Assembly (NCBI GenBank): GCA_002282445.1
Contig: NCJK01000002.1
Span: 62,001 to 126,000, forward strand
Length of the DNA: 64,000 nucleotides
Direction: 5' to 3'
Origin: Burkholderiales bacterium 39-55-53
GTDB taxonomy: Bacteria; Pseudomonadota; Gammaproteobacteria; Burkholderiales; Burkholderiaceae_C
The notes under the pieces are model-generated. The model saw only the letters and a list, made by a program, of their open reading frames with translations, did no database searches and was not told the DNA's origin. The position numbers and the translations under genes are program-made. This document shows positions 1 to 64,000 of the stretch, piece by piece. Numbering within the stretch: the stretch's first letter is position 1; every line of letters begins with the position of its first letter.

Positions 1-1
1 A

Positions 2-106
2 CAAGCCAGCCACCAGTCGGTGATGATGGTGATGGAAGCGGCACGCCGCAATGGGCTGAACCAACTCACGTTTGCAGCCCAGTCGTCCGGCGGCAAAGCC
101 GACTGA
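2..106 (+). CDS. exbD: ExbD/TolR-family biopolymer transport protein (3' end only)
   Basis: The window opens inside a gene whose last 34 codons are visible; they read QASHQSVMMVMEAARRNGLN and continue to a TGA at 104-106. This matches the C-terminal periplasmic tail of ExbD/TolR proteins, where a helix with V-x-x-V-M-x-x-A and a G-L motif precedes the end. ExbD works with ExbB and TonB in the inner membrane to pass proton-motive energy to outer-membrane receptors. lpxK starts five bases after the stop, and exbB-exbD-lpxK is a common order in Burkholderiales, which supports the call. The fragment is short, so TolR cannot be fully excluded. Confidence 0.72.
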   Translation, partial: QASHQSVMMVMEAARRNGLNQLTFAAQSSGGKAD

Positions 107-111
107 CGCGC

Positions 112-1200
112 ATGAGCGCCCTAACCACCCACACGCTCAAGCAGCAACTGCTGCAGGCGTTGGTACAGGCTTGGAACGGACGCAGCACAGACACCCCCAA
201 TGTGTTGGGGCAAGTCTTGGTGGTTTTGATGCGGCCCATCAGCTGGCTATTTGCGGGTGCAGTGGCCATCCGTCGCGAACTCTACCGACGCGAGATTTAC
301 AAGCAAGAAACTATGCCCGTTCCCGTGATCGTGGTGGGCAATGTGATGGTGGGTGGCGTGGGCAAAACGCCCATCACCATGGCCTTGGTGAACCACTTGA
401 AAGCGCAAGGTTTGCGCGTGGGCGTGTTGTCTCGCGGCTATGGCCGCAAAACCACCAGCACCCTAGCGGTATCACCCAAGAGCCAATCGCTCAACGTGGG
501 CGATGAACCGTTGCTGATTGCCCGCAGCTGCCAAGTGCCCGTGTTTGTGGGCAACAGCCGTGTGGACGCAGGCCTTGCGCTGCTGAGCTTGCACCGTGAT
601 GTGCAAGTGCTGGTGTGTGACGATGGCTTGCAGCATGGCCCGCTGGCCCGCGACTTAGAGCTGTGTGTGTTTGACGAACGCGGCCTGGGCAACGGCCACA
701 TGTTGCCTGCAGGCCCGCTGCGCGAGGCGTGGCCACGCAAAGCGTTGAGCCCCAATGTGCCGTGCTTGGTGCTGAAAACAGGCGGTGAAGCTGGTCCGAA
801 CGAGTTTGCGGTGCAACGCCATTTGGCTGACTATGCGCTGCAAGCCGATGGCACGAAACGTTCGCTCAGCAGTTGGTGGGACACCCCCGTGCAAGCCTTG
901 GCGGGTATTGCAAAGCCTGAGGTGTTTTTTGCCATGTTGCGAGAGCAAGGCCTGAATGTGGTGCACACCCAAGCCCTGCCCGACCACGCCGATCTGCAAG
1001 CTTTGCAGATCGACGCTAGCCAAGGCGATGTGCTGTGCACAGAAAAAGATGCCGTCAAGTTGTGGATGCATCACCCCAAGGCTTGGGCAGTGCCGCTGCA
1101 CACCACCTTGCCCGACGAACTTTTGGCCACGATTGATTTGCATCTAGCGGCTGCCCGAAACGGAAAGTTATCATCACCCCATGGACACCAAACTGCTTGA
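112..1200 (+). CDS. lpxK: Tetraacyldisaccharide 4'-kinase LpxK
   Basis: LpxK phosphorylates the 4' position of the lipid A disaccharide precursor at the inner face of the cytoplasmic membrane. The 362-residue protein has the family's N-terminal hydrophobic/amphipathic stretch (about 30-55, [20 protein letters not shown]) and a Walker A motif GGVGKT at 81-86 within [16 protein letters not shown], followed by SRGYGRK near 105. The length is normal for LpxK. The start ATG follows the exbD stop closely, and the 3' end overlaps the next gene by 20 bases, so the genes are probably cotranscribed through kdsB. No missing motif was seen. Confidence 0.96.
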
Positions 1201-1363
1201 ACTCTTGGTCTGCCCCGTGACCAAAGGCCCTCTGGAACTGAATCGCGACACGCAAGAGCTGGTGTCGCGCAGCGCACGCTTGGCTTACCCCATTCGCGAT
1301 GGCATTCCTGTGTTGCTGGAAAACGAAGCCCGCACCCTGACCGACGCCGAGCTGGAAGCGTAA
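1181..1363 (+). CDS. Trm112 family protein (YcaR-like)
   Basis: A 60-residue protein starting [20 protein letters not shown], with the hallmark of bacterial Trm112/YcaR proteins: C-P-x-T/C-K-G near residues 11-16, then a Y-P-I-R-x-G-I-P-V-L motif (36-45). The family forms a small zinc-ribbon-like fold. Here the second cysteine pair of true zinc ribbons is absent, as is usual for the bacterial members. It overlaps lpxK by 20 bases and its stop directly abuts the kdsB start, a conserved lpxK-ycaR-kdsB arrangement. Its molecular role in bacteria is not settled. Confidence 0.93.
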
Positions 1364-2125
1364 ATGTCGTTTTGCGTTCTTATTCCTGCGCGCATGGCGT
1401 CATCGCGCTTGCCCGATAAACCACTGGCTGACATTGCAGGCTTACCCATGGTGGTGCGCGTGGCGCAACGTGCCAAGCTGTCTGCAGCCTCACGCGTGGT
1501 GGTTGCCGCTGACGACGCACTCATCGTGGCCGCCTGCCAAGCCCACGGCATTGATGCCGTGCTCACCCGCACCGACCACCCTTCTGGCAGCGACCGTTTG
1601 GCCGAAGCCTGCGACTTGCTGAAACTGCAAGACACCGATGTGGTGGTGAACGTGCAAGGTGACGAGCCCCTGATTGACCCCGCCTCAATTGATGCCGCAG
1701 CCCAACTTCTGCAAACACGCAGCGACTGCAGCATGAGCACCCTTGCTCACGCGATTGACAGCGTGGAAGACTTTGCCAACCCCAATGTGGTGAAGGTGGT
1801 TCTGGATGCGCGCAACACTGCGCTGTACTTCAGCCGCGCACCGATTGCTTGGTGGCGTGATGGGTTTACCCAAGGTATCACCGCACTACCAAGCCCTGCG
1901 CCGCTGCGCCATGTGGGCTTGTATGGCTACCGCGTAGGCTTTTTGCGCGAGTTCCCCAAACTGGCACAAGCGCCAATTGAGGTGACTGAATCGCTCGAAC
2001 AACTGCGTGCCATGTGGCACGGCCACCGCATAGCCGTGCACATCACCGACCACTCACCCGGCCCCGGCGTGGACACGCCAGAGGACTTGGCACGCGTTCG
2101 TGCTTTGCTAAGCGCCGTTGCGTAA
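1364..2125 (+). CDS. kdsB: 3-deoxy-manno-octulosonate cytidylyltransferase KdsB
   Basis: KdsB activates KDO with CTP to CMP-KDO, the donor for adding KDO to lipid A in the cytoplasm. The 253-residue protein has the nucleotide-binding signature L-I-P-A-R-x-x-S-x-R-L-P-x-K-P-L at residues 6-21, V-N-V-Q-G-D-E-P near 95-102, and a C-terminal G-V-D-T-P-E-D-L. The start codon follows the Trm112 stop with no gap. Length and motifs are typical. Together with lpxK it indicates an ordinary LPS inner-core pathway. Confidence 0.97.
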
Positions 2126-2148
2126 GGGTTTGGAAGGGATGCACGTGA

Positions 2149-2850
<702 letters not shown>

Positions 2851-2904
2851 GTCGCACACCCAAAAAAAGGGTCCGCACGCCGCAGCCCTTCTAAGCCGCT
2901 CAGC

Positions 2905-2935
2905 AAAAGCCGCTCAATTTATTGAGCGGCTTTTT
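2905..2935. terminator. Bidirectional intrinsic terminator between adk and the asparaginase gene
   Basis: AAAA, then a perfect ten-base stem GCCGCTCAAT (2909-2918) and ATTGAGCGGC (2921-2930), then TTTTT. The tracts on both sides allow termination from either strand. The TAA stop of the convergent asparaginase gene (2919-2921 on the minus strand) sits in the hairpin loop, so the last codons of that gene form half of the stem. Confidence 0.9.
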
Positions 2936-3830
2936 CTTTGATCAGCTCCAATATCAGCGCCACACGCGCTTGCACAGGTGTGAGTGAGCCCGCGTGTTCA
3001 AACACATCGCCCTTGCGCGACTGCACGCCGCCCATGGCACACCGCGACGCACGCACCACGCGCATGCCGTGGGCTTGGGCTTCGCGTAACGCGGCCTCTA
3101 AGTCGTGATGCAAAGTGCCGTTGCCCGTGCCGGCCACCACCCAACCGTCGGGGGCATCGTGAGCGCAGAGGGCTCGTACCAAGCGGCCATCTGCACCTGT
3201 GTGATTGAGCACGATCTCCACACGTGGCCAAGCACGAACCGACAACACATCCTCCACACTGGGTATGCCCCATGGCAAGTGCGTTGATGTGGACTGAACA
3301 GTGACAAACGGGTTGCGCTGCTGGCTGTGCAGCTTTTGCACGGCGTCCCCGGGGTGCACATGGCCTGCACATACCAAAGACACGCCAAACACATCGTGGC
3401 GCTGGACCCAAGACATGGCTTCTTCTAAGTTGGCAGGACCATCGCTGTCTGGCGCATTGGCTGGCAGCATGGCGCAGGTGATGGCCACTGGCTTGTTGGG
3501 TGACAACACGGTTTGCAAAAAGTAGGCAGTTTCTTCCACGGTATCGGTACCATGGGTGATGACCACACCTTGCACATCGTCTTGATCTAGCCAGTGTTGG
3601 GTGCGCTCTAGCAACTGCTGCCACAGCGCAAACGACATGTCTTTGCTGTCGACTTGGGCCAATTGCTCAGACACCCAATCGATGCCACCGGTGTTGACAT
3701 CGGTCATCAACGCATTGACTTCAACTTGGCCAGCTTGGTAGTTGTGTGGCGCACTCAGGTCGTCCGTCAGGCCCGCAATCGTGCCGCCTGTGGCCAAAAC
3801 AACGATTTTTTTAGTTTTTTTTGCATTCAT
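2919..3830 (-). CDS. Asparaginase
   Basis: Asparaginases hydrolyse L-asparagine to aspartate and ammonia. The 303-residue protein shows both family signatures: V-L-A-T-G-G-T-I-A-G at residues 11-20, with the nucleophile threonine T17, and I-T-H-G-T-D-T-V-E-E-T-A (about 88-100) with the second catalytic Thr-Asp pair. There is no signal peptide, so it is probably cytoplasmic (type I-like), although sequence alone does not fix substrate affinity or localisation. It lies divergently from lexA with only 95 bases between start codons. The lexA -35 element begins four bases from this gene's ATG, so the promoters are interleaved. Confidence 0.9.
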   Translation of the reverse strand: MNAKKTKKIVVLATGGTIAGLTDDLSAPHNYQAGQVEVNALMTDVNTGGIDWVSEQLAQVDSKDMSFALWQQLLERTQHWLDQDDVQGVVITHGTDTVEETAYFLQTVLSPNKPVAITCAMLPANAPDSDGPANLEEAMSWVQRHDVFGVSLVCAGHVHPGDAVQKLHSQQRNPFVTVQSTSTHLPWGIPSVEDVLSVRAWPRVEIVLNHTGADGRLVRALCAHDAPDGWVVAGTGNGTLHHDLEAALREAQAHGMRVVRASRCAMGGVQSRKGDVFEHAGSLTPVQARVALILELIKEKAAQ

Positions 3831-3833
3831 GGC

Positions 3834-3887
3834 TTGCCAAACTCAAAAAGCTGGTTAAAAATACAGTTACTGGATGTGCAAACAGTC
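3834..3887 (+). promoter_or_regulatory. lexA promoter with LexA (SOS) box
   Basis: A candidate -35 TTGCCA (3834-3839) and -10 TAAAAA (3856-3861) are separated by 16 bases. Directly downstream, at 3868-3887, lies TACTGGATGTGCAAACAGTC, which fits the LexA box CTGT-N8-ACAG with one mismatch (CTGG) and also keeps the flanking TA. The inferred transcription start falls at the upstream edge of the box, so bound LexA should block its own promoter. This supports autoregulation of lexA, possibly together with the small gene behind it. Confidence 0.82.
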
Positions 3888-3925
3888 ACACCACCTAAGA
3901 CACACATTGTGCAGGAGTCGAACCG

Positions 3926-4582
3926 ATGATTGAAATGCCAAAACTTACCGCCCGTCAGCAACAGATTCTGGAACTCATCCAGTCTGCCATTGCCAACACC
4001 GGTTCGCCCCCTACCCGCGCAGAAATTGCCGCAGAGCTTGGCTTCAAATCAGCCAATGCCGCTGAAGAGCATTTGCAAGCCTTGGCCCGCAAAGGTGCCA
4101 TCGAATTGGTGAGCGGCACTTCTCGCGGCATTCGCCTCAAAGGTGGCAACCAACGCAGCTACCAAGAAAGCAACTTCAGCGCATCGCCTTCGGGCTTCTC
4201 TCTGCCACTCGTGGGACGCGTGGCAGCAGGTTCACCCATCTTGGCACAAGAGCATGTGGACCAAACCTATTTTGTGGAAAGCAGTTTGTTCCAACGCAAG
4301 CCAGACTACTTGCTACGTGTGCGTGGCATGTCGATGCGCGACGCCGGCATCATGGACGGCGACTTGCTAGCCGTGCAATCCACCCGCGATGCCAAAAACG
4401 GCCAAATCGTGGTGGCCCGCTTGGGCGAAGACGTGACCGTCAAGCGCTTTCGCAAAACTGCCAGCCACATTGAGCTGCTCGCCGAAAACCCAGACTTCAA
4501 AACCATTGTGGTTGAGCCAGGCGAGCCCTTTGAAATTGAGGGTTTGGCCGTCGGCCTGATCCGTAACACCATGATGATGTAA
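3926..4582 (+). CDS. lexA: LexA repressor, SOS-response autoprotease
   Basis: LexA represses DNA-damage genes and cleaves itself when activated by RecA filaments. The 218-residue protein has a winged HTH (about 1-70) and an S24 peptidase domain. The Ala101-Gly102 cleavage site (VAAGSP), Ser136 (GMSMRD) and Lys173 (TVKRF) are all in place. The ATG at 3926 has a good ribosome binding site (CAGGAG, spacing 8); a second in-frame ATG at 3935 would remove three residues and matches many LexA N-termini. An SOS box lies upstream. A small unknown gene follows after 15 bases and is probably cotranscribed. Confidence 0.97.
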
Positions 4583-4597
4583 AGAAAGCACACGACC

Positions 4598-4834
4598 ATG
4601 AGCCTCGCACTTTTTGGCGCCTATCGCCTCTTGAACCCTCTGCAAAACGTTGTTCGCGGCTTCATGCCAGAGCAAGCCCTTCAAAGCACACGTCGTCCCT
4701 TACCATTGCGCGTGGCACGCGTGATGGAAGCCCAGCACAGCCGCAGCCAAGCGGGCCGCATGGTCATCTCAGGCCGTATGGCCGATGTGTGCGCTGAACT
4801 CGACCGTTTGGCCGAGCTGGAAAACCGCCACTGA
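4598..4834 (+). CDS. Small conserved-type protein of unknown function downstream of lexA
   Basis: A 78-residue basic protein that I do not recognise. It starts MSLALFGAYRLLNPLQNVV and ends in a leucine/glutamate-rich helix (about 60-76, MADVCAELDRLAELEN). There is no signal peptide and no clear transmembrane segment; the N-terminal 20 residues are moderately hydrophobic and could be amphipathic. It starts 15 bases after the lexA stop, codon use looks like its neighbours, and no terminator separates the two. It is therefore likely to be part of the LexA-controlled transcript. Its function is unknown; an SOS-linked role is inferred from position only. Confidence 0.7.
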   Translation: MSLALFGAYRLLNPLQNVVRGFMPEQALQSTRRPLPLRVARVMEAQHSRSQAGRMVISGRMADVCAELDRLAELENRH

Positions 4835-4894
4835 TCTTGCATTTGGGTTCACGCACCTCGCGTGAAGTCCCGTGTCGCAGGGCACAATCGGGGA

Positions 4895-5902
4895 ATGAAT
4901 ATTGTCATCCTTGACGACTACCAAGATGTTGTGCGCAAACTGTCTTGCTCGTCCAAATTAGAAGCCTACCCTGCCAAGGTTTACACCAACACCATCAAGG
5001 GCGTTGGCCAGTTATCCGTCAGACTGCGTGATGCCGAAGTGCTGGTGCTGATCCGTGAACGCACACACATCAACCGCCAGTTGCTAGACAAACTTCCCAA
5101 GCTCAAACTCATTTCTCAAACCGGCAAGATCGGTAGCCACGTGGATGTAGCGGCTTGCACGGAACGCGGCATTGCCGTGGCCGAAGGCTCGGGCTCACCC
5201 ATCGCGCCCGCCGAACTGACATGGACTTTGATCATGGCCGCCATGCGACGCCTGCCGCAGTACATCAGCAACCTCAAGCACGGCGCTTGGCAACAATCTG
5301 GTTTCAAATCCAGTGCGATGCCGACCAACTTTGGCCTTGGTCAAGTGTTACGTGGCAAAACATTGGGTATTTGGGGCTACGGCAAGATCGGCCAACTTCT
5401 GGCGGGCTACGGCAAAGCATTTGGCATGCGGGTGGTCATCTGGGGCAGCGAAGCTTCTCGTGAACGTGCGGCCAAAGATGGTCTGAATGTGGCTGAAACG
5501 CGCGAAGAATTTTTTGAACAGTCTGATGTGCTCACACTCAATCTGCGCTTGGTCGACGAGACGCGTGGCATCGTGAAGCTGGCCGACCTGAGCCGCATGA
5601 AACCCACAGCCTTGTTGGTGAACACCTCTCGCGCCGAGCTGATTGAGCCCGATGCCCTGATGACGGGCCTGAATCGCGGCCGCCCCGGCATGGCGGCCAT
5701 TGATGTGTTTGAGAGCGAACCCATCATGCAAGGCCAAGCGCTGCTGCGCTTGGAAAACTGCATTTGCACGCCCCACATCGGATATGTGGAACAAGACAGC
5801 TATGAGCTGTACTTCGGCACGGCGTTTGACAACGTGGTGAACTTCATCAAGGGCACGCCCACCAACATCGTCAACCCGGGCGCACTGCAAGTACGCCGCT
5901 GA
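4895..5902 (+). CDS. D-isomer-specific 2-hydroxyacid dehydrogenase family protein
   Basis: NAD(P)-dependent oxidoreductase of the D-2-hydroxyacid dehydrogenase superfamily (relatives include phosphoglycerate and glyoxylate/hydroxypyruvate reductases). The nucleotide-binding motif G-Y-G-K-I-G lies near residue 155. The catalytic Arg (NTSRAEL), Glu (VFESEP) and His (CTPHIGY) are all present. The frame is open from a GTG at 4862, but alignment with the family starts at MNIVILDDYQD, so I place the start at 4895, giving 335 residues. The substrate cannot be told from sequence. It converges on a GST gene, with 19 bases between the stops. Confidence 0.88.
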   Translation: MNIVILDDYQDVVRKLSCSSKLEAYPAKVYTNTIKGVGQLSVRLRDAEVLVLIRERTHINRQLLDKLPKLKLISQTGKIGSHVDVAACTERGIAVAEGSGSPIAPAELTWTLIMAAMRRLPQYISNLKHGAWQQSGFKSSAMPTNFGLGQVLRGKTLGIWGYGKIGQLLAGYGKAFGMRVVIWGSEASRERAAKDGLNVAETREEFFEQSDVLTLNLRLVDETRGIVKLADLSRMKPTALLVNTSRAELIEPDALMTGLNRGRPGMAAIDVFESEPIMQGQALLRLENCICTPHIGYVEQDSYELYFGTAFDNVVNFIKGTPTNIVNPGALQVRR

Positions 5903-5921
5903 GTGGTTGGACAGGAGCGGC

Positions 5922-6587
5922 CTAGCTGGCCTTCTTGGCCATACGCTCGGCCATCAAGGCCATGCAGGCTTTGCGGTCGGCGTTGACTTTTTGCACCGAA
6001 GCACGCTCGGCCATTTGCTGGCTGTAGGCTTTCACGGGCAAGTGGGCCAACATGTCTTCGCCATACACAGCCTTAGATGCCATGGACGCAAGTGGCAAAT
6101 TCACGATGGCGGAGCAATCGGCCAGTGTGAAAGTGTCGCCCGCCACATAAGGCGAAAACTTCAACAGCTTGGTCAAGCCTTCCACGCCTTTGGCGAGCTG
6201 TTTGCGCACTCGAATCTGGGTCGCTTCATCGACCTTGCCACCAAAGAACGCCTGTGGGTAAAGCTCACGCGCCACCAACTCAACATGCAGTTCTAGGTAG
6301 GTGATGATTTCGCGCACCTTGGCTGCCTCAAAAGCATCGGTGGGCATGAGCGGGTGATGTGGGTAGGCTTGTTCGATGTATTCGGCACACACCAAGGATT
6401 CGCTGATGCAACCCTGTGGCGTTTCTAAAAACGGCACTTTGCCCATGGGCGAGCGCAACAAGGTGGCGGGCTCAACGGGGTTGACCCAGACCAAGTCTTC
6501 TTCAAACGGCACAGCTTTTTCAAGCAGCTGAATTTTGAGTTTGTTGTAGTAGTTGCTGACAGCGAAACCGCAGAGTTTGAGGGTCAT
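5922..6587 (-). CDS. Glutathione S-transferase family protein
   Basis: A 221-residue cytoplasmic GST-fold protein with a thioredoxin-like N-terminal domain (about 1-78; starts MTLKLCGFAVSNYYNKLKIQ, with the V-P-F cis-proline region and E-S-L-V-C-A-E-Y-I-E) and an all-helical C-terminal domain (about 85-210, including A-D-C-S-A-I). The frame extends upstream to 6659, but the ATG at 6587 has a GGAG ribosome binding site seven bases away and matches the family start. It is a standalone gene between a dehydrogenase and the acyl-CoA cluster. The substrate is unknown; detoxification or a thiol-transfer role is possible. Confidence 0.88.
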   Translation of the reverse strand: MTLKLCGFAVSNYYNKLKIQLLEKAVPFEEDLVWVNPVEPATLLRSPMGKVPFLETPQGCISESLVCAEYIEQAYPHHPLMPTDAFEAAKVREIITYLELHVELVARELYPQAFFGGKVDEATQIRVRKQLAKGVEGLTKLLKFSPYVAGDTFTLADCSAIVNLPLASMASKAVYGEDMLAHLPVKAYSQQMAERASVQKVNADRKACMALMAERMAKKAS

Positions 6588-6718
6588 GGAAGTGCTCCGG
6601 TGAATGAAGTTTGAATTTATTCTGGCACAGCCTATTGCAGCGCAGGCTTGTAGGGGCATAAGCCAAGTCGCCTAGGTGCAACTCAAAAAGCCAAGCCTGC
6701 TCGGCCATAATCTTCGCC

Positions 6719-7684
6719 ATGAATTCCATCTACAAAACCATAGGCATTTTGGGAGGCGCCACAGAAGCGCTGCAAATCGCATCCGAGGGCGTGGCCGACT
6801 TCGCCACCATTGACCGTATCTTGCGCGACCAAGCGGGCTTCAAGCTTGGCCCTTTCCAACTGCTCGACATCGCAGGCATTGATGTAGCGCATGAGGCCAT
6901 CACGTCCGTCTACCTTCAATACTTGAGCGAGCCACGTTTCCGACCTAGCCCCATTGCGGCACAACATATCAGTGACGGCAAGCTAGGCCAAAAAGCAGGC
7001 AAAGGTTTTTACACCTATGTGAATGGCGAAGCTCAGATGCTCGCCGAGCAAGTCACGCCTAGCGTGGCAGAGATGCCACCCGTGTGGGTGTCTACCCGCG
7101 CCATGCGCCGCCCTGAGCTGCTGCAATTGCTCAAAGACTTGGGTGCCAAGATTGAAACCGGTGCATCGCCCTCGGCGCAAGCGCTGTCCATCGTCGCGCC
7201 CTTGGGCTTTGACGTGACCACCGTGGCCATCGTCGAGCGCCTCGACCCCGCCCGCACGGTGGGCATCGACATGCTGATTGACGACAAGCTCACCCAACGC
7301 CGTGTGCTGGCCACCAGCCCTGCGACACGCGCCGACATGCGCGATGCCGCGCACGCAATGTTTGCCCGAGATGGCAAAGCCGTGACCGTGATTCGTGACA
7401 GCGGTGGTTTTGTGACGCAACGTGTGGTGGCCAACATCATCAACATCGCTTGCGACATGTGCCAACAAGGCCTGTGTACCCCAGAAGAAATCGAAGCCAC
7501 GGGAGCCGCCGACTTAGGTCACAGCATGGGCCCGCTGACCATGGGTAACAAATACGGTCCGACTGAGATTTTGGAAGTGCTATTCAACGTGCAAACCGTA
7601 TATGGCGACACCCGCTACCGCCCTAGCCCCTGGCTGCGCCGCCGTGGCGCACTGGGTTTGAGCCTCATGCACGTCGAAAGCTAA
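6719..7684 (+). CDS. 3-hydroxyacyl-CoA dehydrogenase homologue lacking the NAD-binding domain (internal in-frame deletion)
   Basis: Relatives (PaaH/PaaC-like, roughly 500 residues) oxidise 3-hydroxyacyl-CoA with NAD+ and have four parts: NAD-binding Rossmann domain, C-terminal helical domain, reduced Rossmann-like domain, second helical domain. Here the first 13 residues, MNSIYKTIGILGG, are the usual N-terminus leading into the dinucleotide loop. The next residues, ATEALQIASEGVADF, already belong to the first helical domain. About 180-190 residues, including the G-x-G-x-x-G motif and the catalytic His-containing segment, are missing without a frame shift. The reduced Rossmann-like part (about 115-185) and second helical domain (about 215-300) remain. 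The enoyl-CoA gene follows after six bases. Dehydrogenase activity is unlikely; whether the product has another role or the gene is decaying is unknown. Confidence 0.85.
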   Translation: MNSIYKTIGILGGATEALQIASEGVADFATIDRILRDQAGFKLGPFQLLDIAGIDVAHEAITSVYLQYLSEPRFRPSPIAAQHISDGKLGQKAGKGFYTYVNGEAQMLAEQVTPSVAEMPPVWVSTRAMRRPELLQLLKDLGAKIETGASPSAQALSIVAPLGFDVTTVAIVERLDPARTVGIDMLIDDKLTQRRVLATSPATRADMRDAAHAMFARDGKAVTVIRDSGGFVTQRVVANIINIACDMCQQGLCTPEEIEATGAADLGHSMGPLTMGNKYGPTEILEVLFNVQTVYGDTRYRPSPWLRRRGALGLSLMHVES

Positions 7685-7690
7685 AGCCTC

Positions 7691-8470
7691 ATGAGCGCTC
7701 AACTCAAAAGCACCAACCAAGGTCAGACGCTTATCTTGACCTTGTCAGACCCCGCGCTACGCAACGCGATGGGGCCGGCCATGTATGCCGCTGGAATTGA
7801 AGCGCTCAATGTGGCCGAGACCAACCCTGATATTCGTAGCGTGGTCATCACGGGAGAAGGCGCGCATTTTTGTGCGGGTAGCGATGTGCACCGACTTCAA
7901 GCCAATCGCGAACAGCCTGCCGAAGTACAAGCCCAAACGATTGAAAGCCTGCACAACTGGATGGAAGCGATTCGCACCTTCCCCAAGCCCGTCATTGCAG
8001 CGGTTGAAGGCGCGGCTGTCGGATCAGGCTTTTCACTCGCTTTGATGTGTGACCTGATCGTGGCGGCAGACAACAGTGTGTTTGCCATGGCCTACAGCAA
8101 TTTAGGCTTATCGCCTGATGCAGGCGGGAGCTGGAATCTGACGCACGCCCTGCCGCGCCAATTGGCAGCCGAGTTGTTGCTGCTGGGTGACCGCATCAGC
8201 GCACAACGCTTACACGAGCTGGGTGTGGTGAACCGCGTAGTGGACAGCGGCCATGCCCTGCCCCAAGCATTGGAATTGGCTGAACGCATCAATGCCCGCG
8301 CACCCAATGTGATGAACAGCATCAAAGAACTCATCAACGACGCCTCCGTCAACAGCATGACAGAGCAGTTGGCACAAGAACGCAACCAATTTGTAAAAAA
8401 CTTGCATCACACCAATGCAGGCATCGGCATCCAAGCCTTCCTCAACAAAGAAGCACCACACTACAAATAA
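7691..8470 (+). CDS. Enoyl-CoA hydratase/isomerase family protein (PaaG-like)
   Basis: A 259-residue crotonase-fold protein, probably in a beta-oxidation or phenylacetate-type CoA pathway. It has the oxyanion-hole motifs (FCAGSDV near 60; A-A-V-G-S-G-F-S-L-A-L-M-C-D near 105-120) and N-L-G-L-S-P-D-A-G-G-S. The two glutamates of classical hydratases are replaced (Ser in GSGFSLA and Tyr in FAMAYS), while Asp in SPDAGG fits PaaG-type isomerases and the related 'alternative' oxepin-CoA hydrolases. An isomerase or ring-opening role is therefore more likely than plain hydration; this is inferred. It sits six bases behind the truncated dehydrogenase gene, in an operon. Confidence 0.85.
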   Translation: MSAQLKSTNQGQTLILTLSDPALRNAMGPAMYAAGIEALNVAETNPDIRSVVITGEGAHFCAGSDVHRLQANREQPAEVQAQTIESLHNWMEAIRTFPKPVIAAVEGAAVGSGFSLALMCDLIVAADNSVFAMAYSNLGLSPDAGGSWNLTHALPRQLAAELLLLGDRISAQRLHELGVVNRVVDSGHALPQALELAERINARAPNVMNSIKELINDASVNSMTEQLAQERNQFVKNLHHTNAGIGIQAFLNKEAPHYK

Positions 8471-8551
8471 ATATCCACTCCAAAGACCCGCATCCAGATT
8501 GGGTCTCCAGAGTGACAAATTCTTACTTTCAGGTCACACAAAAGACAGGCT

Positions 8552-9271
8552 ATGGACGATCCTATTCTTAACATCGAAGAACGCGAGGCGATCAACGCAG
8601 GACGTTGGTTCTCATCTCTTTCACCTTCACTCAGGCACGACATTCTTCGATGCGCTTACGTCAAACGATGCAAAGACGGCGACTTGATCGCAGCCCGTGG
8701 CGACTCGGCCGACGAGTGGATGGCGTGCGCCAAGGGTGCAGTGCGCGTGAGTTCGACGTCGTTGTCGGGGAAGCAGATCACCTTCACCTATGTGGAGCCT
8801 GGAATTTGGTTTGGCGACGTAGCAATCTTGGACGGGGACCGTCGCACACACGATGTGTACGCGCATGGCGACACCTCTATCTTGTGCGTGGCCAAAGCGG
8901 ACTTTCAAAAGATTCTCAGCCAGCACGTGGAGTTTTACGACGCCATGCTGCGCTTGCAAGCGCGTCGCATTCGCCAGCTGTTCGGTTTGGTGGAAGACCT
9001 CAACACCCTACCCCTTCGCTCACGCTTGGCCAAACAACTGTTGCACTTGGCACGCAGCTACGGTGTGCCGTGTCTGACCAATGGTCAAGAGATTCGAATT
9101 GGCTTGCATCTGGCGCAAGAGGAATTGGCTCAACTCTTGGGCGCATCACGCCAACGCGTGAACCAAGAACTCAAAGCCATGGAGCGCGAGGAAGCCATTC
9201 GCATCGAGCCAGGTGGCTTGGTGATTCGCAACCGCGACGCTTTGCTACACATCAGCGAAGCCGACCACTGA
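8552..9271 (+). CDS. Crp/Fnr family transcriptional regulator
   Basis: A 239-residue regulator with an N-terminal cyclic-nucleotide-binding-like beta-roll (about 20-130; contains G-D-V-A-I-L-D-G-D-R-R-T), a dimerisation helix (about 135-165) and a C-terminal winged HTH (about 190-230; L-A-Q-E-E-L-A-Q-L-L-G-A-S-R-Q-R-V-N-Q-E). The cysteine pattern of the oxygen-sensing Fnr iron-sulfur cluster is absent, so it is more likely to sense a small ligand. It lies between the enoyl-CoA gene and the kinase/acyl-CoA dehydrogenase pair. It is the obvious candidate regulator of this cluster, but that is inference. Confidence 0.9.
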   Translation: MDDPILNIEEREAINAGRWFSSLSPSLRHDILRCAYVKRCKDGDLIAARGDSADEWMACAKGAVRVSSTSLSGKQITFTYVEPGIWFGDVAILDGDRRTHDVYAHGDTSILCVAKADFQKILSQHVEFYDAMLRLQARRIRQLFGLVEDLNTLPLRSRLAKQLLHLARSYGVPCLTNGQEIRIGLHLAQEELAQLLGASRQRVNQELKAMEREEAIRIEPGGLVIRNRDALLHISEADH

Positions 9272-9284
9272 CAGGAGCCCACAC

Positions 9285-10367
9285 ATGAGCCGGGACGACA
9301 CACACACCTCCCAGCCCATGTCAGCGGCGCACGGCATTGACACGGTAGCCCTCGCGGCTTGGCTGAGCGCACACCTACCGGACTTTGATGGCCCACTCTC
9401 GCTAGAGAAGTTCAAGGGCGGTCAATCTAACCCCACCTACCAACTCATCACACCGAAACGCAGCTACGTGCTGCGCACCAAGCCTGGCCCAGTAGCCAAG
9501 CTTCTTCCCTCGGCCCACGCGATTGAACGTGAGTTCAAAGTCATGCACGGCCTTTACGGCACAGAAGTCCCCGTCCCACAAATGCATGTGCTCTGCGAAG
9601 ACGAGTCCATCATTGGCCGCGCGTTCTATGTCATGGAATTTGTGCAAGGTCGCGTGCTGTGGGACCAAACATTGCCGAGCATGAGCAACGCCGAACGAGG
9701 CGCAATTTACGACGAAATGAACCGCGTCATCACTGCTTTGCACACCGTGAAGTTTGCTGAACGTGGGCTTGAAAGTTACGGCCGACCCGGCAATTACTTT
9801 GAGCGTCAGATTGGACGTTGGAGCAAGCAATACGTAGCCTCTGTCACTCAGCCCATCGACGAGATGGACAAGCTCATGGCATGGCTGCCGGCCAACATGC
9901 CTGCCAGCGCCAAGGACGAAAGCAAAGTGAGCATCGTGCACGGCGACTACCGCCTCGACAACCTGATGTTTCACCCCACCGAGCCACGCGTGTTGGCGGT
10001 GCTCGATTGGGAACTGTCCACCCTCGGCCACCCCCTAGCTGACTTCAGCTACCAGTGCATGGGCTGGCACATCCCACCCGGTACGTTCAGAGGCATTGGC
10101 GGTGTAGACATCGCCTCACTCGGCATTCCCAGCGAGAGTGAATATATCCACCGCTATTGCGACCGCACAGGTCTATCCACCCCCGCCGACCTGAAAGCTG
10201 ACTGGAACTTTTACCTCGCCTACAACATGTTCCGCATGGCGGCCATCTTGCAAGGCATTGCCAAGCGCGTGGAGGCTGGCACGGCCTCTAGCGAACAAGC
10301 CAAAGTCAATGGCGCGGGTGCGCGCCCCATGGCCGAGCTGGCGTGGAAATTTGCACAACAAGCCTAA
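9285..10367 (+). CDS. Phosphotransferase family protein (APH-type kinase, LvaA/ACAD10-kinase-like)
   Basis: A 360-residue aminoglycoside-phosphotransferase-fold kinase. Visible motifs are a nucleotide-binding loop (K-G-G-Q-S-N-P-T-Y near 45-53), the catalytic loop V-H-G-D-Y-R-L-D-N (about 209-217) and the metal-binding A-V-L-D-W-E-L (about 230). This subfamily sits next to acyl-CoA dehydrogenases in bacteria and is fused to them in animal ACAD10/11. In Pseudomonas putida the relative LvaA phosphorylates 4-hydroxyvaleryl-CoA. The adjacent acyl-CoA dehydrogenase gene supports the same two-step logic here: phosphorylate a 4-hydroxyacyl-CoA, then eliminate phosphate. The exact substrate is inferred, not shown. 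Confidence 0.85.
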
Positions 10368-10393
10368 AAGAAAAACGAGACAAGGAAACAAAA

Positions 10394-11656
10394 ATGAACT
10401 TCGATTACAGCGACAAAGTCAAAGACCTGCAGGCTCGCTTGCTGGCCTTCATGGACGAGCACATTTACCCCAATGAGCAGCGCTTCATTCAAGAGATTGC
10501 CGCCAACCGAGCCAAGGGCAATGCTTGGGTGCCTACCCAGTTGGTTGAAGAACTCAAGCCCAAAGCTCGTGCTGCGGGCTTGTGGAATTTATTCATTCCC
10601 CATAGCCCACGCGTGCCCAATGGTTTGAGCAATTTGGAATACGCCCCTTTATGCGAAATCATGGGTCGCGTGCCATTCGCGGCAGAGGTGTTCAACTCCT
10701 CTGCGCCTGATACCGGCAACATGGAAACCCTTGAGCGCTATGCAAGCGAGGAGCTGAAAGTTCAATGGCTGGAACCTTTGCTGCGCGGTGAAATTCGCTC
10801 TGCCTTTTTGATGACCGAGCCTGCCGTGGCGTCATCAGACGCCACCAACATCCAATGCAGCATAGCTCGTGATGGCAATGAGTACGTCATCAACGGCACG
10901 AAGTGGTGGAGCTCTGGCGCGGGCGATCCACGTTGTGCCGTCTACATCGTGATGGGCAAGACAGACACCGAAGCCCCCAAGCACTCCCAACAAAGCATGG
11001 TGGTTGTGCCCGCCAACACACCCGGCGTGAAAGTGGTCAGACCCCTGAGCGTGTTTGGCTATGACGACGCGCCGCACGGGCACATGGAAGTCACCCTCAC
11101 CAACGTGCGCGTGCCAGTTGAAAACCTATTGCTGGGCGAAGGACGTGGGTTTGAAATTGCCCAAGGTCGCTTAGGCCCAGGGCGCATTCACCATTGCATG
11201 CGCACCATCGGTTCGGCCGAACGTGCCCTAGAGCTGATGTGCAAACGACTCAACAGCCGCGTGGCATTTGGCAAGCCCTTGTCGGCACAGGGCGTATGGC
11301 ATGAACGCATTGCAGATGCACGCATCATGATTGAGCAAGCGCGCTTGCTCACCCTCAAAGCGGCCTACATGATGGACACCGTGGGCAACAAAGACGCCCG
11401 TGCAGAAATTGCCATGATCAAGGTCATTGCCCCCAACATGGCCAGCCAAGTGATTGACTGGGCCATGCAAGCCCATGGCGCAGCAGGCGTGTCAGATGAC
11501 TTCCCATTGGCTTATGCCTACGCCACGCAACGTTGGCTGAGGCTTGCAGATGGCCCAGATGAAGTGCACCGCCAATCCATTGCTAAACTTGAGCTTGCAA
11601 GGCATATTGCCACCGCTCCTCAAGACATTGACATGCCCATCACACGTGGCAGCTAA
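10394..11656 (+). CDS. Acyl-CoA dehydrogenase family protein (ACAD10/11 or LvaC-like)
   Basis: A 420-residue FAD-dependent acyl-CoA dehydrogenase-fold protein. Motifs are [12 protein letters not shown] (about 137-148) and W-W-S-S-G-A for FAD/substrate binding, and a C-terminal [10 protein letters not shown]. Aspartate (about D386) stands where medium-chain dehydrogenases have the catalytic Glu; this is typical of the ACAD10/11 branch, which handles 4-phosphoacyl-CoA rather than plain acyl-CoA. The frame is open from 10343, but ATG 10394 has an AAGGA ribosome binding site and the family N-terminus [13 protein letters not shown]. It is cotranscribed with the kinase (26-base gap). Confidence 0.9.
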
Positions 11657-11665
11657 GGAATACAC

Positions 11666-12370
11666 ATGATCGACGTTTACTCATGGCCCACACCCAATGG
11701 ACACAAAGTGCACATCATGCTCGAAGAGTGTGGTTTGCGATTAGGCAAAGACTGGTTGGCACACCCAGTAGACATCAGTCAAGGTGACCAGTTCAAGCCC
11801 GAGTTTTTGAAAATCAGTCCCAACAACAAAATTCCCGCAATGGTTGACCCACACGGGCCAGACGGTAAGCCAATCAGCCTGTTTGAGTCTGGCGCGATTC
11901 TGTTGTACCTTGCTGCTAAAACTGGCAAGTTTTTACCCAAGAGCGACCGCGCTAAATATGAAGTACTGCAATGGCTGATGTTTCAAATGGGTGGCGTGGG
12001 TCCTATGCTGGGCCAAGCGCATCACTTTCGCACCTATGCGCCAGAAAAGATTGACTACGCCTACAACCGTTACACCAACGAAGCTAAACGCTTATATGGC
12101 GTGATGGACAAGCGATTACAAGAAAGCAAATTTATCGCGGGCAACAGCTACAGCATTGCAGACATTGCCATCTTTCCTTGGACACGCAGCTGGGACAAAC
12201 AAGGCATTGATTGGGCGGACTTCCCCCACCTCAAAGCTTGGTTTGATTTGATTTCAGCGCGTCCTGCAGTTCAACGCGGTGTGCAGGTATTGGCTGATTT
12301 ACGCAAGCCTTTAACCGATGACAAGGCGAAAGATGTTTTGTTTGGTTCGGGGCAGTATCAGAAACGTTAA
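11666..12370 (+). CDS. YfcG/YghU-like disulfide-bond oxidoreductase (Nu-class GST)
   Basis: A 234-residue GST-fold protein with the Nu-class signature: M-I-D-V-Y-S-W-P-T-P-N-G-H-K-V at the N-terminus (the T-P-N-G-H-K loop binds glutathione disulfide), then I-S-P-N-N-K-I-P-A and L-F-E-S-G-A-I-L-L-Y-L. E. coli YfcG, which reduces disulfides with glutathione, shows the same motifs at the same places. The gene starts nine bases behind the acyl-CoA dehydrogenase stop, so it is likely in that operon. Its TAA overlaps the opposite-strand stop of the next gene in the palindrome TTAA. Confidence 0.9.
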   Translation: MIDVYSWPTPNGHKVHIMLEECGLRLGKDWLAHPVDISQGDQFKPEFLKISPNNKIPAMVDPHGPDGKPISLFESGAILLYLAAKTGKFLPKSDRAKYEVLQWLMFQMGGVGPMLGQAHHFRTYAPEKIDYAYNRYTNEAKRLYGVMDKRLQESKFIAGNSYSIADIAIFPWTRSWDKQGIDWADFPHLKAWFDLISARPAVQRGVQVLADLRKPLTDDKAKDVLFGSGQYQKR

Positions 12371-13587
12371 GGTGGCGTTGTACTAAAAGAACAACGCTGC
12401 TCTGACGAGACACAAGCACCGTCAAAAGCAACAAAATCACCCAGAGTGTTGCGTTTGATTTGCGAAACAAAACCGCCAGTAGGGTTGTAGCCATTGCTTG
12501 GCAAAGCAAGCTCATCACCGTTGAGATTCACTAAATTGATTGTGGTTGCAGATTGGTTATTCGTCGGCAACTCGTAACGCAGCACACTCATGACTGCTGC
12601 GGATGATGCATTCTCTACAGGTTCATTTTTTGCCAAAACGTAGAGATATGCATTTGTCTCAACTAGGTCGTACAACTGAGCTGTCGAACCACTCAGCATT
12701 TTGTTTTCAAAGACATTGGATACGCCTGTCAAGTGATTCACATAGTAGCGACCGTTATCGTTTTTAAGGTAGACCATGGTGGTGTTTGACACTGCACCAC
12801 TGCCTCCGATCACAAGATCCGGCTTGGCGTTTGAACGCGGCAACAAAAACACCTTGCGATGCAAGGTCGGAAACACTTGGCCTGCACCCGTCGTCGGTAT
12901 ACGTGACAGATCCTTTGTCAAACTGCCAGCACCAGTCTTCGTTCCATCGTTCATCAACACAATGGCTTGACCGTTATCGGTAACTACCAAGTCAATATCG
13001 CCATCCCCGTCGATGTCGCCGGCTGCTGCACCCCATGACTGCTGCAAAGTAAAACTAGTCTCTTGCCGGAGATATGTGGACGAATTAGCTTGACTGACAA
13101 AAAGAACCTGTTTGAATGCCCCTACACCCCCGCACACAACATAGACATCAGGCTTACCATCAGCGTTGAAGTCAGCTGTGATCGACTGCACAACAGTCTG
13201 ACAAACTCCTCGATCATTCAGCAAGGTAGTGGTTGCATCTTCCCAAACACCGCCGGCAGATTTTTTGAGGAAATAAGCCTTGGCCGATGCTCCAGATTGA
13301 CTAACTGCGACAAAGGCTGAAAAAGTACCGTCTTGAAAAAAATCACCAAACGTCAGTGACTCAGCGATGGAGCTGCCAACTGGTGAAGTTGTTGTGATAC
13401 TTGGAATTTGTGGAACGTCGAGTGCGATGCCGTTCTTGTTGGCATATGAAGAAGTAGCAACTGACAACGGCATAGGGACAGAGGGGTTGGTCGCCTCATT
13501 AGAGGAGCTGGAACTACCACCCCCACCCCCGCAACCTAACTGCATGAGCGAAAAAAGAAAAACAACAAATATTTGTAAAAATTTCAT
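12367..13587 (-). CDS. Exported FG-GAP/VCBS-repeat lipoprotein of unknown function
   Basis: A 406-residue protein with a hydrophobic signal segment (about 3-17) followed by Cys19 and poly-Gly/poly-Ser (C-G-G-G-G-G-S-S-S-S-S), the usual look of a betaproteobacterial lipoprotein, although the residues before Cys (M-Q-L-G) are not the classical L-x-x. Calcium-binding FG-GAP/VCBS-type loops are visible at about 138-147 (ADFNADGKPD) and 190-199 (GDIDGDGDID). These repeats build beta-propeller surface proteins. Base composition looks richer in A+T than the neighbours. No partner gene identifies its role; a surface-adhesin or binding role is only inferred. Confidence 0.75.
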   Translation of the reverse strand: MKFLQIFVVFLFSLMQLGCGGGGGSSSSSNEATNPSVPMPLSVATSSYANKNGIALDVPQIPSITTTSPVGSSIAESLTFGDFFQDGTFSAFVAVSQSGASAKAYFLKKSAGGVWEDATTTLLNDRGVCQTVVQSITADFNADGKPDVYVVCGGVGAFKQVLFVSQANSSTYLRQETSFTLQQSWGAAAGDIDGDGDIDLVVTDNGQAIVLMNDGTKTGAGSLTKDLSRIPTTGAGQVFPTLHRKVFLLPRSNAKPDLVIGGSGAVSNTTMVYLKNDNGRYYVNHLTGVSNVFENKMLSGSTAQLYDLVETNAYLYVLAKNEPVENASSAAVMSVLRYELPTNNQSATTINLVNLNGDELALPSNGYNPTGGFVSQIKRNTLGDFVAFDGACVSSEQRCSFSTTPP

Positions 13588-13691
13588 CTTATGGTTTGAA
13601 TCGACCCAAGACCACTTTACTTGATATATTGAAATAAACGGCTGACAAACTGATAAAGTTGCAACTGTCGCAAACGATAAAAAAAGACGTG

Positions 13692-14252
13692 ATGATTAAG
13701 AAGTTTTTCCTGTTGACCTGCCTGCTCCTGTCTGTGTGGACGGGCGTGCTCGCACAAGATAAACCCTCTGCTTCACGCGCTATTTTGGCCCGCCCCCCGC
13801 AATCTGGCTCTGAGCCCATGCTGCTGCTGGGCCCTAAAAATCGTCCTTACACGGAGATCATGGTTCACACCACCAAACTTGACTACTTTGACTGCAAAGG
13901 CATTGTCGCCCCTTGGTTCCGTGAGTTACTGGTCGCAGAAATGAACTACTTTGCCGAATTGGTGGAGTTACCCTTCGTCAAAGGTGATGCTTGCGTGGTG
14001 AGCATCGGTACCGACAAGAGCCTGACCCCTGGGCGCATCAACATTCACCTTTATGTGAATGAACAACGCCTTACAGCCTGCGTTCGCAACGAGCAATGCC
14101 CCGTGTTTCGCAGCGTCAGCCTGATCCCTAAAGACAAAGTGCTGTATCGCTCTTACTTCTTGTCCGACATGTCTCGCAAACTGATTTCTCAGCAATGCGT
14201 GACGGACAAGGGCAAGCTACATACTGACACCACCTGCTACACAGTGCCTTAA
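13692..14252 (+). CDS. Exported six-cysteine protein of unknown function (paralogue A)
   Basis: A 186-residue protein that I do not recognise. A clear signal peptide (about 1-21, MIKKFFLLTCLLLSVWTGVLA) precedes AQDKP. Six cysteines at 68, 101, 130, 136, 169 and 182 follow in the mature part, probably forming disulfides in the periplasm or outside. The frame is open from 13659, but the ATG at 13692 gives a proper signal peptide. The next gene encodes a paralogue with all six cysteines at matching spacing and shared motifs (Y-F-x-C, L-x-A-E-M-N-x-F-A, P-K-D-K, L-Y-R-S-Y). No catalytic motif is visible. Confidence 0.72.
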   Translation: MIKKFFLLTCLLLSVWTGVLAQDKPSASRAILARPPQSGSEPMLLLGPKNRPYTEIMVHTTKLDYFDCKGIVAPWFRELLVAEMNYFAELVELPFVKGDACVVSIGTDKSLTPGRINIHLYVNEQRLTACVRNEQCPVFRSVSLIPKDKVLYRSYFLSDMSRKLISQQCVTDKGKLHTDTTCYTVP

Positions 14253-14308
14253 GGGTTTTTTGCACTGATTGCTAAAGCCTACCCTTGAAAAGTCGATCTT
14301 CTAGGGAT

Positions 14309-15235
14309 ATGCGTTTTCCTTCATCTACCTTCATCACGGCTGTACTCGTTCTGACAAGCCTCTTCGGCTTGCCAGCTTGGGCGAATGATCCGCCCAAAAA
14401 ACCTGCGCCCATTGAGGAGCCCCCTAAGCCCTCGTTCGATTACGTCGAAGAAGAAGGCGTCAAAGGACGCGGTGGATACATCTATAAACGTGTCGCCAAG
14501 CCAAAGTTTGAAGAGCCTGAGCCTGTTCCAAAGGCACCGTTCCCAGAACCGCCAGAGCCACCTGAGCCGCCCAAAAAGGACGACCACGGGAAAAAGGACG
14601 ATGGCCATGGAGAACCAAAGAAAGAAGAGAAAAAAGACGATGGTCACGGCGCGCCTCCTAAAAAAGAGGACAAGAAAAAAGATGATGGGCATGGTGGTGG
14701 GCACGGCAAAGATGCCCCAAAGCCCACTCCACCTGCCTTCAGCGCTGTGTACGACCCAGCAATCATTAAGCTCGATGCCAATAACCGACCTCTGACGCCC
14801 GTGATATTCACGAACGTGTATGCCGATTACTTTGTGTGCCATAAAACCATCAAGGTGAAGTTTCGTGACCAAGTTTTGGCAGAAATGAACACCTTTGCCG
14901 ACCGGATGGGCTTACCACGCGCCAAAGATATGCCGTGCATGATCAAAGTGGCCAAGCCCAACACGAAGTTTCCAGGCGCGATTTACATTGAGTTCTATGT
15001 CGATGAAAAGGCTGAGAAAGCCTGCATCAAGAAAGCCGAATGCGGCTCAACCCGCTTGTTGATGCTTTTTCCTAAAGACAAGACCGGCATCAAAAGCAAA
15101 GAGCTCTATCGGTCATATGTGCTGACGGACGAAAAGAAGTTTCGCCGAGCGAACTACTGCGTGAGCCCCGATGGGCAATTCTTGGGGGAAAAGCACTGTT
15201 ACGTGGTACTTCACCCGGATTGGCTGTTCAATTAA
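14309..15235 (+). CDS. Exported six-cysteine protein with Pro-rich and KKDDGHG-rich linker (paralogue B)
   Basis: A 308-residue protein that I do not recognise. It has a signal peptide (about 1-26), then a Pro/Glu-rich segment (28-88), a low-complexity region of KKDDGHG-like units (about 89-137) rich in Lys, Asp, His and Gly, and a C-terminal domain (about 145-308) homologous to paralogue A. Cysteines lie at 177, 210, 239, 245, 284 and 297. The His/Asp-rich linker could bind metal ions or polyanions; this is a guess from composition. A TTG at 14285 could extend the frame, but ATG 14309 starts the signal peptide. It follows paralogue A by 56 bases. Confidence 0.72.
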   Translation: MRFPSSTFITAVLVLTSLFGLPAWANDPPKKPAPIEEPPKPSFDYVEEEGVKGRGGYIYKRVAKPKFEEPEPVPKAPFPEPPEPPEPPKKDDHGKKDDGHGEPKKEEKKDDGHGAPPKKEDKKKDDGHGGGHGKDAPKPTPPAFSAVYDPAIIKLDANNRPLTPVIFTNVYADYFVCHKTIKVKFRDQVLAEMNTFADRMGLPRAKDMPCMIKVAKPNTKFPGAIYIEFYVDEKAEKACIKKAECGSTRLLMLFPKDKTGIKSKELYRSYVLTDEKKFRRANYCVSPDGQFLGEKHCYVVLHPDWLFN

Positions 15236-15249
15236 CAGCTAAGAGAAAG

Positions 15250-15326
15250 TGGCCTGTCCGACAGGAATCGAACCTGTGACCCACAACTTAGAAGGTTGTT
15301 GCTCTATCCAACTGAGCTACGGACAG
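15250..15326 (-). tRNA. tRNA-Arg (anticodon TCT)
   Basis: The minus strand folds into a full cloverleaf: acceptor CTGTCCG/CGGACAG, D arm with AGTTGGATA, anticodon stem ACAAC/GTTGT around CTTCTAA (anticodon TCT, reads AGA), T arm ACAGG-TTCGATT-CCTGT, discriminator G and an encoded CCA at 15250-15252. Length is 77 bases including CCA. It lies at the edge of the segment with three exported orphan genes. Confidence 0.97.
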
Positions 15327-15331
15327 AAATG

Positions 15332-15362
15332 AAAAAAGGCCTCGCAAAACGAGGCCTTTTTT
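15332..15362. terminator. Intrinsic terminator between the two tRNA genes
   Basis: A perfect thirteen-base inverted repeat, AAAAAAGGCCTCG (15332-15344) and CGAGGCCTTTTTT (15350-15362), with loop CAAAA. It is symmetrical, so it can terminate on either strand; on the minus strand it would end the tRNA-Pro transcript before tRNA-Arg. Confidence 0.9.
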
Positions 15363-15369
15363 ACTTTGA

Positions 15370-15446
<77 letters not shown>

Positions 15447-15475
15447 AAGCAACTATTGTAACCCATAATGTGGTG

Positions 15476-16387
15476 ATGATTTCCCCAGCAGCTGCACAAA
15501 GTACCGCGCTCAAAGGCGTACGCGTTCTCACCCTCGCTTTGAACCTGCCTGGACCGGCTGCAGTCATGCGTTTACAGAAGATGGGCGCCAAGTGCACCAA
15601 ACTCGAACCCTTGGCTCCTAGCGGGATGGTTACGTCAGACCCAATGGGCATCTACAAACCTGCCGCCTACGAGGTGATGCACAAAGGTTTAAAGGTCTTA
15701 CAAGCTGACTTGAAGTCTGAACGCGGCCAAGCAGCCCTGCACAAGCAATTGGCGCAAACAGATGTGCTTATCACGTCCTTCCGCCCTTCTGCCTTGGTCA
15801 AGCTCGGTTTGGCTTGGAAAGAATTGCACAAACGTTATCCCGCTTTATGCGTCGTGAGCATCGTAGGAGCACCCGGCGAGCGAGCCGAAGAGGCTGGACA
15901 TGACCTGACTTACCAAGCGGACAGCGGCTTGGTGAACGGCTTAGTAATGCCTCCCAGCTTGTATGCGGACATGGGTGGCTCATTGTTTGCCACCGAAGCA
16001 GTTTTGCAAGCTTTGCTGTTGCGTCAACGTCCGGGTCGGACGTTTTGCAAAGGCGTGTTCTATGAAGTGGCTTTGAGCGATGCCTCAGCCTACCTTGCCC
16101 TACCCCGCACATGGGGCCTGACAGTGCCTAGTGGCGACGTGGGCGGCGCTCATGCAGGCTACAAGGTCTACCCCTGCAAAAACGGCCGCGTGGCTGTGGC
16201 GGCTCTAGAGCCTCACTTTGCGGCACGCTTATGCGAAGCCGCGGGCTTGAGCAAAGAAGCAGCCAAGCAGATGCACAAGCGCAGCACACACGAAGGCATC
16301 GCCACATTCTTAGCCTCACAAACGCGCGCACAGCTCGACAAGCTGGCCAGCAGCAAAGACATTCCTTTGCACACGCTGCAGCGTTAA
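15476..16387 (+). CDS. Short CaiB/BaiF-type CoA-transferase/racemase family protein
   Basis: Family III CoA-transferases and alpha-methylacyl-CoA racemases move or epimerise CoA esters. The protein has the N-terminal G-V-R-V-L-T-L and P-G-P motifs (14-27), K-L-E-P (42-45), and G-H-D with the expected catalytic Asp143, followed by M-G-G-S-L-F-A. At 303 residues it is clearly shorter than the usual 360-400. The open frame runs upstream to 15296 through both tRNA genes, but that part is antisense tRNA sequence; ATG 15476 is the plausible start. A detoxification or fatty-acid role is inferred only. Confidence 0.82.
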   Translation: MISPAAAQSTALKGVRVLTLALNLPGPAAVMRLQKMGAKCTKLEPLAPSGMVTSDPMGIYKPAAYEVMHKGLKVLQADLKSERGQAALHKQLAQTDVLITSFRPSALVKLGLAWKELHKRYPALCVVSIVGAPGERAEEAGHDLTYQADSGLVNGLVMPPSLYADMGGSLFATEAVLQALLLRQRPGRTFCKGVFYEVALSDASAYLALPRTWGLTVPSGDVGGAHAGYKVYPCKNGRVAVAALEPHFAARLCEAAGLSKEAAKQMHKRSTHEGIATFLASQTRAQLDKLASSKDIPLHTLQR

Positions 16388-16431
16388 TTCAGACTGTTCA
16401 CGCCTTCACCGTTGGCGTAAAAAGATGAGGC

Positions 16432-17565
16432 TTAGCTCAAGTGCCGCAATGGGTGTGCAGACGCTGGCCAAGGGCTTTCAAAAAATGGCAGCACCATCTC
16501 TGGTGTGACCTCTGTAATGCGCGGGGGCTGCCACTTCGGCGTATGGTCCTTGTCCACGGCCAAGGCGCGAATACCCTCCACCGTTTCGCTGCTCACGCCA
16601 CGACGCGACAGATGATCCGTCTGAAAACAATGACGCACCAAGTCGCGTTCCATGCGCAAGTCTGCAGCCAGTGTCATGTGGCGGCCACGACGAACCTGTT
16701 CGAGCGTGACGCACAGCATCAAAGGCGACTGATGGTGCAAGCCTTTCAAGGTTTGCACCGACCATTCATCTGTACCTTGCAAGGCTTGTTCCATCTCGGC
16801 CACAGTGGCTAAACCGAACACCTTGTCGATCGGCCCCTGCTGCCAAGCAAACGTTTGAGCCAAAGCTTGCTCTGTTGTGGTCTTGCTTTGCGAGCGCAAC
16901 CAAGCCACCACCGCTTCACCACTGGCCCAGTCTTGCTGACGCAAAGCATCCCACAGCGCGGGTAAGGCAGATGAATCCACACACACATCGGCCAAGCCCA
17001 CATGCAGCGATTCGCCACCGCGCAGCACATAGCCCGTCAGCGCCAAGTACTCGCCCATGTAGGCAGGACATGCAGGACCTGTGCAACGACCTAAGAAATA
17101 ACCGCCGCCGACATCCGGAAACAAACCAATGTGCGTCTCTGGCATGGCCATCTTGGTTCGCTCGGTCACCACGCGCAGCGCAGCGCCTTGGCTGATGCCC
17201 ATGCCGCCGCCCATGACGATGCCATCCATCAAAGCAATGTAAGGCTTGCGATAGTTTTGAATCAAATGGTTGAGGCTGTATTCCTCGGTGAAGAAATCTT
17301 CCAGCGTCACATCGCCACTCAATGCAGCTTGGTGAAAGTAACGAATGTCACCGCCGGCACAGAACGCACCGAATGGGCCTTCTTTGTTGCTGCCTCGCAC
17401 CACCACAGCCCTCACCTGCGCGTCGTCTTGCCACTGCTGCAGCACATGGTTGAGCTCACGCACCATGGCCAGCGAGAGCGAATTCAAAGCCTTAGGGCGA
17501 TTCAGGGTGATGAGGCCCAAGTGGCCCACACGCTCAGCGTGCACATCGGTGGTGTAAGTGGACAT
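16432..17565 (-). CDS. Enoyl-CoA hydratase/isomerase family protein, 3-hydroxyisobutyryl-CoA hydrolase-like
   Basis: A 377-residue crotonase-fold protein of the longer HIBYL-CoA hydrolase group, which removes CoA from 3-hydroxyisobutyryl-CoA in valine breakdown. Motifs are F-G-A-F-C-A-G-G-D-I (about 66-75), M-D-G-I-V-M-G-G-G-M-G-I (about 115-126) and P-E-T-H-I-G-L-F-P-D-V-G-G-G (about 145-158), which carries the catalytic Glu/Asp region. The long C-terminal half distinguishes it from ordinary enoyl-CoA hydratases. It converges on the CoA-transferase gene. Substrate specificity is predicted from subfamily resemblance. Confidence 0.87.
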   Translation of the reverse strand: MSTYTTDVHAERVGHLGLITLNRPKALNSLSLAMVRELNHVLQQWQDDAQVRAVVVRGSNKEGPFGAFCAGGDIRYFHQAALSGDVTLEDFFTEEYSLNHLIQNYRKPYIALMDGIVMGGGMGISQGAALRVVTERTKMAMPETHIGLFPDVGGGYFLGRCTGPACPAYMGEYLALTGYVLRGGESLHVGLADVCVDSSALPALWDALRQQDWASGEAVVAWLRSQSKTTTEQALAQTFAWQQGPIDKVFGLATVAEMEQALQGTDEWSVQTLKGLHHQSPLMLCVTLEQVRRGRHMTLAADLRMERDLVRHCFQTDHLSRRGVSSETVEGIRALAVDKDHTPKWQPPRITEVTPEMVLPFFESPWPASAHPLRHLS

Positions 17566-17666
17566 GGTGATTCCTTCTTCAAGTACTTGTGTGTATTTTC
17601 TTCAATTCAATATCGCAGCGAACACCTGAGATGCACCCGCGCGACACCTCTAAAGTCGAGACGTAA

Positions 17667-17692
17667 AAAAGCCGAGGCAAACCTCGGCTTTT
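17667..17692 (-). terminator. Intrinsic terminator of the rimP-typA operon
   Basis: Stem GCCGAGG (17671-17677) and CCTCGGC (17682-17688), loop CAAA, flanked by A-rich sequence on the left and TTTT on the right. On the minus strand the hairpin is followed by six T, 17 bases past the typA stop. Confidence 0.9.
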
Positions 17693-17708
17693 CGTGCAAA
17701 CAAGTGGA

Positions 17709-19526
<1,818 letters not shown>

Positions 19527-19540
19527 GCTTCTCTCTTCCT

Positions 19541-20575
19541 TTATGCCTGCTCAGCCAATGCGGGCTGGTTCACAGACGAACTTTCTAAAATTTGTTGAAT
19601 TTCAAGGGGACTCAACAACCGTCCCGGAATCAGTTCCCCCGCTTTCACATGGGCAGTACCCAGCAAAGCGTGCGGTTGCTCCCCAAACACACTCACGCGA
19701 TCAAGGTCTGGCCAAGATCCGCGACGACGCACGCCGCTCAAGAAGCGACCTGCATTTTCAATATCCAATGTGACGACCGTGTGATCGCCCAAGAGCGACT
19801 GCACTGGCATCAAACGCGCTTCGCGTTGTGGCTCATCCATCGCGCTCAGGTCTTCCAAGGTCACACAAGCTGACTCTTCAAATGGGCCCGTGGCCACACG
19901 ACGCAAAGCACTCAAATGACCACCACAACCCAAATCCTCAGCGATGTCTTCACCAAGCGTGCGGATGTAGGTACCCTTGCTGCAGGTCACACGCAAACGC
20001 AAAAACGGTTTATCGCCATCGAGCTGCATGTCGAGCAGCTCTAAGTCGTGAATCACCACATGACGTGGCTCGCGCTCGACAGTTTCACCCGCACGCGCAT
20101 ATTCGTACAAAGCTTTGCCGTCCTTTTTCAAGGCGCTGTACATGGGTGGCACTTGCGTGATCGGCCCCATGAAACGGTCGAGCACTTCCACCACTTGACC
20201 TACGGTACAAGTGACAGGACGCTCTGAAATGACTTCACCTTCGGCATCCGCAGTGCTGGTTTTGACACCTAAGCGCACTGTGGTTTCGTAAGTTTTGTCA
20301 GCATCCAAATGGAGCTGACTGAATTTGGTGGCTGCCCCAAAACACAAAGGCAGCACACCGGTGGCCAATGGGTCGAGCGTACCGGTATGGCCCGCTTTTT
20401 CAGCCCGTAACAGCCACTTGGCTTTTTGCAACGCATCGTTGCTCGACAAACCAATCGGTTTGTCCAACAGCAACACACCATGCACAGGGCGACGCTGCAC
20501 CCGTACGCGCGGCGCGCGCGGCATAGGTGAACTGGGAGCCACATCGCTCCCTGATGTCTGCCCTGCGGCGTTCAT
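19541..20575 (-). CDS. truB: tRNA pseudouridine(55) synthase TruB
   Basis: TruB converts U55 of tRNAs to pseudouridine. The catalytic Asp lies in A-G-H-T-G-T-L-D-P-L-A-T-G (about 60-72), preceded by V-L-L-L-D-K-P-I-G-L-S-S-N (about 34-46); the C-terminal part carries a short PUA-like domain (G-E-L-I-P-G-R-L-L). The frame is open to 20617, which would overlap rbfA by 38 bases. The ATG at 20575, four bases after the rbfA stop, gives 344 residues and tighter operon packing, with an AAGGA upstream. I prefer 20575 but cannot exclude the longer form. Confidence 0.96.
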   Translation of the reverse strand: MNAAGQTSGSDVAPSSPMPRAPRVRVQRRPVHGVLLLDKPIGLSSNDALQKAKWLLRAEKAGHTGTLDPLATGVLPLCFGAATKFSQLHLDADKTYETTVRLGVKTSTADAEGEVISERPVTCTVGQVVEVLDRFMGPITQVPPMYSALKKDGKALYEYARAGETVEREPRHVVIHDLELLDMQLDGDKPFLRLRVTCSKGTYIRTLGEDIAEDLGCGGHLSALRRVATGPFEESACVTLEDLSAMDEPQREARLMPVQSLLGDHTVVTLDIENAGRFLSGVRRRGSWPDLDRVSVFGEQPHALLGTAHVKAGELIPGRLLSPLEIQQILESSSVNQPALAEQA

Positions 20576-20579
20576 GCGT

Positions 20580-20951
20580 TCAATCGTCCTTGGCTTTGCT
20601 AGCGACTGCTTTTGCAATCAGCGCATTCATGTCTGACGCGCGCTCAGGCGTGCGGTCATACACAAAGTGCAAGGTGGGTACGGTGTGGATGTGCAGGCGC
20701 TTGAACAAACCATTGCGCAGGAAACCTGCAGCTTGGTTCAAGCCCTCGCCTGTTTTCACAGGGTCGCCATTCAACACACTGAAATGCACTTTGGCATGGG
20801 CGTAATCGGGCGTCACTTCCACGCCTTGCAGCGTGACCATGCCCACGCGTGGGTCTTTCAACTCACGCGCGATCAACTCGGCCAGATCGCGTTGGATCTG
20901 GTCGGCCACCTGGTAGCTGCGGTTGGGGGTGCTGCTCGGTTTACGTGCCAT
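20580..20951 (-). CDS. rbfA: 30S ribosome-binding factor RbfA
   Basis: RbfA is a small KH-fold protein that binds late 30S precursors and helps 16S rRNA 5'-end maturation and cold adaptation. The 123-residue protein has [17 protein letters not shown] near 10-26 and the family's [17 protein letters not shown]. Size and position between infB and truB are typical. It starts 19 bases after the infB stop. Confidence 0.97.
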
Positions 20952-20970
20952 GCTTCATTGCACTGACGCT

Positions 20971-23802
20971 TTACAGCGTACGTGCCACCTCTTTGATTTC
21001 GAAGAATTCCAACACATCGCCTTCGACGATGTCGTTGTAGTTCTTGATGGTCAAACCGCACTCGAAGTTTTCTTTCACTTCTTTGGCATCGTCTTTGAAA
21101 CGCTTCAAGCTGTCGAGTTCGCCTGTGAAGACCACCACGTTGTTGCGCAACAAACGCAACTTGGCGTTGCGGCGTACCAAACCGGAGGTGACCATACAAC
21201 CCGCGATCGCACCAATCTTGCTGACGCGCAGCACTTGGCGAATCTCGGCTGTACCGATGACTTCTTCTTTCTTGTCGGGCGTGAGCATGCCGGACATCGC
21301 GGCTTTGAGCTCGTCCACAGCGTCATAAATGATGTTGTAGTAACGAATGTCCACGCCATTGCTCTCAGCCAACTTGCGCGCACCTGCATCGGCACGTGTG
21401 TTAAAGCCAATGATCACAGCCTTAGAAGCGATAGACAAGTTGACATCGCTCTCGCTGATGCCACCCACAGCGGCGTACACCAACTGAACTTTGACTTCTG
21501 CGGTCGACAACTTGAGCAACGAGGCTGCCAAAGCTTCTTGTGAACCTTGCACGTCGGCTTTGACGATGATGGGCAACAGTTTGACTTCGCCTGACGTCAT
21601 GTCGGAGAACATGTTCTCCAGCTTGGACGCTTGCTGCTTGGCCAACTTGGTGTTGCGCACCTTGCCTGCACGGTAGGTGGCGATTTCGCGGGCACGACGT
21701 TCGTCGGTCATGACCATGAATTCGTCGCCAGCTTGCGGCACTTCGGTGAGACCTTGAATCTCAACAGGGATCGATGGACCAGCAGACTTGATCGGCTTGC
21801 CGTTCTCGTCCAACATGGCTCGCACGCGGCCATAGGTTTGACCACCCAAGACCACATCGCCCACATTGAGCGTACCGGACTGAACCAGCACTGTGGCCAC
21901 AGGACCGCGACCTTTGTCCAGACGCGCTTCGATCACCAAGCCTTTGGCCATGGCGTCGACAGGCGCTTTGAGTTCGAGCACTTCGGCTTGCAAGAGCACT
22001 TGCTCCAGCAACTCGTCAATACCTGCACCGGTTTTGGCAGAGACTTCACAGAACGGTGAATCACCACCGAACTCTTCAGGCACCACTTCTTCGGCCACCA
22101 GTTCGCCTTTGACGCGTTCTGGGTTGGCACCGGGTTTGTCAATCTTGTTGACCGCCACCACGATGGGCACACCAGCAGCCTTGGCATGCTTGATAGCTTC
22201 TTTGGTTTGTGGCATCACGCCGTCGTCCGCCGCCACCACCAAGATGACGATGTCGGTGGCTTTCGCACCGCGAGCACGCATGGCCGTGAAGGCCTCGTGA
22301 CCGGGCGTATCCAAGAACGAGATCATGCCGCGTGGTGTTTCCACGTGGTAAGCGCCAATGTGTTGGGTAATGCCGCCGGCTTCGCCCGACGCGACTTTGG
22401 CGCGACGGATGTAGTCCAGCAAAGAAGTTTTACCGTGGTCCACGTGGCCCATGACCGTGACCACAGGGGCACGTGTGATGGACTCGGCTTGGTGGCCGGA
22501 TGCTTCTTCTTCGGTAAAGGCTTCTGGATCGTCCAAAGCAGCAATCACCGCCTTGTGGCCCATCTCTTCCACCACGATCATCGCGGTGTCTTGGTCCAAA
22601 GGCTGGTTGATGGTGGCCATTTGGCCGAGTTTCATCAACTGCTTGATGACTTCAGAGGCTTTGACCGCCATCTTGTGGGCCAACTCGCCCACGGTGATGG
22701 TTTCTGGCACGTGCACTTCCAGCACCCGTGCTTCGACCGGTGCTTGTGGTGCGCGGTCATCGTCACGATCGCGATCGCGTCGGCCTTTAGGGCCTCCACG
22801 CCAGCTGTTGCGGCCCACGCCACCACTCGCGTCGCCGCGTGTTTTGATGGCTTTCTTTTTAGCTTGTTCGTCGGCCCAGCTGGAGGACAGCTTGGCGCTC
22901 TTGACTTCTTTGTTGCCAGGTGCGGCTGTACCGGCTGCAGCAGGTGCGCCAGGACGTGCACCAGCACCGGGTGTACCGGCGGGCTTGTGCAAAGTGCCTT
23001 TGATGGTTTTTTCAGGCGCTGGTTCAGGCTTTTTAGCCACCATTTGCTTTTGAGGCGTACTCATCATCAAGCGAATGGCTTCAGCTTCAGCCAAAGCTTT
23101 GCGACGACGGGCGTCCAAATCCACAGCGCGAGCTGTGTCTTCGTCTGCGCGGGCCTTAGAGGCTGCGGCAGCTTCCACGCGAGCAGTTTCAGCGGCTTGC
23201 ACTTTGGCGTCGACCACAGGTTCGGCGGCTTCAGCTTTGGCTTCAGGAGTTACAGAGTCAGCAGCCACAGCGGCTTCGGCTTGCGCTTTGGCTTTGGCAG
23301 CTTCGGCCTTGGCTTGGTCTTTGGCTTCTTGTTCTTCGCGCACGCGGCGTTTTTCGGCCAGCTCTTCTTCTTGACGACGGATCAGCTCAGCTTGACGACG
23401 GGCTTCCTCCTCACGACGGGCCAATTCGGCATGGTCGATCACAGGTGCAGCAGGCGCTTCAACCTCTGCGGGTGCAGCTTGCACATCAGTCGCATCATCC
23501 TCATCACGTTTGACGAAGGTGCGTTTTTTGCGCACTTCCACTTGGATGGTGCGGGCTTTGCCTGTGGCGTCGGCTTGTTTGATCTCGGTGGTCGATTTCT
23601 TGACCAAGGTGATTTTCTTGCGCTCAGGAGAAGCCGTGCCATGGCTGGCTTGCAAATGGCTCAAGAGCTTTTGCTTGTCACCTTCGGTCAGCACATCGCT
23701 GGCCGAAGATTTGTTGACACCGGCTGCTTTGAGCTGGTCAAGCAGTGTGTCGTTTGGTTTTTTGAGTTCGCTTGCAAACTCGGCTACGGTCGTACTGGTC
23801 AT
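20971..23802 (-). CDS. infB: Translation initiation factor IF-2
   Basis: IF-2 brings initiator tRNA to the 30S subunit and promotes subunit joining. At 943 residues it is a long betaproteobacterial form: an N-terminal IF2 domain (about 1-55), a long Ala/Glu/Lys/Arg-rich charged linker (about 120-350), a second IF2_N domain (about 365-420), then the GTPase domain ([25 protein letters not shown]), domains II, III and IV. The linker gives rise to long antisense open frames that are not genes. It lies between nusA and rbfA, as usual. Confidence 0.98.
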
Positions 23803-23826
23803 CTCTGGTATTCCTCTCCATGACCG

Positions 23827-25311
23827 TTACTCTTGACCCGTGAACCAATGTTCACGTGCCTTCAAGATCAGGGCTTTGGCATCTTCTTCGCTTTGGCCGG
23901 TGATGGCTGTGAGCTCGTCCACGGCCAAATCGGCCAAATCGTCACGGGTGTGTACGCCGCTCTCAGCCAACATGGGCAAGAACTCCGCATTCAATCCTTC
24001 GAGGTCGCGCAAATCTTGCGAAACTTCTTCGACGCTCTCTTCGCGTGCAATTTCCATGGTGAGCAGCGCATCCTTGGCACGTGTGCGCAACTCATTGATG
24101 GTGTCTTCATCAAAGCTTTCGATTTCCAACATCTCTTGCAATGGCACATACGCCACTTCTTCGAGACTGGTGAAACCTTCTTCAATCAAGATGTCAGCCA
24201 CTTCTTGGTCCACGTCCAACTTGGCCATGAACAATTCACGGATGCTGAAGGTTTCGTCAGCTTGCTTCTGAGCAGATTCAGCCGCATCCATGATGTTGAT
24301 TTTCCAGCCGGTCAGTTCAGCTGCCAAACGCACGTTTTGGCCGCCGCGACCGATGGCGATGGCGAGGTTTTCTTCGTCCACCACCACATCCATGGCGTGA
24401 CGCTCTTCGTCCACCACGATGGAGCTGACGTTGGCAGGTGCCAAAGCGCCAATCACAAACTGAGCTGGGTCTTCACTCCACAACACGATGTCCACGCGCT
24501 CGCCGGCGAGCTCGGTGGTCACGGCATTGACGCGAGTGCCACGCACGCCAACGCAAGTACCGATAGGGTCCACGCGTTTGTCGTGAGAGATCACAGCGAT
24601 CTTGGCGCGTGAACCAGCGTCACGGGCGCAAGATTTGATCTCGAGCATGCCTTGTTCGATTTCTGGCACTTCGTGGCGGAACAATTCGACCATGAATTCA
24701 GGCGCTGAGCGAGACAAGATGATGGGAGCGCCACGCAAAGTGAGGTCCACGTCCATGATCATGGCGCGCACACGGTCACCACTGCGGAAGTTTTCCTTAG
24801 GGATCATTTCGCTACGACGCAGACGACCTTCAACGCGACCGGATTCAACAATCAGGTCACCCTTGTCCATGCGTTTGACGGTACCGACAAAGATCTTGTC
24901 ACCACGAGACATGAAGTCGTTCAACAACATTTCGCGCTCAGCGTCACGGATCTTTTGCAAGATCACTTGCTTGGCAGCCATCGCACCGATACGACCGATG
25001 GGCAAGGACTCAACGCCCTCTTCGATGTATTCGCCTTCTTCAACGTCGGCCACTCGCTCGCGGGCGTCCATCAACATTTCTTCTGCTTCTGGGTTTTGCA
25101 AACCTGCTTCATCAGGCACAACCAACCAACGGCGGAACGTTTCGTATTCGCCGGTGTCGCGGTTCATCGCGACGCGAATGTCCACTTCACCTTCGTACAA
25201 CTTCTTAGTGGCTTGGGCCAGCGCCAACTCGACGGCGCCAAACACCACATCGCGTTCGACGTTTTTCTCGCGCGAGATTGCCTCGACCAGCATCAACATT
25301 TCGCGGTTCAT
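23827..25311 (-). CDS. nusA: Transcription termination/antitermination factor NusA
   Basis: NusA binds RNA polymerase and modulates pausing, termination and antitermination. The 494-residue protein has the N-terminal polymerase-binding domain (about 1-125), S1 (about 135-200), two KH domains (about 200-345; contains [10 protein letters not shown]) and two C-terminal acidic repeats (about 365-490, including the I-x-G-x-x-x-E-D-A end). Length and order are standard for proteobacteria. It follows rimP by 28 bases. Confidence 0.98.
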
Positions 25312-25339
25312 GATCGGTTACTCCTTCTCTTACCTATGT

Positions 25340-25900
25340 TCAACGGGGCTTTTTGCCCTTGAAATCCACAATCGGAGCCAGACGTGCTTCTCGCAGCTCG
25401 TCCAGCGTGAAACCCAGTGCGTGCACTGGCATTTCGGCTAATCTTTTGGGGCTCACTTTTTGGCCAGGCTTGGCCTTGACTTCATCACGCCACGTGATTT
25501 GCCAACCTGCACCATCGTCGGTTCGTTCTAAAGTGCCACGGAATTTTTTACGGGTTGCAGCCACTTGGCCTGCAGCGGCTGCGCCGATGGGCGCTTTGAG
25601 CGTGAGGTCCACCTCTTCGCCCACAAAACGCTCGAAATCAGCTTGGTGACGCAAGGGGCGATCAATGCCAGGCGACGACACCTCAAGGCGGGCGTAGTCA
25701 GCGCCATCCACTTCCAAAGCAAATTGCAATTGGCGCGTGACGCGCTCGCAATCTTCGACATTGACGGGCTGAACAGGTTCGCCAGCCGTCCAAGGCATAT
25801 CAATCGTGATGCGCAATAGCCCCCCAGCAGAGCGTTCAATCTCTACCAAGTCGTAACCTAAGCCGGTCACAGTTTGTTCTACGGTTTGCTGCAAACTCAC
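25340..25900 (-). CDS. rimP: Ribosome maturation factor RimP
   Basis: RimP binds free 30S subunits and helps their maturation. The 186-residue protein starts at GTG 25900 (M-S-L-Q-Q-T-V-E) and contains the family motifs G-Y-D-L-V-E-I-E (14-21) and V-S-S-P-G-I-D-R-P-L (about 74-83). A basic C-terminal extension ends G-K-K-P-R. It is the first gene of the rimP-nusA-infB-rbfA-truB-typA operon. The leader between the upstream terminator and the GTG is short (about 45 bases) and must contain the promoter; I see no convincing -35/-10 pair. Confidence 0.96.
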   Translation of the reverse strand: MSLQQTVEQTVTGLGYDLVEIERSAGGLLRITIDMPWTAGEPVQPVNVEDCERVTRQLQFALEVDGADYARLEVSSPGIDRPLRHQADFERFVGEEVDLTLKAPIGAAAAGQVAATRKKFRGTLERTDDGAGWQITWRDEVKAKPGQKVSPKRLAEMPVHALGFTLDELREARLAPIVDFKGKKPR

Positions 25901-25944
25901 GTCGAAAAATAGCCTTCAAAATCAAAGATCAAAAAACAAACGAC

Positions 25945-25977
25945 CAAAAAAAACGAGCGGTAATTACCCGCCCGTTT
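25945..25977 (-). terminator. Intrinsic terminator of the ABC transporter operon
   Basis: Read on the minus strand, arms AAACGGGCGG (25977-25968) and CCGCTCGTTT (25960-25951) pair with one A-C mismatch around a GTAATTA loop, followed by further T residues (eight T in all) before GGTCG. It lies 60 bases past the yejF stop and just upstream of rimP. Confidence 0.75.
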
Positions 25978-26037
25978 GGTCGTGAAGCGCATATTGTAGC
26001 GCCTAAATGCTTGATTATCAAAGGATAAATGCTATTT

Positions 26038-27672
26038 TTAGACGTCAGCCCCCACCAAAATCTTCGTGTAAGGGGCCTGCGGATTGTTCAGCACTTGCTC
26101 AAACGTACCCGCCTCCACCACCTTACCCGCCTGCATGACCATGACATGGTGCGCCATGGCGCGGATGACCGAGACATCATGGGTGATGAGCAAATAGCTC
26201 AAACCCCGCTCGCGCTGGAGCTTTTGCAAGAGCTGCAGCACTTGAAGCTGAGTGGTGGCGTCCAAAGCGCTGGTGGGTTCGTCCAAGACCAAGACCTGCG
26301 GCTCTATGACCAAGGCACGGGCAATAGCCAAGCGCTGACGCTGACCACCCGAAAACTCATGCGGATAGCGCTGCAGCAAGCCCGGAAACTCGGTTTCGGT
26401 CAAGCCCACGGCGGCCAAAGTGACCAAAATGCGGCGAAGCCTGCCCAAGTCGTCCAGTTCAGGGGCGTGCAGCGTCAGCCCTTCAGAAACCAGTTCGCTG
26501 ACGTTCATACGAGGTGACAGCGATGAAAACGGGTCTTGGAAAACCACCTGCACTTTGCGACGCAGCGGCAAGTCTTGCGAAGCGTTGCCTTGCCAAGCAG
26601 CACCATCAATCGTCAATGAGCCTTGTGAGGGCATCAGACCAAGCGCCGCCAAAGCCAAGGTGGTTTTGCCCGAACCCGACTCGCCAATCACACCCAAGGT
26701 CTGACCTGCGCGCAAATCGAACGTGGCGCCCTGCACTGCCACAAATTCATCCCCTTTGAACCAGCCGCGCCAACCGGCGCGACGGATCGGGTAGCTGACG
26801 TGCAAAGCCCGAGCCTGAATGACGACGGGCGCGTTGCTTTTAGCCTCCACCACTTCGCGCGGAGGTTGGCTGTTGATCAGTTTTTGGGTGTACAGGTGCG
26901 TGGGGTAAGTCAGCACCACATCCACCGCCCCAGACTCCACCACCACGCCTTTTTCCATGACCAAGACTTGATCGGCAAAGTAGCGCACAGTATTCAAATC
27001 ATGTGTGATCAACAGCACAGCCATGCCAAAGCGCTTTTGCAAGTCGCTGAGCAAATCCAAAATTTGCGCGCGCAGCGACACATCCAAAGCCGTGGTGGGT
27101 TCATCGGCCACCAACAAGCGAGGTCGGCAAGCCAATGCCATGGCAATCATCACGCGTTGGCGCTGACCACCCGAGAGCTGATGCGGATAAGCACTGGCGC
27201 GGCGGACGGGTTCGGGGATGCCCGTGAGGTTGAGCAGTTCCACCGCCTCGTGCCAAGCTTCTTCGCGCGTCATGCCGCGTTTGAGTTCAAGCACTTCGGC
27301 AATTTGGTCACCCACCATCATCAAAGGGTTCAAGGCCGTCATGGGCTCTTGGAACACAAACGCAATGTCTTGCCCGCGGATGTTGATGAGCTCACGCTCG
27401 CTCAATTTCACCAAATCATGGGTGTGCGGCGCATCGGTGGCATCTGGGTGCAAGGTGTCTTCGTCTTGCGCCGTCCACAACACACGGCCCGAGACTCTCG
27501 CGCCTTCGAGCAACTTGACAAAGCTCAGCGCGGTCACGCTTTTGCCTGAGCCAGACTCGCCCACCAAGGCGAGCTTTTCGCCGAGGTCTAAGTTGAAGCT
27601 GATGCCTTTGACGACATCTTCCGATTGAAAACCAATGCGTAAATCGCGCACTTGAAGCAAAGGCAATCTCAT
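26038..27672 (-). CDS. yejF: Peptide ABC transporter, duplicated ATP-binding protein YejF-type
   Basis: The protein has two complete ABC ATPase modules in one chain (544 residues from ATG 27672), as in E. coli YejF. Module 1 has Walker A G-E-S-G-S-G-K-S near 40-47 and signature L-S-G-G-Q-R-Q-R; module 2 has G-E-S-G-S-G-K-T and F-S-G-G-Q-R-Q-R. It powers peptide import by YejB/YejE. The open frame extends to 27780, but the ATG at 27672 overlaps the yejE stop as ATGA and begins MRLPLLQVRDLRI, which fits the family. Confidence 0.93.
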   Translation of the reverse strand: MRLPLLQVRDLRIGFQSEDVVKGISFNLDLGEKLALVGESGSGKSVTALSFVKLLEGARVSGRVLWTAQDEDTLHPDATDAPHTHDLVKLSERELINIRGQDIAFVFQEPMTALNPLMMVGDQIAEVLELKRGMTREEAWHEAVELLNLTGIPEPVRRASAYPHQLSGGQRQRVMIAMALACRPRLLVADEPTTALDVSLRAQILDLLSDLQKRFGMAVLLITHDLNTVRYFADQVLVMEKGVVVESGAVDVVLTYPTHLYTQKLINSQPPREVVEAKSNAPVVIQARALHVSYPIRRAGWRGWFKGDEFVAVQGATFDLRAGQTLGVIGESGSGKTTLALAALGLMPSQGSLTIDGAAWQGNASQDLPLRRKVQVVFQDPFSSLSPRMNVSELVSEGLTLHAPELDDLGRLRRILVTLAAVGLTETEFPGLLQRYPHEFSGGQRQRLAIARALVIEPQVLVLDEPTSALDATTQLQVLQLLQKLQRERGLSYLLITHDVSVIRAMAHHVMVMQAGKVVEAGTFEQVLNNPQAPYTKILVGADV

Positions 27673-28712
27673 GAGCGCGCCTTTCTGGGGTCCAGCGCAT
27701 CGCGCAGGGCGTCGCCCATGAAGGTGAGCAGCATCAAGGTCACGACCAAGACGGCAAACGTGGATAACGAAATCCACCATGCATCAATGTTGTTTTTACC
27801 TTGCGCCAACAACTCGCCCAAGCTGGGTGTGCCAGGCGGTACACCCAGACCTAAAAAGTCCAATGATGTGAGCGACAAGATGGCCGCGCTCATGCGAAAC
27901 GGCAAAAAGGTGACCACCGGCGTCAAACTGTTGGGCAACACATGACGCCACATGATTTGCGCATCGGACAAGCCCAAGGCACGCGCAGCGCGCACATAGT
28001 CGAGCTGGCGGTTGCGCAAGAACTCGGCACGCACATAGTCAGACAACCCCATCCAGCCAAACAGCCCTAACAAAATCAGCAGCAAGCTGATGCTCGGGTC
28101 AAACACAGCAGAGAAGATGATAAGCAAATACAACTCAGGCATGGCACTCCACACCTCGATGAAGCGCTGCATGGCCAAGTCAGTCTTGCCACCGAAGAAA
28201 CCTTGCAAGGCTCCCGTTAAGATGCCAATGACCGTACCAAACAAGGTCAGCGCCAAAGCAAACAACACCGAAATGCGAAAGCCGTAAAGCAAACGCGCCA
28301 ATACATCGCGCCCACGGTCGTCCGTGCCAAACCAGTTGGCTGCAGAGGGTGGCGCGGGATTGGGCGTCGCCGCGAAGTAGTTCAAGGTGGTGTGGTGATA
28401 AGCCACGGGAGGATACAAGGCCCAGTTACCGGGTTTATCAAACTGGGCTTGAATGAAGGGATCCAAAAAATCTGTGGGCGTATCAAAGTCGCCGCCAAAC
28501 GTGGTCTCGGGCTGGTTGTGCACGATGGGCATGTAAAAGCTGCCGTTGTAGCGAGCCAGCAAAGGCTTGTCGTTGCACAAGACTTCGGCCAGCAAGCTCA
28601 ATCCAAAGAAAAATACAAACAACACCAAGCTGTAAAAGCCAAGGCGGTTATGCCTGAACCTCAGCCAAGCGCGCTGGGTGGGCGACAAAGATGCTTCAGT
28701 CGAATTTGACAC
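27669..28712 (-). CDS. yejE: Peptide ABC transporter permease YejE-type
   Basis: An inner-membrane permease of the OppC/YejE class, with a first membrane segment near 25-45 (Y-S-L-V-L-F-V-F-F-F-G-L-S-L-L), a large periplasmic loop and the permease core with the EAA-type loop [17 protein letters not shown] prefer the GTG at 28712 (17-base overlap with yejB, 347 residues). ATGs at 28730 and 28766 are alternatives with longer overlaps. E. coli YejABEF imports peptides, including microcin C; here the cargo is inferred. Confidence 0.9.
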   Translation of the reverse strand: MSNSTEASLSPTQRAWLRFRHNRLGFYSLVLFVFFFGLSLLAEVLCNDKPLLARYNGSFYMPIVHNQPETTFGGDFDTPTDFLDPFIQAQFDKPGNWALYPPVAYHHTTLNYFAATPNPAPPSAANWFGTDDRGRDVLARLLYGFRISVLFALALTLFGTVIGILTGALQGFFGGKTDLAMQRFIEVWSAMPELYLLIIFSAVFDPSISLLLILLGLFGWMGLSDYVRAEFLRNRQLDYVRAARALGLSDAQIMWRHVLPNSLTPVVTFLPFRMSAAILSLTSLDFLGLGVPPGTPSLGELLAQGKNNIDAWWISLSTFAVLVVTLMLLTFMGDALRDALDPRKARS

Positions 28713-29730
28713 GCGGGTCCACCCATACATAACAAAGGTCGCTGATGAGCTTGGTGACCAAGCCAATCAACGTGAACAAATACAAAGTCCCCAACACCAC
28801 GGGGTAGTCTCGGCGCATGACGCTCTCGTAGCTCAACAGTCCCAAGCCATCGAGTGAGAACAGCGTTTCAATCAACAGCGAACCAGTAAAAAACGCACCA
28901 ATGAAAGCAGCAGGAAACCCTGTGACCAAAGGAATGAGCGCATTGCGAAACACATGGTTCCAAATCACACGGCGCTCAGACAAACCTTTGGCACGAGCTG
29001 TGAGCACGTATTGCTTGCGAATCTCTTCGAGCATGGCGTTTTTGGTGAGCAGCGTGGTCACGGCAAAAGCACCCAACACGCTCGATGTGACAGGTAACAC
29101 GATGTGCCAAAGGTAATCCGTGATTTTTGCACCCCAAGTGAGTTGCTCCCAGTTGGCCGAGGTCAAGCCACGCAAAGGGAACCATTGCAGTTGGCCACCA
29201 AACACCACCAGCAAAGCCACGCCGAGCACAAAGCCAGGAATGGCAAAACCAACCAATACCAAGAGGCTGCTGACCAAATCGAATGTCGAACCCGCACGCA
29301 CCGCCTTGGCCACGCCCAGCGGTACAGAAATGAGATAGCTCAACAGAAACGTCCACAACCCCAAGCTGATGGATACGGGCATTTTTTCTTTTACCAACTC
29401 CCACACGGTTTTGGGATAGAAAAAACTCTTGCCCAAATCAAACACGGCAAACTGTTTGAGCATTTGCCAAAAACGTTCGGCTGGAGGTTTGTCAAAGCCA
29501 TATTGCTGGCGAATTTCTTCGATGCGTGCGGCATCCACACCTTGGCGGCCACGGTACCCAGCACCAGCCACGGCAGCTCCCTCGCCGCCGCTGTCGCGGC
29601 CTTGCAGTTGCGACACCATTTGCTCAACTGGCCCGCCCGGCACAAACTGAATCACCACAAAGGTCATCAGCAGCACGCCAAACAACGTTGGAATCATTAG
29701 CAGCAAACGTCTGAGGATGTACGAACTCAT
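28696..29730 (-). CDS. yejB: Peptide ABC transporter permease YejB-type
   Basis: A 344-residue inner-membrane permease (OppB/DppB class). It begins [20 protein letters not shown], has a periplasmic insert after the first membrane segment (contains G-G-E-G-A-A and a Q-Q-Y-G-F-D-K-P motif) and five further hydrophobic segments, with L-T-A-R-A-K-G-L-S-E-R as the ATPase-coupling loop. The C-terminus Y-V-W-V-D-P-R-V-K-F-D is characteristic of YejB. Its start overlaps the yejA stop by four bases (ATGA). Confidence 0.94.
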   Translation of the reverse strand: MSSYILRRLLLMIPTLFGVLLMTFVVIQFVPGGPVEQMVSQLQGRDSGGEGAAVAGAGYRGRQGVDAARIEEIRQQYGFDKPPAERFWQMLKQFAVFDLGKSFFYPKTVWELVKEKMPVSISLGLWTFLLSYLISVPLGVAKAVRAGSTFDLVSSLLVLVGFAIPGFVLGVALLVVFGGQLQWFPLRGLTSANWEQLTWGAKITDYLWHIVLPVTSSVLGAFAVTTLLTKNAMLEEIRKQYVLTARAKGLSERRVIWNHVFRNALIPLVTGFPAAFIGAFFTGSLLIETLFSLDGLGLLSYESVMRRDYPVVLGTLYLFTLIGLVTKLISDLCYVWVDPRVKFD

Positions 29731-31589
29731 GGCGCACGCTCCGCTCTTTTGGTCGCAGCCAAGGTGGCGCGGTTGTCAATGGTGGCCCACCACGTAGACG
29801 AGGCCCATGTTTCGGGTTGGTAGTAGCGCGGCATGACGGCAGGCAACTCAAAGCGGCCATTGCGCCACGCCACGCGATGCACCGCCCCGTACCAATGCGG
29901 CACGGTGTAGTGGCCATGGCGCAGCACTCGGTCTAGTGCACGCACGGCCGTGATGAGCTGAGGACGGGTTTTGGCAGATGTGACGTTTTCTAGCAAAGCA
30001 TCGACTGCCGGGTCTTGAATGCCAATGAAGTTACCAGAGCCTTCTGTGTTGGCGGCCTTAGAGCCAAAACGCTCCATCAACTCCGTGCCCGGCGACTCGC
30101 TGCCCACGATGCGGTTGCTGATGATTTCAAAATCAAACACATCGAGTCGTTTTTGCAAAATCGCAAAGTCGATCACCTTGTAGTTCACTTGAAAACCAAG
30201 CTTTTCGAGGTTTTTGGTATACGGGGTGATGACACGGCCCATCGCACCCGAGTTATCTAAGAACTCCACCGTGAACGGCTCACCCTTGGCATTGCGCAGT
30301 GCACCATCGCGATACGTCCAGCCAGCCTCGGCCAGCAAAGCTTTGGCCCGACGCAAATGATCTCGCAAGGTTTCACCGGATTTGGGATCGAGAGAGGTGC
30401 GCGGTGGCAGAGGCACTGCATCATTGAACACATGAGGCGAGAGCTTGTCACGCAAAGGGCTGAGCAACGCCAACTCAGCAGCGTCAGGCATGCCTGTGGC
30501 TTCAAAGTCACTGGCCACAAAGTAGCCACGCACACGCTGGTATGCACCGTAAAACAACTGGCGGTTCATCCACTCAAAGTCCATGGCCAAAGCAATGGCT
30601 TCGCGCACGCGGGGGTCTTTGAACTTAGGCAAACGGGTGTTGAACATGAAGCCCTGAAAGTCACCCGCGTTGCCGTGCTTGAACTCGCTTTTCATCAACT
30701 CACGGCTGGCAAATTGTTTGCCCGTGTAGCCCCTTGCCCACTCGCGGGCAATGAAGGACTGCACCAAATCAAATTCACCCGCCTTGAAGCCTTCAAGCTG
30801 CGCAGTGTTGTCTTTGTAAAGGCGGTACGTGATGCGATCAAAGTTGAACAACCCTTTACGGACGTTCAAGTCACGCGCCCAGTAGTTGTTGTCACGCTCA
30901 TAGCTCACGTCGCGGCCAAACACCACTCGACCAATTTTGTAGGGGCCGCTTCCGATGGGAATGTCCGTCACGATTTTGTCAAAGGGCTTGGGCGCACCAT
31001 TCTCAATGCCCCACTGACGACTGAACACGGGCATGCCACCCACAATGAGCGGCAGCTCTGGGTTCACGCGTTTGAAATCAAAGCGCACCGTGCGAGGGTC
31101 GACCACCGTCACACCGGCCACTTCGGCATAAAGCGTTCGGAACTGCGGGGCGGCTTGCTTGCTGATGAGTTGCTCAAAGGAATACTTCACGTCCTCCGCC
31201 AACACCGCTTCACCCGTGTGAAAACGCGCTTGCGGGCGAAGTTTGAAGGTAACGGAGCGGCGGTCCCCTGACACAGTCACATCCTCAGCCAACAAGCCAT
31301 AGGCGGTGGTGGGCTCGTCCATCGTGCCCGTCATCAAGGACTCGAACACCAAACCACTCAATCCAGGAGCGGCATTGCCTTTGAGGGTGAATGGGTTGTA
31401 CTTGTCAAAGCTGGACAACCGCGAAGGTGGAACCAACACGAGCTCTCCACCTTTGGGCGCAATTGGGTTGACGTAGTCAAAATTCTTGAAGTTGGCTGGG
31501 TATTTGATGTCCCCAAATTGGGAGTAAGCATGCCCCGCCCACGAGGGGACAGAGCACAAAAACACCAACAAAATGAAGAAGCTACGCAT
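29727..31589 (-). CDS. yejA: Extracellular solute-binding protein YejA-type
   Basis: Periplasmic family 5 binding protein that delivers peptides to the YejBEF transporter. From ATG 31589 it is 620 residues with a signal peptide (about 1-18, [19 protein letters not shown]), then [12 protein letters not shown] and the binding-protein core with F-x-S-L-M-T-G-T and Y-G-L-L-A-E-D-V. The open frame extends five codons upstream to 31604, but the signal peptide fits the inner ATG. It is divergent from fabI with only 35 bases between the starts. First gene of the yejABEF operon. Confidence 0.93.
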
Positions 31590-31624
31590 GCGACAATTCT
31601 GCAAGATTTTTTTGGAGAGATTTC

Positions 31625-32437
31625 ATGAGTAAAAAAACGGGTTTCTTGTCTGGCAAAAAGCTTCTGATCACGGGTGTGTTGTCCAACCGCTCCATCGCTT
31701 ATGGCATTGCCAAAGCTTGCCATGACCAAGGTGCCGAGTTGGCCTTCAGCTATGTGGGTGAGCGCTTCAAGGACCGTATCACCGAATTTGCTGCAGACTT
31801 TGACTCTAAGCTCATTTTCGACTGTGACGTGGGCAGCGACGAACAAATCACTCAAATGTTCACTGACTTGTCAGCGCACTGGCCTACGTTTGATGGCTTT
31901 GTGCACTCCATTGGCTACGCCCCTCGTGAAGCCATTGCTGGCGATTTCTTGGACGGTTTGTCACGCGAAGGCTTTGCGATCGCGCATGACATCAGCGCTT
32001 ACAGCTTCCCAGCCATGGCCAAAGCCGCTCTACCCTACCTCAACGACAACTCAGCCGTACTGACCCTGTCGTACTTGGGTGCCATCCGCACCGTACCCAA
32101 CTACAACACCATGGGCTTGGCCAAAGCCTCGCTCGAGGCGTCTGTGCGCTACTTGGCCGAATCTTTGGGCGCCAAAGGCCGCAACCTGCGCGCCAACGGC
32201 ATCAGTGCGGGCCCCATCAAAACCTTGGCTGCCAGTGGCATCAAAGGCTTTGGCAAGATTTTGAGCGTGGTAGCTGAAGCCTCTCCCATCCGCCGCAACG
32301 TGACCATCGAAGACGTGGGCAACGTCGCTGCATTCTTGATGTCCAACTTGGCTGCAGGCGTGACTGCCGAAATTACCTATGTGGACGGCGGATTTAGCCA
32401 AGTTGTAGGTGGCATTGCAGAGCCTGTAGCCGAGTAA
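31625..32437 (+). CDS. fabI: Enoyl-[acyl-carrier-protein] reductase (NADH) FabI
   Basis: FabI carries out the last reduction in each cycle of type II fatty acid synthesis in the cytoplasm. The 270-residue short-chain dehydrogenase-like protein has an N-terminal nucleotide-binding [12 protein letters not shown] (about 19-30), the S-I-G-Y-A-P region, and the catalytic Tyr-x6-Lys in [10 protein letters not shown] (about 157-166). A strong ribosome binding site (GGAGAGA) precedes the ATG. The motifs fit a standard triclosan-target FabI; no resistance substitution is claimed. Confidence 0.97.
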
Positions 32438-32499
32438 GCTGTCGCTCCTGGCCACGCGGGTGGTCACATATGCGGGCTGTACGCCCCAAGGAGACGACC

Positions 32500-33357
32500 A
32501 TGCAACGACGCGATTTGCTATCTCACATCTCCTTGGGTTGCCTCGGCAGCCTCGCCTCATTACCCGCAGTGGCCACACAGCCGCCTGCGCTGTGGCTGGC
32601 CAACCCATATCAAGGCAATGAAAAGCTCGCCGACTGTTGGGTGAGTGAAAAATACGACGGCATACGAGGCTACTGGAATGGCCACCAACTCTTGAGTCGA
32701 AGCGGCAAAGCACTCAACCCTCCCACTTGGTTTGTACAGGCTTGGCCTTCGCAGCCGTTTGAAGGCGAACTTTGGGCGGGACTCGGCCAGTTTGAGCAAG
32801 CAGCTTCTGTCATTCAACAAAAACAAGCGACGGACAGCGCATGGCGCGCCATGCGCTTCATGGTGTTTGACGCCAACACCTCCACCCAAGCGTTCACAGA
32901 TCGCATCGTGCGCTATCAAAGCATCGTCAAACAGATTGGCAAACCTTGGGTTCAAGCCGTGCCGCAAAGCCAAGTGCCATCACATGCCGCACTGAAGGCC
33001 ATGTTGCACAAAATCGTGCAAGCCGGAGGCGAAGGCTTGATGCTGCATCGTGGCAGCAGCCTGTACCAAAGTGGGCGCAATTCAGATGTCCTGAAAGTCA
33101 AACCCCACGAGGATGCTGAAGCCAAGGTGATCGGCCATGAGCCCGGCCAAGGCAAGCACGCCGAACGTCTAGGCGCATTGATGGTCGAAACACCGCAAGG
33201 GCTGCGCTTCAAACTCGGCACGGGGTTCACAGACGCCCAAAGAGAAAACCCACCAGCCGTGGGCCAGTGGGTCACTTATAGCTATCGTGGCTTGACTGAC
33301 AAAGGCGGGCCGCGCTTTGCCAGTTTTGTGCGCATCAGGCCCACGGTTGAACGCTGA
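32500..33357 (+). CDS. Exported ATP-dependent DNA ligase (LigE-like)
   Basis: A small nucleotidyltransferase-type ligase, 285 residues from ATG 32500 (ribosome binding site AAGGAG). It has an N-terminal signal-like segment with two arginines (M-Q-R-R-D-L-L-S-H-I-S-L, then hydrophobic to about 25). Motif I is E-K-Y-D-G-I-R-G with the nucleotidylated Lys51; motif III F-M-V-F-D, motif IV E-G-L-M-L-H-R and motif V L-K-V-K-P follow, then an OB-fold domain without a zinc finger. Such Lig E enzymes are exported in several proteobacteria and have been linked to DNA uptake or extracellular DNA; that role is inferred here. It stands alone between fabI and the decarboxylase. Confidence 0.88.
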   Translation: MQRRDLLSHISLGCLGSLASLPAVATQPPALWLANPYQGNEKLADCWVSEKYDGIRGYWNGHQLLSRSGKALNPPTWFVQAWPSQPFEGELWAGLGQFEQAASVIQQKQATDSAWRAMRFMVFDANTSTQAFTDRIVRYQSIVKQIGKPWVQAVPQSQVPSHAALKAMLHKIVQAGGEGLMLHRGSSLYQSGRNSDVLKVKPHEDAEAKVIGHEPGQGKHAERLGALMVETPQGLRFKLGTGFTDAQRENPPAVGQWVTYSYRGLTDKGGPRFASFVRIRPTVER

Positions 33358-33374
33358 GGCCGGCAGCCAGCGTT
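33350..33374. terminator. Weak hairpin between the convergent ligase and decarboxylase genes
   Basis: AACGCTG (33350-33356) and CAGCGTT (33368-33374) form a seven-base stem around AGGCCGGCAGC. It covers the stop region of both convergent genes. There is no T tract, so intrinsic termination is uncertain. Confidence 0.35.
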
Positions 33375-35637
33375 AGGCTTTGACGCAATCGGCGAAATAG
33401 CGCTTCACGCCGTCGTCGCCTACCACCTCGACCAACCCGTGGATGTCGGTCTCAAAGCCGGGGCATTGCAAGTTGAATTCACGAGCGAACTTGAGATAGT
33501 CCACGATTTTCTTGTTGAACACTTCACCTGGGATGAGCAACGGAATACCCGGTGGGTATGGTGTGACCAAGCTGGTGGTGATGCGGCCCAACAAATCATC
33601 CACAGGCACGCGCTCGGTGTTGCGGTGCGCAATTTGTGCGTAGGCGTCGCTGGGCTTCATGGCGGGCGTCAAATCGCTCAGGTACATCTCGGTGGTCAAA
33701 CGTGCGATGTCGTATTTGGCGTAGAGCGTGTGGATGTGTTGGCACAAGTCACGCAAACCCATGCGCTCGTAAGCGGGATGTTTTTGGCAGAACTCAGGCA
33801 GGATACGCCACATGGGTTGGTTGCGGTCGTAGTCATCCTTGAACTGTTGTAGAGCAGTGAGCAAGGAATTCCAACGGCCCTTGGTGATACCGATGGTGAA
33901 CATGATGAAGAAGCTATACAAGCCTGTCTTCTCCACGATCACGCCATGCTCGGCCAAAAACTTGGTGACGATGCTGGCCGGAATACCTGTCTTATCGAAC
34001 TTGCCGTTCAAATCCAAACCGGGCGTGACGATGGTGGCCTTGATCGGGTCCAACATGTTGAAGCCATCGGCCAAGTTGCCAAAGCCGTGCCATTTAGATG
34101 ACTTGCCCTTGCCTTTGATGATCCAGCTGTCTGCGCGGCCAATGCCGTCTTCCACCAGCTCATCGGGGCCCCAAACCTTGAACCACCAGTCTTTGCCGTA
34201 CTCATCGTCCACCTTGCGCATGGCGCGGCGGAAGTCAAGCGCTTCGGCAATGCTTTCTTCCACCAAGGCTGTGCCGCCGGGTGGCTCCATCATGGCAGCA
34301 GCTACGTCACAGCTGGCGATGATGCTGTACTGGGGACTGGTGCTGGTGTGCATCAAATACGCTTCGTTGAACAAGTGGCGGTCCAACTTGGTTTTTTGCG
34401 AGTCTTGCACCAGCACATGGCTGGCTTGGCTGATACCGGCCAACAATTTATGGATCGACTGCGTCGCGTACACCACCGAATGCATGGGGCGCTCACGCTT
34501 CTTACCCATGGCGTGGTACGTGCCGTAAAACGGGTTGAACGCCGCATGGGGCAACCAAGCTTCGTCAAAGTGCAAGTTGGCCACATAGCCGTCCAGCATG
34601 TTTTTGATGGTTTCGGTGTTGTACAACACGCCGTCGTAAGTGGACTGCGTGAGTGTCAACACACGGGGCTTGACCTTCTTCGCATCCACACCTTTGAGCA
34701 AAGGGTTGGCCTTGATCTTGGCTTGAATCGTGGCAGGCTCAAACTCACTTTGCGGGATGGGGCCGATGATGCCGTAGTGGTTGCGCGTAGGCTTCAAGAA
34801 CACAGGCACAGCACCGGTCATGATGATGGAATGCAGCACCGACTTATGGCAATTACGATCCACCACCACCACGTCATCAGGAGCCACGGTGTGATGCCAC
34901 ACAATTTTGTTGGAGGTGCTCGTGCCATTGGTCACGAAGAAGCAATGGTCGGCGTTGAAGATACGTGCGGCGTTGCGCTCGCTCTCGCCAATCGCGCCGT
35001 TGTGGTCTAAGAGCTGGCCCAATTCTTCCACCGCGTTGCACACGTCGGCACGCAACATGTTTTCACCGTAGAACTGGTGATACATCTGGCCCACAGGGCT
35101 CTTCAAAAACGCGACGCCACCCGAGTGACCGGGGCAATGCCATGAATACGAACCGTCTTCGGCGTAATCCAACAAGGCTTTGAAGAATGGGGGCTGCAAG
35201 CTCTCGAGATAGCTCTTAGCTTCACGGATGATATGACGCGCCACAAACTCAGGCGTGTCTTCAAACATGTGAATGAAACCATGTAACTCACGCAAGATAT
35301 CGTTGGGCAAGTGGCGTGAAGTCTTAGTTTCGCCGTACACATAAATTGGCACGTCTGCGTTTTTGCGGCGAACTTCTTCAATGAAGGTACGCAGATTCAA
35401 AACCGCAGGGTCAAGGTCGGGGCCAGGAGTGAACTCTTCATCATCAATTGACAAAATGAAGGCACTGGCGCGTGACTGCTGCTGCGCAAACTGGCTCAGG
35501 TCACCATAGCTGGTAGCGCCCATGACCTCATAGCCTTCGCCCTCAATCGCATCAGCCAAAGCACGAATACCTAGGCCGGACGTATTTTCAGAACGAAAAT
35601 CCTCGTCGATGATGACGATGGGGAAACGAAATTTCAT
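33373..35637 (-). CDS. PLP-dependent Orn/Lys/Arg decarboxylase family protein
   Basis: A 754-residue fold-type I decarboxylase of the large acid-inducible class. An N-terminal receiver-like wing domain (about 1-130) precedes the PLP domain (about 165-420) with W-H-C-P-G-H-S-G-G (166-174), H-F-D-E-A-W near 356-361 and the PLP lysine K397 in S-I-H-K-L-L-A-G, then the C-terminal domain. The family decarboxylates arginine, lysine or ornithine, consuming a proton; arginine or lysine is most likely, but sequence alone does not decide. No antiporter gene is adjacent, so the role may be polyamine synthesis rather than acid resistance. Confidence 0.9.
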   Translation of the reverse strand: MKFRFPIVIIDEDFRSENTSGLGIRALADAIEGEGYEVMGATSYGDLSQFAQQQSRASAFILSIDDEEFTPGPDLDPAVLNLRTFIEEVRRKNADVPIYVYGETKTSRHLPNDILRELHGFIHMFEDTPEFVARHIIREAKSYLESLQPPFFKALLDYAEDGSYSWHCPGHSGGVAFLKSPVGQMYHQFYGENMLRADVCNAVEELGQLLDHNGAIGESERNAARIFNADHCFFVTNGTSTSNKIVWHHTVAPDDVVVVDRNCHKSVLHSIIMTGAVPVFLKPTRNHYGIIGPIPQSEFEPATIQAKIKANPLLKGVDAKKVKPRVLTLTQSTYDGVLYNTETIKNMLDGYVANLHFDEAWLPHAAFNPFYGTYHAMGKKRERPMHSVVYATQSIHKLLAGISQASHVLVQDSQKTKLDRHLFNEAYLMHTSTSPQYSIIASCDVAAAMMEPPGGTALVEESIAEALDFRRAMRKVDDEYGKDWWFKVWGPDELVEDGIGRADSWIIKGKGKSSKWHGFGNLADGFNMLDPIKATIVTPGLDLNGKFDKTGIPASIVTKFLAEHGVIVEKTGLYSFFIMFTIGITKGRWNSLLTALQQFKDDYDRNQPMWRILPEFCQKHPAYERMGLRDLCQHIHTLYAKYDIARLTTEMYLSDLTPAMKPSDAYAQIAHRNTERVPVDDLLGRITTSLVTPYPPGIPLLIPGEVFNKKIVDYLKFAREFNLQCPGFETDIHGLVEVVGDDGVKRYFADCVKA

Positions 35638-35701
35638 GCGGGGACTCCGAGCATTTAAGGCTTGAAAAAAACAACAGCGCCGAAGTGTACTCGCCCACTG
35701 T

Positions 35702-35707
35702 TACAAT
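35702..35707 (+). promoter_or_regulatory. Candidate -10 element of tRNA-Ser
   Basis: TACAAT lies 10 bases before the mature tRNA 5' end, a common distance for tRNA promoters. I see no good -35 at the expected place, so the call rests on the -10 and position only. Confidence 0.4.
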
Positions 35708-35717
35708 GCATGGCTTC

Positions 35718-35808
35718 GGAGCGATGGATGAGTGGTTTAAGTCGCACGCCTGGAAAGCGTGTGTGGGTTAATAGCCCACCGCGGGTTCGAATCCCGCTTG
35801 CTCCGCCA
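35718..35808 (+). tRNA. tRNA-Ser (anticodon GGA)
   Basis: A class II tRNA with a long variable arm: acceptor GGAGCGA/TTGCTCC, anticodon loop CTGGAAA (anticodon GGA, reads TCC/TCT), variable arm around GTGGGTTAATAGCCCAC, T arm GCGGG-TTCGAAT-CCCGC, discriminator G and encoded CCA. Length is 91 bases including CCA. A strong terminator follows. Confidence 0.97.
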
Positions 35809-35812
35809 AAAC

Positions 35813-35846
35813 AAAAAGCCCCTGCTGATTCAGCAGGGGCTTTTTT
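35813..35846 (+). terminator. Intrinsic terminator after tRNA-Ser
   Basis: Stem GCCCCTGCTG (35818-35827) and CAGCAGGGGC (35831-35840) with loop ATT, preceded by A5 and followed by six T. The flanks let it also end the convergent minus-strand operon at 35849-37651, whose last stop is two bases away. Confidence 0.93.
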
Positions 35847-35848
35847 CT

Positions 35849-36235
35849 TTAAGCCTTGGCATGTTGAACGACTGCAAGATCCAGAACACCCAGCGACTGA
35901 TCCTGATCCATCAAAAAGGCTCGCAAAACGCCATGCTCTTTCAGCGTTAAGCCGTCTACACCCAACACAACACGGGTGGAATCTTCGCCTTTGAAGTCAA
36001 CTTTGACGTCAACTTTGAAAATTTCAGCCTCATTGAGCTTGCAGACAACCGCCAAATCTTTGGTATCTGGATCGCCCTTGTCACGACTGACATAAAAAAG
36101 CAGCGTCAACTTTGGCACCAACACCGGAAAAGCTGAGGTCTTCAGCTGTTCAAACAAATCGATGATGGAGACTTGGTTCGTGATCGAGTCAACTATGACG
36201 CGATTGGCCGCAATCGCAAAATAAACGTTCAGCAT
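35849..36235 (-). CDS. Protein of unknown function in the bactofilin/M23 operon
   Basis: A 128-residue protein that I cannot assign with certainty; it resembles DUF6941-type proteins. It has no signal peptide or membrane helix. The pattern is alternating beta strands (for example L-T-L-L-F-Y-V-S-R-D-K and A-E-I-F-K-V-D-V-K-V-D-F), consistent with a beta-sandwich fold. It follows the bactofilin gene by nine bases on the same strand and ends the operon at a terminator. Context suggests a role with bactofilin in envelope or cell-shape work; that is inference. Confidence 0.7.
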   Translation of the reverse strand: MLNVYFAIAANRVIVDSITNQVSIIDLFEQLKTSAFPVLVPKLTLLFYVSRDKGDPDTKDLAVVCKLNEAEIFKVDVKVDFKGEDSTRVVLGVDGLTLKEHGVLRAFLMDQDQSLGVLDLAVVQHAKA

Positions 36236-36244
36236 AAAACCAGC

Positions 36245-36688
36245 TTAGCTGCTGCTCTCTTGGGCTTTCTTGATGACGTTTTTAGCGTCTGTGCTGCTGT
36301 TGGCCGCCGCTGAGCTGATGGGGTTTTGAATGACCAGGCCCAACAAACGAGCACCATGCTCAACAGCGATAGATCCGTATGAGATATCACCTTGAACGAT
36401 CGAATCTTTATGGAACTCAACGCGCTCAGCCGCGTAAATATTGCCTTCCACCTTGCCAGCCACCATCACACGATGGGCGGTGATGTCACCAGACACCTCG
36501 CCAGTTTTGCCGATAGCCACAGTGACTTTGTTGTCTTTGGTGGTTTCGATGTTGCCCACCACTTTGCCATCAATACGCACGCTATCGAGCAAGACCAAGC
36601 GACCATAAATCTGCGTGGTACGACCAATGATCGTGTCGAATCGCTCTTGCGATGGGGACAGTGACTTGTCTCTGAGTTTTTCAAACAT
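36245..36688 (-). CDS. Bactofilin (polymer-forming cytoskeletal protein)
   Basis: Bactofilins polymerise without nucleotide into filaments that position cell-wall enzymes. The 147-residue protein has the bactofilin core (about 18-120) of repeating beta turns with I-x-G-x-V-x-G-x-I-x-T: R-I-D-G-K-V-V-G-N-I-E-T, G-E-V-S-G-D-I-T-A, V-A-G-K-V-E-G-N-I-Y-A. Short charged tails lie on both ends, and no membrane segment is seen. It lies 27 bases behind an M23 peptidase gene, the partner enzyme of bactofilins in several bacteria. Confidence 0.95.
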   Translation of the reverse strand: MFEKLRDKSLSPSQERFDTIIGRTTQIYGRLVLLDSVRIDGKVVGNIETTKDNKVTVAIGKTGEVSGDITAHRVMVAGKVEGNIYAAERVEFHKDSIVQGDISYGSIAVEHGARLLGLVIQNPISSAAANSSTDAKNVIKKAQESSS

Positions 36689-36715
36689 GACTAGCTTTCT
36701 TGAGAGACTGTGGGT

Positions 36716-37651
36716 TCACTGTGCGCTGGCAGTGGTTTGCGTCAGCATTTGCGTGGGATTCAGCACACGGTCATTGCGCATGACTTCGTAGTGAAGATGC
36801 GGACCGGTCGAACGACCTGTGCTGCCCAACTGAGCAATGGTTTCGCCACGCTGAACTTTTTGGCCGACTTCAACCATGCGTTTGCTCAAGTGCGCATAGC
36901 GGGTGGTGAAGCCCTCAATGTGGCTTATCTCAACGACATTACCGTAGGAGCCGTCCCAACCAGAACGTGTCACCGTACCCGCAGCAGTGGCCACAATGGG
37001 CGAACCCACTTCGGCTACAAAATCTAGACCTTCGTGCATGGCCAGTTGACCAGTGAACGGGTCATTGCGAATGCCGAAACCGCTCGTCACGCGGTAGTCC
37101 TTGCCCATCGGAACGCCTGTAGGCAGCGCATGCAGCCAACTCAATTGCGTGGACCAATTCTGGGTGAGGTTTTTGACCGCAATTTGGGTTTGCTTGAAAT
37201 CATCCAAGGCAGACGTAAAGTCGTCATTCAAATCGTGCGAAGGCGTGTGCTGGACACGAGGTGCAACCCATGGGCCGCCTCGCGCATCGTCTTTTTTGTT
37301 GTATTTATCGCGCAGATTAACAGGCGTCGCGACTTCCATGAATTTGTTTTTCAGGGTTTCAAGCTGACGAATCTCCTGCACCGTGGCATTCATGGTCTGT
37401 CGCAGGTTATCCAAACGCTCGCGGTACACCGCCTCAACTTTTTGTTGCTCTGCCTCTGTTGTGACGCCGCCCATGCTGCGCGCCAAACTTGGGCTCATCT
37501 CAATGGCAATACGAAAACCGATGAAATGAAGCAAGACCCCCAAAGTCACCAGCACAAACGCCGAGGCGCACACAGCCACCAGCACCTTTTTGGCCGTGAT
37601 GGAAATGGTCCGCACAGAGGCGGTGGGTCCTGATACCCACATTAGCTGCAT
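36716..37651 (-). CDS. M23-family (LytM) metallopeptidase, membrane-anchored
   Basis: A 311-residue cell-wall endopeptidase candidate. It has an N-terminal membrane segment (about 22-45), a coiled-coil-like region (about 60-110) and a C-terminal M23 domain (about 185-300) with G-F-G-I-R-x-D-P-F, M-H-E-G-L-D-F and P-H-L-H-Y-E-V, which supply the zinc ligands His, Asp and His. The open frame begins at 37732, but ATG 37651 has a GGAG ribosome binding site (spacing 7) and directly precedes the membrane helix. Likely acts in the periplasm on peptidoglycan cross-links, guided by the bactofilin encoded next. Confidence 0.92.
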   Translation of the reverse strand: MQLMWVSGPTASVRTISITAKKVLVAVCASAFVLVTLGVLLHFIGFRIAIEMSPSLARSMGGVTTEAEQQKVEAVYRERLDNLRQTMNATVQEIRQLETLKNKFMEVATPVNLRDKYNKKDDARGGPWVAPRVQHTPSHDLNDDFTSALDDFKQTQIAVKNLTQNWSTQLSWLHALPTGVPMGKDYRVTSGFGIRNDPFTGQLAMHEGLDFVAEVGSPIVATAAGTVTRSGWDGSYGNVVEISHIEGFTTRYAHLSKRMVEVGQKVQRGETIAQLGSTGRSTGPHLHYEVMRNDRVLNPTQMLTQTTASAQ

Positions 37652-37678
37652 AAGTCGCTCCGAAAATCTTGTCGAGTT

Positions 37679-37700
37679 AACTGGGAATTCGTTCCCAGTT
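37679..37700. other. Perfect hairpin upstream of the M23 peptidase gene
   Basis: AACTGGGAA (37679-37687) and TTCCCAGTT (37692-37700) form a nine-base perfect stem with TTCG as the plus-strand loop (CGAA on the minus strand). It lies 28 bases before the M23 start codon in a 213-base divergent gap shared with aat. There is no T tract, so an operator or 5'-UTR structure is more likely than a terminator. The rest of the gap holds A+T-rich sequence before aat that probably contains its promoter. Confidence 0.5.
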
Positions 37701-37864
37701 GGAGGGAGAATTGTAGGGAGTTCCCACAGCAAAAGTCACTTAATTTTTTAGGATCAACATTCACCAATGACAAAGAATTCCTCTTTGACGAAAGTTAATC
37801 CCATTGCTCTAACTTGAGCTCAGGTTATTTTGCAAATGCATAATAATGATGAAAATTTAAGCAC

Positions 37865-38611
37865 ATGAATATCCCTTGGCTTGAACCAGACGCCCCACTT
37901 CCACCACCTGAATCTGCCCAAAAAAAAGGCAGTCCAGTTGCTGGTTTGGTGGCTGCAGGCGGGGGGTTATCTGCCCATCGGCTGTGTGAGGCTTACCAAG
38001 AAGGTATTTTTCCTTGGTTTAGCGAGGGACAACCCATACTTTGGTGGTCGCCGGACCCACGCATGGTCTTAAAAACAGCAGATTTCAAGCTGCACAAATC
38101 GTTGCGCAAAACGCTGCAACTCTTTCAAAAAGATGCCAATTCCGAGTTGCGTATAGATAGCGATTTTGAGCAAGTCATCCGGCGTTGTGCGCAAAGCTCT
38201 CGCAAAGGGCAAACTGGCACTTGGATCTTGGAGGAAATGATCCAGGCGTACATAGCCCTTTATCAAGCAGGATTTGCCCACAGCGTTGAAACTTGGGTGT
38301 CTGGTCATTTGGTCGGGGGGTTGTATTGCGTTTCGATCGGCGACACATTGTTTGGCGAATCCATGTTTGCAGCGCAAACTGATGCGTCCAAAATTGCTTT
38401 GGCCGGACTTGTCGCTTTTGCTCGCTCACAAGGCTTGGCATGGATAGATTGCCAGCAAAACACCAAACATTTAGCGTCCCTAGGTGCAAATGAAATGGAC
38501 AGAACCGAGTTTCTAAAGATGGTCAGAGAAGCCCCAAAGCACACCCGCCGGTCTTGGCACTTTGACCCCGTAAATTGGGCGCATGTGCTGCCTCCGACTG
38601 ACAAGCCATGA
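37865..38611 (+). CDS. aat: Leucyl/phenylalanyl-tRNA-protein transferase
   Basis: Aat adds Leu or Phe to proteins with N-terminal Lys or Arg, marking them for ClpS/ClpAP degradation. The 248-residue protein has the family motifs Y-Q-E-G-I-F-P-W-F (about 44-52), W-W-S-P-D-P-R (about 60-66), H-S-V-E-T-W near 140-145, and [18 protein letters not shown] (about 151-168). It overlaps bpt by four bases (ATGA), so the two N-degron enzymes are translationally coupled. Confidence 0.97.
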
Positions 38612-39342
38612 CCAACCCAAACGACCTGCCGTTCCAAGCTGTGCAGTTTTATGCCACAGCGCCCTATCCGTGCAGCTACTTGCCCGATCGGACAGCGCGC
38701 TCGCAAGTCGCAACGCCCAGTCATTTAATTTCGGCAGATGTGTATGACCAGTTGGTGCGCCAAGGCTTTCGACGCAGCGGCTTGTTCACCTACCGGCCTT
38801 ATTGCGACAGCTGCAAGGCTTGCACCCCTTTGCGAGTCGATGCCCTGCACTACCAAGCTAGTCGGAGCCAGCGACGCGCGTGGACGAAGCACCAACATCT
38901 GCAAGCCCGCGTCTTAAAGCTTGGGTTTGACCCCGAGCACTACGCCTTGTACCTTCGCTACCAAACCCTGCGTCATGCGGGCGGCGGCATGGATGAAGAC
39001 AGTACCGAGCAATACACCCAGTTTTTGCTACAGAGTCGTGTCAATACGCGTTTGATCGAGTTCAGAGAGCCTACCGTGAATGACACGCCTGGTGCTCTCA
39101 AAATGGTGTCCATCATTGATGTGCTGAACGATGGCCTCTCGGCTGTTTACACTTTTTACGAACCCGAACCCCACACCAGCTATGGCACTTACAACGTGAT
39201 GTGGCAAATTGAGCAAGCCAAAACACTGGCCCTACCCTACGCGTATCTTGGCTATTGGATCGAAGACAGCCCGAAGATGAACTACAAGGCTGACTTTGAG
39301 CCGCACCAGCGATTGATCGACGGCTTGTGGAAAGATAACTGA
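38608..39342 (+). CDS. bpt: Aspartate/glutamate leucyltransferase (Bpt/Ate-type)
   Basis: Bpt transfers Leu to N-terminal Asp or Glu, the second branch of the bacterial N-degron pathway. The 244-residue protein belongs to the arginyltransferase-like family: N-terminal [12 protein letters not shown] (about 18-29), the cysteine pair C-D-S-C-K-A-C near 68-74, and [13 protein letters not shown] near 218-230. Many relatives in this order lie behind aat, as here. It is called bpt rather than ate because the leucyl specificity is typical of bacteria. Confidence 0.94.
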
Positions 39343-39350
39343 CCTCTTGG

Positions 39351-39371
39351 TAATTTCACATGATAAAATTA
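39351..39371 (+). promoter_or_regulatory. Palindrome upstream of the IclR gene
   Basis: TAATTT (39351-39356) and AAATTA (39366-39371) form six-base inverted arms nine bases apart, five bases before the IclR start codon. The position suits an autoregulatory operator, but the sequence is A+T-rich and may also include promoter elements. Confidence 0.4.
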
Positions 39372-39375
39372 AATC

Positions 39376-40155
39376 ATGCGTAAAACCACTGTGCCTTCCA
39401 CGCCTAACATTCAGGTAATTGAGCGTATGTTCACGCTCATTGATGTCTTAGCCTCTCGCGAAGAGGCAATTTCGCTCAAGGAAATCAGTGAGCGCACCGG
39501 CTTGCATCCCTCCACCACCCATCGCATCTTGAATGACCTCGCAGTCGGTCGCTTTGTGGATCGTCCTGAAGCGGGCAGTTACCGTTTAGGCATGCGCTTG
39601 CTGGAACTGGGTAACTTGGTCAAAGGCCGTTTGAACGTGCGCGACGTGGCCTTCCAGCCCATGCGCGAATTGCACAAACTGATCCAACAGCCCGTCAATC
39701 TGAGCGTGCGCCAAGGTGATGAAATTGTGTACGTCGAGCGTGCGTTCAGCGAACGCTCAGGCATGCAAGTGGTGCGTGCCATTGGCGGTCGTGCACCATT
39801 GCATCTGACGTCCGTTGGCAAATTGTTTTTAGCAATGGATGATCCGCAACGCGTACGAGCCTACGCCACTCGCACAGGCTTGAGCGGACAAACACGCAAC
39901 AGCTTGACCCAACTCACGGCGCTGGAGCGAGAACTGTCCAAAGCGCGTCAATACGGCGTGGCGCGTGACAACGAAGAACTAGAGCTTGGCGTGCGCTGCA
40001 TGGCCTCTGGCATTTATGACGACCAAGGAAAATTAGTTGCTGGATTGTCTATTTCAGCACCGGCAGATCGGCTGGATGATGAATGGCTTGCGAAACTTCA
40101 GGCCACCACACAAGCCATCTCGCACGCCTTAGGCTATCAAAACAATCACGAATAA
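39376..40155 (+). CDS. IclR family transcriptional regulator
   Basis: A 259-residue regulator with an N-terminal winged HTH (about 10-75; S-L-K-E-I-S-E-R-T-G-L-H-P-S-T-T-H-R) and a C-terminal IclR effector-binding domain (about 80-250; ends S-G-I-Y-D-D-Q-G-K-L-V-A-G-L-S-I-S). Members repress or activate genes for acetate, aromatic or carboxylic acid use. No catabolic target lies next to it, so its regulon is unknown. The gap to bpt is 33 bases with a palindrome that may be its operator. A terminator follows. Confidence 0.92.
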   Translation: MRKTTVPSTPNIQVIERMFTLIDVLASREEAISLKEISERTGLHPSTTHRILNDLAVGRFVDRPEAGSYRLGMRLLELGNLVKGRLNVRDVAFQPMRELHKLIQQPVNLSVRQGDEIVYVERAFSERSGMQVVRAIGGRAPLHLTSVGKLFLAMDDPQRVRAYATRTGLSGQTRNSLTQLTALERELSKARQYGVARDNEELELGVRCMASGIYDDQGKLVAGLSISAPADRLDDEWLAKLQATTQAISHALGYQNNHE

Positions 40156-40173
40156 GGCAGCACCGTGAAAAAC

Positions 40174-40202
40174 AAAAAGCCAGCAAATTTTGCTGGCTTT
40201 TT
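40174..40202. terminator. Bidirectional terminator between IclR and PBP7 genes
   Basis: Stem GCCAGCAA (40179-40186) and TTGCTGGC (40190-40197) with loop ATT, flanked by A5 and T5. It ends both the plus-strand IclR gene and the minus-strand endopeptidase gene. Confidence 0.9.
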
Positions 40203-40223
40203 GTAATTAGAACGATCAGTTCA

Positions 40224-41222
40224 TCAAGTCTGTGGGCGAATATGACCGCCATGGTTGGTTTCAACCCATTTGCGCACGCGTTCAGCATCCGCAATACGGC
40301 TCAACTTACCTGCCGAATCCAAGAACACCATGATCAACTTGCGACCGGAGACTTTGGCCTGCATGACCAAGCACTGACCTGCTTCAGAGATATAGCCAGT
40401 TTTTTGCAAACCAATATCCCAGTTTGGGTTCTTCACCAAACGGTTGGTGGTGTTGTACTGCAGGGTACGGTTACCCACCTCAACACTATGGCTTGGGGAT
40501 GTTGACAATTCGCGCACAGTCACGTCATGGTAGGCATTACCAACCAAGGTTGCCAAGTCTTTGGCACTGGATTGGTTTTGGCTTGAAAGACCAGTTGGCT
40601 CCACGTAACGTGTATCGCGCATGCCTAACTGAGCTGCTTTTGAATTCATCAAACCCACAAACGTGGACATACCACCAGGATAAGTGCGTCCCAAAGCGTG
40701 TGCTGCGCGGTTCTCGCTAGCCATCAAAGCCAAATGCAACAACTCACCGCGTGTGAGGGTTGCCCCGACGCGCAGACGTGAGCTGCTGCCCTTTTCGGTG
40801 TCTACGTCATCTTGGGTGATGGTGATGGACTCGTCCATCGGCAACTTGGCTTCGCTGATGATCAGGCCGGTCATCAACTTGGTGATGGAAGCGATTGGCA
40901 AAACCGCTTGGTCGTTCTTGCTGAGTAAAACTTCGTTGGTGTCTTGGTCAATCACGTAAGCCACGCTGGATTTCAAATCCAACATATCGCTGGTGGCGTG
41001 CAGACCAGCCTTTTGGCCAAATGAAGGCACCACGGGGGCCGCTTTGACAATTTTTGCGCGACGCACATGTGTCTTCACAACAGCGTGCTTAGATTTTTGG
41101 ACAGTTGGCTTTTTTTGGTTCTGAGCGGCTTGTGCAGGCATGGTGCACAAATTAGCCAGTAAACCGAGTGAGGTGGCAATCAGCAGTCGTTTCAAGAGGT
41201 GTTCCTTTAGCTTGAAAAACAT
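40224..41222 (-). CDS. pbpG: D-alanyl-D-alanine endopeptidase (PBP7-type)
   Basis: A periplasmic low-molecular-weight penicillin-binding protein that cleaves peptidoglycan cross-links. The 332-residue protein has a signal peptide (about 1-32), a basic linker (about 35-60), and the S11 peptidase motifs in the right order: S112-x-x-K115 (S-I-T-K), S169-E-N171 and K274-T-G276. No C-terminal amphipathic membrane anchor is visible, as in PBP7. Length and motifs support pbpG; dacA is less likely because the C-terminal domain is absent. Confidence 0.93.
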   Translation of the reverse strand: MFFKLKEHLLKRLLIATSLGLLANLCTMPAQAAQNQKKPTVQKSKHAVVKTHVRRAKIVKAAPVVPSFGQKAGLHATSDMLDLKSSVAYVIDQDTNEVLLSKNDQAVLPIASITKLMTGLIISEAKLPMDESITITQDDVDTEKGSSSRLRVGATLTRGELLHLALMASENRAAHALGRTYPGGMSTFVGLMNSKAAQLGMRDTRYVEPTGLSSQNQSSAKDLATLVGNAYHDVTVRELSTSPSHSVEVGNRTLQYNTTNRLVKNPNWDIGLQKTGYISEAGQCLVMQAKVSGRKLIMVFLDSAGKLSRIADAERVRKWVETNHGGHIRPQT

Positions 41223-41244
41223 ATTGACCCTAGTCTAACAAGAA

Positions 41245-41276
41245 AAGTCACGCAAGATCAAGGACTTGCGTGACTT
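41245..41276 (-). terminator. Terminator downstream of leuA
   Basis: A twelve-base perfect stem, AAGTCACGCAAG (41245-41256) and CTTGCGTGACTT (41265-41276), with an eight-base loop. On the minus strand it is followed by TTCTTG, giving TTTTCTTG in all. It lies 39 bases beyond the leuA stop. Confidence 0.8.
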
Positions 41277-41314
41277 ATTTAACAAAATTGATACGATGTA
41301 TCAGTTTTTGTGAT

Positions 41315-42853
41315 TTAACCTTGTGCGGCCACTCGGTCAGACTTGCTTTGGAGCTTGTTCAGCGCACTCAAATAGGCCTTGGCAGATGCCACCACGATGT
41401 CTGGGTCTGACCCCACGCCATTGACGACGCGACCACTGTTTTGCAAGCGCACCGTCACTTCACCTTGGCTCTCGGTCGAGCCGCTGATGGCATTGACGGA
41501 GTACAACACCATTTCGGCGCCACTATTGACGTGAGACTCAATGGCCTTTAGGGAAGCGTCGACAGGGCCATTGCCATCCGAATCGCCCTTCACTTCTTTG
41601 CCTGCCACCGTGAACACCACGCTCGCGTGAGGACGCTCGCCAGTTTCACTGTGTTGCGACAAAGAAACAAATGCAAACTGTTCGCTGGCACTGCTCACCG
41701 ACTCTTCGCTCACCAAAGCCAAGATGTCCTCGTCAAAGATTTCGCTTTTACGATCAGCCAACTCTTTGAATTTGGCAAAGGCCGTGTTGATGTCGGCTTC
41801 GCTTTCCATTTGTACGCCTAAGTCTTCCAAGCGTTGCTTGAAGGCATTGCGGCCACTGAGCTTACCCAACACAATCTTATTGGCACTCCAGCCCACGTCT
41901 TCTGCGCGCATGATTTCGTAGGTGTCACGCGCTTTGAGAACGCCGTCTTGGTGGATACCAGAGGCGTGGGCAAAAGCATTTGCGCCCACCACAGCTTTGT
42001 TGGGCTGCACAACAAAGCCAGTGGTCTGACTCACCATGCGGCTGGCCGCCACGATTTGCTTGGCATCGATGTTCATGCTGAGGTCAAAGTAATCGCGGCG
42101 GGTTTTGATCGCCATGACAACTTCTTCGAGCGAACAGTTACCTGCGCGCTCGCCTAAGCCGTTGATCGTGCACTCCACCTGACGTGCGCCGCCAATCTTC
42201 ACACCCGCCAATGAGTTGGCCACGGCCATCCCTAAGTCGTTGTGGCAATGCACCGACCAAATCGCTTTGTCAGAGTTAGGCACACGCTCGCGCAAGGTCT
42301 TGATGAAGTTGCCATACAACTCCGGAATGGCATAGCCCACCGTGTCTGGAATGTTGATGGTGGTTGCACCTTCTGCAATCACGGCTTCAACGACACGGCA
42401 CAAAAAGTCCATCTCGCTGCGGTAGCCGTCTTCGGCGCTGAACTCGATGTCTCCCACCAAGTTGCGGGCAAAACGCACCGACTGCTTGGCTTGCTCGAGC
42501 ACTTGCTCGGGCGACATGCGCAACTTCTTCTCCATGTGCAAGGGTGACGTGGCAATGAAGGTGTGAATGCGCGCCCGGTTAGCACCTTTGAGGGCCTCAG
42601 CGGCACGGCTGATGTCACGGTCATTGGCGCGCGACAACGAACAAATGGTGGAGTCTTTGATCGCGTTGGCAATGGTCTGCACCGCCTCGAAGTCACCATT
42701 AGAGCTGGCAGCAAAACCGGCTTCGATCACGTCGACCTTCAATCGCTCGAGTTGACGTGCGATGCGCAGTTTTTCGTCGCGCGTCATGGAAGCGCCGGGC
42801 GATTGTTCGCCGTCACGCAAGGTGGTGTCAAAAATGATGAGCTTGTCGGTCAT
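41315..42853 (-). CDS. leuA: 2-isopropylmalate synthase
   Basis: LeuA condenses acetyl-CoA with 2-ketoisovalerate, the first committed step of leucine synthesis. The 512-residue protein has [12 protein letters not shown] (9-20), the HxH metal site in V-H-C-H-N-D-L-G (about 200-207), N-G-L-G-E-R-A-G-N near 230-238, and the C-terminal leucine-sensing regulatory domain (about 390-500). Enzyme activity is therefore likely feedback-inhibited by leucine. The leader upstream encodes a Leu-rich peptide and a terminator, which points to attenuation control as well. Confidence 0.98.
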
Positions 42854-42907
42854 GGTCAGGACTCCTAGATTCCTAAAAAACTTGCAACGTTTGGTTTAGC
42901 CCCAAAG

Positions 42908-42974
42908 CAAAAGGCCCGCTGCGAGTGCATACGGGCCTTGTGGGGTTTGCGCGTGCGCTACCAACTCCGCCCGT
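42908..42974 (-). promoter_or_regulatory. leuA attenuator: terminator hairpin and competing antiterminator
   Basis: On the minus strand, AAGGCCCG (42939-42932) and CGGGCCTT (42918-42911) form an eight-base stem followed by T residues (terminator). Upstream, ACGGGC (42974-42969), inside the last codons of the leader peptide, can pair with GCCCGT (42936-42931) of the terminator's first arm, so the two structures exclude each other. The same upstream stretch also forms a hairpin CCAAC/GTTGG (42961-42977). This is the layout of a ribosome-stalling attenuator. Confidence 0.75.
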
Positions 42975-43014
42975 TGGGGGATAGAAGCAGTAGAACCAGC
43001 GAAAAATTTGTCAT
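42958..43014 (-). CDS. Leu-rich leader peptide upstream of leuA (attenuation peptide)
   Basis: An 18-codon open frame MTNFSLVLLLLSPNGRSW, start ATG at 43014 and stop TAG at 42958-42960. Five of codons 6-11 are leucine (CTG, CTA, CTG, CTT, CTA, with a valine between the first two), a concentration not expected by chance next to leuA. It is followed by a terminator/antiterminator pair. When leucyl-tRNA is scarce, ribosomes stalled on these codons would free the antiterminator. It is too short for usual gene finders. No strong ribosome binding site is visible. Confidence 0.78.
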   Translation of the reverse strand: MTNFSLVLLLLSPNGRSW

Positions 43015-43025
43015 GAGCGGAATTT

Positions 43026-43050
43026 AGCACAAAGATAAGCCCTTTGTGCT
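43026..43050. repeat. Inverted repeat between pssA and the leuA leader
   Basis: AGCACAAAG (43026-43034) and CTTTGTGCT (43042-43050) form a nine-base perfect stem around ATAAGCC. It may be a weak terminator for pssA or an operator for the leuA promoter. The lack of a T tract leaves both open. Confidence 0.5.
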
Positions 43051-43060
43051 TAAAGGTGTC

Positions 43061-43864
43061 TTATTTGTGCAAGCCAGCCTCATCAGGTTCATCCGTTGAC
43101 GTACTGAAGAGGCTCGTCTGCATTCCTTTCGCTCGACGCCAAGCGTACAAGCCATAGCCACTCAATCCATAAATCATGAACAACGCAAACAGCACGATGG
43201 GTGGATGAATGGTGATCACGGCAATGGTCAAAGCCAACAACACAATCACTACAAATGGAACGCTTTGCTTCATTTGTACATCTTTGAAGCTGTAAAAAGG
43301 CACATTAGTCACCATGGTCAAGCCTGAATACAAACACCAAGCAAACATGGGCCATGCCACCTCAGGACCGCTCACACCCATCTCCGTCATCAACCACATG
43401 AAGCCCATGACCAATGCCGCAGCGGCTGGTGATGGCAGACCTTGGAAAAAGCGTTTATCCACCACGGCGGTATTGACGTTGAAACGTGCCAATCGCAATG
43501 CAGCGCATGACATGTAAACGAATGCAGCCACCCAGCCCCAACGCCCCAAACCTTTGAGCGCCCACTCATAGGAAATCAAAGCGGGTGCAGCGCCGAAAGA
43601 AACCATATCAGCCAGAGAGTCCATTTGCTCACCAAAGGCACTTTGGGTGTTGGTCATGCGCGCCACACGGCCATCTAGGCTGTCGAGCACCATGGCACAA
43701 AAAACGCCAATGGCCGCCAATTCATAACGACCATTCATAGCCATCACAATCGCGTAGAAACCACCAAACAAAGCCGCTAATGTGAATAAATTGGGCAGCA
43801 CATACACGCCCTTTCGAGGCTTGCGCGGGACAAATTCTCCTGCTTGATCGTGTTGTTCTGGCAT
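43061..43864 (-). CDS. pssA: CDP-diacylglycerol-serine O-phosphatidyltransferase
   Basis: PssA makes phosphatidylserine from CDP-diacylglycerol and serine in the inner membrane, on the route to phosphatidylethanolamine. The 267-residue protein has several membrane segments and the CDP-alcohol phosphotransferase motif D-x2-D-G-x2-A-R-x8-G-x3-D-x3-D (D-S-L-D-G-R-V-A-R ... G-E-Q-M-D-S-L-A-D, about 61-83). The frame is open from 43960, but ATG 43864 has a GGAG ribosome binding site and the family N-terminus. It lies between leuA and ilvC on the same strand, as in many Burkholderiales. Confidence 0.94.
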   Translation of the reverse strand: MPEQHDQAGEFVPRKPRKGVYVLPNLFTLAALFGGFYAIVMAMNGRYELAAIGVFCAMVLDSLDGRVARMTNTQSAFGEQMDSLADMVSFGAAPALISYEWALKGLGRWGWVAAFVYMSCAALRLARFNVNTAVVDKRFFQGLPSPAAAALVMGFMWLMTEMGVSGPEVAWPMFAWCLYSGLTMVTNVPFYSFKDVQMKQSVPFVVIVLLALTIAVITIHPPIVLFALFMIYGLSGYGLYAWRRAKGMQTSLFSTSTDEPDEAGLHK

Positions 43865-43927
43865 TCGTAGAGCTCCGGAAAATATGCACACAAGTGTAAG
43901 CCCTGCGTCATTCAGATCCCAAAACAA

Positions 43928-43950
43928 AAAAGACCACCGAAGTGGTCCTT
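43928..43950 (-). terminator. Terminator downstream of ilvC
   Basis: On the minus strand, GGACCAC-TTCG-GTGGTC with a UUCG tetraloop followed by T6. Located 22 bases after the ilvC stop and before pssA. Confidence 0.88.
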
Positions 43951-43971
43951 TCTGTTGCACAAAGCAGATGC

Positions 43972-44997
<1,026 letters not shown>

Positions 44998-45025
44998 CTA
45001 AAAAATACTTCGAAAAGGGTTTGAA

Positions 45026-45517
45026 TTAAACGCGCAAGATACGTTCGCCGCGGCCAATGCCACATGCGCCCGTGCGAACGGTTTCAAGAATTGCGCTGCG
45101 GTCAATCGCTTCTAAGAACGCATCGTTCTTAGACAGGTCACCCGTCAACTCAATGGTGTAGCTCTTCTCAGTCACATCAATGATGCGACCACGGAAGATA
45201 TCGGCCATGCGTTTCATCTCTTCACGCTCTTTGCCAACGGCACGAACTTTGACAAGCATCAGTTCGCGTTCGGTATAGGCGCCTTCGGTTAGGTCAACGA
45301 CCTTGACCACTTCAATCAAACGGTTCAAGTGCTTGGTGATTTGTTCAATCACCTCATCTGAACCATGTGTTTGGATGGTCATGCGTGACAAGCTGGCGTC
45401 TTCAGTAGGCGCCACGGTCAGAGATTCAATGTTATAGCCACGGGCAGAGAACAAACCCACCACGCGCGACAAAGCGCCGGGTTCATTTTCAAGCATCAGG
45501 GAAATGATGTGTTTCAT
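45026..45517 (-). CDS. ilvN: Acetolactate synthase small subunit
   Basis: Regulatory subunit that binds valine and raises catalytic-subunit activity. From ATG 45517 it has 163 residues: an N-terminal ACT domain (about 1-75; M-K-H-I-I-S-L-M-L-E-N-E-P-G-A-L-S-R-V) and a C-terminal ACT-like domain (about 80-160). The frame is open from 45538, but the family begins at MKHIISL. It is often named ilvH in this order. It starts 17 bases after the ilvB stop. Confidence 0.96.
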   Translation of the reverse strand: MKHIISLMLENEPGALSRVVGLFSARGYNIESLTVAPTEDASLSRMTIQTHGSDEVIEQITKHLNRLIEVVKVVDLTEGAYTERELMLVKVRAVGKEREEMKRMADIFRGRIIDVTEKSYTIELTGDLSKNDAFLEAIDRSAILETVRTGACGIGRGERILRV

Positions 45518-45534
45518 GTTGTCATCCTTCCCGT

Positions 45535-47307
45535 TCACAGGTCTTCGCTGCCAAGCAGCATTTCGGTGATGCCCTTACCGGCCTTGACCATCGGGAACAC
45601 GTTCTCGGTGGGGTCGGTGCGGAAATCGATGAACACCGTGCGGTCTTTGAGTCGGCGCGCTTCACGCAAAGCTGGCTCAACATCTTCAGGGCGCTCAATC
45701 AACATGCCCACGTGACCGTAGGCTTCTGCCAACTTCACAAAGTCAGGCAAAGCATCCATGTAGCTGCTGCTGTAGCGGCCTTCGTATTCGATTTCTTGCC
45801 ATTGGCGCACCATGCCGAGGTATCGGTTATTCAAAGCCAAGACCTTGATGGGCGTGTTGTACTGGAAACAAGTGGAGAGTTCTTGGATACACATCTGTAC
45901 CGAGCCCTCGCCTGTCACGCAAAACACTTCGCTGTCAGGTTTAGCCAGTTTGATACCCATGGCGTAAGGAATACCTACGCCCATGGTGCCCAAGCCGCCT
46001 GAGTTGATCCAGCGGCGTGGCTCATCGAAACCATAGTACTGAGCCGCCCACATCTGGTGCTGCCCCACATCGGAGGTGATGTAGGTGTCGGTCCCCTTGG
46101 TCATGTTGTGCAAGGTCTCGATGACGTATTGCGGCTTGATGACGGTGGTGTTCTCACGGTCATACTTCAAACAATCACGCTTGCGCCAAGCATCGATGGT
46201 TTCCCACCAACCGGCCAAGGCAGAAGCGTCTGGCTTCAAGCCCGATTCTTTGATCATGTCGATCATCTCGACCAACACATCTTTCACATCGCCCACGATT
46301 GGGATATCAACCTTCACGCGCTTGGAGATGCTGGAAGGGTCAATGTCGATGTGGATGATCTTGCGTTCGTTTTGCGCGAAGTGTTTGGGGTTGCCAATCA
46401 CGCGGTCGTCGAAACGAGCGCCAACGGCCAGCAACACATCGCAGTTTTGCATGGCGTTGTTGGCTTCCATCGTTCCGTGCATGCCCAACATGCCCAAAAA
46501 CTTAGGGGCGCTGGCAGGGTATGCACCCAAGCCCATCAACGTGTTGGTGACGGGATAACCCAACATGTCCACCAAAGTACGCAACTCTTGCGAGGCATTG
46601 CCCAACAGCACACCACCACCGGTGTAGATATAGGGGCGCTTAGCGGCCATCAGCAACTGCAAAGCCTTACGGATTTGACCGCCGTGGCCTTTGCGCACGG
46701 GGTTGTAGGAGCGCATTTGCACTTCAGCTGGATAACCTTCGTACGTGGTCTTCTTGAAAGACACGTCTTTTGGAATGTCCACCACTACAGGGCCTGGACG
46801 GCCGCTGCGTGCGATGTGGAAGGCTTTCTTCATCGTCAAGGCCAAGTCGCGAACGTCTTTGACCAAGAAATTATGTTTAACGATGGGGCGTGTGATGCCA
46901 ATGGTGTCGCACTCTTGAAATGCGTCTAAACCAATCGCGTGCGTAGGCACTTGACCGGTGATGATGACCATGGGAATGCTGTCCATGTAGGCAGTGGCAA
47001 TGCCGGTCACGGCATTCGTAGCGCCTGGACCAGACGTGACCAAAGCCACCCCCACGTCACCAGTGGCGCGTGCATAGCCGTCAGCTGCGTGAACCGCCGC
47101 TTGCTCGTGACGAACCAGCACGTGTTGAATCGTGTCTTGGTTGTACAGCGCGTCGTAGATGTAGAGAACTGAACCGCCGGGGTAACCCCAGATGTGCTTG
47201 ACGTTTTCAGCTTGCAGGGCTTTGACGAGAATCTCGGCGCCCATCAGTTCTTGTGCATGACCGCCAGCGGCGGTTGCGGAATGCGATTCCGACTTTGTAG
47301 TGTTCAT
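45535..47307 (-). CDS. ilvB: Acetolactate synthase large (catalytic) subunit
   Basis: ThDP-dependent enzyme that condenses two pyruvates, or pyruvate and 2-ketobutyrate, at the start of branched-chain amino acid synthesis. The 590-residue protein has the catalytic Glu in V-R-H-E-Q-A-A-V-H-A-A-D-G-Y-A-R (about 66-80), a central FAD/Rossmann-like domain, and the C-terminal ThDP motif G-E-G-S-V-Q-M-C-I-Q-E-L (about 465-476) with N-N-R-Y-L-G-M. It is also named ilvI in related genomes. A 260-base gap separates it from the divergent sigma-factor gene. Confidence 0.97.
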   Translation of the reverse strand: MNTTKSESHSATAAGGHAQELMGAEILVKALQAENVKHIWGYPGGSVLYIYDALYNQDTIQHVLVRHEQAAVHAADGYARATGDVGVALVTSGPGATNAVTGIATAYMDSIPMVIITGQVPTHAIGLDAFQECDTIGITRPIVKHNFLVKDVRDLALTMKKAFHIARSGRPGPVVVDIPKDVSFKKTTYEGYPAEVQMRSYNPVRKGHGGQIRKALQLLMAAKRPYIYTGGGVLLGNASQELRTLVDMLGYPVTNTLMGLGAYPASAPKFLGMLGMHGTMEANNAMQNCDVLLAVGARFDDRVIGNPKHFAQNERKIIHIDIDPSSISKRVKVDIPIVGDVKDVLVEMIDMIKESGLKPDASALAGWWETIDAWRKRDCLKYDRENTTVIKPQYVIETLHNMTKGTDTYITSDVGQHQMWAAQYYGFDEPRRWINSGGLGTMGVGIPYAMGIKLAKPDSEVFCVTGEGSVQMCIQELSTCFQYNTPIKVLALNNRYLGMVRQWQEIEYEGRYSSSYMDALPDFVKLAEAYGHVGMLIERPEDVEPALREARRLKDRTVFIDFRTDPTENVFPMVKAGKGITEMLLGSEDL

Positions 47308-47318
47308 TTTTGTACCTT

Positions 47319-47417
47319 TTAACCTGAGTGAATTTCGTCAACGAAAAACCTTGGGTGCTTCTTGGCGAACCCTTGTGGGGCAGCATCGAAACTTTGGACC
47401 TTCAGCCATAGACGCAT
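47319..47417 (-). other. Upstream open frame in the ilvB leader
   Basis: An ATG at 47417 opens 32 codons (MRLWLKVQSFDAAPQGFAKK ...) and ends in TAA at 47319-47321, only 11 bases before the ilvB start, so the stop lies in the region of the ilvB ribosome binding site. It holds two Leu and one Val codon in the first seven, but is not clearly a branched-chain leader. Translation is unproven. The rest of this 260-base gap (47308-47567) contains CATAAT-like -10 motifs on both strands for the divergent genes, none strong. Confidence 0.3.
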
Positions 47418-47567
47418 GGTTCGCGCCGGACCCAGACCCGTTTGCCTTTTTTTGTCGAATTGCAACCGCAGATTATGACACTTTCTAAGCGAAATTCAGT
47501 CTTAAGCACGCAAAACCCTTGGCGAGTGACATAATCGCGCCCGATTCAAACTTGAACCCATTCGTCA

Positions 47568-48134
47568 GTGGCCACAGAACAAGAACTGTCAGATTTTCTG
47601 AAAAGCGTTGAAAAGCGGGCTTTCAAACGCTCGTTCTACCACGTGCGCGACGAAGAAGCGGCCCTCGACATCGTTCAAGACAGCATGATGAAACTCGCTG
47701 AGCACTATGGCGACAAGCCTGCCGCAGAGCTGCCCATGCTGTTTCACCGTATCTTGTCAAACACCACCCTCGACTGGTTTAGGCGCAACAAAACCCGTCG
47801 AGCGTTGTTTAGCAACTTCAGCGATTTCGATAGCGACAAAGACGATGGCGAATTTGATCTACTCGAGTCCTTGGCCGTCGATAACGACAGCCAAACCACC
47901 CAAATCGCCGAGGACAACTTCGCCAGCATCGCGAATGTTCACGAAATAGAAGAAGAAATACAAAATTTGCCCGCACGTCAACGAGAAGCCTTCTTGTTGC
48001 GTTATTGGGAGGATCTCGATGTTTCTGAGACAGCTGCGGCTATGGGTTGCTCAGAAGGAAGCGTCAAAACACACTGCTCTAGGGCTGTTTTAGCACTCAG
48101 CAAAGCGCTCAAAGGAAAAGGAATTCAACCATGA
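47568..48134 (+). CDS. ECF-type RNA polymerase sigma factor
   Basis: A 188-residue alternative sigma factor. Region 2 (about 10-80) has R-D-E-E-A-A-L-D-I-V-Q-D-S-M-M-K-L and W-F-R-R-N-K-T-R-R; region 4 (about 130-180) has L-P-A-R-Q-R-E-A-F-L-L-R-Y-W-E-D-L-D and an HTH S-E-T-A-A-A-M-G-C-S-E-G-S-V-K-T-H. The start is GTG 47568, giving the family N-terminus MATEQELSDFL. It overlaps the next gene, a probable membrane anti-sigma candidate, by four bases. Its target promoters are unknown. Confidence 0.92.
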   Translation: MATEQELSDFLKSVEKRAFKRSFYHVRDEEAALDIVQDSMMKLAEHYGDKPAAELPMLFHRILSNTTLDWFRRNKTRRALFSNFSDFDSDKDDGEFDLLESLAVDNDSQTTQIAEDNFASIANVHEIEEEIQNLPARQREAFLLRYWEDLDVSETAAAMGCSEGSVKTHCSRAVLALSKALKGKGIQP

Positions 48135-48568
48135 CACATACCGCAAACACCCAAGATGAGTTTGGATTGCGCATTGCTGCCCGCCTGAATTCAGCCAGCC
48201 TTGAATTGCCACATGACATTTCCGAGCGACTGCGCGCTGCGCGCACCCGCGCAGTGGCAGCCCGCTTAAAACCTCAAACACTCCTACAAACCAGCACGGC
48301 CATCACACAACAAAATGGTGCAGCTTTGCTCAACTTTGGTGGCGATGAGGGGCTGAACCTGTGGAGCCGCTTAGCCTCGCTTTTGCCATTGATTGCACTG
48401 GTTGCGGGCTTGGCCATCATCCAAAACATCATGGACGACGATGGTGCCAATGAATTGGCCGAAATTGACTCAGCCCTCCTGATTGACGACTTGCCACCTG
48501 ATGCTTACGCAGACCCCGGCTTTTTGCAATTCTTGAAAAATCCCATCGCCCACGAGTCCACGGACTAA
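48131..48568 (+). CDS. DUF3619 family membrane protein, candidate anti-sigma factor
   Basis: A 145-residue protein with a cytoplasmic N-terminal part (about 1-75; helical, with F-G-L-R-I-A-A-R-L-N and S-E-R-L-R-A-A-R-T-R-A), one membrane segment (about 85-103, L-L-P-L-I-A-L-V-A-G-L-A-I-I) and a short acidic C-terminal tail. The form and the four-base overlap with the sigma gene suit a single-pass anti-sigma factor, but it lacks the zinc-binding His-x3-Cys-x2-Cys motif of ZAS proteins, so the role is inferred from context. Confidence 0.8.
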   Translation: MTHTANTQDEFGLRIAARLNSASLELPHDISERLRAARTRAVAARLKPQTLLQTSTAITQQNGAALLNFGGDEGLNLWSRLASLLPLIALVAGLAIIQNIMDDDGANELAEIDSALLIDDLPPDAYADPGFLQFLKNPIAHESTD

Positions 48569-48579
48569 CTCAGACCCAC

Positions 48580-49233
48580 ATGCGCTTGCCTCACGTCCTA
48601 TTCTCTGTTTTACTGTTTCAGCTCACTGTGGGTTTGAGCGTGCTTGGCACAAGTACTTTCGCCGTTGCTCAGCCTGCAACCCAGGCTACGACTCCTAGCC
48701 TGCCCGGCCGCCCCCTTTGGTCTGACTTGACCGAATCACAACACCAAGCCCTCGGCCCTTTGTCCGAGCTATGGCACACCATGAATGAGCCCCACAAGCG
48801 CAAGTGGCTGGCCTTATCTCAAAACTTCGCCCAACTCTCAGCCGATGAACAGGCGACCTTGCAAGGACGCATGCGGGAATGGGCGGCGCTGAGCCCACAA
48901 AAACGTGCGGCTGCCCGACTAAATTTTGCTGGCGTACAAAAACTCCCGCAAGAAGACAAAAAAGCCAAATGGGAAGCCTACCAAGCCCTTTCTCCTGAAG
49001 CTAAGCAAAAACTTGCTGCACAGCAACCCCCAGCTGTGACCGGCGCTGCCCTTGCCGTCAAACAGTCCACCAACAAATTGGTCACACCACCACCTGCCAC
49101 GGGCAACAAACCGCTACCGCGCATTGCCACAGGGCAGCTAGCGCCTGCCACATTACTACCAACCGCCCTCGTACCTGCCGCATCGGCTCCAGCCCCAGCC
49201 GCCTCCGTAGAAAGCACTGAAACATCTCAATGA
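48580..49233 (+). CDS. DUF3106 family exported protein
   Basis: A 217-residue protein with a signal peptide (about 1-30, ending in F-A-V-A-Q) and a DUF3106 region (about 45-140) of short tryptophan-containing helical repeats: W-S-D-L-T-E-S-Q-H-Q-A-L, W-H-T-M-N-E-P-H-K-R-K-W, W-A-A-L-S-P-Q-K-R-A-A-A-R. The C-terminal third is Ala/Pro-rich and probably disordered. Function is unknown. It lies 11 bases after the DUF3619 gene and overlaps the next gene by four, so it belongs to the sigma operon. Confidence 0.85.
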   Translation: MRLPHVLFSVLLFQLTVGLSVLGTSTFAVAQPATQATTPSLPGRPLWSDLTESQHQALGPLSELWHTMNEPHKRKWLALSQNFAQLSADEQATLQGRMREWAALSPQKRAAARLNFAGVQKLPQEDKKAKWEAYQALSPEAKQKLAAQQPPAVTGAALAVKQSTNKLVTPPPATGNKPLPRIATGQLAPATLLPTALVPAASAPAPAASVESTETSQ

Positions 49234-49727
49234 CGCCGGATTTAATAGCGCCTAGCCTGCGTAGACGCATGGCTTGCTGGCTCTATGAGGGCCTGCTTTT
49301 GTTCGGTGTTTTGTTTATCTCTGGCTACTTGTTTAGCACCCTTAGCCAGTCGCGCCACGCTCTGGACAACCGCCATGGGTTGCAAGCCTTTTTGTTTTTG
49401 GTGGTCGGCATCTACTTCACTTGGTTTGGTCACAAAGGGCAAACCTTGGCAATGAAAACATGGCATATCCGCATGGTCGACATCCATGGCGAAGCACTCA
49501 GTCAAAAACGCGCCTTCTTGCGATACGTCCTGAGCTGGATTTGGTTTCTTCCACCGCTCGCGCTTCTCGCTCCATACACACTGACTGGCGGCGAGACCAC
49601 TGTCTTGTTCATCGGCTGGGTTTTAGTTTGGGCCGTACTTAGCCGTTTTCATCCTCAACGCCAGTTTTGGCATGATGCGCTAGCAGGTACACGATTGATC
49701 AATGCCCAACCCCGAACACCAACATGA
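49230..49727 (+). CDS. RDD family membrane protein
   Basis: A 165-residue inner-membrane protein of the RDD family, with R-R-R-M-A-C-W-L-Y-E-G-L-L near the N-terminus, membrane segments at about 16-36, 45-65 and 100-140, and K-T-W-H-I-R-M-V-D near 80-88. The family is of uncertain function; some members affect ion or osmotic tolerance. It overlaps its neighbours on both sides by four bases, so it is translated with the sigma operon. Confidence 0.87.
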   Translation: MTPDLIAPSLRRRMACWLYEGLLLFGVLFISGYLFSTLSQSRHALDNRHGLQAFLFLVVGIYFTWFGHKGQTLAMKTWHIRMVDIHGEALSQKRAFLRYVLSWIWFLPPLALLAPYTLTGGETTVLFIGWVLVWAVLSRFHPQRQFWHDALAGTRLINAQPRTPT

Positions 49728-50311
49728 CTTTTCCCGCTTTTTCTGTATGTGTCTATTGCGGCTCACGCAACGGCACTCAAGCTGAATATGCCGAAGTAGC
49801 CCGCCAAGTGGGAACATGGATTGGTCAACATGACGGTCAGTTGGTCTACGGCGGTGGTAACAACGGCTTAATGGGCCTCGTGGCGCAAGCCACAGCCGAT
49901 GCGGGTGGCCGCGTGGTGGGCATCATTCCAAAAGTCTTACAAACCAAAGAGAACACCCGCACAGCCTGCTCCGAGCTGCACGTGGTGGACACCATGCACG
50001 AGCGTAAACACATGATGGCCGAACGCGCGGACGTGTTCTTGGCCTTGCCCGGCGGCATCGGTACCTTTGAAGAGTTCTTTGAAGTGTGGACTTGGCGTCA
50101 ACTGGGCTACCACGACAAGCCTATCGGCCTGCTCAACACCCAAGGCTATTACGACGGGTTGCTACAGTTTGCACAAAACAGCGTGCAACAAGGCTTCTTA
50201 AACGATTGGCAAATGGACTTGATTCGAAGCGGCTCAGAGCCCACCACCTTGTTGCAAGAGTTGGTGCAAGCGGCAGGCTTCTCGCCCGATCCTAAACTAG
50301 CGGGCCTCTAA
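49724..50311 (+). CDS. LOG family (TIGR00730) Rossmann-fold protein
   Basis: A 195-residue lysine-decarboxylase-fold protein of the LOG group, which hydrolyses cytokinin-type or other nucleoside 5'-monophosphates. Motifs are V-C-V-Y-C-G-S-R (about 8-15), G-G-G-N-N-G-L-M-G (about 45-53) and the catalytic P-G-G-I-G-T-F-E-E (about 107-115), with M-H-E-R-K-H-M-M upstream. The old label 'lysine decarboxylase' is not supported. It is the last gene of the sigma operon and is followed by a terminator. Confidence 0.9.
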   Translation: MTFPAFSVCVYCGSRNGTQAEYAEVARQVGTWIGQHDGQLVYGGGNNGLMGLVAQATADAGGRVVGIIPKVLQTKENTRTACSELHVVDTMHERKHMMAERADVFLALPGGIGTFEEFFEVWTWRQLGYHDKPIGLLNTQGYYDGLLQFAQNSVQQGFLNDWQMDLIRSGSEPTTLLQELVQAAGFSPDPKLAGL

Positions 50312-50325
50312 GGCGATAACCCAAT

Positions 50326-50363
50326 AAAAAAAGCCGCTGCCCTTCACAGGCTGCGGCTTTTGT
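50326..50363. terminator. Bidirectional terminator between the LOG gene and glnB
   Basis: AAAAGCCGC and GCGGCTTTT pair (50329-50337 region with 50353-50361), extended past a T-T mismatch by GCC/GGC, around a loop of CTTCACA. A-rich and T-rich flanks suit both strands. Confidence 0.8.
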
Positions 50364-50384
50364 CATGGGGACGACGTATCGAAA

Positions 50385-50741
<357 letters not shown>

Positions 50742-50760
50742 TCAATGAAAAGGCCTGTGG

Positions 50761-52455
50761 TCAGGCGCGAAACTTGTTGGTTATAGGATAACGCCAATCC
50801 TTGCCAAAACTGCGGTGGGTCACGCGAATTCCCACTGGCGATTGGCGGCGCTTGTATTCGTTGAGGCGGATCAATCGGGTCACCTTCTCCACATCGGCTC
50901 GTTCAAAGCCCGCCGCGATGATCTCGTCAGAGCCTTGGTCGTTCTCCATGAAGCGCGACACGATCTCATCCAGCACCTCATAGGCAGGCAAGCTGTCTTG
51001 GTCGGTTTGGTCAGGCCGCAACTCAGCGCTAGGGGGGCGCGTGATGATGCGTTCAGGAATGGGTTCAGCACCCGTGCCATACGGGTCGTGCGCATTGCGC
51101 CAGCGCGCCAGCTTGAACACCAAGGTCTTGGCCACATCTTTGATGACGGCAAAACCACCGGCCATGTCGCCATAAAGCGTGCAATAACCCGTGGCCATTT
51201 CGCTCTTGTTGCCCGTGGTCAGCACGATGGAGCCAAACTTATTGGACAAGGCCATCAGCAACGTGCCGCGAATGCGGGCTTGGATGTTCTCTTCGGTAGT
51301 GTCGAGTTGCGTGCCTTCAAAGTCGGCTTTGAGCGAACCCAAGAAAGCCTCAAACTCCGGCACGATGGACACCTCGTCGTAGCGCACACCCAAGCGCTTG
51401 GCCATGTCGCGCGCATCCACCCAGCTGATTTCGGCTGTGTACGGCGACGGCATCATCACCGTACGCACTTTATCCGCGCCCAAGGCATCCACAGCAATGG
51501 CCAGCACCAAGGCCGAGTCGATACCGCCAGACAGGCCCAACAAAGCACCGGGGAAACCGTTTTTGCCAATGTAGTCACGCACGCCCAACACCAGGGCGTG
51601 CCACAAATCGGCTTCGAGCGAGCCATCTTCGGCCACTTCCCCCGACAGGTGAATCCTTGCGGAGTTGCTGCCAGCCACGATCGGAGTCGCCGGCTCACGC
51701 GTCGCCTCCACCGTGAACGCATCCACCTCAAAACTCGAGGCACGCGCAGCCAACGCGCCATCGGCATTGAGCGCAAACGAGCGGCCTTCAAACACCACCT
51801 CGTCTTGGCCACCCACCAAATGCGCATAAATCAAAGGCAAGCCTGTGGATTCCACACGGCCGCGCATGGCCTGCTCGCGCTCGTCGCCTTTGCCCACATG
51901 GAAAGGGGAAGCATTGATCACAGCCAACAGCTCAGCCCCTGCCGCTTTGGCATCAGCCGCAGGTGCATCGAACCATGCATCTTCACAAATCAGCAAACCC
52001 ACATTTGTGCCAGCCACGTCAAACACACAAGGCTTGTCACCGGCCACGAAATAGCGACGCTCGTCAAACACTTGGTAGTTGGGTAACTCGCGTTTGGCGT
52101 AGGACGCGACCACTTGGCCCTCGCACACCACGCTGGCCATGTTGAAGCGGCGTTGCACTGACACTGAGCGCGTGCGCTCGTCACCGCCCGAAGGATGACC
52201 CACCACCACATGCAAGCCCTTTAACCCGCTCAGAGCGGCGGACACCGTTTTCAGGGCATCATCGCAAGCTTGAATAAATGAGGGGCGAAGGAATAAATCT
52301 TCAGCGGCGTAGCCGCACAAAGACAGCTCCGGCGTCAGCACCAAACGGGCGCCGTCTTGATAGGCGGCAGAGGCGCAATCGATGATTTTCTGGGCGTTAC
52401 CCGCCATGTCGCCCACCACGAAATTCAATTGAGCAACACAAATTTTGAGAGTCAT
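50761..52455 (-). CDS. nadE: Glutamine-dependent NAD+ synthetase
   Basis: NadE amidates deamido-NAD+ to NAD+, taking ammonia from glutamine. From ATG 52455 it has 564 residues: an N-terminal nitrilase-type glutaminase domain (about 1-265) with T-P-E-L-S-L-C-G-Y (catalytic Glu), K-R-E-L-P-N-Y (Lys) and I-C-E-D-A-W-F (Cys), and a C-terminal synthetase domain (about 280-560) with the pyrophosphatase loop L-S-G-G-I-D-S-A. The frame is open to 52605, but the family starts at MTLKICVAQLN. Its start is 45 bases from the divergent gene. Confidence 0.95.
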   Translation of the reverse strand: MTLKICVAQLNFVVGDMAGNAQKIIDCASAAYQDGARLVLTPELSLCGYAAEDLFLRPSFIQACDDALKTVSAALSGLKGLHVVVGHPSGGDERTRSVSVQRRFNMASVVCEGQVVASYAKRELPNYQVFDERRYFVAGDKPCVFDVAGTNVGLLICEDAWFDAPAADAKAAGAELLAVINASPFHVGKGDEREQAMRGRVESTGLPLIYAHLVGGQDEVVFEGRSFALNADGALAARASSFEVDAFTVEATREPATPIVAGSNSARIHLSGEVAEDGSLEADLWHALVLGVRDYIGKNGFPGALLGLSGGIDSALVLAIAVDALGADKVRTVMMPSPYTAEISWVDARDMAKRLGVRYDEVSIVPEFEAFLGSLKADFEGTQLDTTEENIQARIRGTLLMALSNKFGSIVLTTGNKSEMATGYCTLYGDMAGGFAVIKDVAKTLVFKLARWRNAHDPYGTGAEPIPERIITRPPSAELRPDQTDQDSLPAYEVLDEIVSRFMENDQGSDEIIAAGFERADVEKVTRLIRLNEYKRRQSPVGIRVTHRSFGKDWRYPITNKFRA

Positions 52456-52500
52456 GGCAACAGGCACGTGTCCGAAGTAAAACAGGTCAATAAACAGCAA

Positions 52501-53676
52501 ATGGATTATGTCATCCGCGTCCACGCGAGCCCACTCGATATCCCCGCTCAAGCGTGGGATGCTTTGCTGGCCCAGCAAGACGCGCCCTCGCCTTTCATGC
52601 TGCACGCCTACCTATCGGCTTTGCACACCAGCGAGAGTGCCACCCCTCACACAGGCTGGACACCCAAATTTGTCACGCTATGGCAGGGCGAGGCCTTAGC
52701 CGCAACCAGCGCTCTGTACATCAAAGACCACTCTTACGGCGAATACGTGTTTGACTGGGCATGGGCCAACGCCTATGCCGACCACGGCCTGAACTATTTC
52801 CCAAAAGCCACTTGTGCTGTGCCATTCACGCCCGTGCCTGGCTCGCGCTTGCTGGCAACCGATGACAAAGCCCGTCAAGCCTTGCTCAAAGCCATGCTGG
52901 ATATAGCCCAACAGCACGAGCTATCTTCATTGCACTTGCTCTTCACCAGCACCGACGACCGCACGGCCTGTAATGCCCTTGGTCTGATGCAACGCCAAAC
53001 CGTGCAGTTCCATTGGCACAACGTCGATCTACGAGGCCAACCCTTCGAAAGCTTCGACGCCTTCTTAGCGAGCCTGTCCCAAGAGAAACGCAAAAAGATC
53101 AAGCAAGAACGCCGCCGTGTGGTCGATGCCGGTGTGACGTTTCGTACCTCGGTGGGTAAAGACATCAGCACGACGGATTGGGATTTTTTCTACCAGTGCT
53201 ACGAACGCACTTACCTCGAACATGGCAACGCGCCCTACCTCAGTCGCGCTTTCTTTGAGCGCATGCAACACGATATGCCTCACAACTGGGTGCTGTTTGT
53301 GGCGGAGCGCGAAGGCGCCCCCATCGCCAGCAGCCTCGTGGCTGTGCAGGGACTTGGACAACCCCAAGCAATAGCTTATGGCCGCTACTGGGGCGCACTT
53401 GAGCGCGTGGATTGCCTGCACTTTGAGGCTTGCTACTACCAGCCATTGAGTTGGTGCATTTCCAACGGCGTGCAACGCTTTGAGGGCGGGGCCCAAGGCG
53501 AACACAAAATGGCCCGCGCCCTCATGCCCGTGCCCACCTACAGCGCGCATTGGTTAGCCCATCCAGCTTTTGCAGACGCTGTCGAACGTTATCTTGAGCG
53601 CGAGTCAGCCGGCGTGAACCACTACCTCGAGCACTTGGCCGAGCGCAGCCCCTTCAAACGTCAAGAGCCTCAATAA
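52501..53676 (+). CDS. GNAT-like protein of the COG3146 (DUF482) group
   Basis: A 391-residue protein with a FemAB/GNAT-like acyltransferase look: P-S-P-F-M-L-H-A-Y-L-S-A-L near 29-41, Y-V-F-D-W-A-W-A-N-A-Y near 82-92, R-K-K-I-K-Q-E-R-R-R near 198-207, and F-E-G-G-A-Q-G-E-H-K near 325-334. This group is often labelled 'peptidogalycan biosynthesis protein' on weak grounds; its substrate is unknown. The frame extends upstream to 52357 inside nadE, but ATG 52501 is the plausible start. It converges on ppa. Confidence 0.83.
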   Translation: MDYVIRVHASPLDIPAQAWDALLAQQDAPSPFMLHAYLSALHTSESATPHTGWTPKFVTLWQGEALAATSALYIKDHSYGEYVFDWAWANAYADHGLNYFPKATCAVPFTPVPGSRLLATDDKARQALLKAMLDIAQQHELSSLHLLFTSTDDRTACNALGLMQRQTVQFHWHNVDLRGQPFESFDAFLASLSQEKRKKIKQERRRVVDAGVTFRTSVGKDISTTDWDFFYQCYERTYLEHGNAPYLSRAFFERMQHDMPHNWVLFVAEREGAPIASSLVAVQGLGQPQAIAYGRYWGALERVDCLHFEACYYQPLSWCISNGVQRFEGGAQGEHKMARALMPVPTYSAHWLAHPAFADAVERYLERESAGVNHYLEHLAERSPFKRQEPQ

Positions 53677-53689
53677 CGCGGGAACGTAA

Positions 53690-53712
53690 AAAAGCCCGCA
53701 AAAGCGGGCTTT
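53690..53712. terminator. Bidirectional terminator between the COG3146 gene and ppa
   Basis: Stem AAAGCCCGC (53691-53699) and GCGGGCTTT (53704-53712) with loop AAAA. A-rich flank on the left gives T5 after the hairpin on the minus strand. Confidence 0.85.
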
Positions 53713-53730
53713 CGATGAACACAAAAAAAA

Positions 53731-54261
53731 TTACTTCTTGTTGTGGTTGGCAATACCGTCCATGATTTCTTTGTGGGCAGCTTCAATACCTTCCCAGCCC
53801 TTAACCTTGACCCACTTGCCTTTTTCGAGGTCTTTGTAGTGCTCAAAGAAGTGAGCGATTTGTTGCAACTGCAACTCATGGATGTCATCCAAAGACTTGA
53901 TGTTGCTGTAACGGGCCAAGATTTTTTCAGTAGGCACGGCCAAGACTTTGCCGTCCAAGCCACCTTCATCTTCCATCATCAAGATGCCCAAGGCACGGCA
54001 AGGCACCACCACGCCGGGTGGCAATGGGAAAGGTGTCATCACCAACACGTCCACAGGGTCGCCATCACCCGCGATGGTTTGTGGCACGTATCCGTAGTTG
54101 GTGGGGTAATGCATGGCCGTACCCATGAAGCGGTCCACGAACAGAGCACCAGACTCTTTGTCGACTTCGTACTTCACTGGATCCGAGTTCATCGGAATTT
54201 CGATGATCACGTTGAAGGCTTCAGGAACTTTGCTACCGGGGGTGACTTGATTCAGGGACAT
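53731..54261 (-). CDS. ppa: Inorganic pyrophosphatase
   Basis: Ppa hydrolyses pyrophosphate and pulls biosynthetic reactions forward. The 176-residue family I enzyme has Y-E-V-D-K (about 31-35) and the metal-binding D-G-D-P-V-D-V-L-V (about 66-74), plus M-E-D-E-G-G-L-D-G-K (about 97-106). Size is standard for bacterial type I enzymes. Between this gene and the next (54262-54354) I see no feature beyond A+T-rich spacer. Confidence 0.97.
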   Translation of the reverse strand: MSLNQVTPGSKVPEAFNVIIEIPMNSDPVKYEVDKESGALFVDRFMGTAMHYPTNYGYVPQTIAGDGDPVDVLVMTPFPLPPGVVVPCRALGILMMEDEGGLDGKVLAVPTEKILARYSNIKSLDDIHELQLQQIAHFFEHYKDLEKGKWVKVKGWEGIEAAHKEIMDGIANHNKK

Positions 54262-54354
54262 GGCGTCTTGTTATGAAAGTTAAAAAAGAAACACGGAGGA
54301 TTAACCCTGATTTTACTTTCACGGGGCTTGCGTCTCTGTGCTGTCTTTGCGACC

Positions 54355-54498
54355 TTACTCTTTGGTGCTCTTACCTGTTTCGTCCATCAAACCCATGAAA
54401 ACACGGAAAAAGTACACGCACATGCCCAAAATAAACAAAATCACAGCCACGCTCATCAGGCCGTAGTCAGTAGAAAAAAGGTCGATCCAAGCTTTCAT
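54355..54498 (-). CDS. DUF3149 family small membrane protein
   Basis: A 47-residue protein, MKAWIDLFSTDYGLMSVAVI at the start, with one membrane segment (about 14-36) and a short charged tail ending in G-K-S-T-K-E. The pattern fits DUF3149 proteins of betaproteobacteria, whose function is not known. The frame is open from 54537, but ATG 54498 has a good GGAGT ribosome binding site and the family start. Divergent from moaA. Confidence 0.85.
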   Translation of the reverse strand: MKAWIDLFSTDYGLMSVAVILFILGMCVYFFRVFMGLMDETGKSTKE

Positions 54499-54556
54499 GG
54501 TGTTACTCCTATCAATTGCAATGCCCTTACTTTGCACGCTTTTCTCGTAATGAATA

Positions 54557-54570
54557 CTGATCTACGTCAA
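54557..54570 (+). promoter_or_regulatory. Fnr/Crp-like site upstream of moaA
   Basis: CTGATCTACGTCAA resembles the Fnr consensus TTGAT-N4-ATCAA, differing at one base in each half. It lies about 50 bases before the moaA start in the divergent gap with the DUF3149 gene. A weak -10 (GATAAA) is downstream. Control by oxygen is plausible for molybdenum cofactor genes but unproven. Confidence 0.3.
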
Positions 54571-54619
54571 TTCATATGGGATTCGCTGATAAACGGCTTC
54601 ACTCAGGCAAAATCAAACC

Positions 54620-55783
54620 ATGTCTGAACGCGTGATCCCCCTTATCGACCAACGGCTGCGTGCTCTTGCGGCCACCCTGCCCGACCAACCTATCGCGGCC
54701 ACGGGCTTGCTCAGCGACAGCTTGGGCCGCCCCTTGAGCGACTTGCGCATCAGCGTGACTGACCGTTGCAACTTTCGCTGCAACTACTGCATGCCCAAAG
54801 AGGTGTTCAACAAAGACTATGCCTACCTGCCGCACAGCGAACTGCTGAACTTTGAAGAAATCACGCGCCTTGCCAAAGTGTTTGTGGCTCACGGCGTGCG
54901 CAAAATTCGCCTCACGGGCGGAGAACCCCTGCTGCGTAAAAACCTAGAAATTTTGATCAGCCAACTGGCCAATATCCAAACGCCAGACGGCATACCACTC
55001 GATCTGACCCTCACCACCAATGGTTCTCTCTTGGCTCGCAAAGCCAAGTCACTCAAAGAAGCGGGCCTGAACCGCGTGACGGTCAGCCTTGATGGCTTGG
55101 ACGACACTGTGTTCCGCGCCATGAACGATGTGGACTTTCCTGTGGCAGATGTACTCGAAGGCATCGCCGCCGCCAAAGACGCCGGCTTAGGACTAGATGC
55201 CCATGGCCAGCTAACTGGCCTCAAAGTCAACATGGTGGTCAAGCGCACCACCAACGTCGACCAAATTTTGCCCATGGCGCGACACTTCAGAGGCAGCGGC
55301 ATTACCCTGCGATTCATTGAATACATGGATGTGGGTGCGACCAACGGCTGGCGCATGGACGATGTGCTGCCCTCTGCGGAAGTCATTCAACATATTCAGC
55401 AAGAGTTCCCCCTTGTGGCCCTTGAAGCCAGCGCAGCTGGCGAGACGGCACAGCGCTGGGGCTATGCCAACGCAGACGGCGTATTTGATCCCTCCTTGGG
55501 CGAAGTCGGCGTGATCAGTAGCGTCACCCAAGCATTTTGTCGAGACTGCAACCGCGCGCGACTCTCGACGGAGGGCAAGCTCTACCTCTGCTTGTTTGCC
55601 ACACATGGCTACGACTTGCGCAGCCTCATGCGCGGATCAGAAACGACGGATGCAGACCTTGCCTCTGCCATCGGCCACATTTGGCACAAGCGTGACGACC
55701 GCTACTCAGAACTGCGCGCCTCCATGCCAGCGGACAGCACGACTGGCGTGCGCCGCGTCGAGATGAGCTACATCGGCGGCTAA
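54620..55783 (+). CDS. moaA: GTP 3',8-cyclase MoaA
   Basis: Radical SAM enzyme that starts molybdenum cofactor synthesis by rearranging GTP. The 387-residue protein has the radical SAM cluster motif C-N-F-R-C-N-Y-C (about 50-57), G-G-E-P-L-L-R near 100, and the second cluster cysteines in the C-terminal half (F-C-R-D-C-N-R-A-R and a downstream Cys in L-Y-L-C-L-F). The conserved C-terminal Gly-Gly tail (Y-I-G-G) is present. It is the first gene of moaA-mobA-moeA. Confidence 0.97.
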
Positions 55784-55804
55784 ATCCCCTCCCCTCAAAA
55801 CCGC

Positions 55805-56443
55805 ATGACACACACCATCACCCCCCAAGACATCACTGGCCTCATCCTGGCCGGCGGCCGAGGCAGCCGCATGGGCGGCGTTGACAAAGGCTTGCAAAAC
55901 TTCAATGGCATCCCGCTGGCATTGCACACCCTGATGCGCTTAGGCCCGCAAGTCGACAGCGTGATGGTCAACGCCAACCGCAACCTCTCGGCCTATGAGT
56001 CATTTGGTGCCTCTGTCTGGCCTGATGCATCGGCTGACTTTGCAGGCCCTTTGTCGGGCTTTTTGGTGGGCTTAGAACGTGCTGAAACACCCTATGTGCT
56101 GACCGTGCCCTGCGACACCCCTCGCCTACCGCTTGATTTGGCTGAACGCTTAGCCGAAGCCTTGGTTCGCGAAGATGCTGACATCGCCATGGCCGCTGCC
56201 CCCGAAACCGATGAACACGGCCACACGCAAGTTCGCACACAGCCCGTTTTTTGCCTCATGAAGATTGAGCTGTCTGAAAGCTTGGTCAAGTTCACCCACA
56301 GCGGTGGCCGAAAGATTGATGCATGGACCGCACAACACAAGACGGTGCTGGTTCCCTTTGATACCGATGGAGACTACCCCTTGGCATTTGCCAACGTCAA
56401 CACCCTGACCGAATTGCAAGCCCTCGAAAACGCTGCCCCATGA
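55805..56443 (+). CDS. mobA: Molybdenum cofactor guanylyltransferase MobA
   Basis: MobA attaches GMP to molybdopterin to make MGD for enzymes such as nitrate reductases and formate dehydrogenases. The 212-residue protein has the nucleotide-binding [13 protein letters not shown]-x-D-K-G (about 12-28) and P-C-D-T-P near 100. It overlaps moeA by four bases. Presence of mobA implies that the cell uses bis-MGD enzymes, though none is encoded in this window. Confidence 0.94.
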
Positions 56444-57723
56444 AAAGCATTGACGACATCGCCGCTGCCCTGCAAGGCTACGACCCACAAGCGTTGAGCG
56501 TCAACCAAGTCAACGCGTTTTTGCACGAATTGGTGCAACCCGTATCGGCCGATGAATCGCAAGATGTGTTTTTGATGGACGCCTTGGGTCGCGTGCTGGC
56601 CGCTGACGTCATCTCCCCCATCAGCGTGCCTGCACACAACAACTCGGCGATGGACGGCTTTGCTTTCAATGCAGCACAACTCAAGGCAGACCAGCCCCTG
56701 ACTCTGCGTGTGGTGGACACTGCACTGGCGGGCAAAGCTTGGCAAGGTAAGGTCAACGACGGTGAGTGTTTGAAGATCATGACGGGCGCCATCCTGCCCG
56801 ACGGGTTAGACACCATCGCACCTCAAGAGTTTTGCCAAGTCGACAGCGCACACGATGTGACCACCATCACCATTCCGCCCAACATCCTGAAAGCCGGGGA
56901 CAACCGCCGCTTGTTGGGAGAGGACTTGATGCAAGGCCAACCTGCTTTGAAGGCCGGCCAACACCTCACGCCTGCAGCATTGGGCTTGGTTGCCAGTCTT
57001 GGCCTGCCTGATGTGCGCGTGCACCGCCGCTTGCGCGTAGCCTACTTCTCCACCGGCGACGAAGTGATGAGTTTGGGCGAAGCCCCTCGCGAAGGCGCGG
57101 TGTACGACAGCAACCGCTTCACCGTCTTTGGCCTGCTCACACGCATGGGCTGCGAAGTGATTGACATGGGCGTGGTACGTGATGAACCGGCTTTGCTAGA
57201 AGCCGCCTTTGCCAAAGCGGCGCTTGAGGCCGATGCCATCATCACCAGCGGTGGTGTGAGCGTAGGCGAAGCCGACTTCACCAAAGCCATGATGAAGAAA
57301 TTGGGCGATGTGGCGTTTTGGCGAATCGCCATGCGACCAGGCCGCCCTATGGCTGTGGGTCGCATTGGCAAGTCGGTCTTGTTTGGTTTGCCCGGCAACC
57401 CTGTGGCCGTGATGGTGACCTTCCTTGCTTTTGTGCGCCCTGCACTGCTGCGCATGATGGGCAGCACGGCCAAACCAGCGCCGTTGCTGCGTGCCAAAAG
57501 CCTAGAGCCCATGCGCAAGAAAGCAGGTCGCACCGAATACCAGCGTGGTTTTGTCAGCAGCGCTGCTGATGGCATGCTGCAAGTCCAAACCACCGGCAAT
57601 CAAGGCTCAGGCGTATTGAGTTCGATGGTGCAAGGCAACGGCCTCATCGTTTTGCACCACGGCCAAGGCAATGTCGCGGTGGGCGACGAAGTGGATGTGC
57701 TGATGTTTGAGGGCGCAATCTAA
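56440..57723 (+). CDS. moeA: Molybdopterin molybdenumtransferase MoeA
   Basis: MoeA inserts molybdate into adenylated molybdopterin. The 427-residue protein shows the four-domain MoeA pattern: N-N-S-A-M-D-G-F-A near 67-75, M-T-G-A-I-L-P-D-G near 114-122, the MPT-binding S-T-G-D-E-V near 206-211, [11 protein letters not shown] near 268-278, and G-L-P-G-N-P-V-A near 316-323. Its stop is directly adjacent to the stop of the convergent RND gene, with no gap for a terminator. Confidence 0.96.
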
Positions 57724-60700
57724 TTAAGCGCCTACGTCATCATCTTCATGGCGAATGGTGATCGCTCCTGGCACTTTGTTGCGCGCCAGCAAGGTGTACA
57801 TGGTGGGCACCACGAAGATGGTGAGTAAAGTACCCAAACTCATACCACCCACAATCACCCAGCCAATTTGCTTGCGGCTTTCAGCACCTGCACCACTGGC
57901 CAAGGCCAGCGGAATCGCACCCAACACCATTGCACCCGTGGTCATCAAAATCGGGCGCAAACGCAGGGTGGCTGACTTGGTCACCGCCGCAAACAACTCC
58001 ATGCCTTCAGCACGTAATTGATTGGCAAACTCCACAATCAAAATGCCGTGCTTGGTGATCAGGCCCACCAAGGTGATCAAGCCAATCTGACTGAACACAT
58101 TGAGTGTGCCTCCACTGAGTTGCAAGGCCAACAGCGCACCCACCATCGACAGCGGCACAGACAGCATGATGACCAGCGGGTCAATGAAGCTTTCAAACTG
58201 CGCAGCCAATACCAAGAAGATGAAGAGCAGCGCCAGCACAAACACCACCACCAGCGAGCCCGAGGACTTCACAAACTCACGCGATGTGCCATTGAGGTCG
58301 GTCGAATAACCGGGCTTGAGCACTTTTTGCGCCGTGGCATTCATGAAGGTGATGGCTTCGCCTAACGAGTAATTAGGGGCCAAGTTGGCGCTGATCGATG
58401 CACTGCGGCGTTGGCTGAAGTGGTTGAGTTCACGCGGCACGACCACCTCCTTGATCTTCACCAAGGCTGATAGCGGAATCATGACGTCCCCCTTGCCACG
58501 CACAAACACGCGCTCAATGTCGTCTGGGGTGTCTCGTCCCGAAGGCGTGGTTTGCAACACCACGTCGTACTGATCGCCCTCGCGTTTGAAGCGAGTCACT
58601 TGTCGCCCGCCCATCATGGTTTCCACCGCACGGGCGATTTGATCAACCGACACGCCCATATCAGCGGCGCGTTCACGGTCAACCTCTAAGCTGATTTCTG
58701 GTTTGTTCAAACGCAAATCGGTATCTACGCTCACGATGCCTGGGTTCTTGGCAATTTCTTCTTGAAAGCTGCGCACCACTTGCGCCAAGTTTTGATAGCT
58801 GTCCGAGGTCAAGATCACAAAGTTCAGCGGACGTTCGCGAAACGGCTGCCCCAGCGAGGGTGGCGTGATGGGGAATGCGCTCACACCGGGCAAGCCCATC
58901 ATGGCAGGTGTCATCTCGCGGGCAATTTCTGGGGTGGTTTTGCGGCGTTCTTCCCACGGAAGGGCTCGCGAGAACACCAGGCCTTGTGCGACTGTTGGAT
59001 TACCCACCACAGCAAAAATTCGGTCGAATTCGGAATGCTTTTCTGCAATTTTTTCAACAGCGCCCACATAACGGGAGGTGTAGTCCATGGTCGCACCATC
59101 GGGGCCGTTGATGACGGTCAGAATCACACCGCGATCCTCGATAGGGGCCAACTCGCTTTTGGTGGTCAGCAACAAGGTCCAAGTGCCGACACCTGCCAAC
59201 ACCATCACGCCCACCACCAACCAACGCCGCGACATTTCTTGTCCCAACACCACACCACGCGACAAAGTCCACTGCAGCACCCGCCCATAAGCGCTAGACA
59301 TGCGTTGCAACTGACGTTCAATCGTGCGGTCAAACCAACTGGGGTTGCTGTTGTGCTTGAGCATGAGTGAACACATCATGGGCGTGAGCGTCAACGCCAC
59401 AAAACCCGACACCACCACCGAGCCTGCCAAGGCCAGCGCAAATTCTGTGAACAGCTTACCGGTGCGGCCCGGCGTGAATGCTAAGGGGGCATAAACCGCC
59501 GCCAAGGTCATGGTCATGGCCACGACCGCAAAGCTCACCTCTTTGGCGCCTTTGATGGCGGCATGAAACGGCGACATGCCCTCTTCAATGTGGCGATAGA
59601 TGTTTTCTAGCACCACGATGGCATCGTCCACCACCAAACCAATGGCCAGCACCAAGGCCAGCATGGTGAGTGTGTTGACCGTAAATCCAAACAGCGCCAT
59701 CAAGGCGAATGTGCCAATCAAGCACACAGGGATGGTGATCAGCGGAATGATGGAGGCTCGGAAGGTGCGCAGAAACACAAAGATCACCAAAGCCACCAGA
59801 ACCGCAGCTTCCAAAATGGTTTGGTACACAGCCTTGATGGAGCGCTCAATGAACACCGAGTTGTCATTGGCCACGCGAATGTCTACGCCGGGCGGTAAGT
59901 TTTCTTTGATCTTGGGGATCATGCTGCGCACAGCCGTGCTCAGGTCCAGCGGGTTGGCGGTGGCATTGCGAATCACACCCAAAGCGATCGTATCTTTGCC
60001 ATTTAAGCGGGTTGATGTGCGCTCAGCTTGGGGGCCTTGTTCGACACGGGCTACATCGCCAATGCGCACCTGAATGCCATTCACTGATTTGAGCACCACG
60101 TTGCTGAACTCTTTTGGCGTTCGCAAATCAGTGCTGGTGCTGACGTTGAACTCGCGCAATTTGCTTTCAATGCGGCCAGCGGGCACTTCCACGTTGGCGC
60201 GGCGCAACGCGTCTTCCACATCTTGAGGCGTGAGTTTGTAAGCGGCCAAACGGTCAGGATCTAGCCAAATACGCATGGCGTATTTGCGTTCGCCAAAAAT
60301 GCGCACATCTGATGCACCCGGTGCGGTTTGCAGCATGGGCTTGGCAATGCGATTGGCGTAATCGGTGAGCTCTAAGGCGTTCAAGGTATCGGCGCTAAAA
60401 GACAACCAAATCACGGGAGAAGCATCGGCCTCGACCTTAGAGATGACCGGCTCATCAATGCCTTGAGGCAAGCGTTGGCGCACACGACTGACTTTGTCAC
60501 GCACGTCCGCAGCGGCTGAATCGGCATCACGCGAAAGCACAAAGTTCACCGTGATTTGGCTCTGCTCTTGGCGGCTGATCGACGTGATGACGTCCACGCC
60601 CTCAATGCCAGAGAGCGAGTCTTCCAAAGTTTTTGTGACCTGCGACTCAATCACCGCACTCGATGCACCGGTGTACTTGGTCTCAACCGTCACCACGGGG

Positions 60701-60825
60701 TTGTCGATCTTGGGGTACTCACGCACATTCAGGCGAGTGAACGACACCACACCCACCAACACGATCAGCAGCGACAACACGGTAGCGAAGACCGGGCGGC
60801 GAATGGAAATCTCAGGCAACTGCAT
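57724..60825 (-). CDS. Efflux RND transporter permease subunit (HAE-type)
   Basis: A 1033-residue inner-membrane proton-driven efflux pump of the AcrB/MexF-like family. It begins M-Q-L-P-E-I-S-I-R-R-P-V-F-A-T-V-L-S-L-L (first membrane helix). The proton-relay aspartates lie in A-I-G-L-V-V-D-D-A-I-V-V (helix 4, about 398-409). Two large periplasmic loops and twelve membrane segments are expected and visible as hydrophobic stretches. It follows the adaptor gene by 20 bases. No outer-membrane channel is in this cluster, so it must use a TolC/OprM-type protein encoded elsewhere. Substrates are unknown. Confidence 0.95.
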   Translation of the reverse strand: MQLPEISIRRPVFATVLSLLIVLVGVVSFTRLNVREYPKIDNPVVTVETKYTGASSAVIESQVTKTLEDSLSGIEGVDVITSISRQEQSQITVNFVLSRDADSAAADVRDKVSRVRQRLPQGIDEPVISKVEADASPVIWLSFSADTLNALELTDYANRIAKPMLQTAPGASDVRIFGERKYAMRIWLDPDRLAAYKLTPQDVEDALRRANVEVPAGRIESKLREFNVSTSTDLRTPKEFSNVVLKSVNGIQVRIGDVARVEQGPQAERTSTRLNGKDTIALGVIRNATANPLDLSTAVRSMIPKIKENLPPGVDIRVANDNSVFIERSIKAVYQTILEAAVLVALVIFVFLRTFRASIIPLITIPVCLIGTFALMALFGFTVNTLTMLALVLAIGLVVDDAIVVLENIYRHIEEGMSPFHAAIKGAKEVSFAVVAMTMTLAAVYAPLAFTPGRTGKLFTEFALALAGSVVVSGFVALTLTPMMCSLMLKHNSNPSWFDRTIERQLQRMSSAYGRVLQWTLSRGVVLGQEMSRRWLVVGVMVLAGVGTWTLLLTTKSELAPIEDRGVILTVINGPDGATMDYTSRYVGAVEKIAEKHSEFDRIFAVVGNPTVAQGLVFSRALPWEERRKTTPEIAREMTPAMMGLPGVSAFPITPPSLGQPFRERPLNFVILTSDSYQNLAQVVRSFQEEIAKNPGIVSVDTDLRLNKPEISLEVDRERAADMGVSVDQIARAVETMMGGRQVTRFKREGDQYDVVLQTTPSGRDTPDDIERVFVRGKGDVMIPLSALVKIKEVVVPRELNHFSQRRSASISANLAPNYSLGEAITFMNATAQKVLKPGYSTDLNGTSREFVKSSGSLVVVFVLALLFIFLVLAAQFESFIDPLVIMLSVPLSMVGALLALQLSGGTLNVFSQIGLITLVGLITKHGILIVEFANQLRAEGMELFAAVTKSATLRLRPILMTTGAMVLGAIPLALASGAGAESRKQIGWVIVGGMSLGTLLTIFVVPTMYTLLARNKVPGAITIRHEDDDVGA

Positions 60826-60845
60826 ATGGGCTTTTAGATTTCCGT

Positions 60846-62276
60846 TTAGCGGCTAGCAGCTTGGGAAGCTGCAGAAGCTGGTGCAGAGGCTGCGTTGGCT
60901 GGCCCGCGGCCCAGCTCAACCACGCGCAATGGCGAACCGTCTTTTTGCAAACGCTGCTGACCGGCCACCACAATGGTGTCGCCTTCCGCTAAGCCTTCTG
61001 TGATTTCCACTTGGCCGCCACGGCGAATGCCCAATTTCACTTCCACGCGTTGGGACACCAGTTTGGTCTCAGGTGGCAACGTAGGCGCGCTTGCTGCGCC
61101 ACTGGCGGCAGCAACGGGTAGCGACGAAGGCTCAACCGCTTTGATGACAAACTGTTTGCCGCCCTGTGGCACGATGGCCTCTTCAGGAACCACCAAGGCA
61201 TTGGGCTTGACGGCAAACACCGCCGTCACGCGAGCGAACATGCCAGGGCGCAAAGGTCCGTTTTGCTCGCCCCCAGAACTGATGCGTGTGCGGTCAAAGG
61301 TATTGGCGGGACAACCCAAGCTTTGGGGCGAAGGCAATACCACACCGCGATCGACAGAAGGCGGCACAACTGGGGCTGAAGTTAATTTGGCCTCTGGGGA
61401 AACTTTGACTGAAACGGATGAGGCCGGCTGGGCAGCAGCTGACGCCGCCTGCATCGGTGCCGTAGGCGGCTTATTTGCACCCGCAGCCACAGGCTCACCC
61501 GACGTATTGGCCAACACAGCGCGCACGCCAATCGAGCGGCCATTGGACTCAATCAGCGGATCCACCGCTTCCACCTTGGCTTTGAACATGCGGCCACTGA
61601 AAGCGTCCAACTTCACCTCAATCACCTGTCCTGGCATGACCTTGGTTTGGTAGCGTTCGGGTAAGCGGTAGTCCACATATAGGCTGCCAATGTTTTCGAG
61701 GTTGATCAAATCTGCGCCGTCTTTGACGTAGTCACCCACGTTCACATTGCGAATACCAACCACGCCATTGAACGGCGCAATCAAACGCATGCGCTCTAGG
61801 CGAGCACAAGACAAGCCCAACTGCGCCTGCGTCACTTGCAAAGCCGCACTGCTTTCGTCTAGTGAGCGCTGCGACACAAAGTTTTGTGCCACCAATTCCT
61901 GGTTGCGTTTGTGGTTAGCCTTGGCAATGGACATTTGTGCAAGCGACTGTTGCACTTCCGCGCGTTGCAAGGTGTCATCCATTTGCACCAGCACTTGGCC
62001 AGCGCGGACACGCGCGCCATCGGCAAAACCTAAAGCCAACACACGGCCAGCCACTTCGGGGCGCAACATGATGTTTTGCGAAGAGCGCAAAGTGCCCACT
62101 GCTTCGGCGTCATCACGCAAGGCCATTTTTTTAACTTGTCCAATCTCCACCCCTAAAGGGCGAGCGCCTGTTGGAGCAGCGACGTCTGACTTAGGCGACT
62201 GCAACCACCAAGCCAAGGTCGAGGCACCCACAATGCCCACGACTGCCACAACGGTATGCAATTTTTTAAAAGCCAT
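60846..62276 (-). CDS. Efflux RND periplasmic adaptor with Ala/Pro-rich insertion
   Basis: A 476-residue membrane-fusion protein with an N-terminal membrane segment (about 8-26), a lipoyl/hairpin part (about 65-175; R-P-E-V-A-G-R-V near 72-79, then a short coiled coil) and a beta-barrel domain (about 195-255). Between V-R-A-V-L-A-N (251-257) and L-R-P-G-M-F-A-R-V (342-350), which are adjacent in ordinary adaptors, lies an extra 80 or so residues rich in Ala, Pro, Ser and Thr. A second Ala-rich stretch lies near 390-410, and the tail is Ala/Ser-rich. The insertion is unusual and probably a flexible loop. Confidence 0.93.
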   Translation of the reverse strand: MAFKKLHTVVAVVGIVGASTLAWWLQSPKSDVAAPTGARPLGVEIGQVKKMALRDDAEAVGTLRSSQNIMLRPEVAGRVLALGFADGARVRAGQVLVQMDDTLQRAEVQQSLAQMSIAKANHKRNQELVAQNFVSQRSLDESSAALQVTQAQLGLSCARLERMRLIAPFNGVVGIRNVNVGDYVKDGADLINLENIGSLYVDYRLPERYQTKVMPGQVIEVKLDAFSGRMFKAKVEAVDPLIESNGRSIGVRAVLANTSGEPVAAGANKPPTAPMQAASAAAQPASSVSVKVSPEAKLTSAPVVPPSVDRGVVLPSPQSLGCPANTFDRTRISSGGEQNGPLRPGMFARVTAVFAVKPNALVVPEEAIVPQGGKQFVIKAVEPSSLPVAAASGAASAPTLPPETKLVSQRVEVKLGIRRGGQVEITEGLAEGDTIVVAGQQRLQKDGSPLRVVELGRGPANAASAPASAASQAASR

Positions 62277-62344
62277 GGGTCAAGTTCTTTATGGTGATCT
62301 GAAAGTCAAACTGCAATGTACCAGTGCAACAGGTTGAATGGTGG

Positions 62345-62797
62345 TCACTCACCCGACAAGGCCAGTTCTACGCCCCTATTCGCCAAGCCGTCAGCCCGCT
62401 CATTGTCCACATGGCCAGCATGGCCCTTGACCCAATGCCAAGCGATGTCGTGGTCACCTTGGTGGGTCAGCTCATCCAACTGCTGCCAAAGGTCAGCGTT
62501 CTTCACAGGCTGCTTGGCTGCGGTGCGCCATCCACGGGCTTTCCAGCCATGAATCCACTCAGTGATACCTTTGCGCACATATTCGCTGTCCAGATACAAC
62601 GCCACCTTGCAGGGGCGCTTCAAGGCGCGCAATGCCTCGATCACGGCTAACAACTCCATCCGGTTATTGGTCGTACCCAGCTCGCCGCCAAACAGCTCCT
62701 TTTCTTGGCCCGAGGGCGAGCGCAGCAATGCGCCCCAACCGCCAGGACCCGGATTGCCCTTGCAAGCGCCATCTGTGTAAATCTCTACCGTGTTCAT
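62345..62797 (-). CDS. rnhA: Ribonuclease HI
   Basis: RNase HI removes RNA from RNA-DNA hybrids. The 150-residue protein has the catalytic Asp-Glu-Asp-Asp set in [12 protein letters not shown] (Asp9 region), N-N-R-M-E-L-L-A (Glu), L-Y-L-D-S-E-Y-V (Asp) and H-x-x-N-E-R-A-D (Asp; here H-V-D-N-E-R-A-D). The frame is open to 63055 inside the methyltransferase gene, but ATG 62797 overlaps that gene's stop by four bases (ATGA) and gives the standard N-terminus. Confidence 0.97.
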
Positions 62798-63582
62798 TCC
62801 ATTCCTTTGGATGCAGGGCTTGTCGCCGAATGCACCGCTGTGTTGTTGGCCGCACTGGAAGCCGAGGTCACCACGGCCGCAGCGCGCGGTGCTGATTTTT
62901 TCCATGCGGGCGACATCAGCCGCATGCCTTGCACACGTTTGACTGCCACCATGCCGTACACCGAGCCCAAAATGGGCCACCAGCGCACACCCGCCTCGTC
63001 CATCCAATCCCAGCGCTGCAGCCAGCGCTCGGTTTTTACCGCAGGCCTGTAGCAACCAAAACTGGTGGACTCCACCTCAAAGCTCAACAGCTTGAGCCAG
63101 TCACGCAATCGACCTTGGCCAATGAAGTTGCCCACATCATGAAAGCCTCGCCGGCAGGTTTTTGTCAGTCCCCAAAGGCTGTTGGGATTGAAGCCGCAAA
63201 TCACCACACGCCCTTCGGGAACCAACACGCGCTCCACCTCACGCAAAGTGGCGTGGGGGTCGTAACTCAGCTCAAGTGTGTGGGGCAGCACCAACAAGTC
63301 CAAGCTGGCGTTGGGAAACGGCAAAGCTTCGTAGTTGGTCAAAATCACATCACGACCCAAAGGCCAAGGCTCGGGATGTGCATCGCTGGCCAGCCAGCGG
63401 TGAGGCATCCGGTTAGCCTGCAAGCCATCGAGCGCGGGGAAGCCCAGTTGCAAGGCATGAAAACCAAAGAGGTCGACCACCGCACGGTCTAAGTAGGTTT
63501 GTTCCCACGCGCACAAATACTGGCCTGCGGGTGAGGCCAGCCAGTCAGGCAAACTATCGTTTTTTAAAGGTGAGGATGACAT
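62794..63582 (-). CDS. SAM-dependent methyltransferase family protein
   Basis: A 262-residue class I methyltransferase-like protein. The SAM-binding core is weakly conserved: L-G-F-P-A-L near 46-51 and the acidic [22 protein letters not shown] (about 82-103), then [11 protein letters not shown]. It has a membrane-associated look in the C-terminal half but no signal peptide. The ATG at 63582 shares bases with the gloB start on the other strand; a TTG at 63615 would give 11 more residues. This gene between gloB and rnhA is common in Burkholderiales; the substrate is unknown. Confidence 0.85.
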
Positions 63583-64000
63583 GAAGCTGATTGCACTGCC
63601 CGCGTTCTCTGACAACTACCTGTGGTTATGGCATGACGACCAACTGGCCGTGGTGGTTGACCCCGGTGACGCCGCACCTGTGGTGCAGGCCTTGGCGCAA
63701 AACGGGCTCAAACTTACTGCCATTCTAGTGACCCACCACCATGCCGACCATGTGGGCGGTGTGCGTGAACTACACCTCACCACAGGCGCCCAAGTCTATG
63801 GCCCCGCGGGTGAAGATGTGCCCGCCCCCTTCACCCCGGTCATGCATGGCGATGCGTTTGAAGTGCTAGGTCAAACCGTGCAAGTGTTGGATGTGCCAGG
63901 CCACACAGCCGGCCATGTGGCCTATGTATTACCCAACGCAACGCCGAGCCCTGTGCTGTTTTGTGGCGACACCTTGTTTTCGGGCGGATGCGGCCGTATT
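63581..64000 (+). CDS. gloB: Hydroxyacylglutathione hydrolase (glyoxalase II), 5' part only
   Basis: GloB hydrolyses S-lactoylglutathione to lactate and glutathione in methylglyoxal detoxification. The 140 codons visible before the window ends include the metallo-beta-lactamase zinc motif T-H-H-H-A-D-H (about 51-57), V-D-V-P-G-H-T-A-G-H (about 105-114), and F-C-G-D-T-L-F-S-G-G-C-G-R (about 127-139), all expected of glyoxalase II. The gene runs off the right edge. Its start codon overlaps that of the divergent methyltransferase gene. Confidence 0.95.
   Translation, partial: MKLIALPAFSDNYLWLWHDDQLAVVVDPGDAAPVVQALAQNGLKLTAILVTHHHADHVGGVRELHLTTGAQVYGPAGEDVPAPFTPVMHGDAFEVLGQTVQVLDVPGHTAGHVAYVLPNATPSPVLFCGDTLFSGGCGRI

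Follow-up and report, generated by a model that had tools for sequence, protein, structure and literature searches.

Two neighbouring genes (A and B) in a stretch of 64,000 nucleotides from Burkholderiales bacterium 39-55-53 (the window, meaning the whole stretch that was analysed) encode exported proteins that share a domain with six cysteines, raising the question of whether this domain belongs to any described family and what such a pair could do for the cell. Both open reading frames are present, with ATG starts at 13692 (A) and 14309 (B), and they are arranged head to tail on the + strand with a gap of 56 bases. Their features are:

13692..14252, + strand: gene A, 186 aa, with a signal peptide (13692-13754) and one six-cysteine domain
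14309..15235, + strand: gene B, 308 aa, with a signal peptide, a charged linker rich in Lys, Glu, Asp, Pro and His, and a C-terminal six-cysteine domain
14384..14760, + strand: linker of B, a low-complexity charged spacer with DDGHG-type repeats and without cysteines
14762..15232, + strand: six-cysteine domain of B, with an insert of 6 residues between cysteines 4 and 5

Two exported paralogues with an invariant cysteine pattern

Protein A contains cysteines at residues 10 (within the signal peptide), 68, 101, 130, 136, 169 and 182, so that those of the domain are spaced 33-29-6-33-13, and protein B contains them at 177, 210, 239, 245, 284 and 297 (33-29-6-39-13). A sequence-only reading of the locus had described the two genes as exported paralogues with these spacings, which proved exact to the residue. 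The homology that it claimed is equally clear, the alignment of the two domains scoring 228 against at most 61 in 1000 shuffles (mean 28.7, sd 5.0), with 50 of 143 aligned residues identical. Export also held, since a signal peptide or a lipobox is present in nearly all family members with an intact start; signal peptides were judged by eye rather than with a predictor, and cleavage would fall between GVLA and QDK in A and between PAWA and NDP in B. When compared with one relative (L005), dN/dS was 0.035/0.958 for A and 0.084/2.161 for the domain of B, and two more relatives agree, several dS values being above 1 and thus saturated. The low ratios against these three relatives mark A and B as real, constrained genes, which, judged by substitution rates, evolve under purifying selection.

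A total of 204 raw hits to the domain, in which one gene often recurs because loci overlap, were reduced to 108 distinct complete domains, all of which contain exactly six cysteines (108/108), with no natural cysteine loss. The collected domains combine the six cysteines at conserved spacing with a set of P, R, S and D positions, P and R being kept in 108/108, S in 103/108 and D in 104/108. Four partial hits were left out of this set: three run off the end of a contig and one (L076) is interrupted by a run of N. No cysteine is missing within their readable part. A CXXC motif is found in none of the 108 domains, the nearest cysteines being 6 apart. The constancy of the six cysteines in 108/108 domains, together with a DsbB gene in the window's genome, is consistent with their forming three disulfides.

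Distribution and pairing of A and B

The six-cysteine family was found in 77 of the 84 genomes of the window's genus, which by its named relatives is Limnohabitans, an abundant freshwater genus. Among the seven genomes without a match, the contigs of three (G264, G226 and G251) end past the glutathione S-transferase (GST) gene that lies upstream of A or within the lipoprotein gene slot between them (see below), three could not be judged, and one (G211, 84% complete) has a different gene after GST and neither A-B nor the lipoprotein gene of the slot. The ends of the three contigs at the slot (L126, L127 and L128, respectively) might fit strain differences in the sample. Beyond the genus, searches were carried out on overlapping samples of larger groups: in two profile searches 6 of 399 genomes and 4 of 299 genomes matched, all of them from the window's genus, a further sample of 299 genomes matched only in the window's own genome, and a sample of 300 genomes gave 3 matches including the own genome. 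The hits of this last sample in G701 and G728 have stop codons inside and were rejected, as were those in G046 and G169, which cover only 49-57 residues (E 0.006-0.009) and were obtained with a single A protein as query. As far as searched, the family was not convincingly detected outside the genus. A pattern scan of the genome_contigs collection gave 45 loci, with titles naming Limnohabitans, Comamonadaceae, Burkholderiaceae, Burkholderiales or Betaproteobacteria, and it would miss distant members because the pattern was built on the A-type sequence. A different genus may be the source of one divergent copy, L105, which has a GC of 0.63 and lies on a contig of G218, a genome with 5% contamination.

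In the domain tree (built by a quick method, with SH-aLRT support only), B sequences (45 rows) are separated from A and a set of loose copies (63 rows) with a support of 99, and the A and B subclades are largely parallel, the identities of A and B across locus pairs being correlated at 0.92. B follows A in every genome_contigs locus with enough contig; in L053, L067, L068, L080 and L089 the contig ends before B could appear. The survey of gene neighbourhoods in relatives that the sequence-only reading had proposed showed a genus-wide A-B pairing, a propeller gene next to it that is swapped and, at other loci, the sulfur context of a third paralogue. A and B are an old tandem pair that has been kept together across one freshwater genus. 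One assembly (also G272) contains two A genes on two contigs (L052 on CANGML010000043.1 and L053 on CANGML010000204.1) beside different divergent lipoprotein genes, which points to a second locus or else to a bin that mixes two strains.

A swapped propeller lipoprotein upstream of A

The region upstream of A is composed of the following features:

11666..12370, + strand: GST gene, conserved, bounding the slot on the side away from A (Pfam GST_C 2.7e-11, GST_N_2 4.9e-11)
12367..13587, - strand: divergent lipoprotein gene occupying the swapped slot, with a poly-Gly lipobox (CGGGGG) and FG-GAP propeller repeats (Pfam FG-GAP_3 1.5e-13)
13588..13691, no strand: intergenic region common to the divergent propeller gene and A, where DNA similarity to close relatives resumes in most comparisons

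No second copy of the window's propeller gene was found in its own genome. The examination covered 43 of the 44 A loci (L068 was missed by the gene script); 40 of them show an upstream gene, and the other 3 begin at the contig start. This gene is a divergent lipoprotein in 30 of the 40, with a CGGG lipobox in 26 and CGSG in 4 (L083, L086, L089 and L090); for L086 the script had taken an antisense frame, and the lipobox-bearing gene of cluster 12 was counted instead. The divergent intergenic region measures 32-105 bases in 25 of the 30 loci, using the script's start codons. Thirteen of the 30 lipoproteins were scanned against Pfam: FG-GAP repeats were detected in 3 (the window, L050 and L083), NHL repeats above cut-off in 6 (L051, L054, L055, L058, L060 and L069), only sub-threshold propeller repeats in L084, and nothing convincing in L049, L066 and L087. 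BLAST grouping of 25 loci gave an FG-GAP group of 14, a second group of 10 (with five of the NHL proteins and the unmatched ones) and L051 alone. The remaining 10 loci (L074, L075, L077-L080, L082, L085, L088 and L093) carry a co-directional gene of about 300 aa (cluster 16) upstream of A, with no propeller directly beside it; 9 of them have a second, divergent gene (cluster 18), and A reads as a lipoprotein. No Pfam match was obtained for the cluster 16 and cluster 18 pair of L078.

Among 25 locus pairs with A proteins at least 90% identical, median identity was 91% for GST and 85% for B, and only 28% for the propeller (range 22-88), compared with 22.3% (maximum 28.1) for shuffled propellers; of 25 loci compared, the 19 with a recognised GST entered this table. 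Over all pairs, identity to A is correlated at 0.89 for GST, 0.92 for B and 0.26 for the propeller. The propeller of the window is 23-32% identical to those of the six closest loci, where A is 92-96% identical, and 55-62% identical to those of L061-L065, although A there is only 83-85% identical; against L057, L060 and L055 (A 84-85%) the values are 39, 25 and 25%. The same propeller is kept in a few close pairs (L070/L071 and L061/L062, 88%; L083/L090, 81%). At the DNA level, similarity to the eight closest loci is lost where GST ends or slightly before. It returns in the interval from the propeller start to A in 6 of the 8, the exceptions being L051 (just inside the propeller gene) and L052 (at the ATG of A); L050 shows an additional patch of 46 bases within the propeller gene. 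A backbone tree of 24 loci, built without L058 (its B is truncated where the contig stops), requires 6 switches into or out of the FG-GAP group, and well supported branches dictate 3 of these; since 48 of 500 label shuffles need as few, propeller type follows ancestry only weakly. The propeller gene has repeatedly given way to another propeller gene that is unrelated or only very distantly related to it, with breakpoints near the gene's own ends.

We tentatively favour, on the basis of gene order, a reading in which A-B stays constant in the envelope as the partner of a propeller lipoprotein that can be exchanged. A and B would be made together and would act in the cell envelope as an assembly, anchoring or presentation factor for whichever propeller lipoprotein occupies the slot, the charged linker of B spanning the periplasm. 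The propeller would be exposed on the surface, where phages, predators or ligands would select for its change; A-B would stay constant. Somewhat doubtful, in our judgement, is the alternative that the propeller just happens to lie next to A-B: its slot would vary as a phage or predator target, and A-B would be no more than the conserved flank. GST on the opposite flank is indeed equally conserved, and 10 of the 40 loci lack a propeller directly beside A; however, in L058, L063 and L065, where another gene takes the place of GST, the propeller still adjoins A, the short divergent intergenic region is common to both units, and G211, the one clean absence of A-B, lacks the propeller too. A toxin-immunity pair was rejected, because such a partner would be expected to vary along with the changing gene, whereas A-B does not.

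Loose copies and the sulfur context of clade C1

The window's own genome has four family members: A, B and two loose copies (L002 and L003). Altogether, 17 loose copies, located elsewhere in the genomes and with no propeller recognised among the neighbouring genes listed, group at a support of 82, L103 and L105 lying on long branches. Nine of them form a clade (C1, SH-aLRT 98) of proteins that all read by eye as lipoproteins (lipobox in 9/9), as A itself does in one clade of 12 A rows. Every C1 row (9 of 9) has a sulfur-type gene no more than about three genes away, and four different arrangements occur. In L002/L110 and L003/L111 there is a rhodanese on each side; L034/L108 and L091/L107 have two Sulf_transp genes and an OsmC gene nearby (assigned by Pfam for L108 and for the OsmC of L107, the others named by likeness); L098-L101 have OsmC and a PALP enzyme, taken as cysteine synthase (Pfam for L099 and for the PALP of L100, the others by likeness); and L033/L109 have a thioredoxin and an FCSD-type sulfide dehydrogenase. 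The own genome contains 20 rhodanese stretches and 2 OsmC matches, which makes such neighbours uncommon, judged from this one genome. L110 and L111 (G000:C7 and G000:C1) are rhodanese-C-rhodanese-thioesterase islands of the same genome with a GC of 0.44 and 0.56 over the fetched stretches, a difference suggesting that one of the islands was acquired.

These C1 arrangements argue for a role of the domain in periplasmic sulfur or thiol handling, by which it would bind or pass sulfane sulfur or guard thiols, A-B doing so for another substrate. Nevertheless, we consider this role unlikely for several reasons. The eight scanned neighbours of A-B include no sulfur gene and belong mainly to fatty-acid oxidation, although GST is linked to glutathione; the surroundings comprise a 3-hydroxyacyl-CoA dehydrogenase, two enoyl-CoA hydratases, a Crp-type regulator, a phosphotransferase and an acyl-CoA dehydrogenase, as well as GST, a CoA-transferase and TypA/BipA. 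Nor do the other 8 loose copies have a sulfur gene among three or four genes per side: L097, L102, L104 and L112 form a separate clade of the family beside two hemerythrin-domain genes (scanned in L102), L095 and L096 lie beside a Rieske-type oxygenase (by eye) and a 7TMR-DISM kinase (both copies scanned), and L103 and L105 have none of these neighbours. In addition, CXXC is absent from all domains, and the six invariant cysteines point to closed disulfides more than to reactive thiols. Both readings derive from gene order, and we give more weight to A-B as a propeller partner than to the thiol or sulfur role suggested by C1.

The sulfur-import loci formed by YeeE/YedE-SoxT transporters and rhodaneses (PMC11582611) offer a system for comparison. 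They resemble the C1 loci, where Sulf_transp, rhodanese, OsmC and FCSD genes occur close to the copies of the domain, and the six-cysteine lipoprotein is not named in the part of that paper available to us. They differ in that A-B has no such neighbours and that the six-cysteine lipoprotein has no Pfam model.

Searches for a known family or fold

A has no match in Pfam or NCBIfam, and the best match of B (Zn_ribbon_11) reaches 12.4 bits against a cut-off of 24. When 30 members were compared with both collections, each listed family matched at most 2 of them, with a best E of 0.016, which is chance level. There was no match to a rhodanese domain in the 30 members, rhodaneses occurring only as neighbours of C1, nor to thioredoxin among the families listed for them, whose CXXC active site is also missing. 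A search of PHROGs gave only scattered matches (best E 0.01), none of them convincing, and two nucleolin-type chains found as sequence relatives in the PDB (E 0.0082 and 0.32) were taken as chance. AlphaFold models were obtained for A (pLDDT 90.2, pTM 0.86) and for the domain of B (pLDDT 85.8, pTM 0.83), and both have the same order of main elements: a strand, a long helix, two strands, a helix and further strands. Neither model has a Foldseek match in the PDB at E<=0.001, and that of A has none in BFVD. An undescribed family had been proposed from the sequence alone, and profile search and structure models indeed gave no known family (Pfam, NCBIfam, PHROGs, PDB). The shared domain is apparently an undescribed alpha/beta family, and both family and fold look new within the tools used. 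The portions of the literature retrieved (including PMC11039613 and PMC11582611) contain no description of the six-cysteine family or of the propeller slot.

It is very unlikely that these searches overlooked a known fold or family to which the domain distantly belongs, for instance a helix-on-sheet fold of the monellin/cystatin type. Monellins are the four top Foldseek hits of the B model (best E 0.34, TM 0.24/0.36) and one appears at rank 17 for A (E 1.6); this weak resemblance stands against scores that are not significant in either model, Pfam matches at chance level and the lack of any common sequence found, and we know of no monellin with six cysteines.

Two further ideas were discarded. 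A phage or mobile-element origin was rejected, as A has no tblastn match in phages or plasmids and none of 66 pattern hits in viral_contigs was confirmed; metal binding by a His-rich B linker was rejected as a general function, the His content of the linker varying from 0 to 11% across members.

Related systems and significance

Exported families confined to one lineage are well known, as are surface genes that are exchanged. TonB/TolA-type proteins span the envelope and are composed of an N-terminal export signal, a spacer rich in Pro, Lys and Glu and a C-terminal alpha/beta domain, an organization that B shares; they differ from B, whose signal peptide looks cleavable (by eye), which contains six cysteines, and for which, as for A, no TonB match was found in Pfam at E<=10. 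In surface-antigen cassette exchange, a framed gene slot with conserved flanks holds unlike contents in close relatives, as the propeller slot does; here the contents are beta-propeller lipoproteins, and the constant partner would be a novel pair of exported proteins. An exported pair that is near-universal in its genus, looks new in fold and lies beside a swapped lipoprotein gene may represent a surface system that meets phages, grazers or ligands, and the sulfur-linked cousins provide a second, independent handle on the function of the domain. It is a rather improbable, more far-reaching proposal that the whole constitutes a genus-specific module, in which a constant six-cysteine pair with a fold not in the PDB displays exchangeable propellers and its lipoprotein cousins were recruited to sulfur handling.

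Directly after B, on the - strand, the window contains genes for tRNA-Arg and tRNA-Pro (15250-15326 and 15370-15446). An open reading frame listed at 15296 passes through both of them, so the start of the CoA-transferase gene is probably located further downstream.
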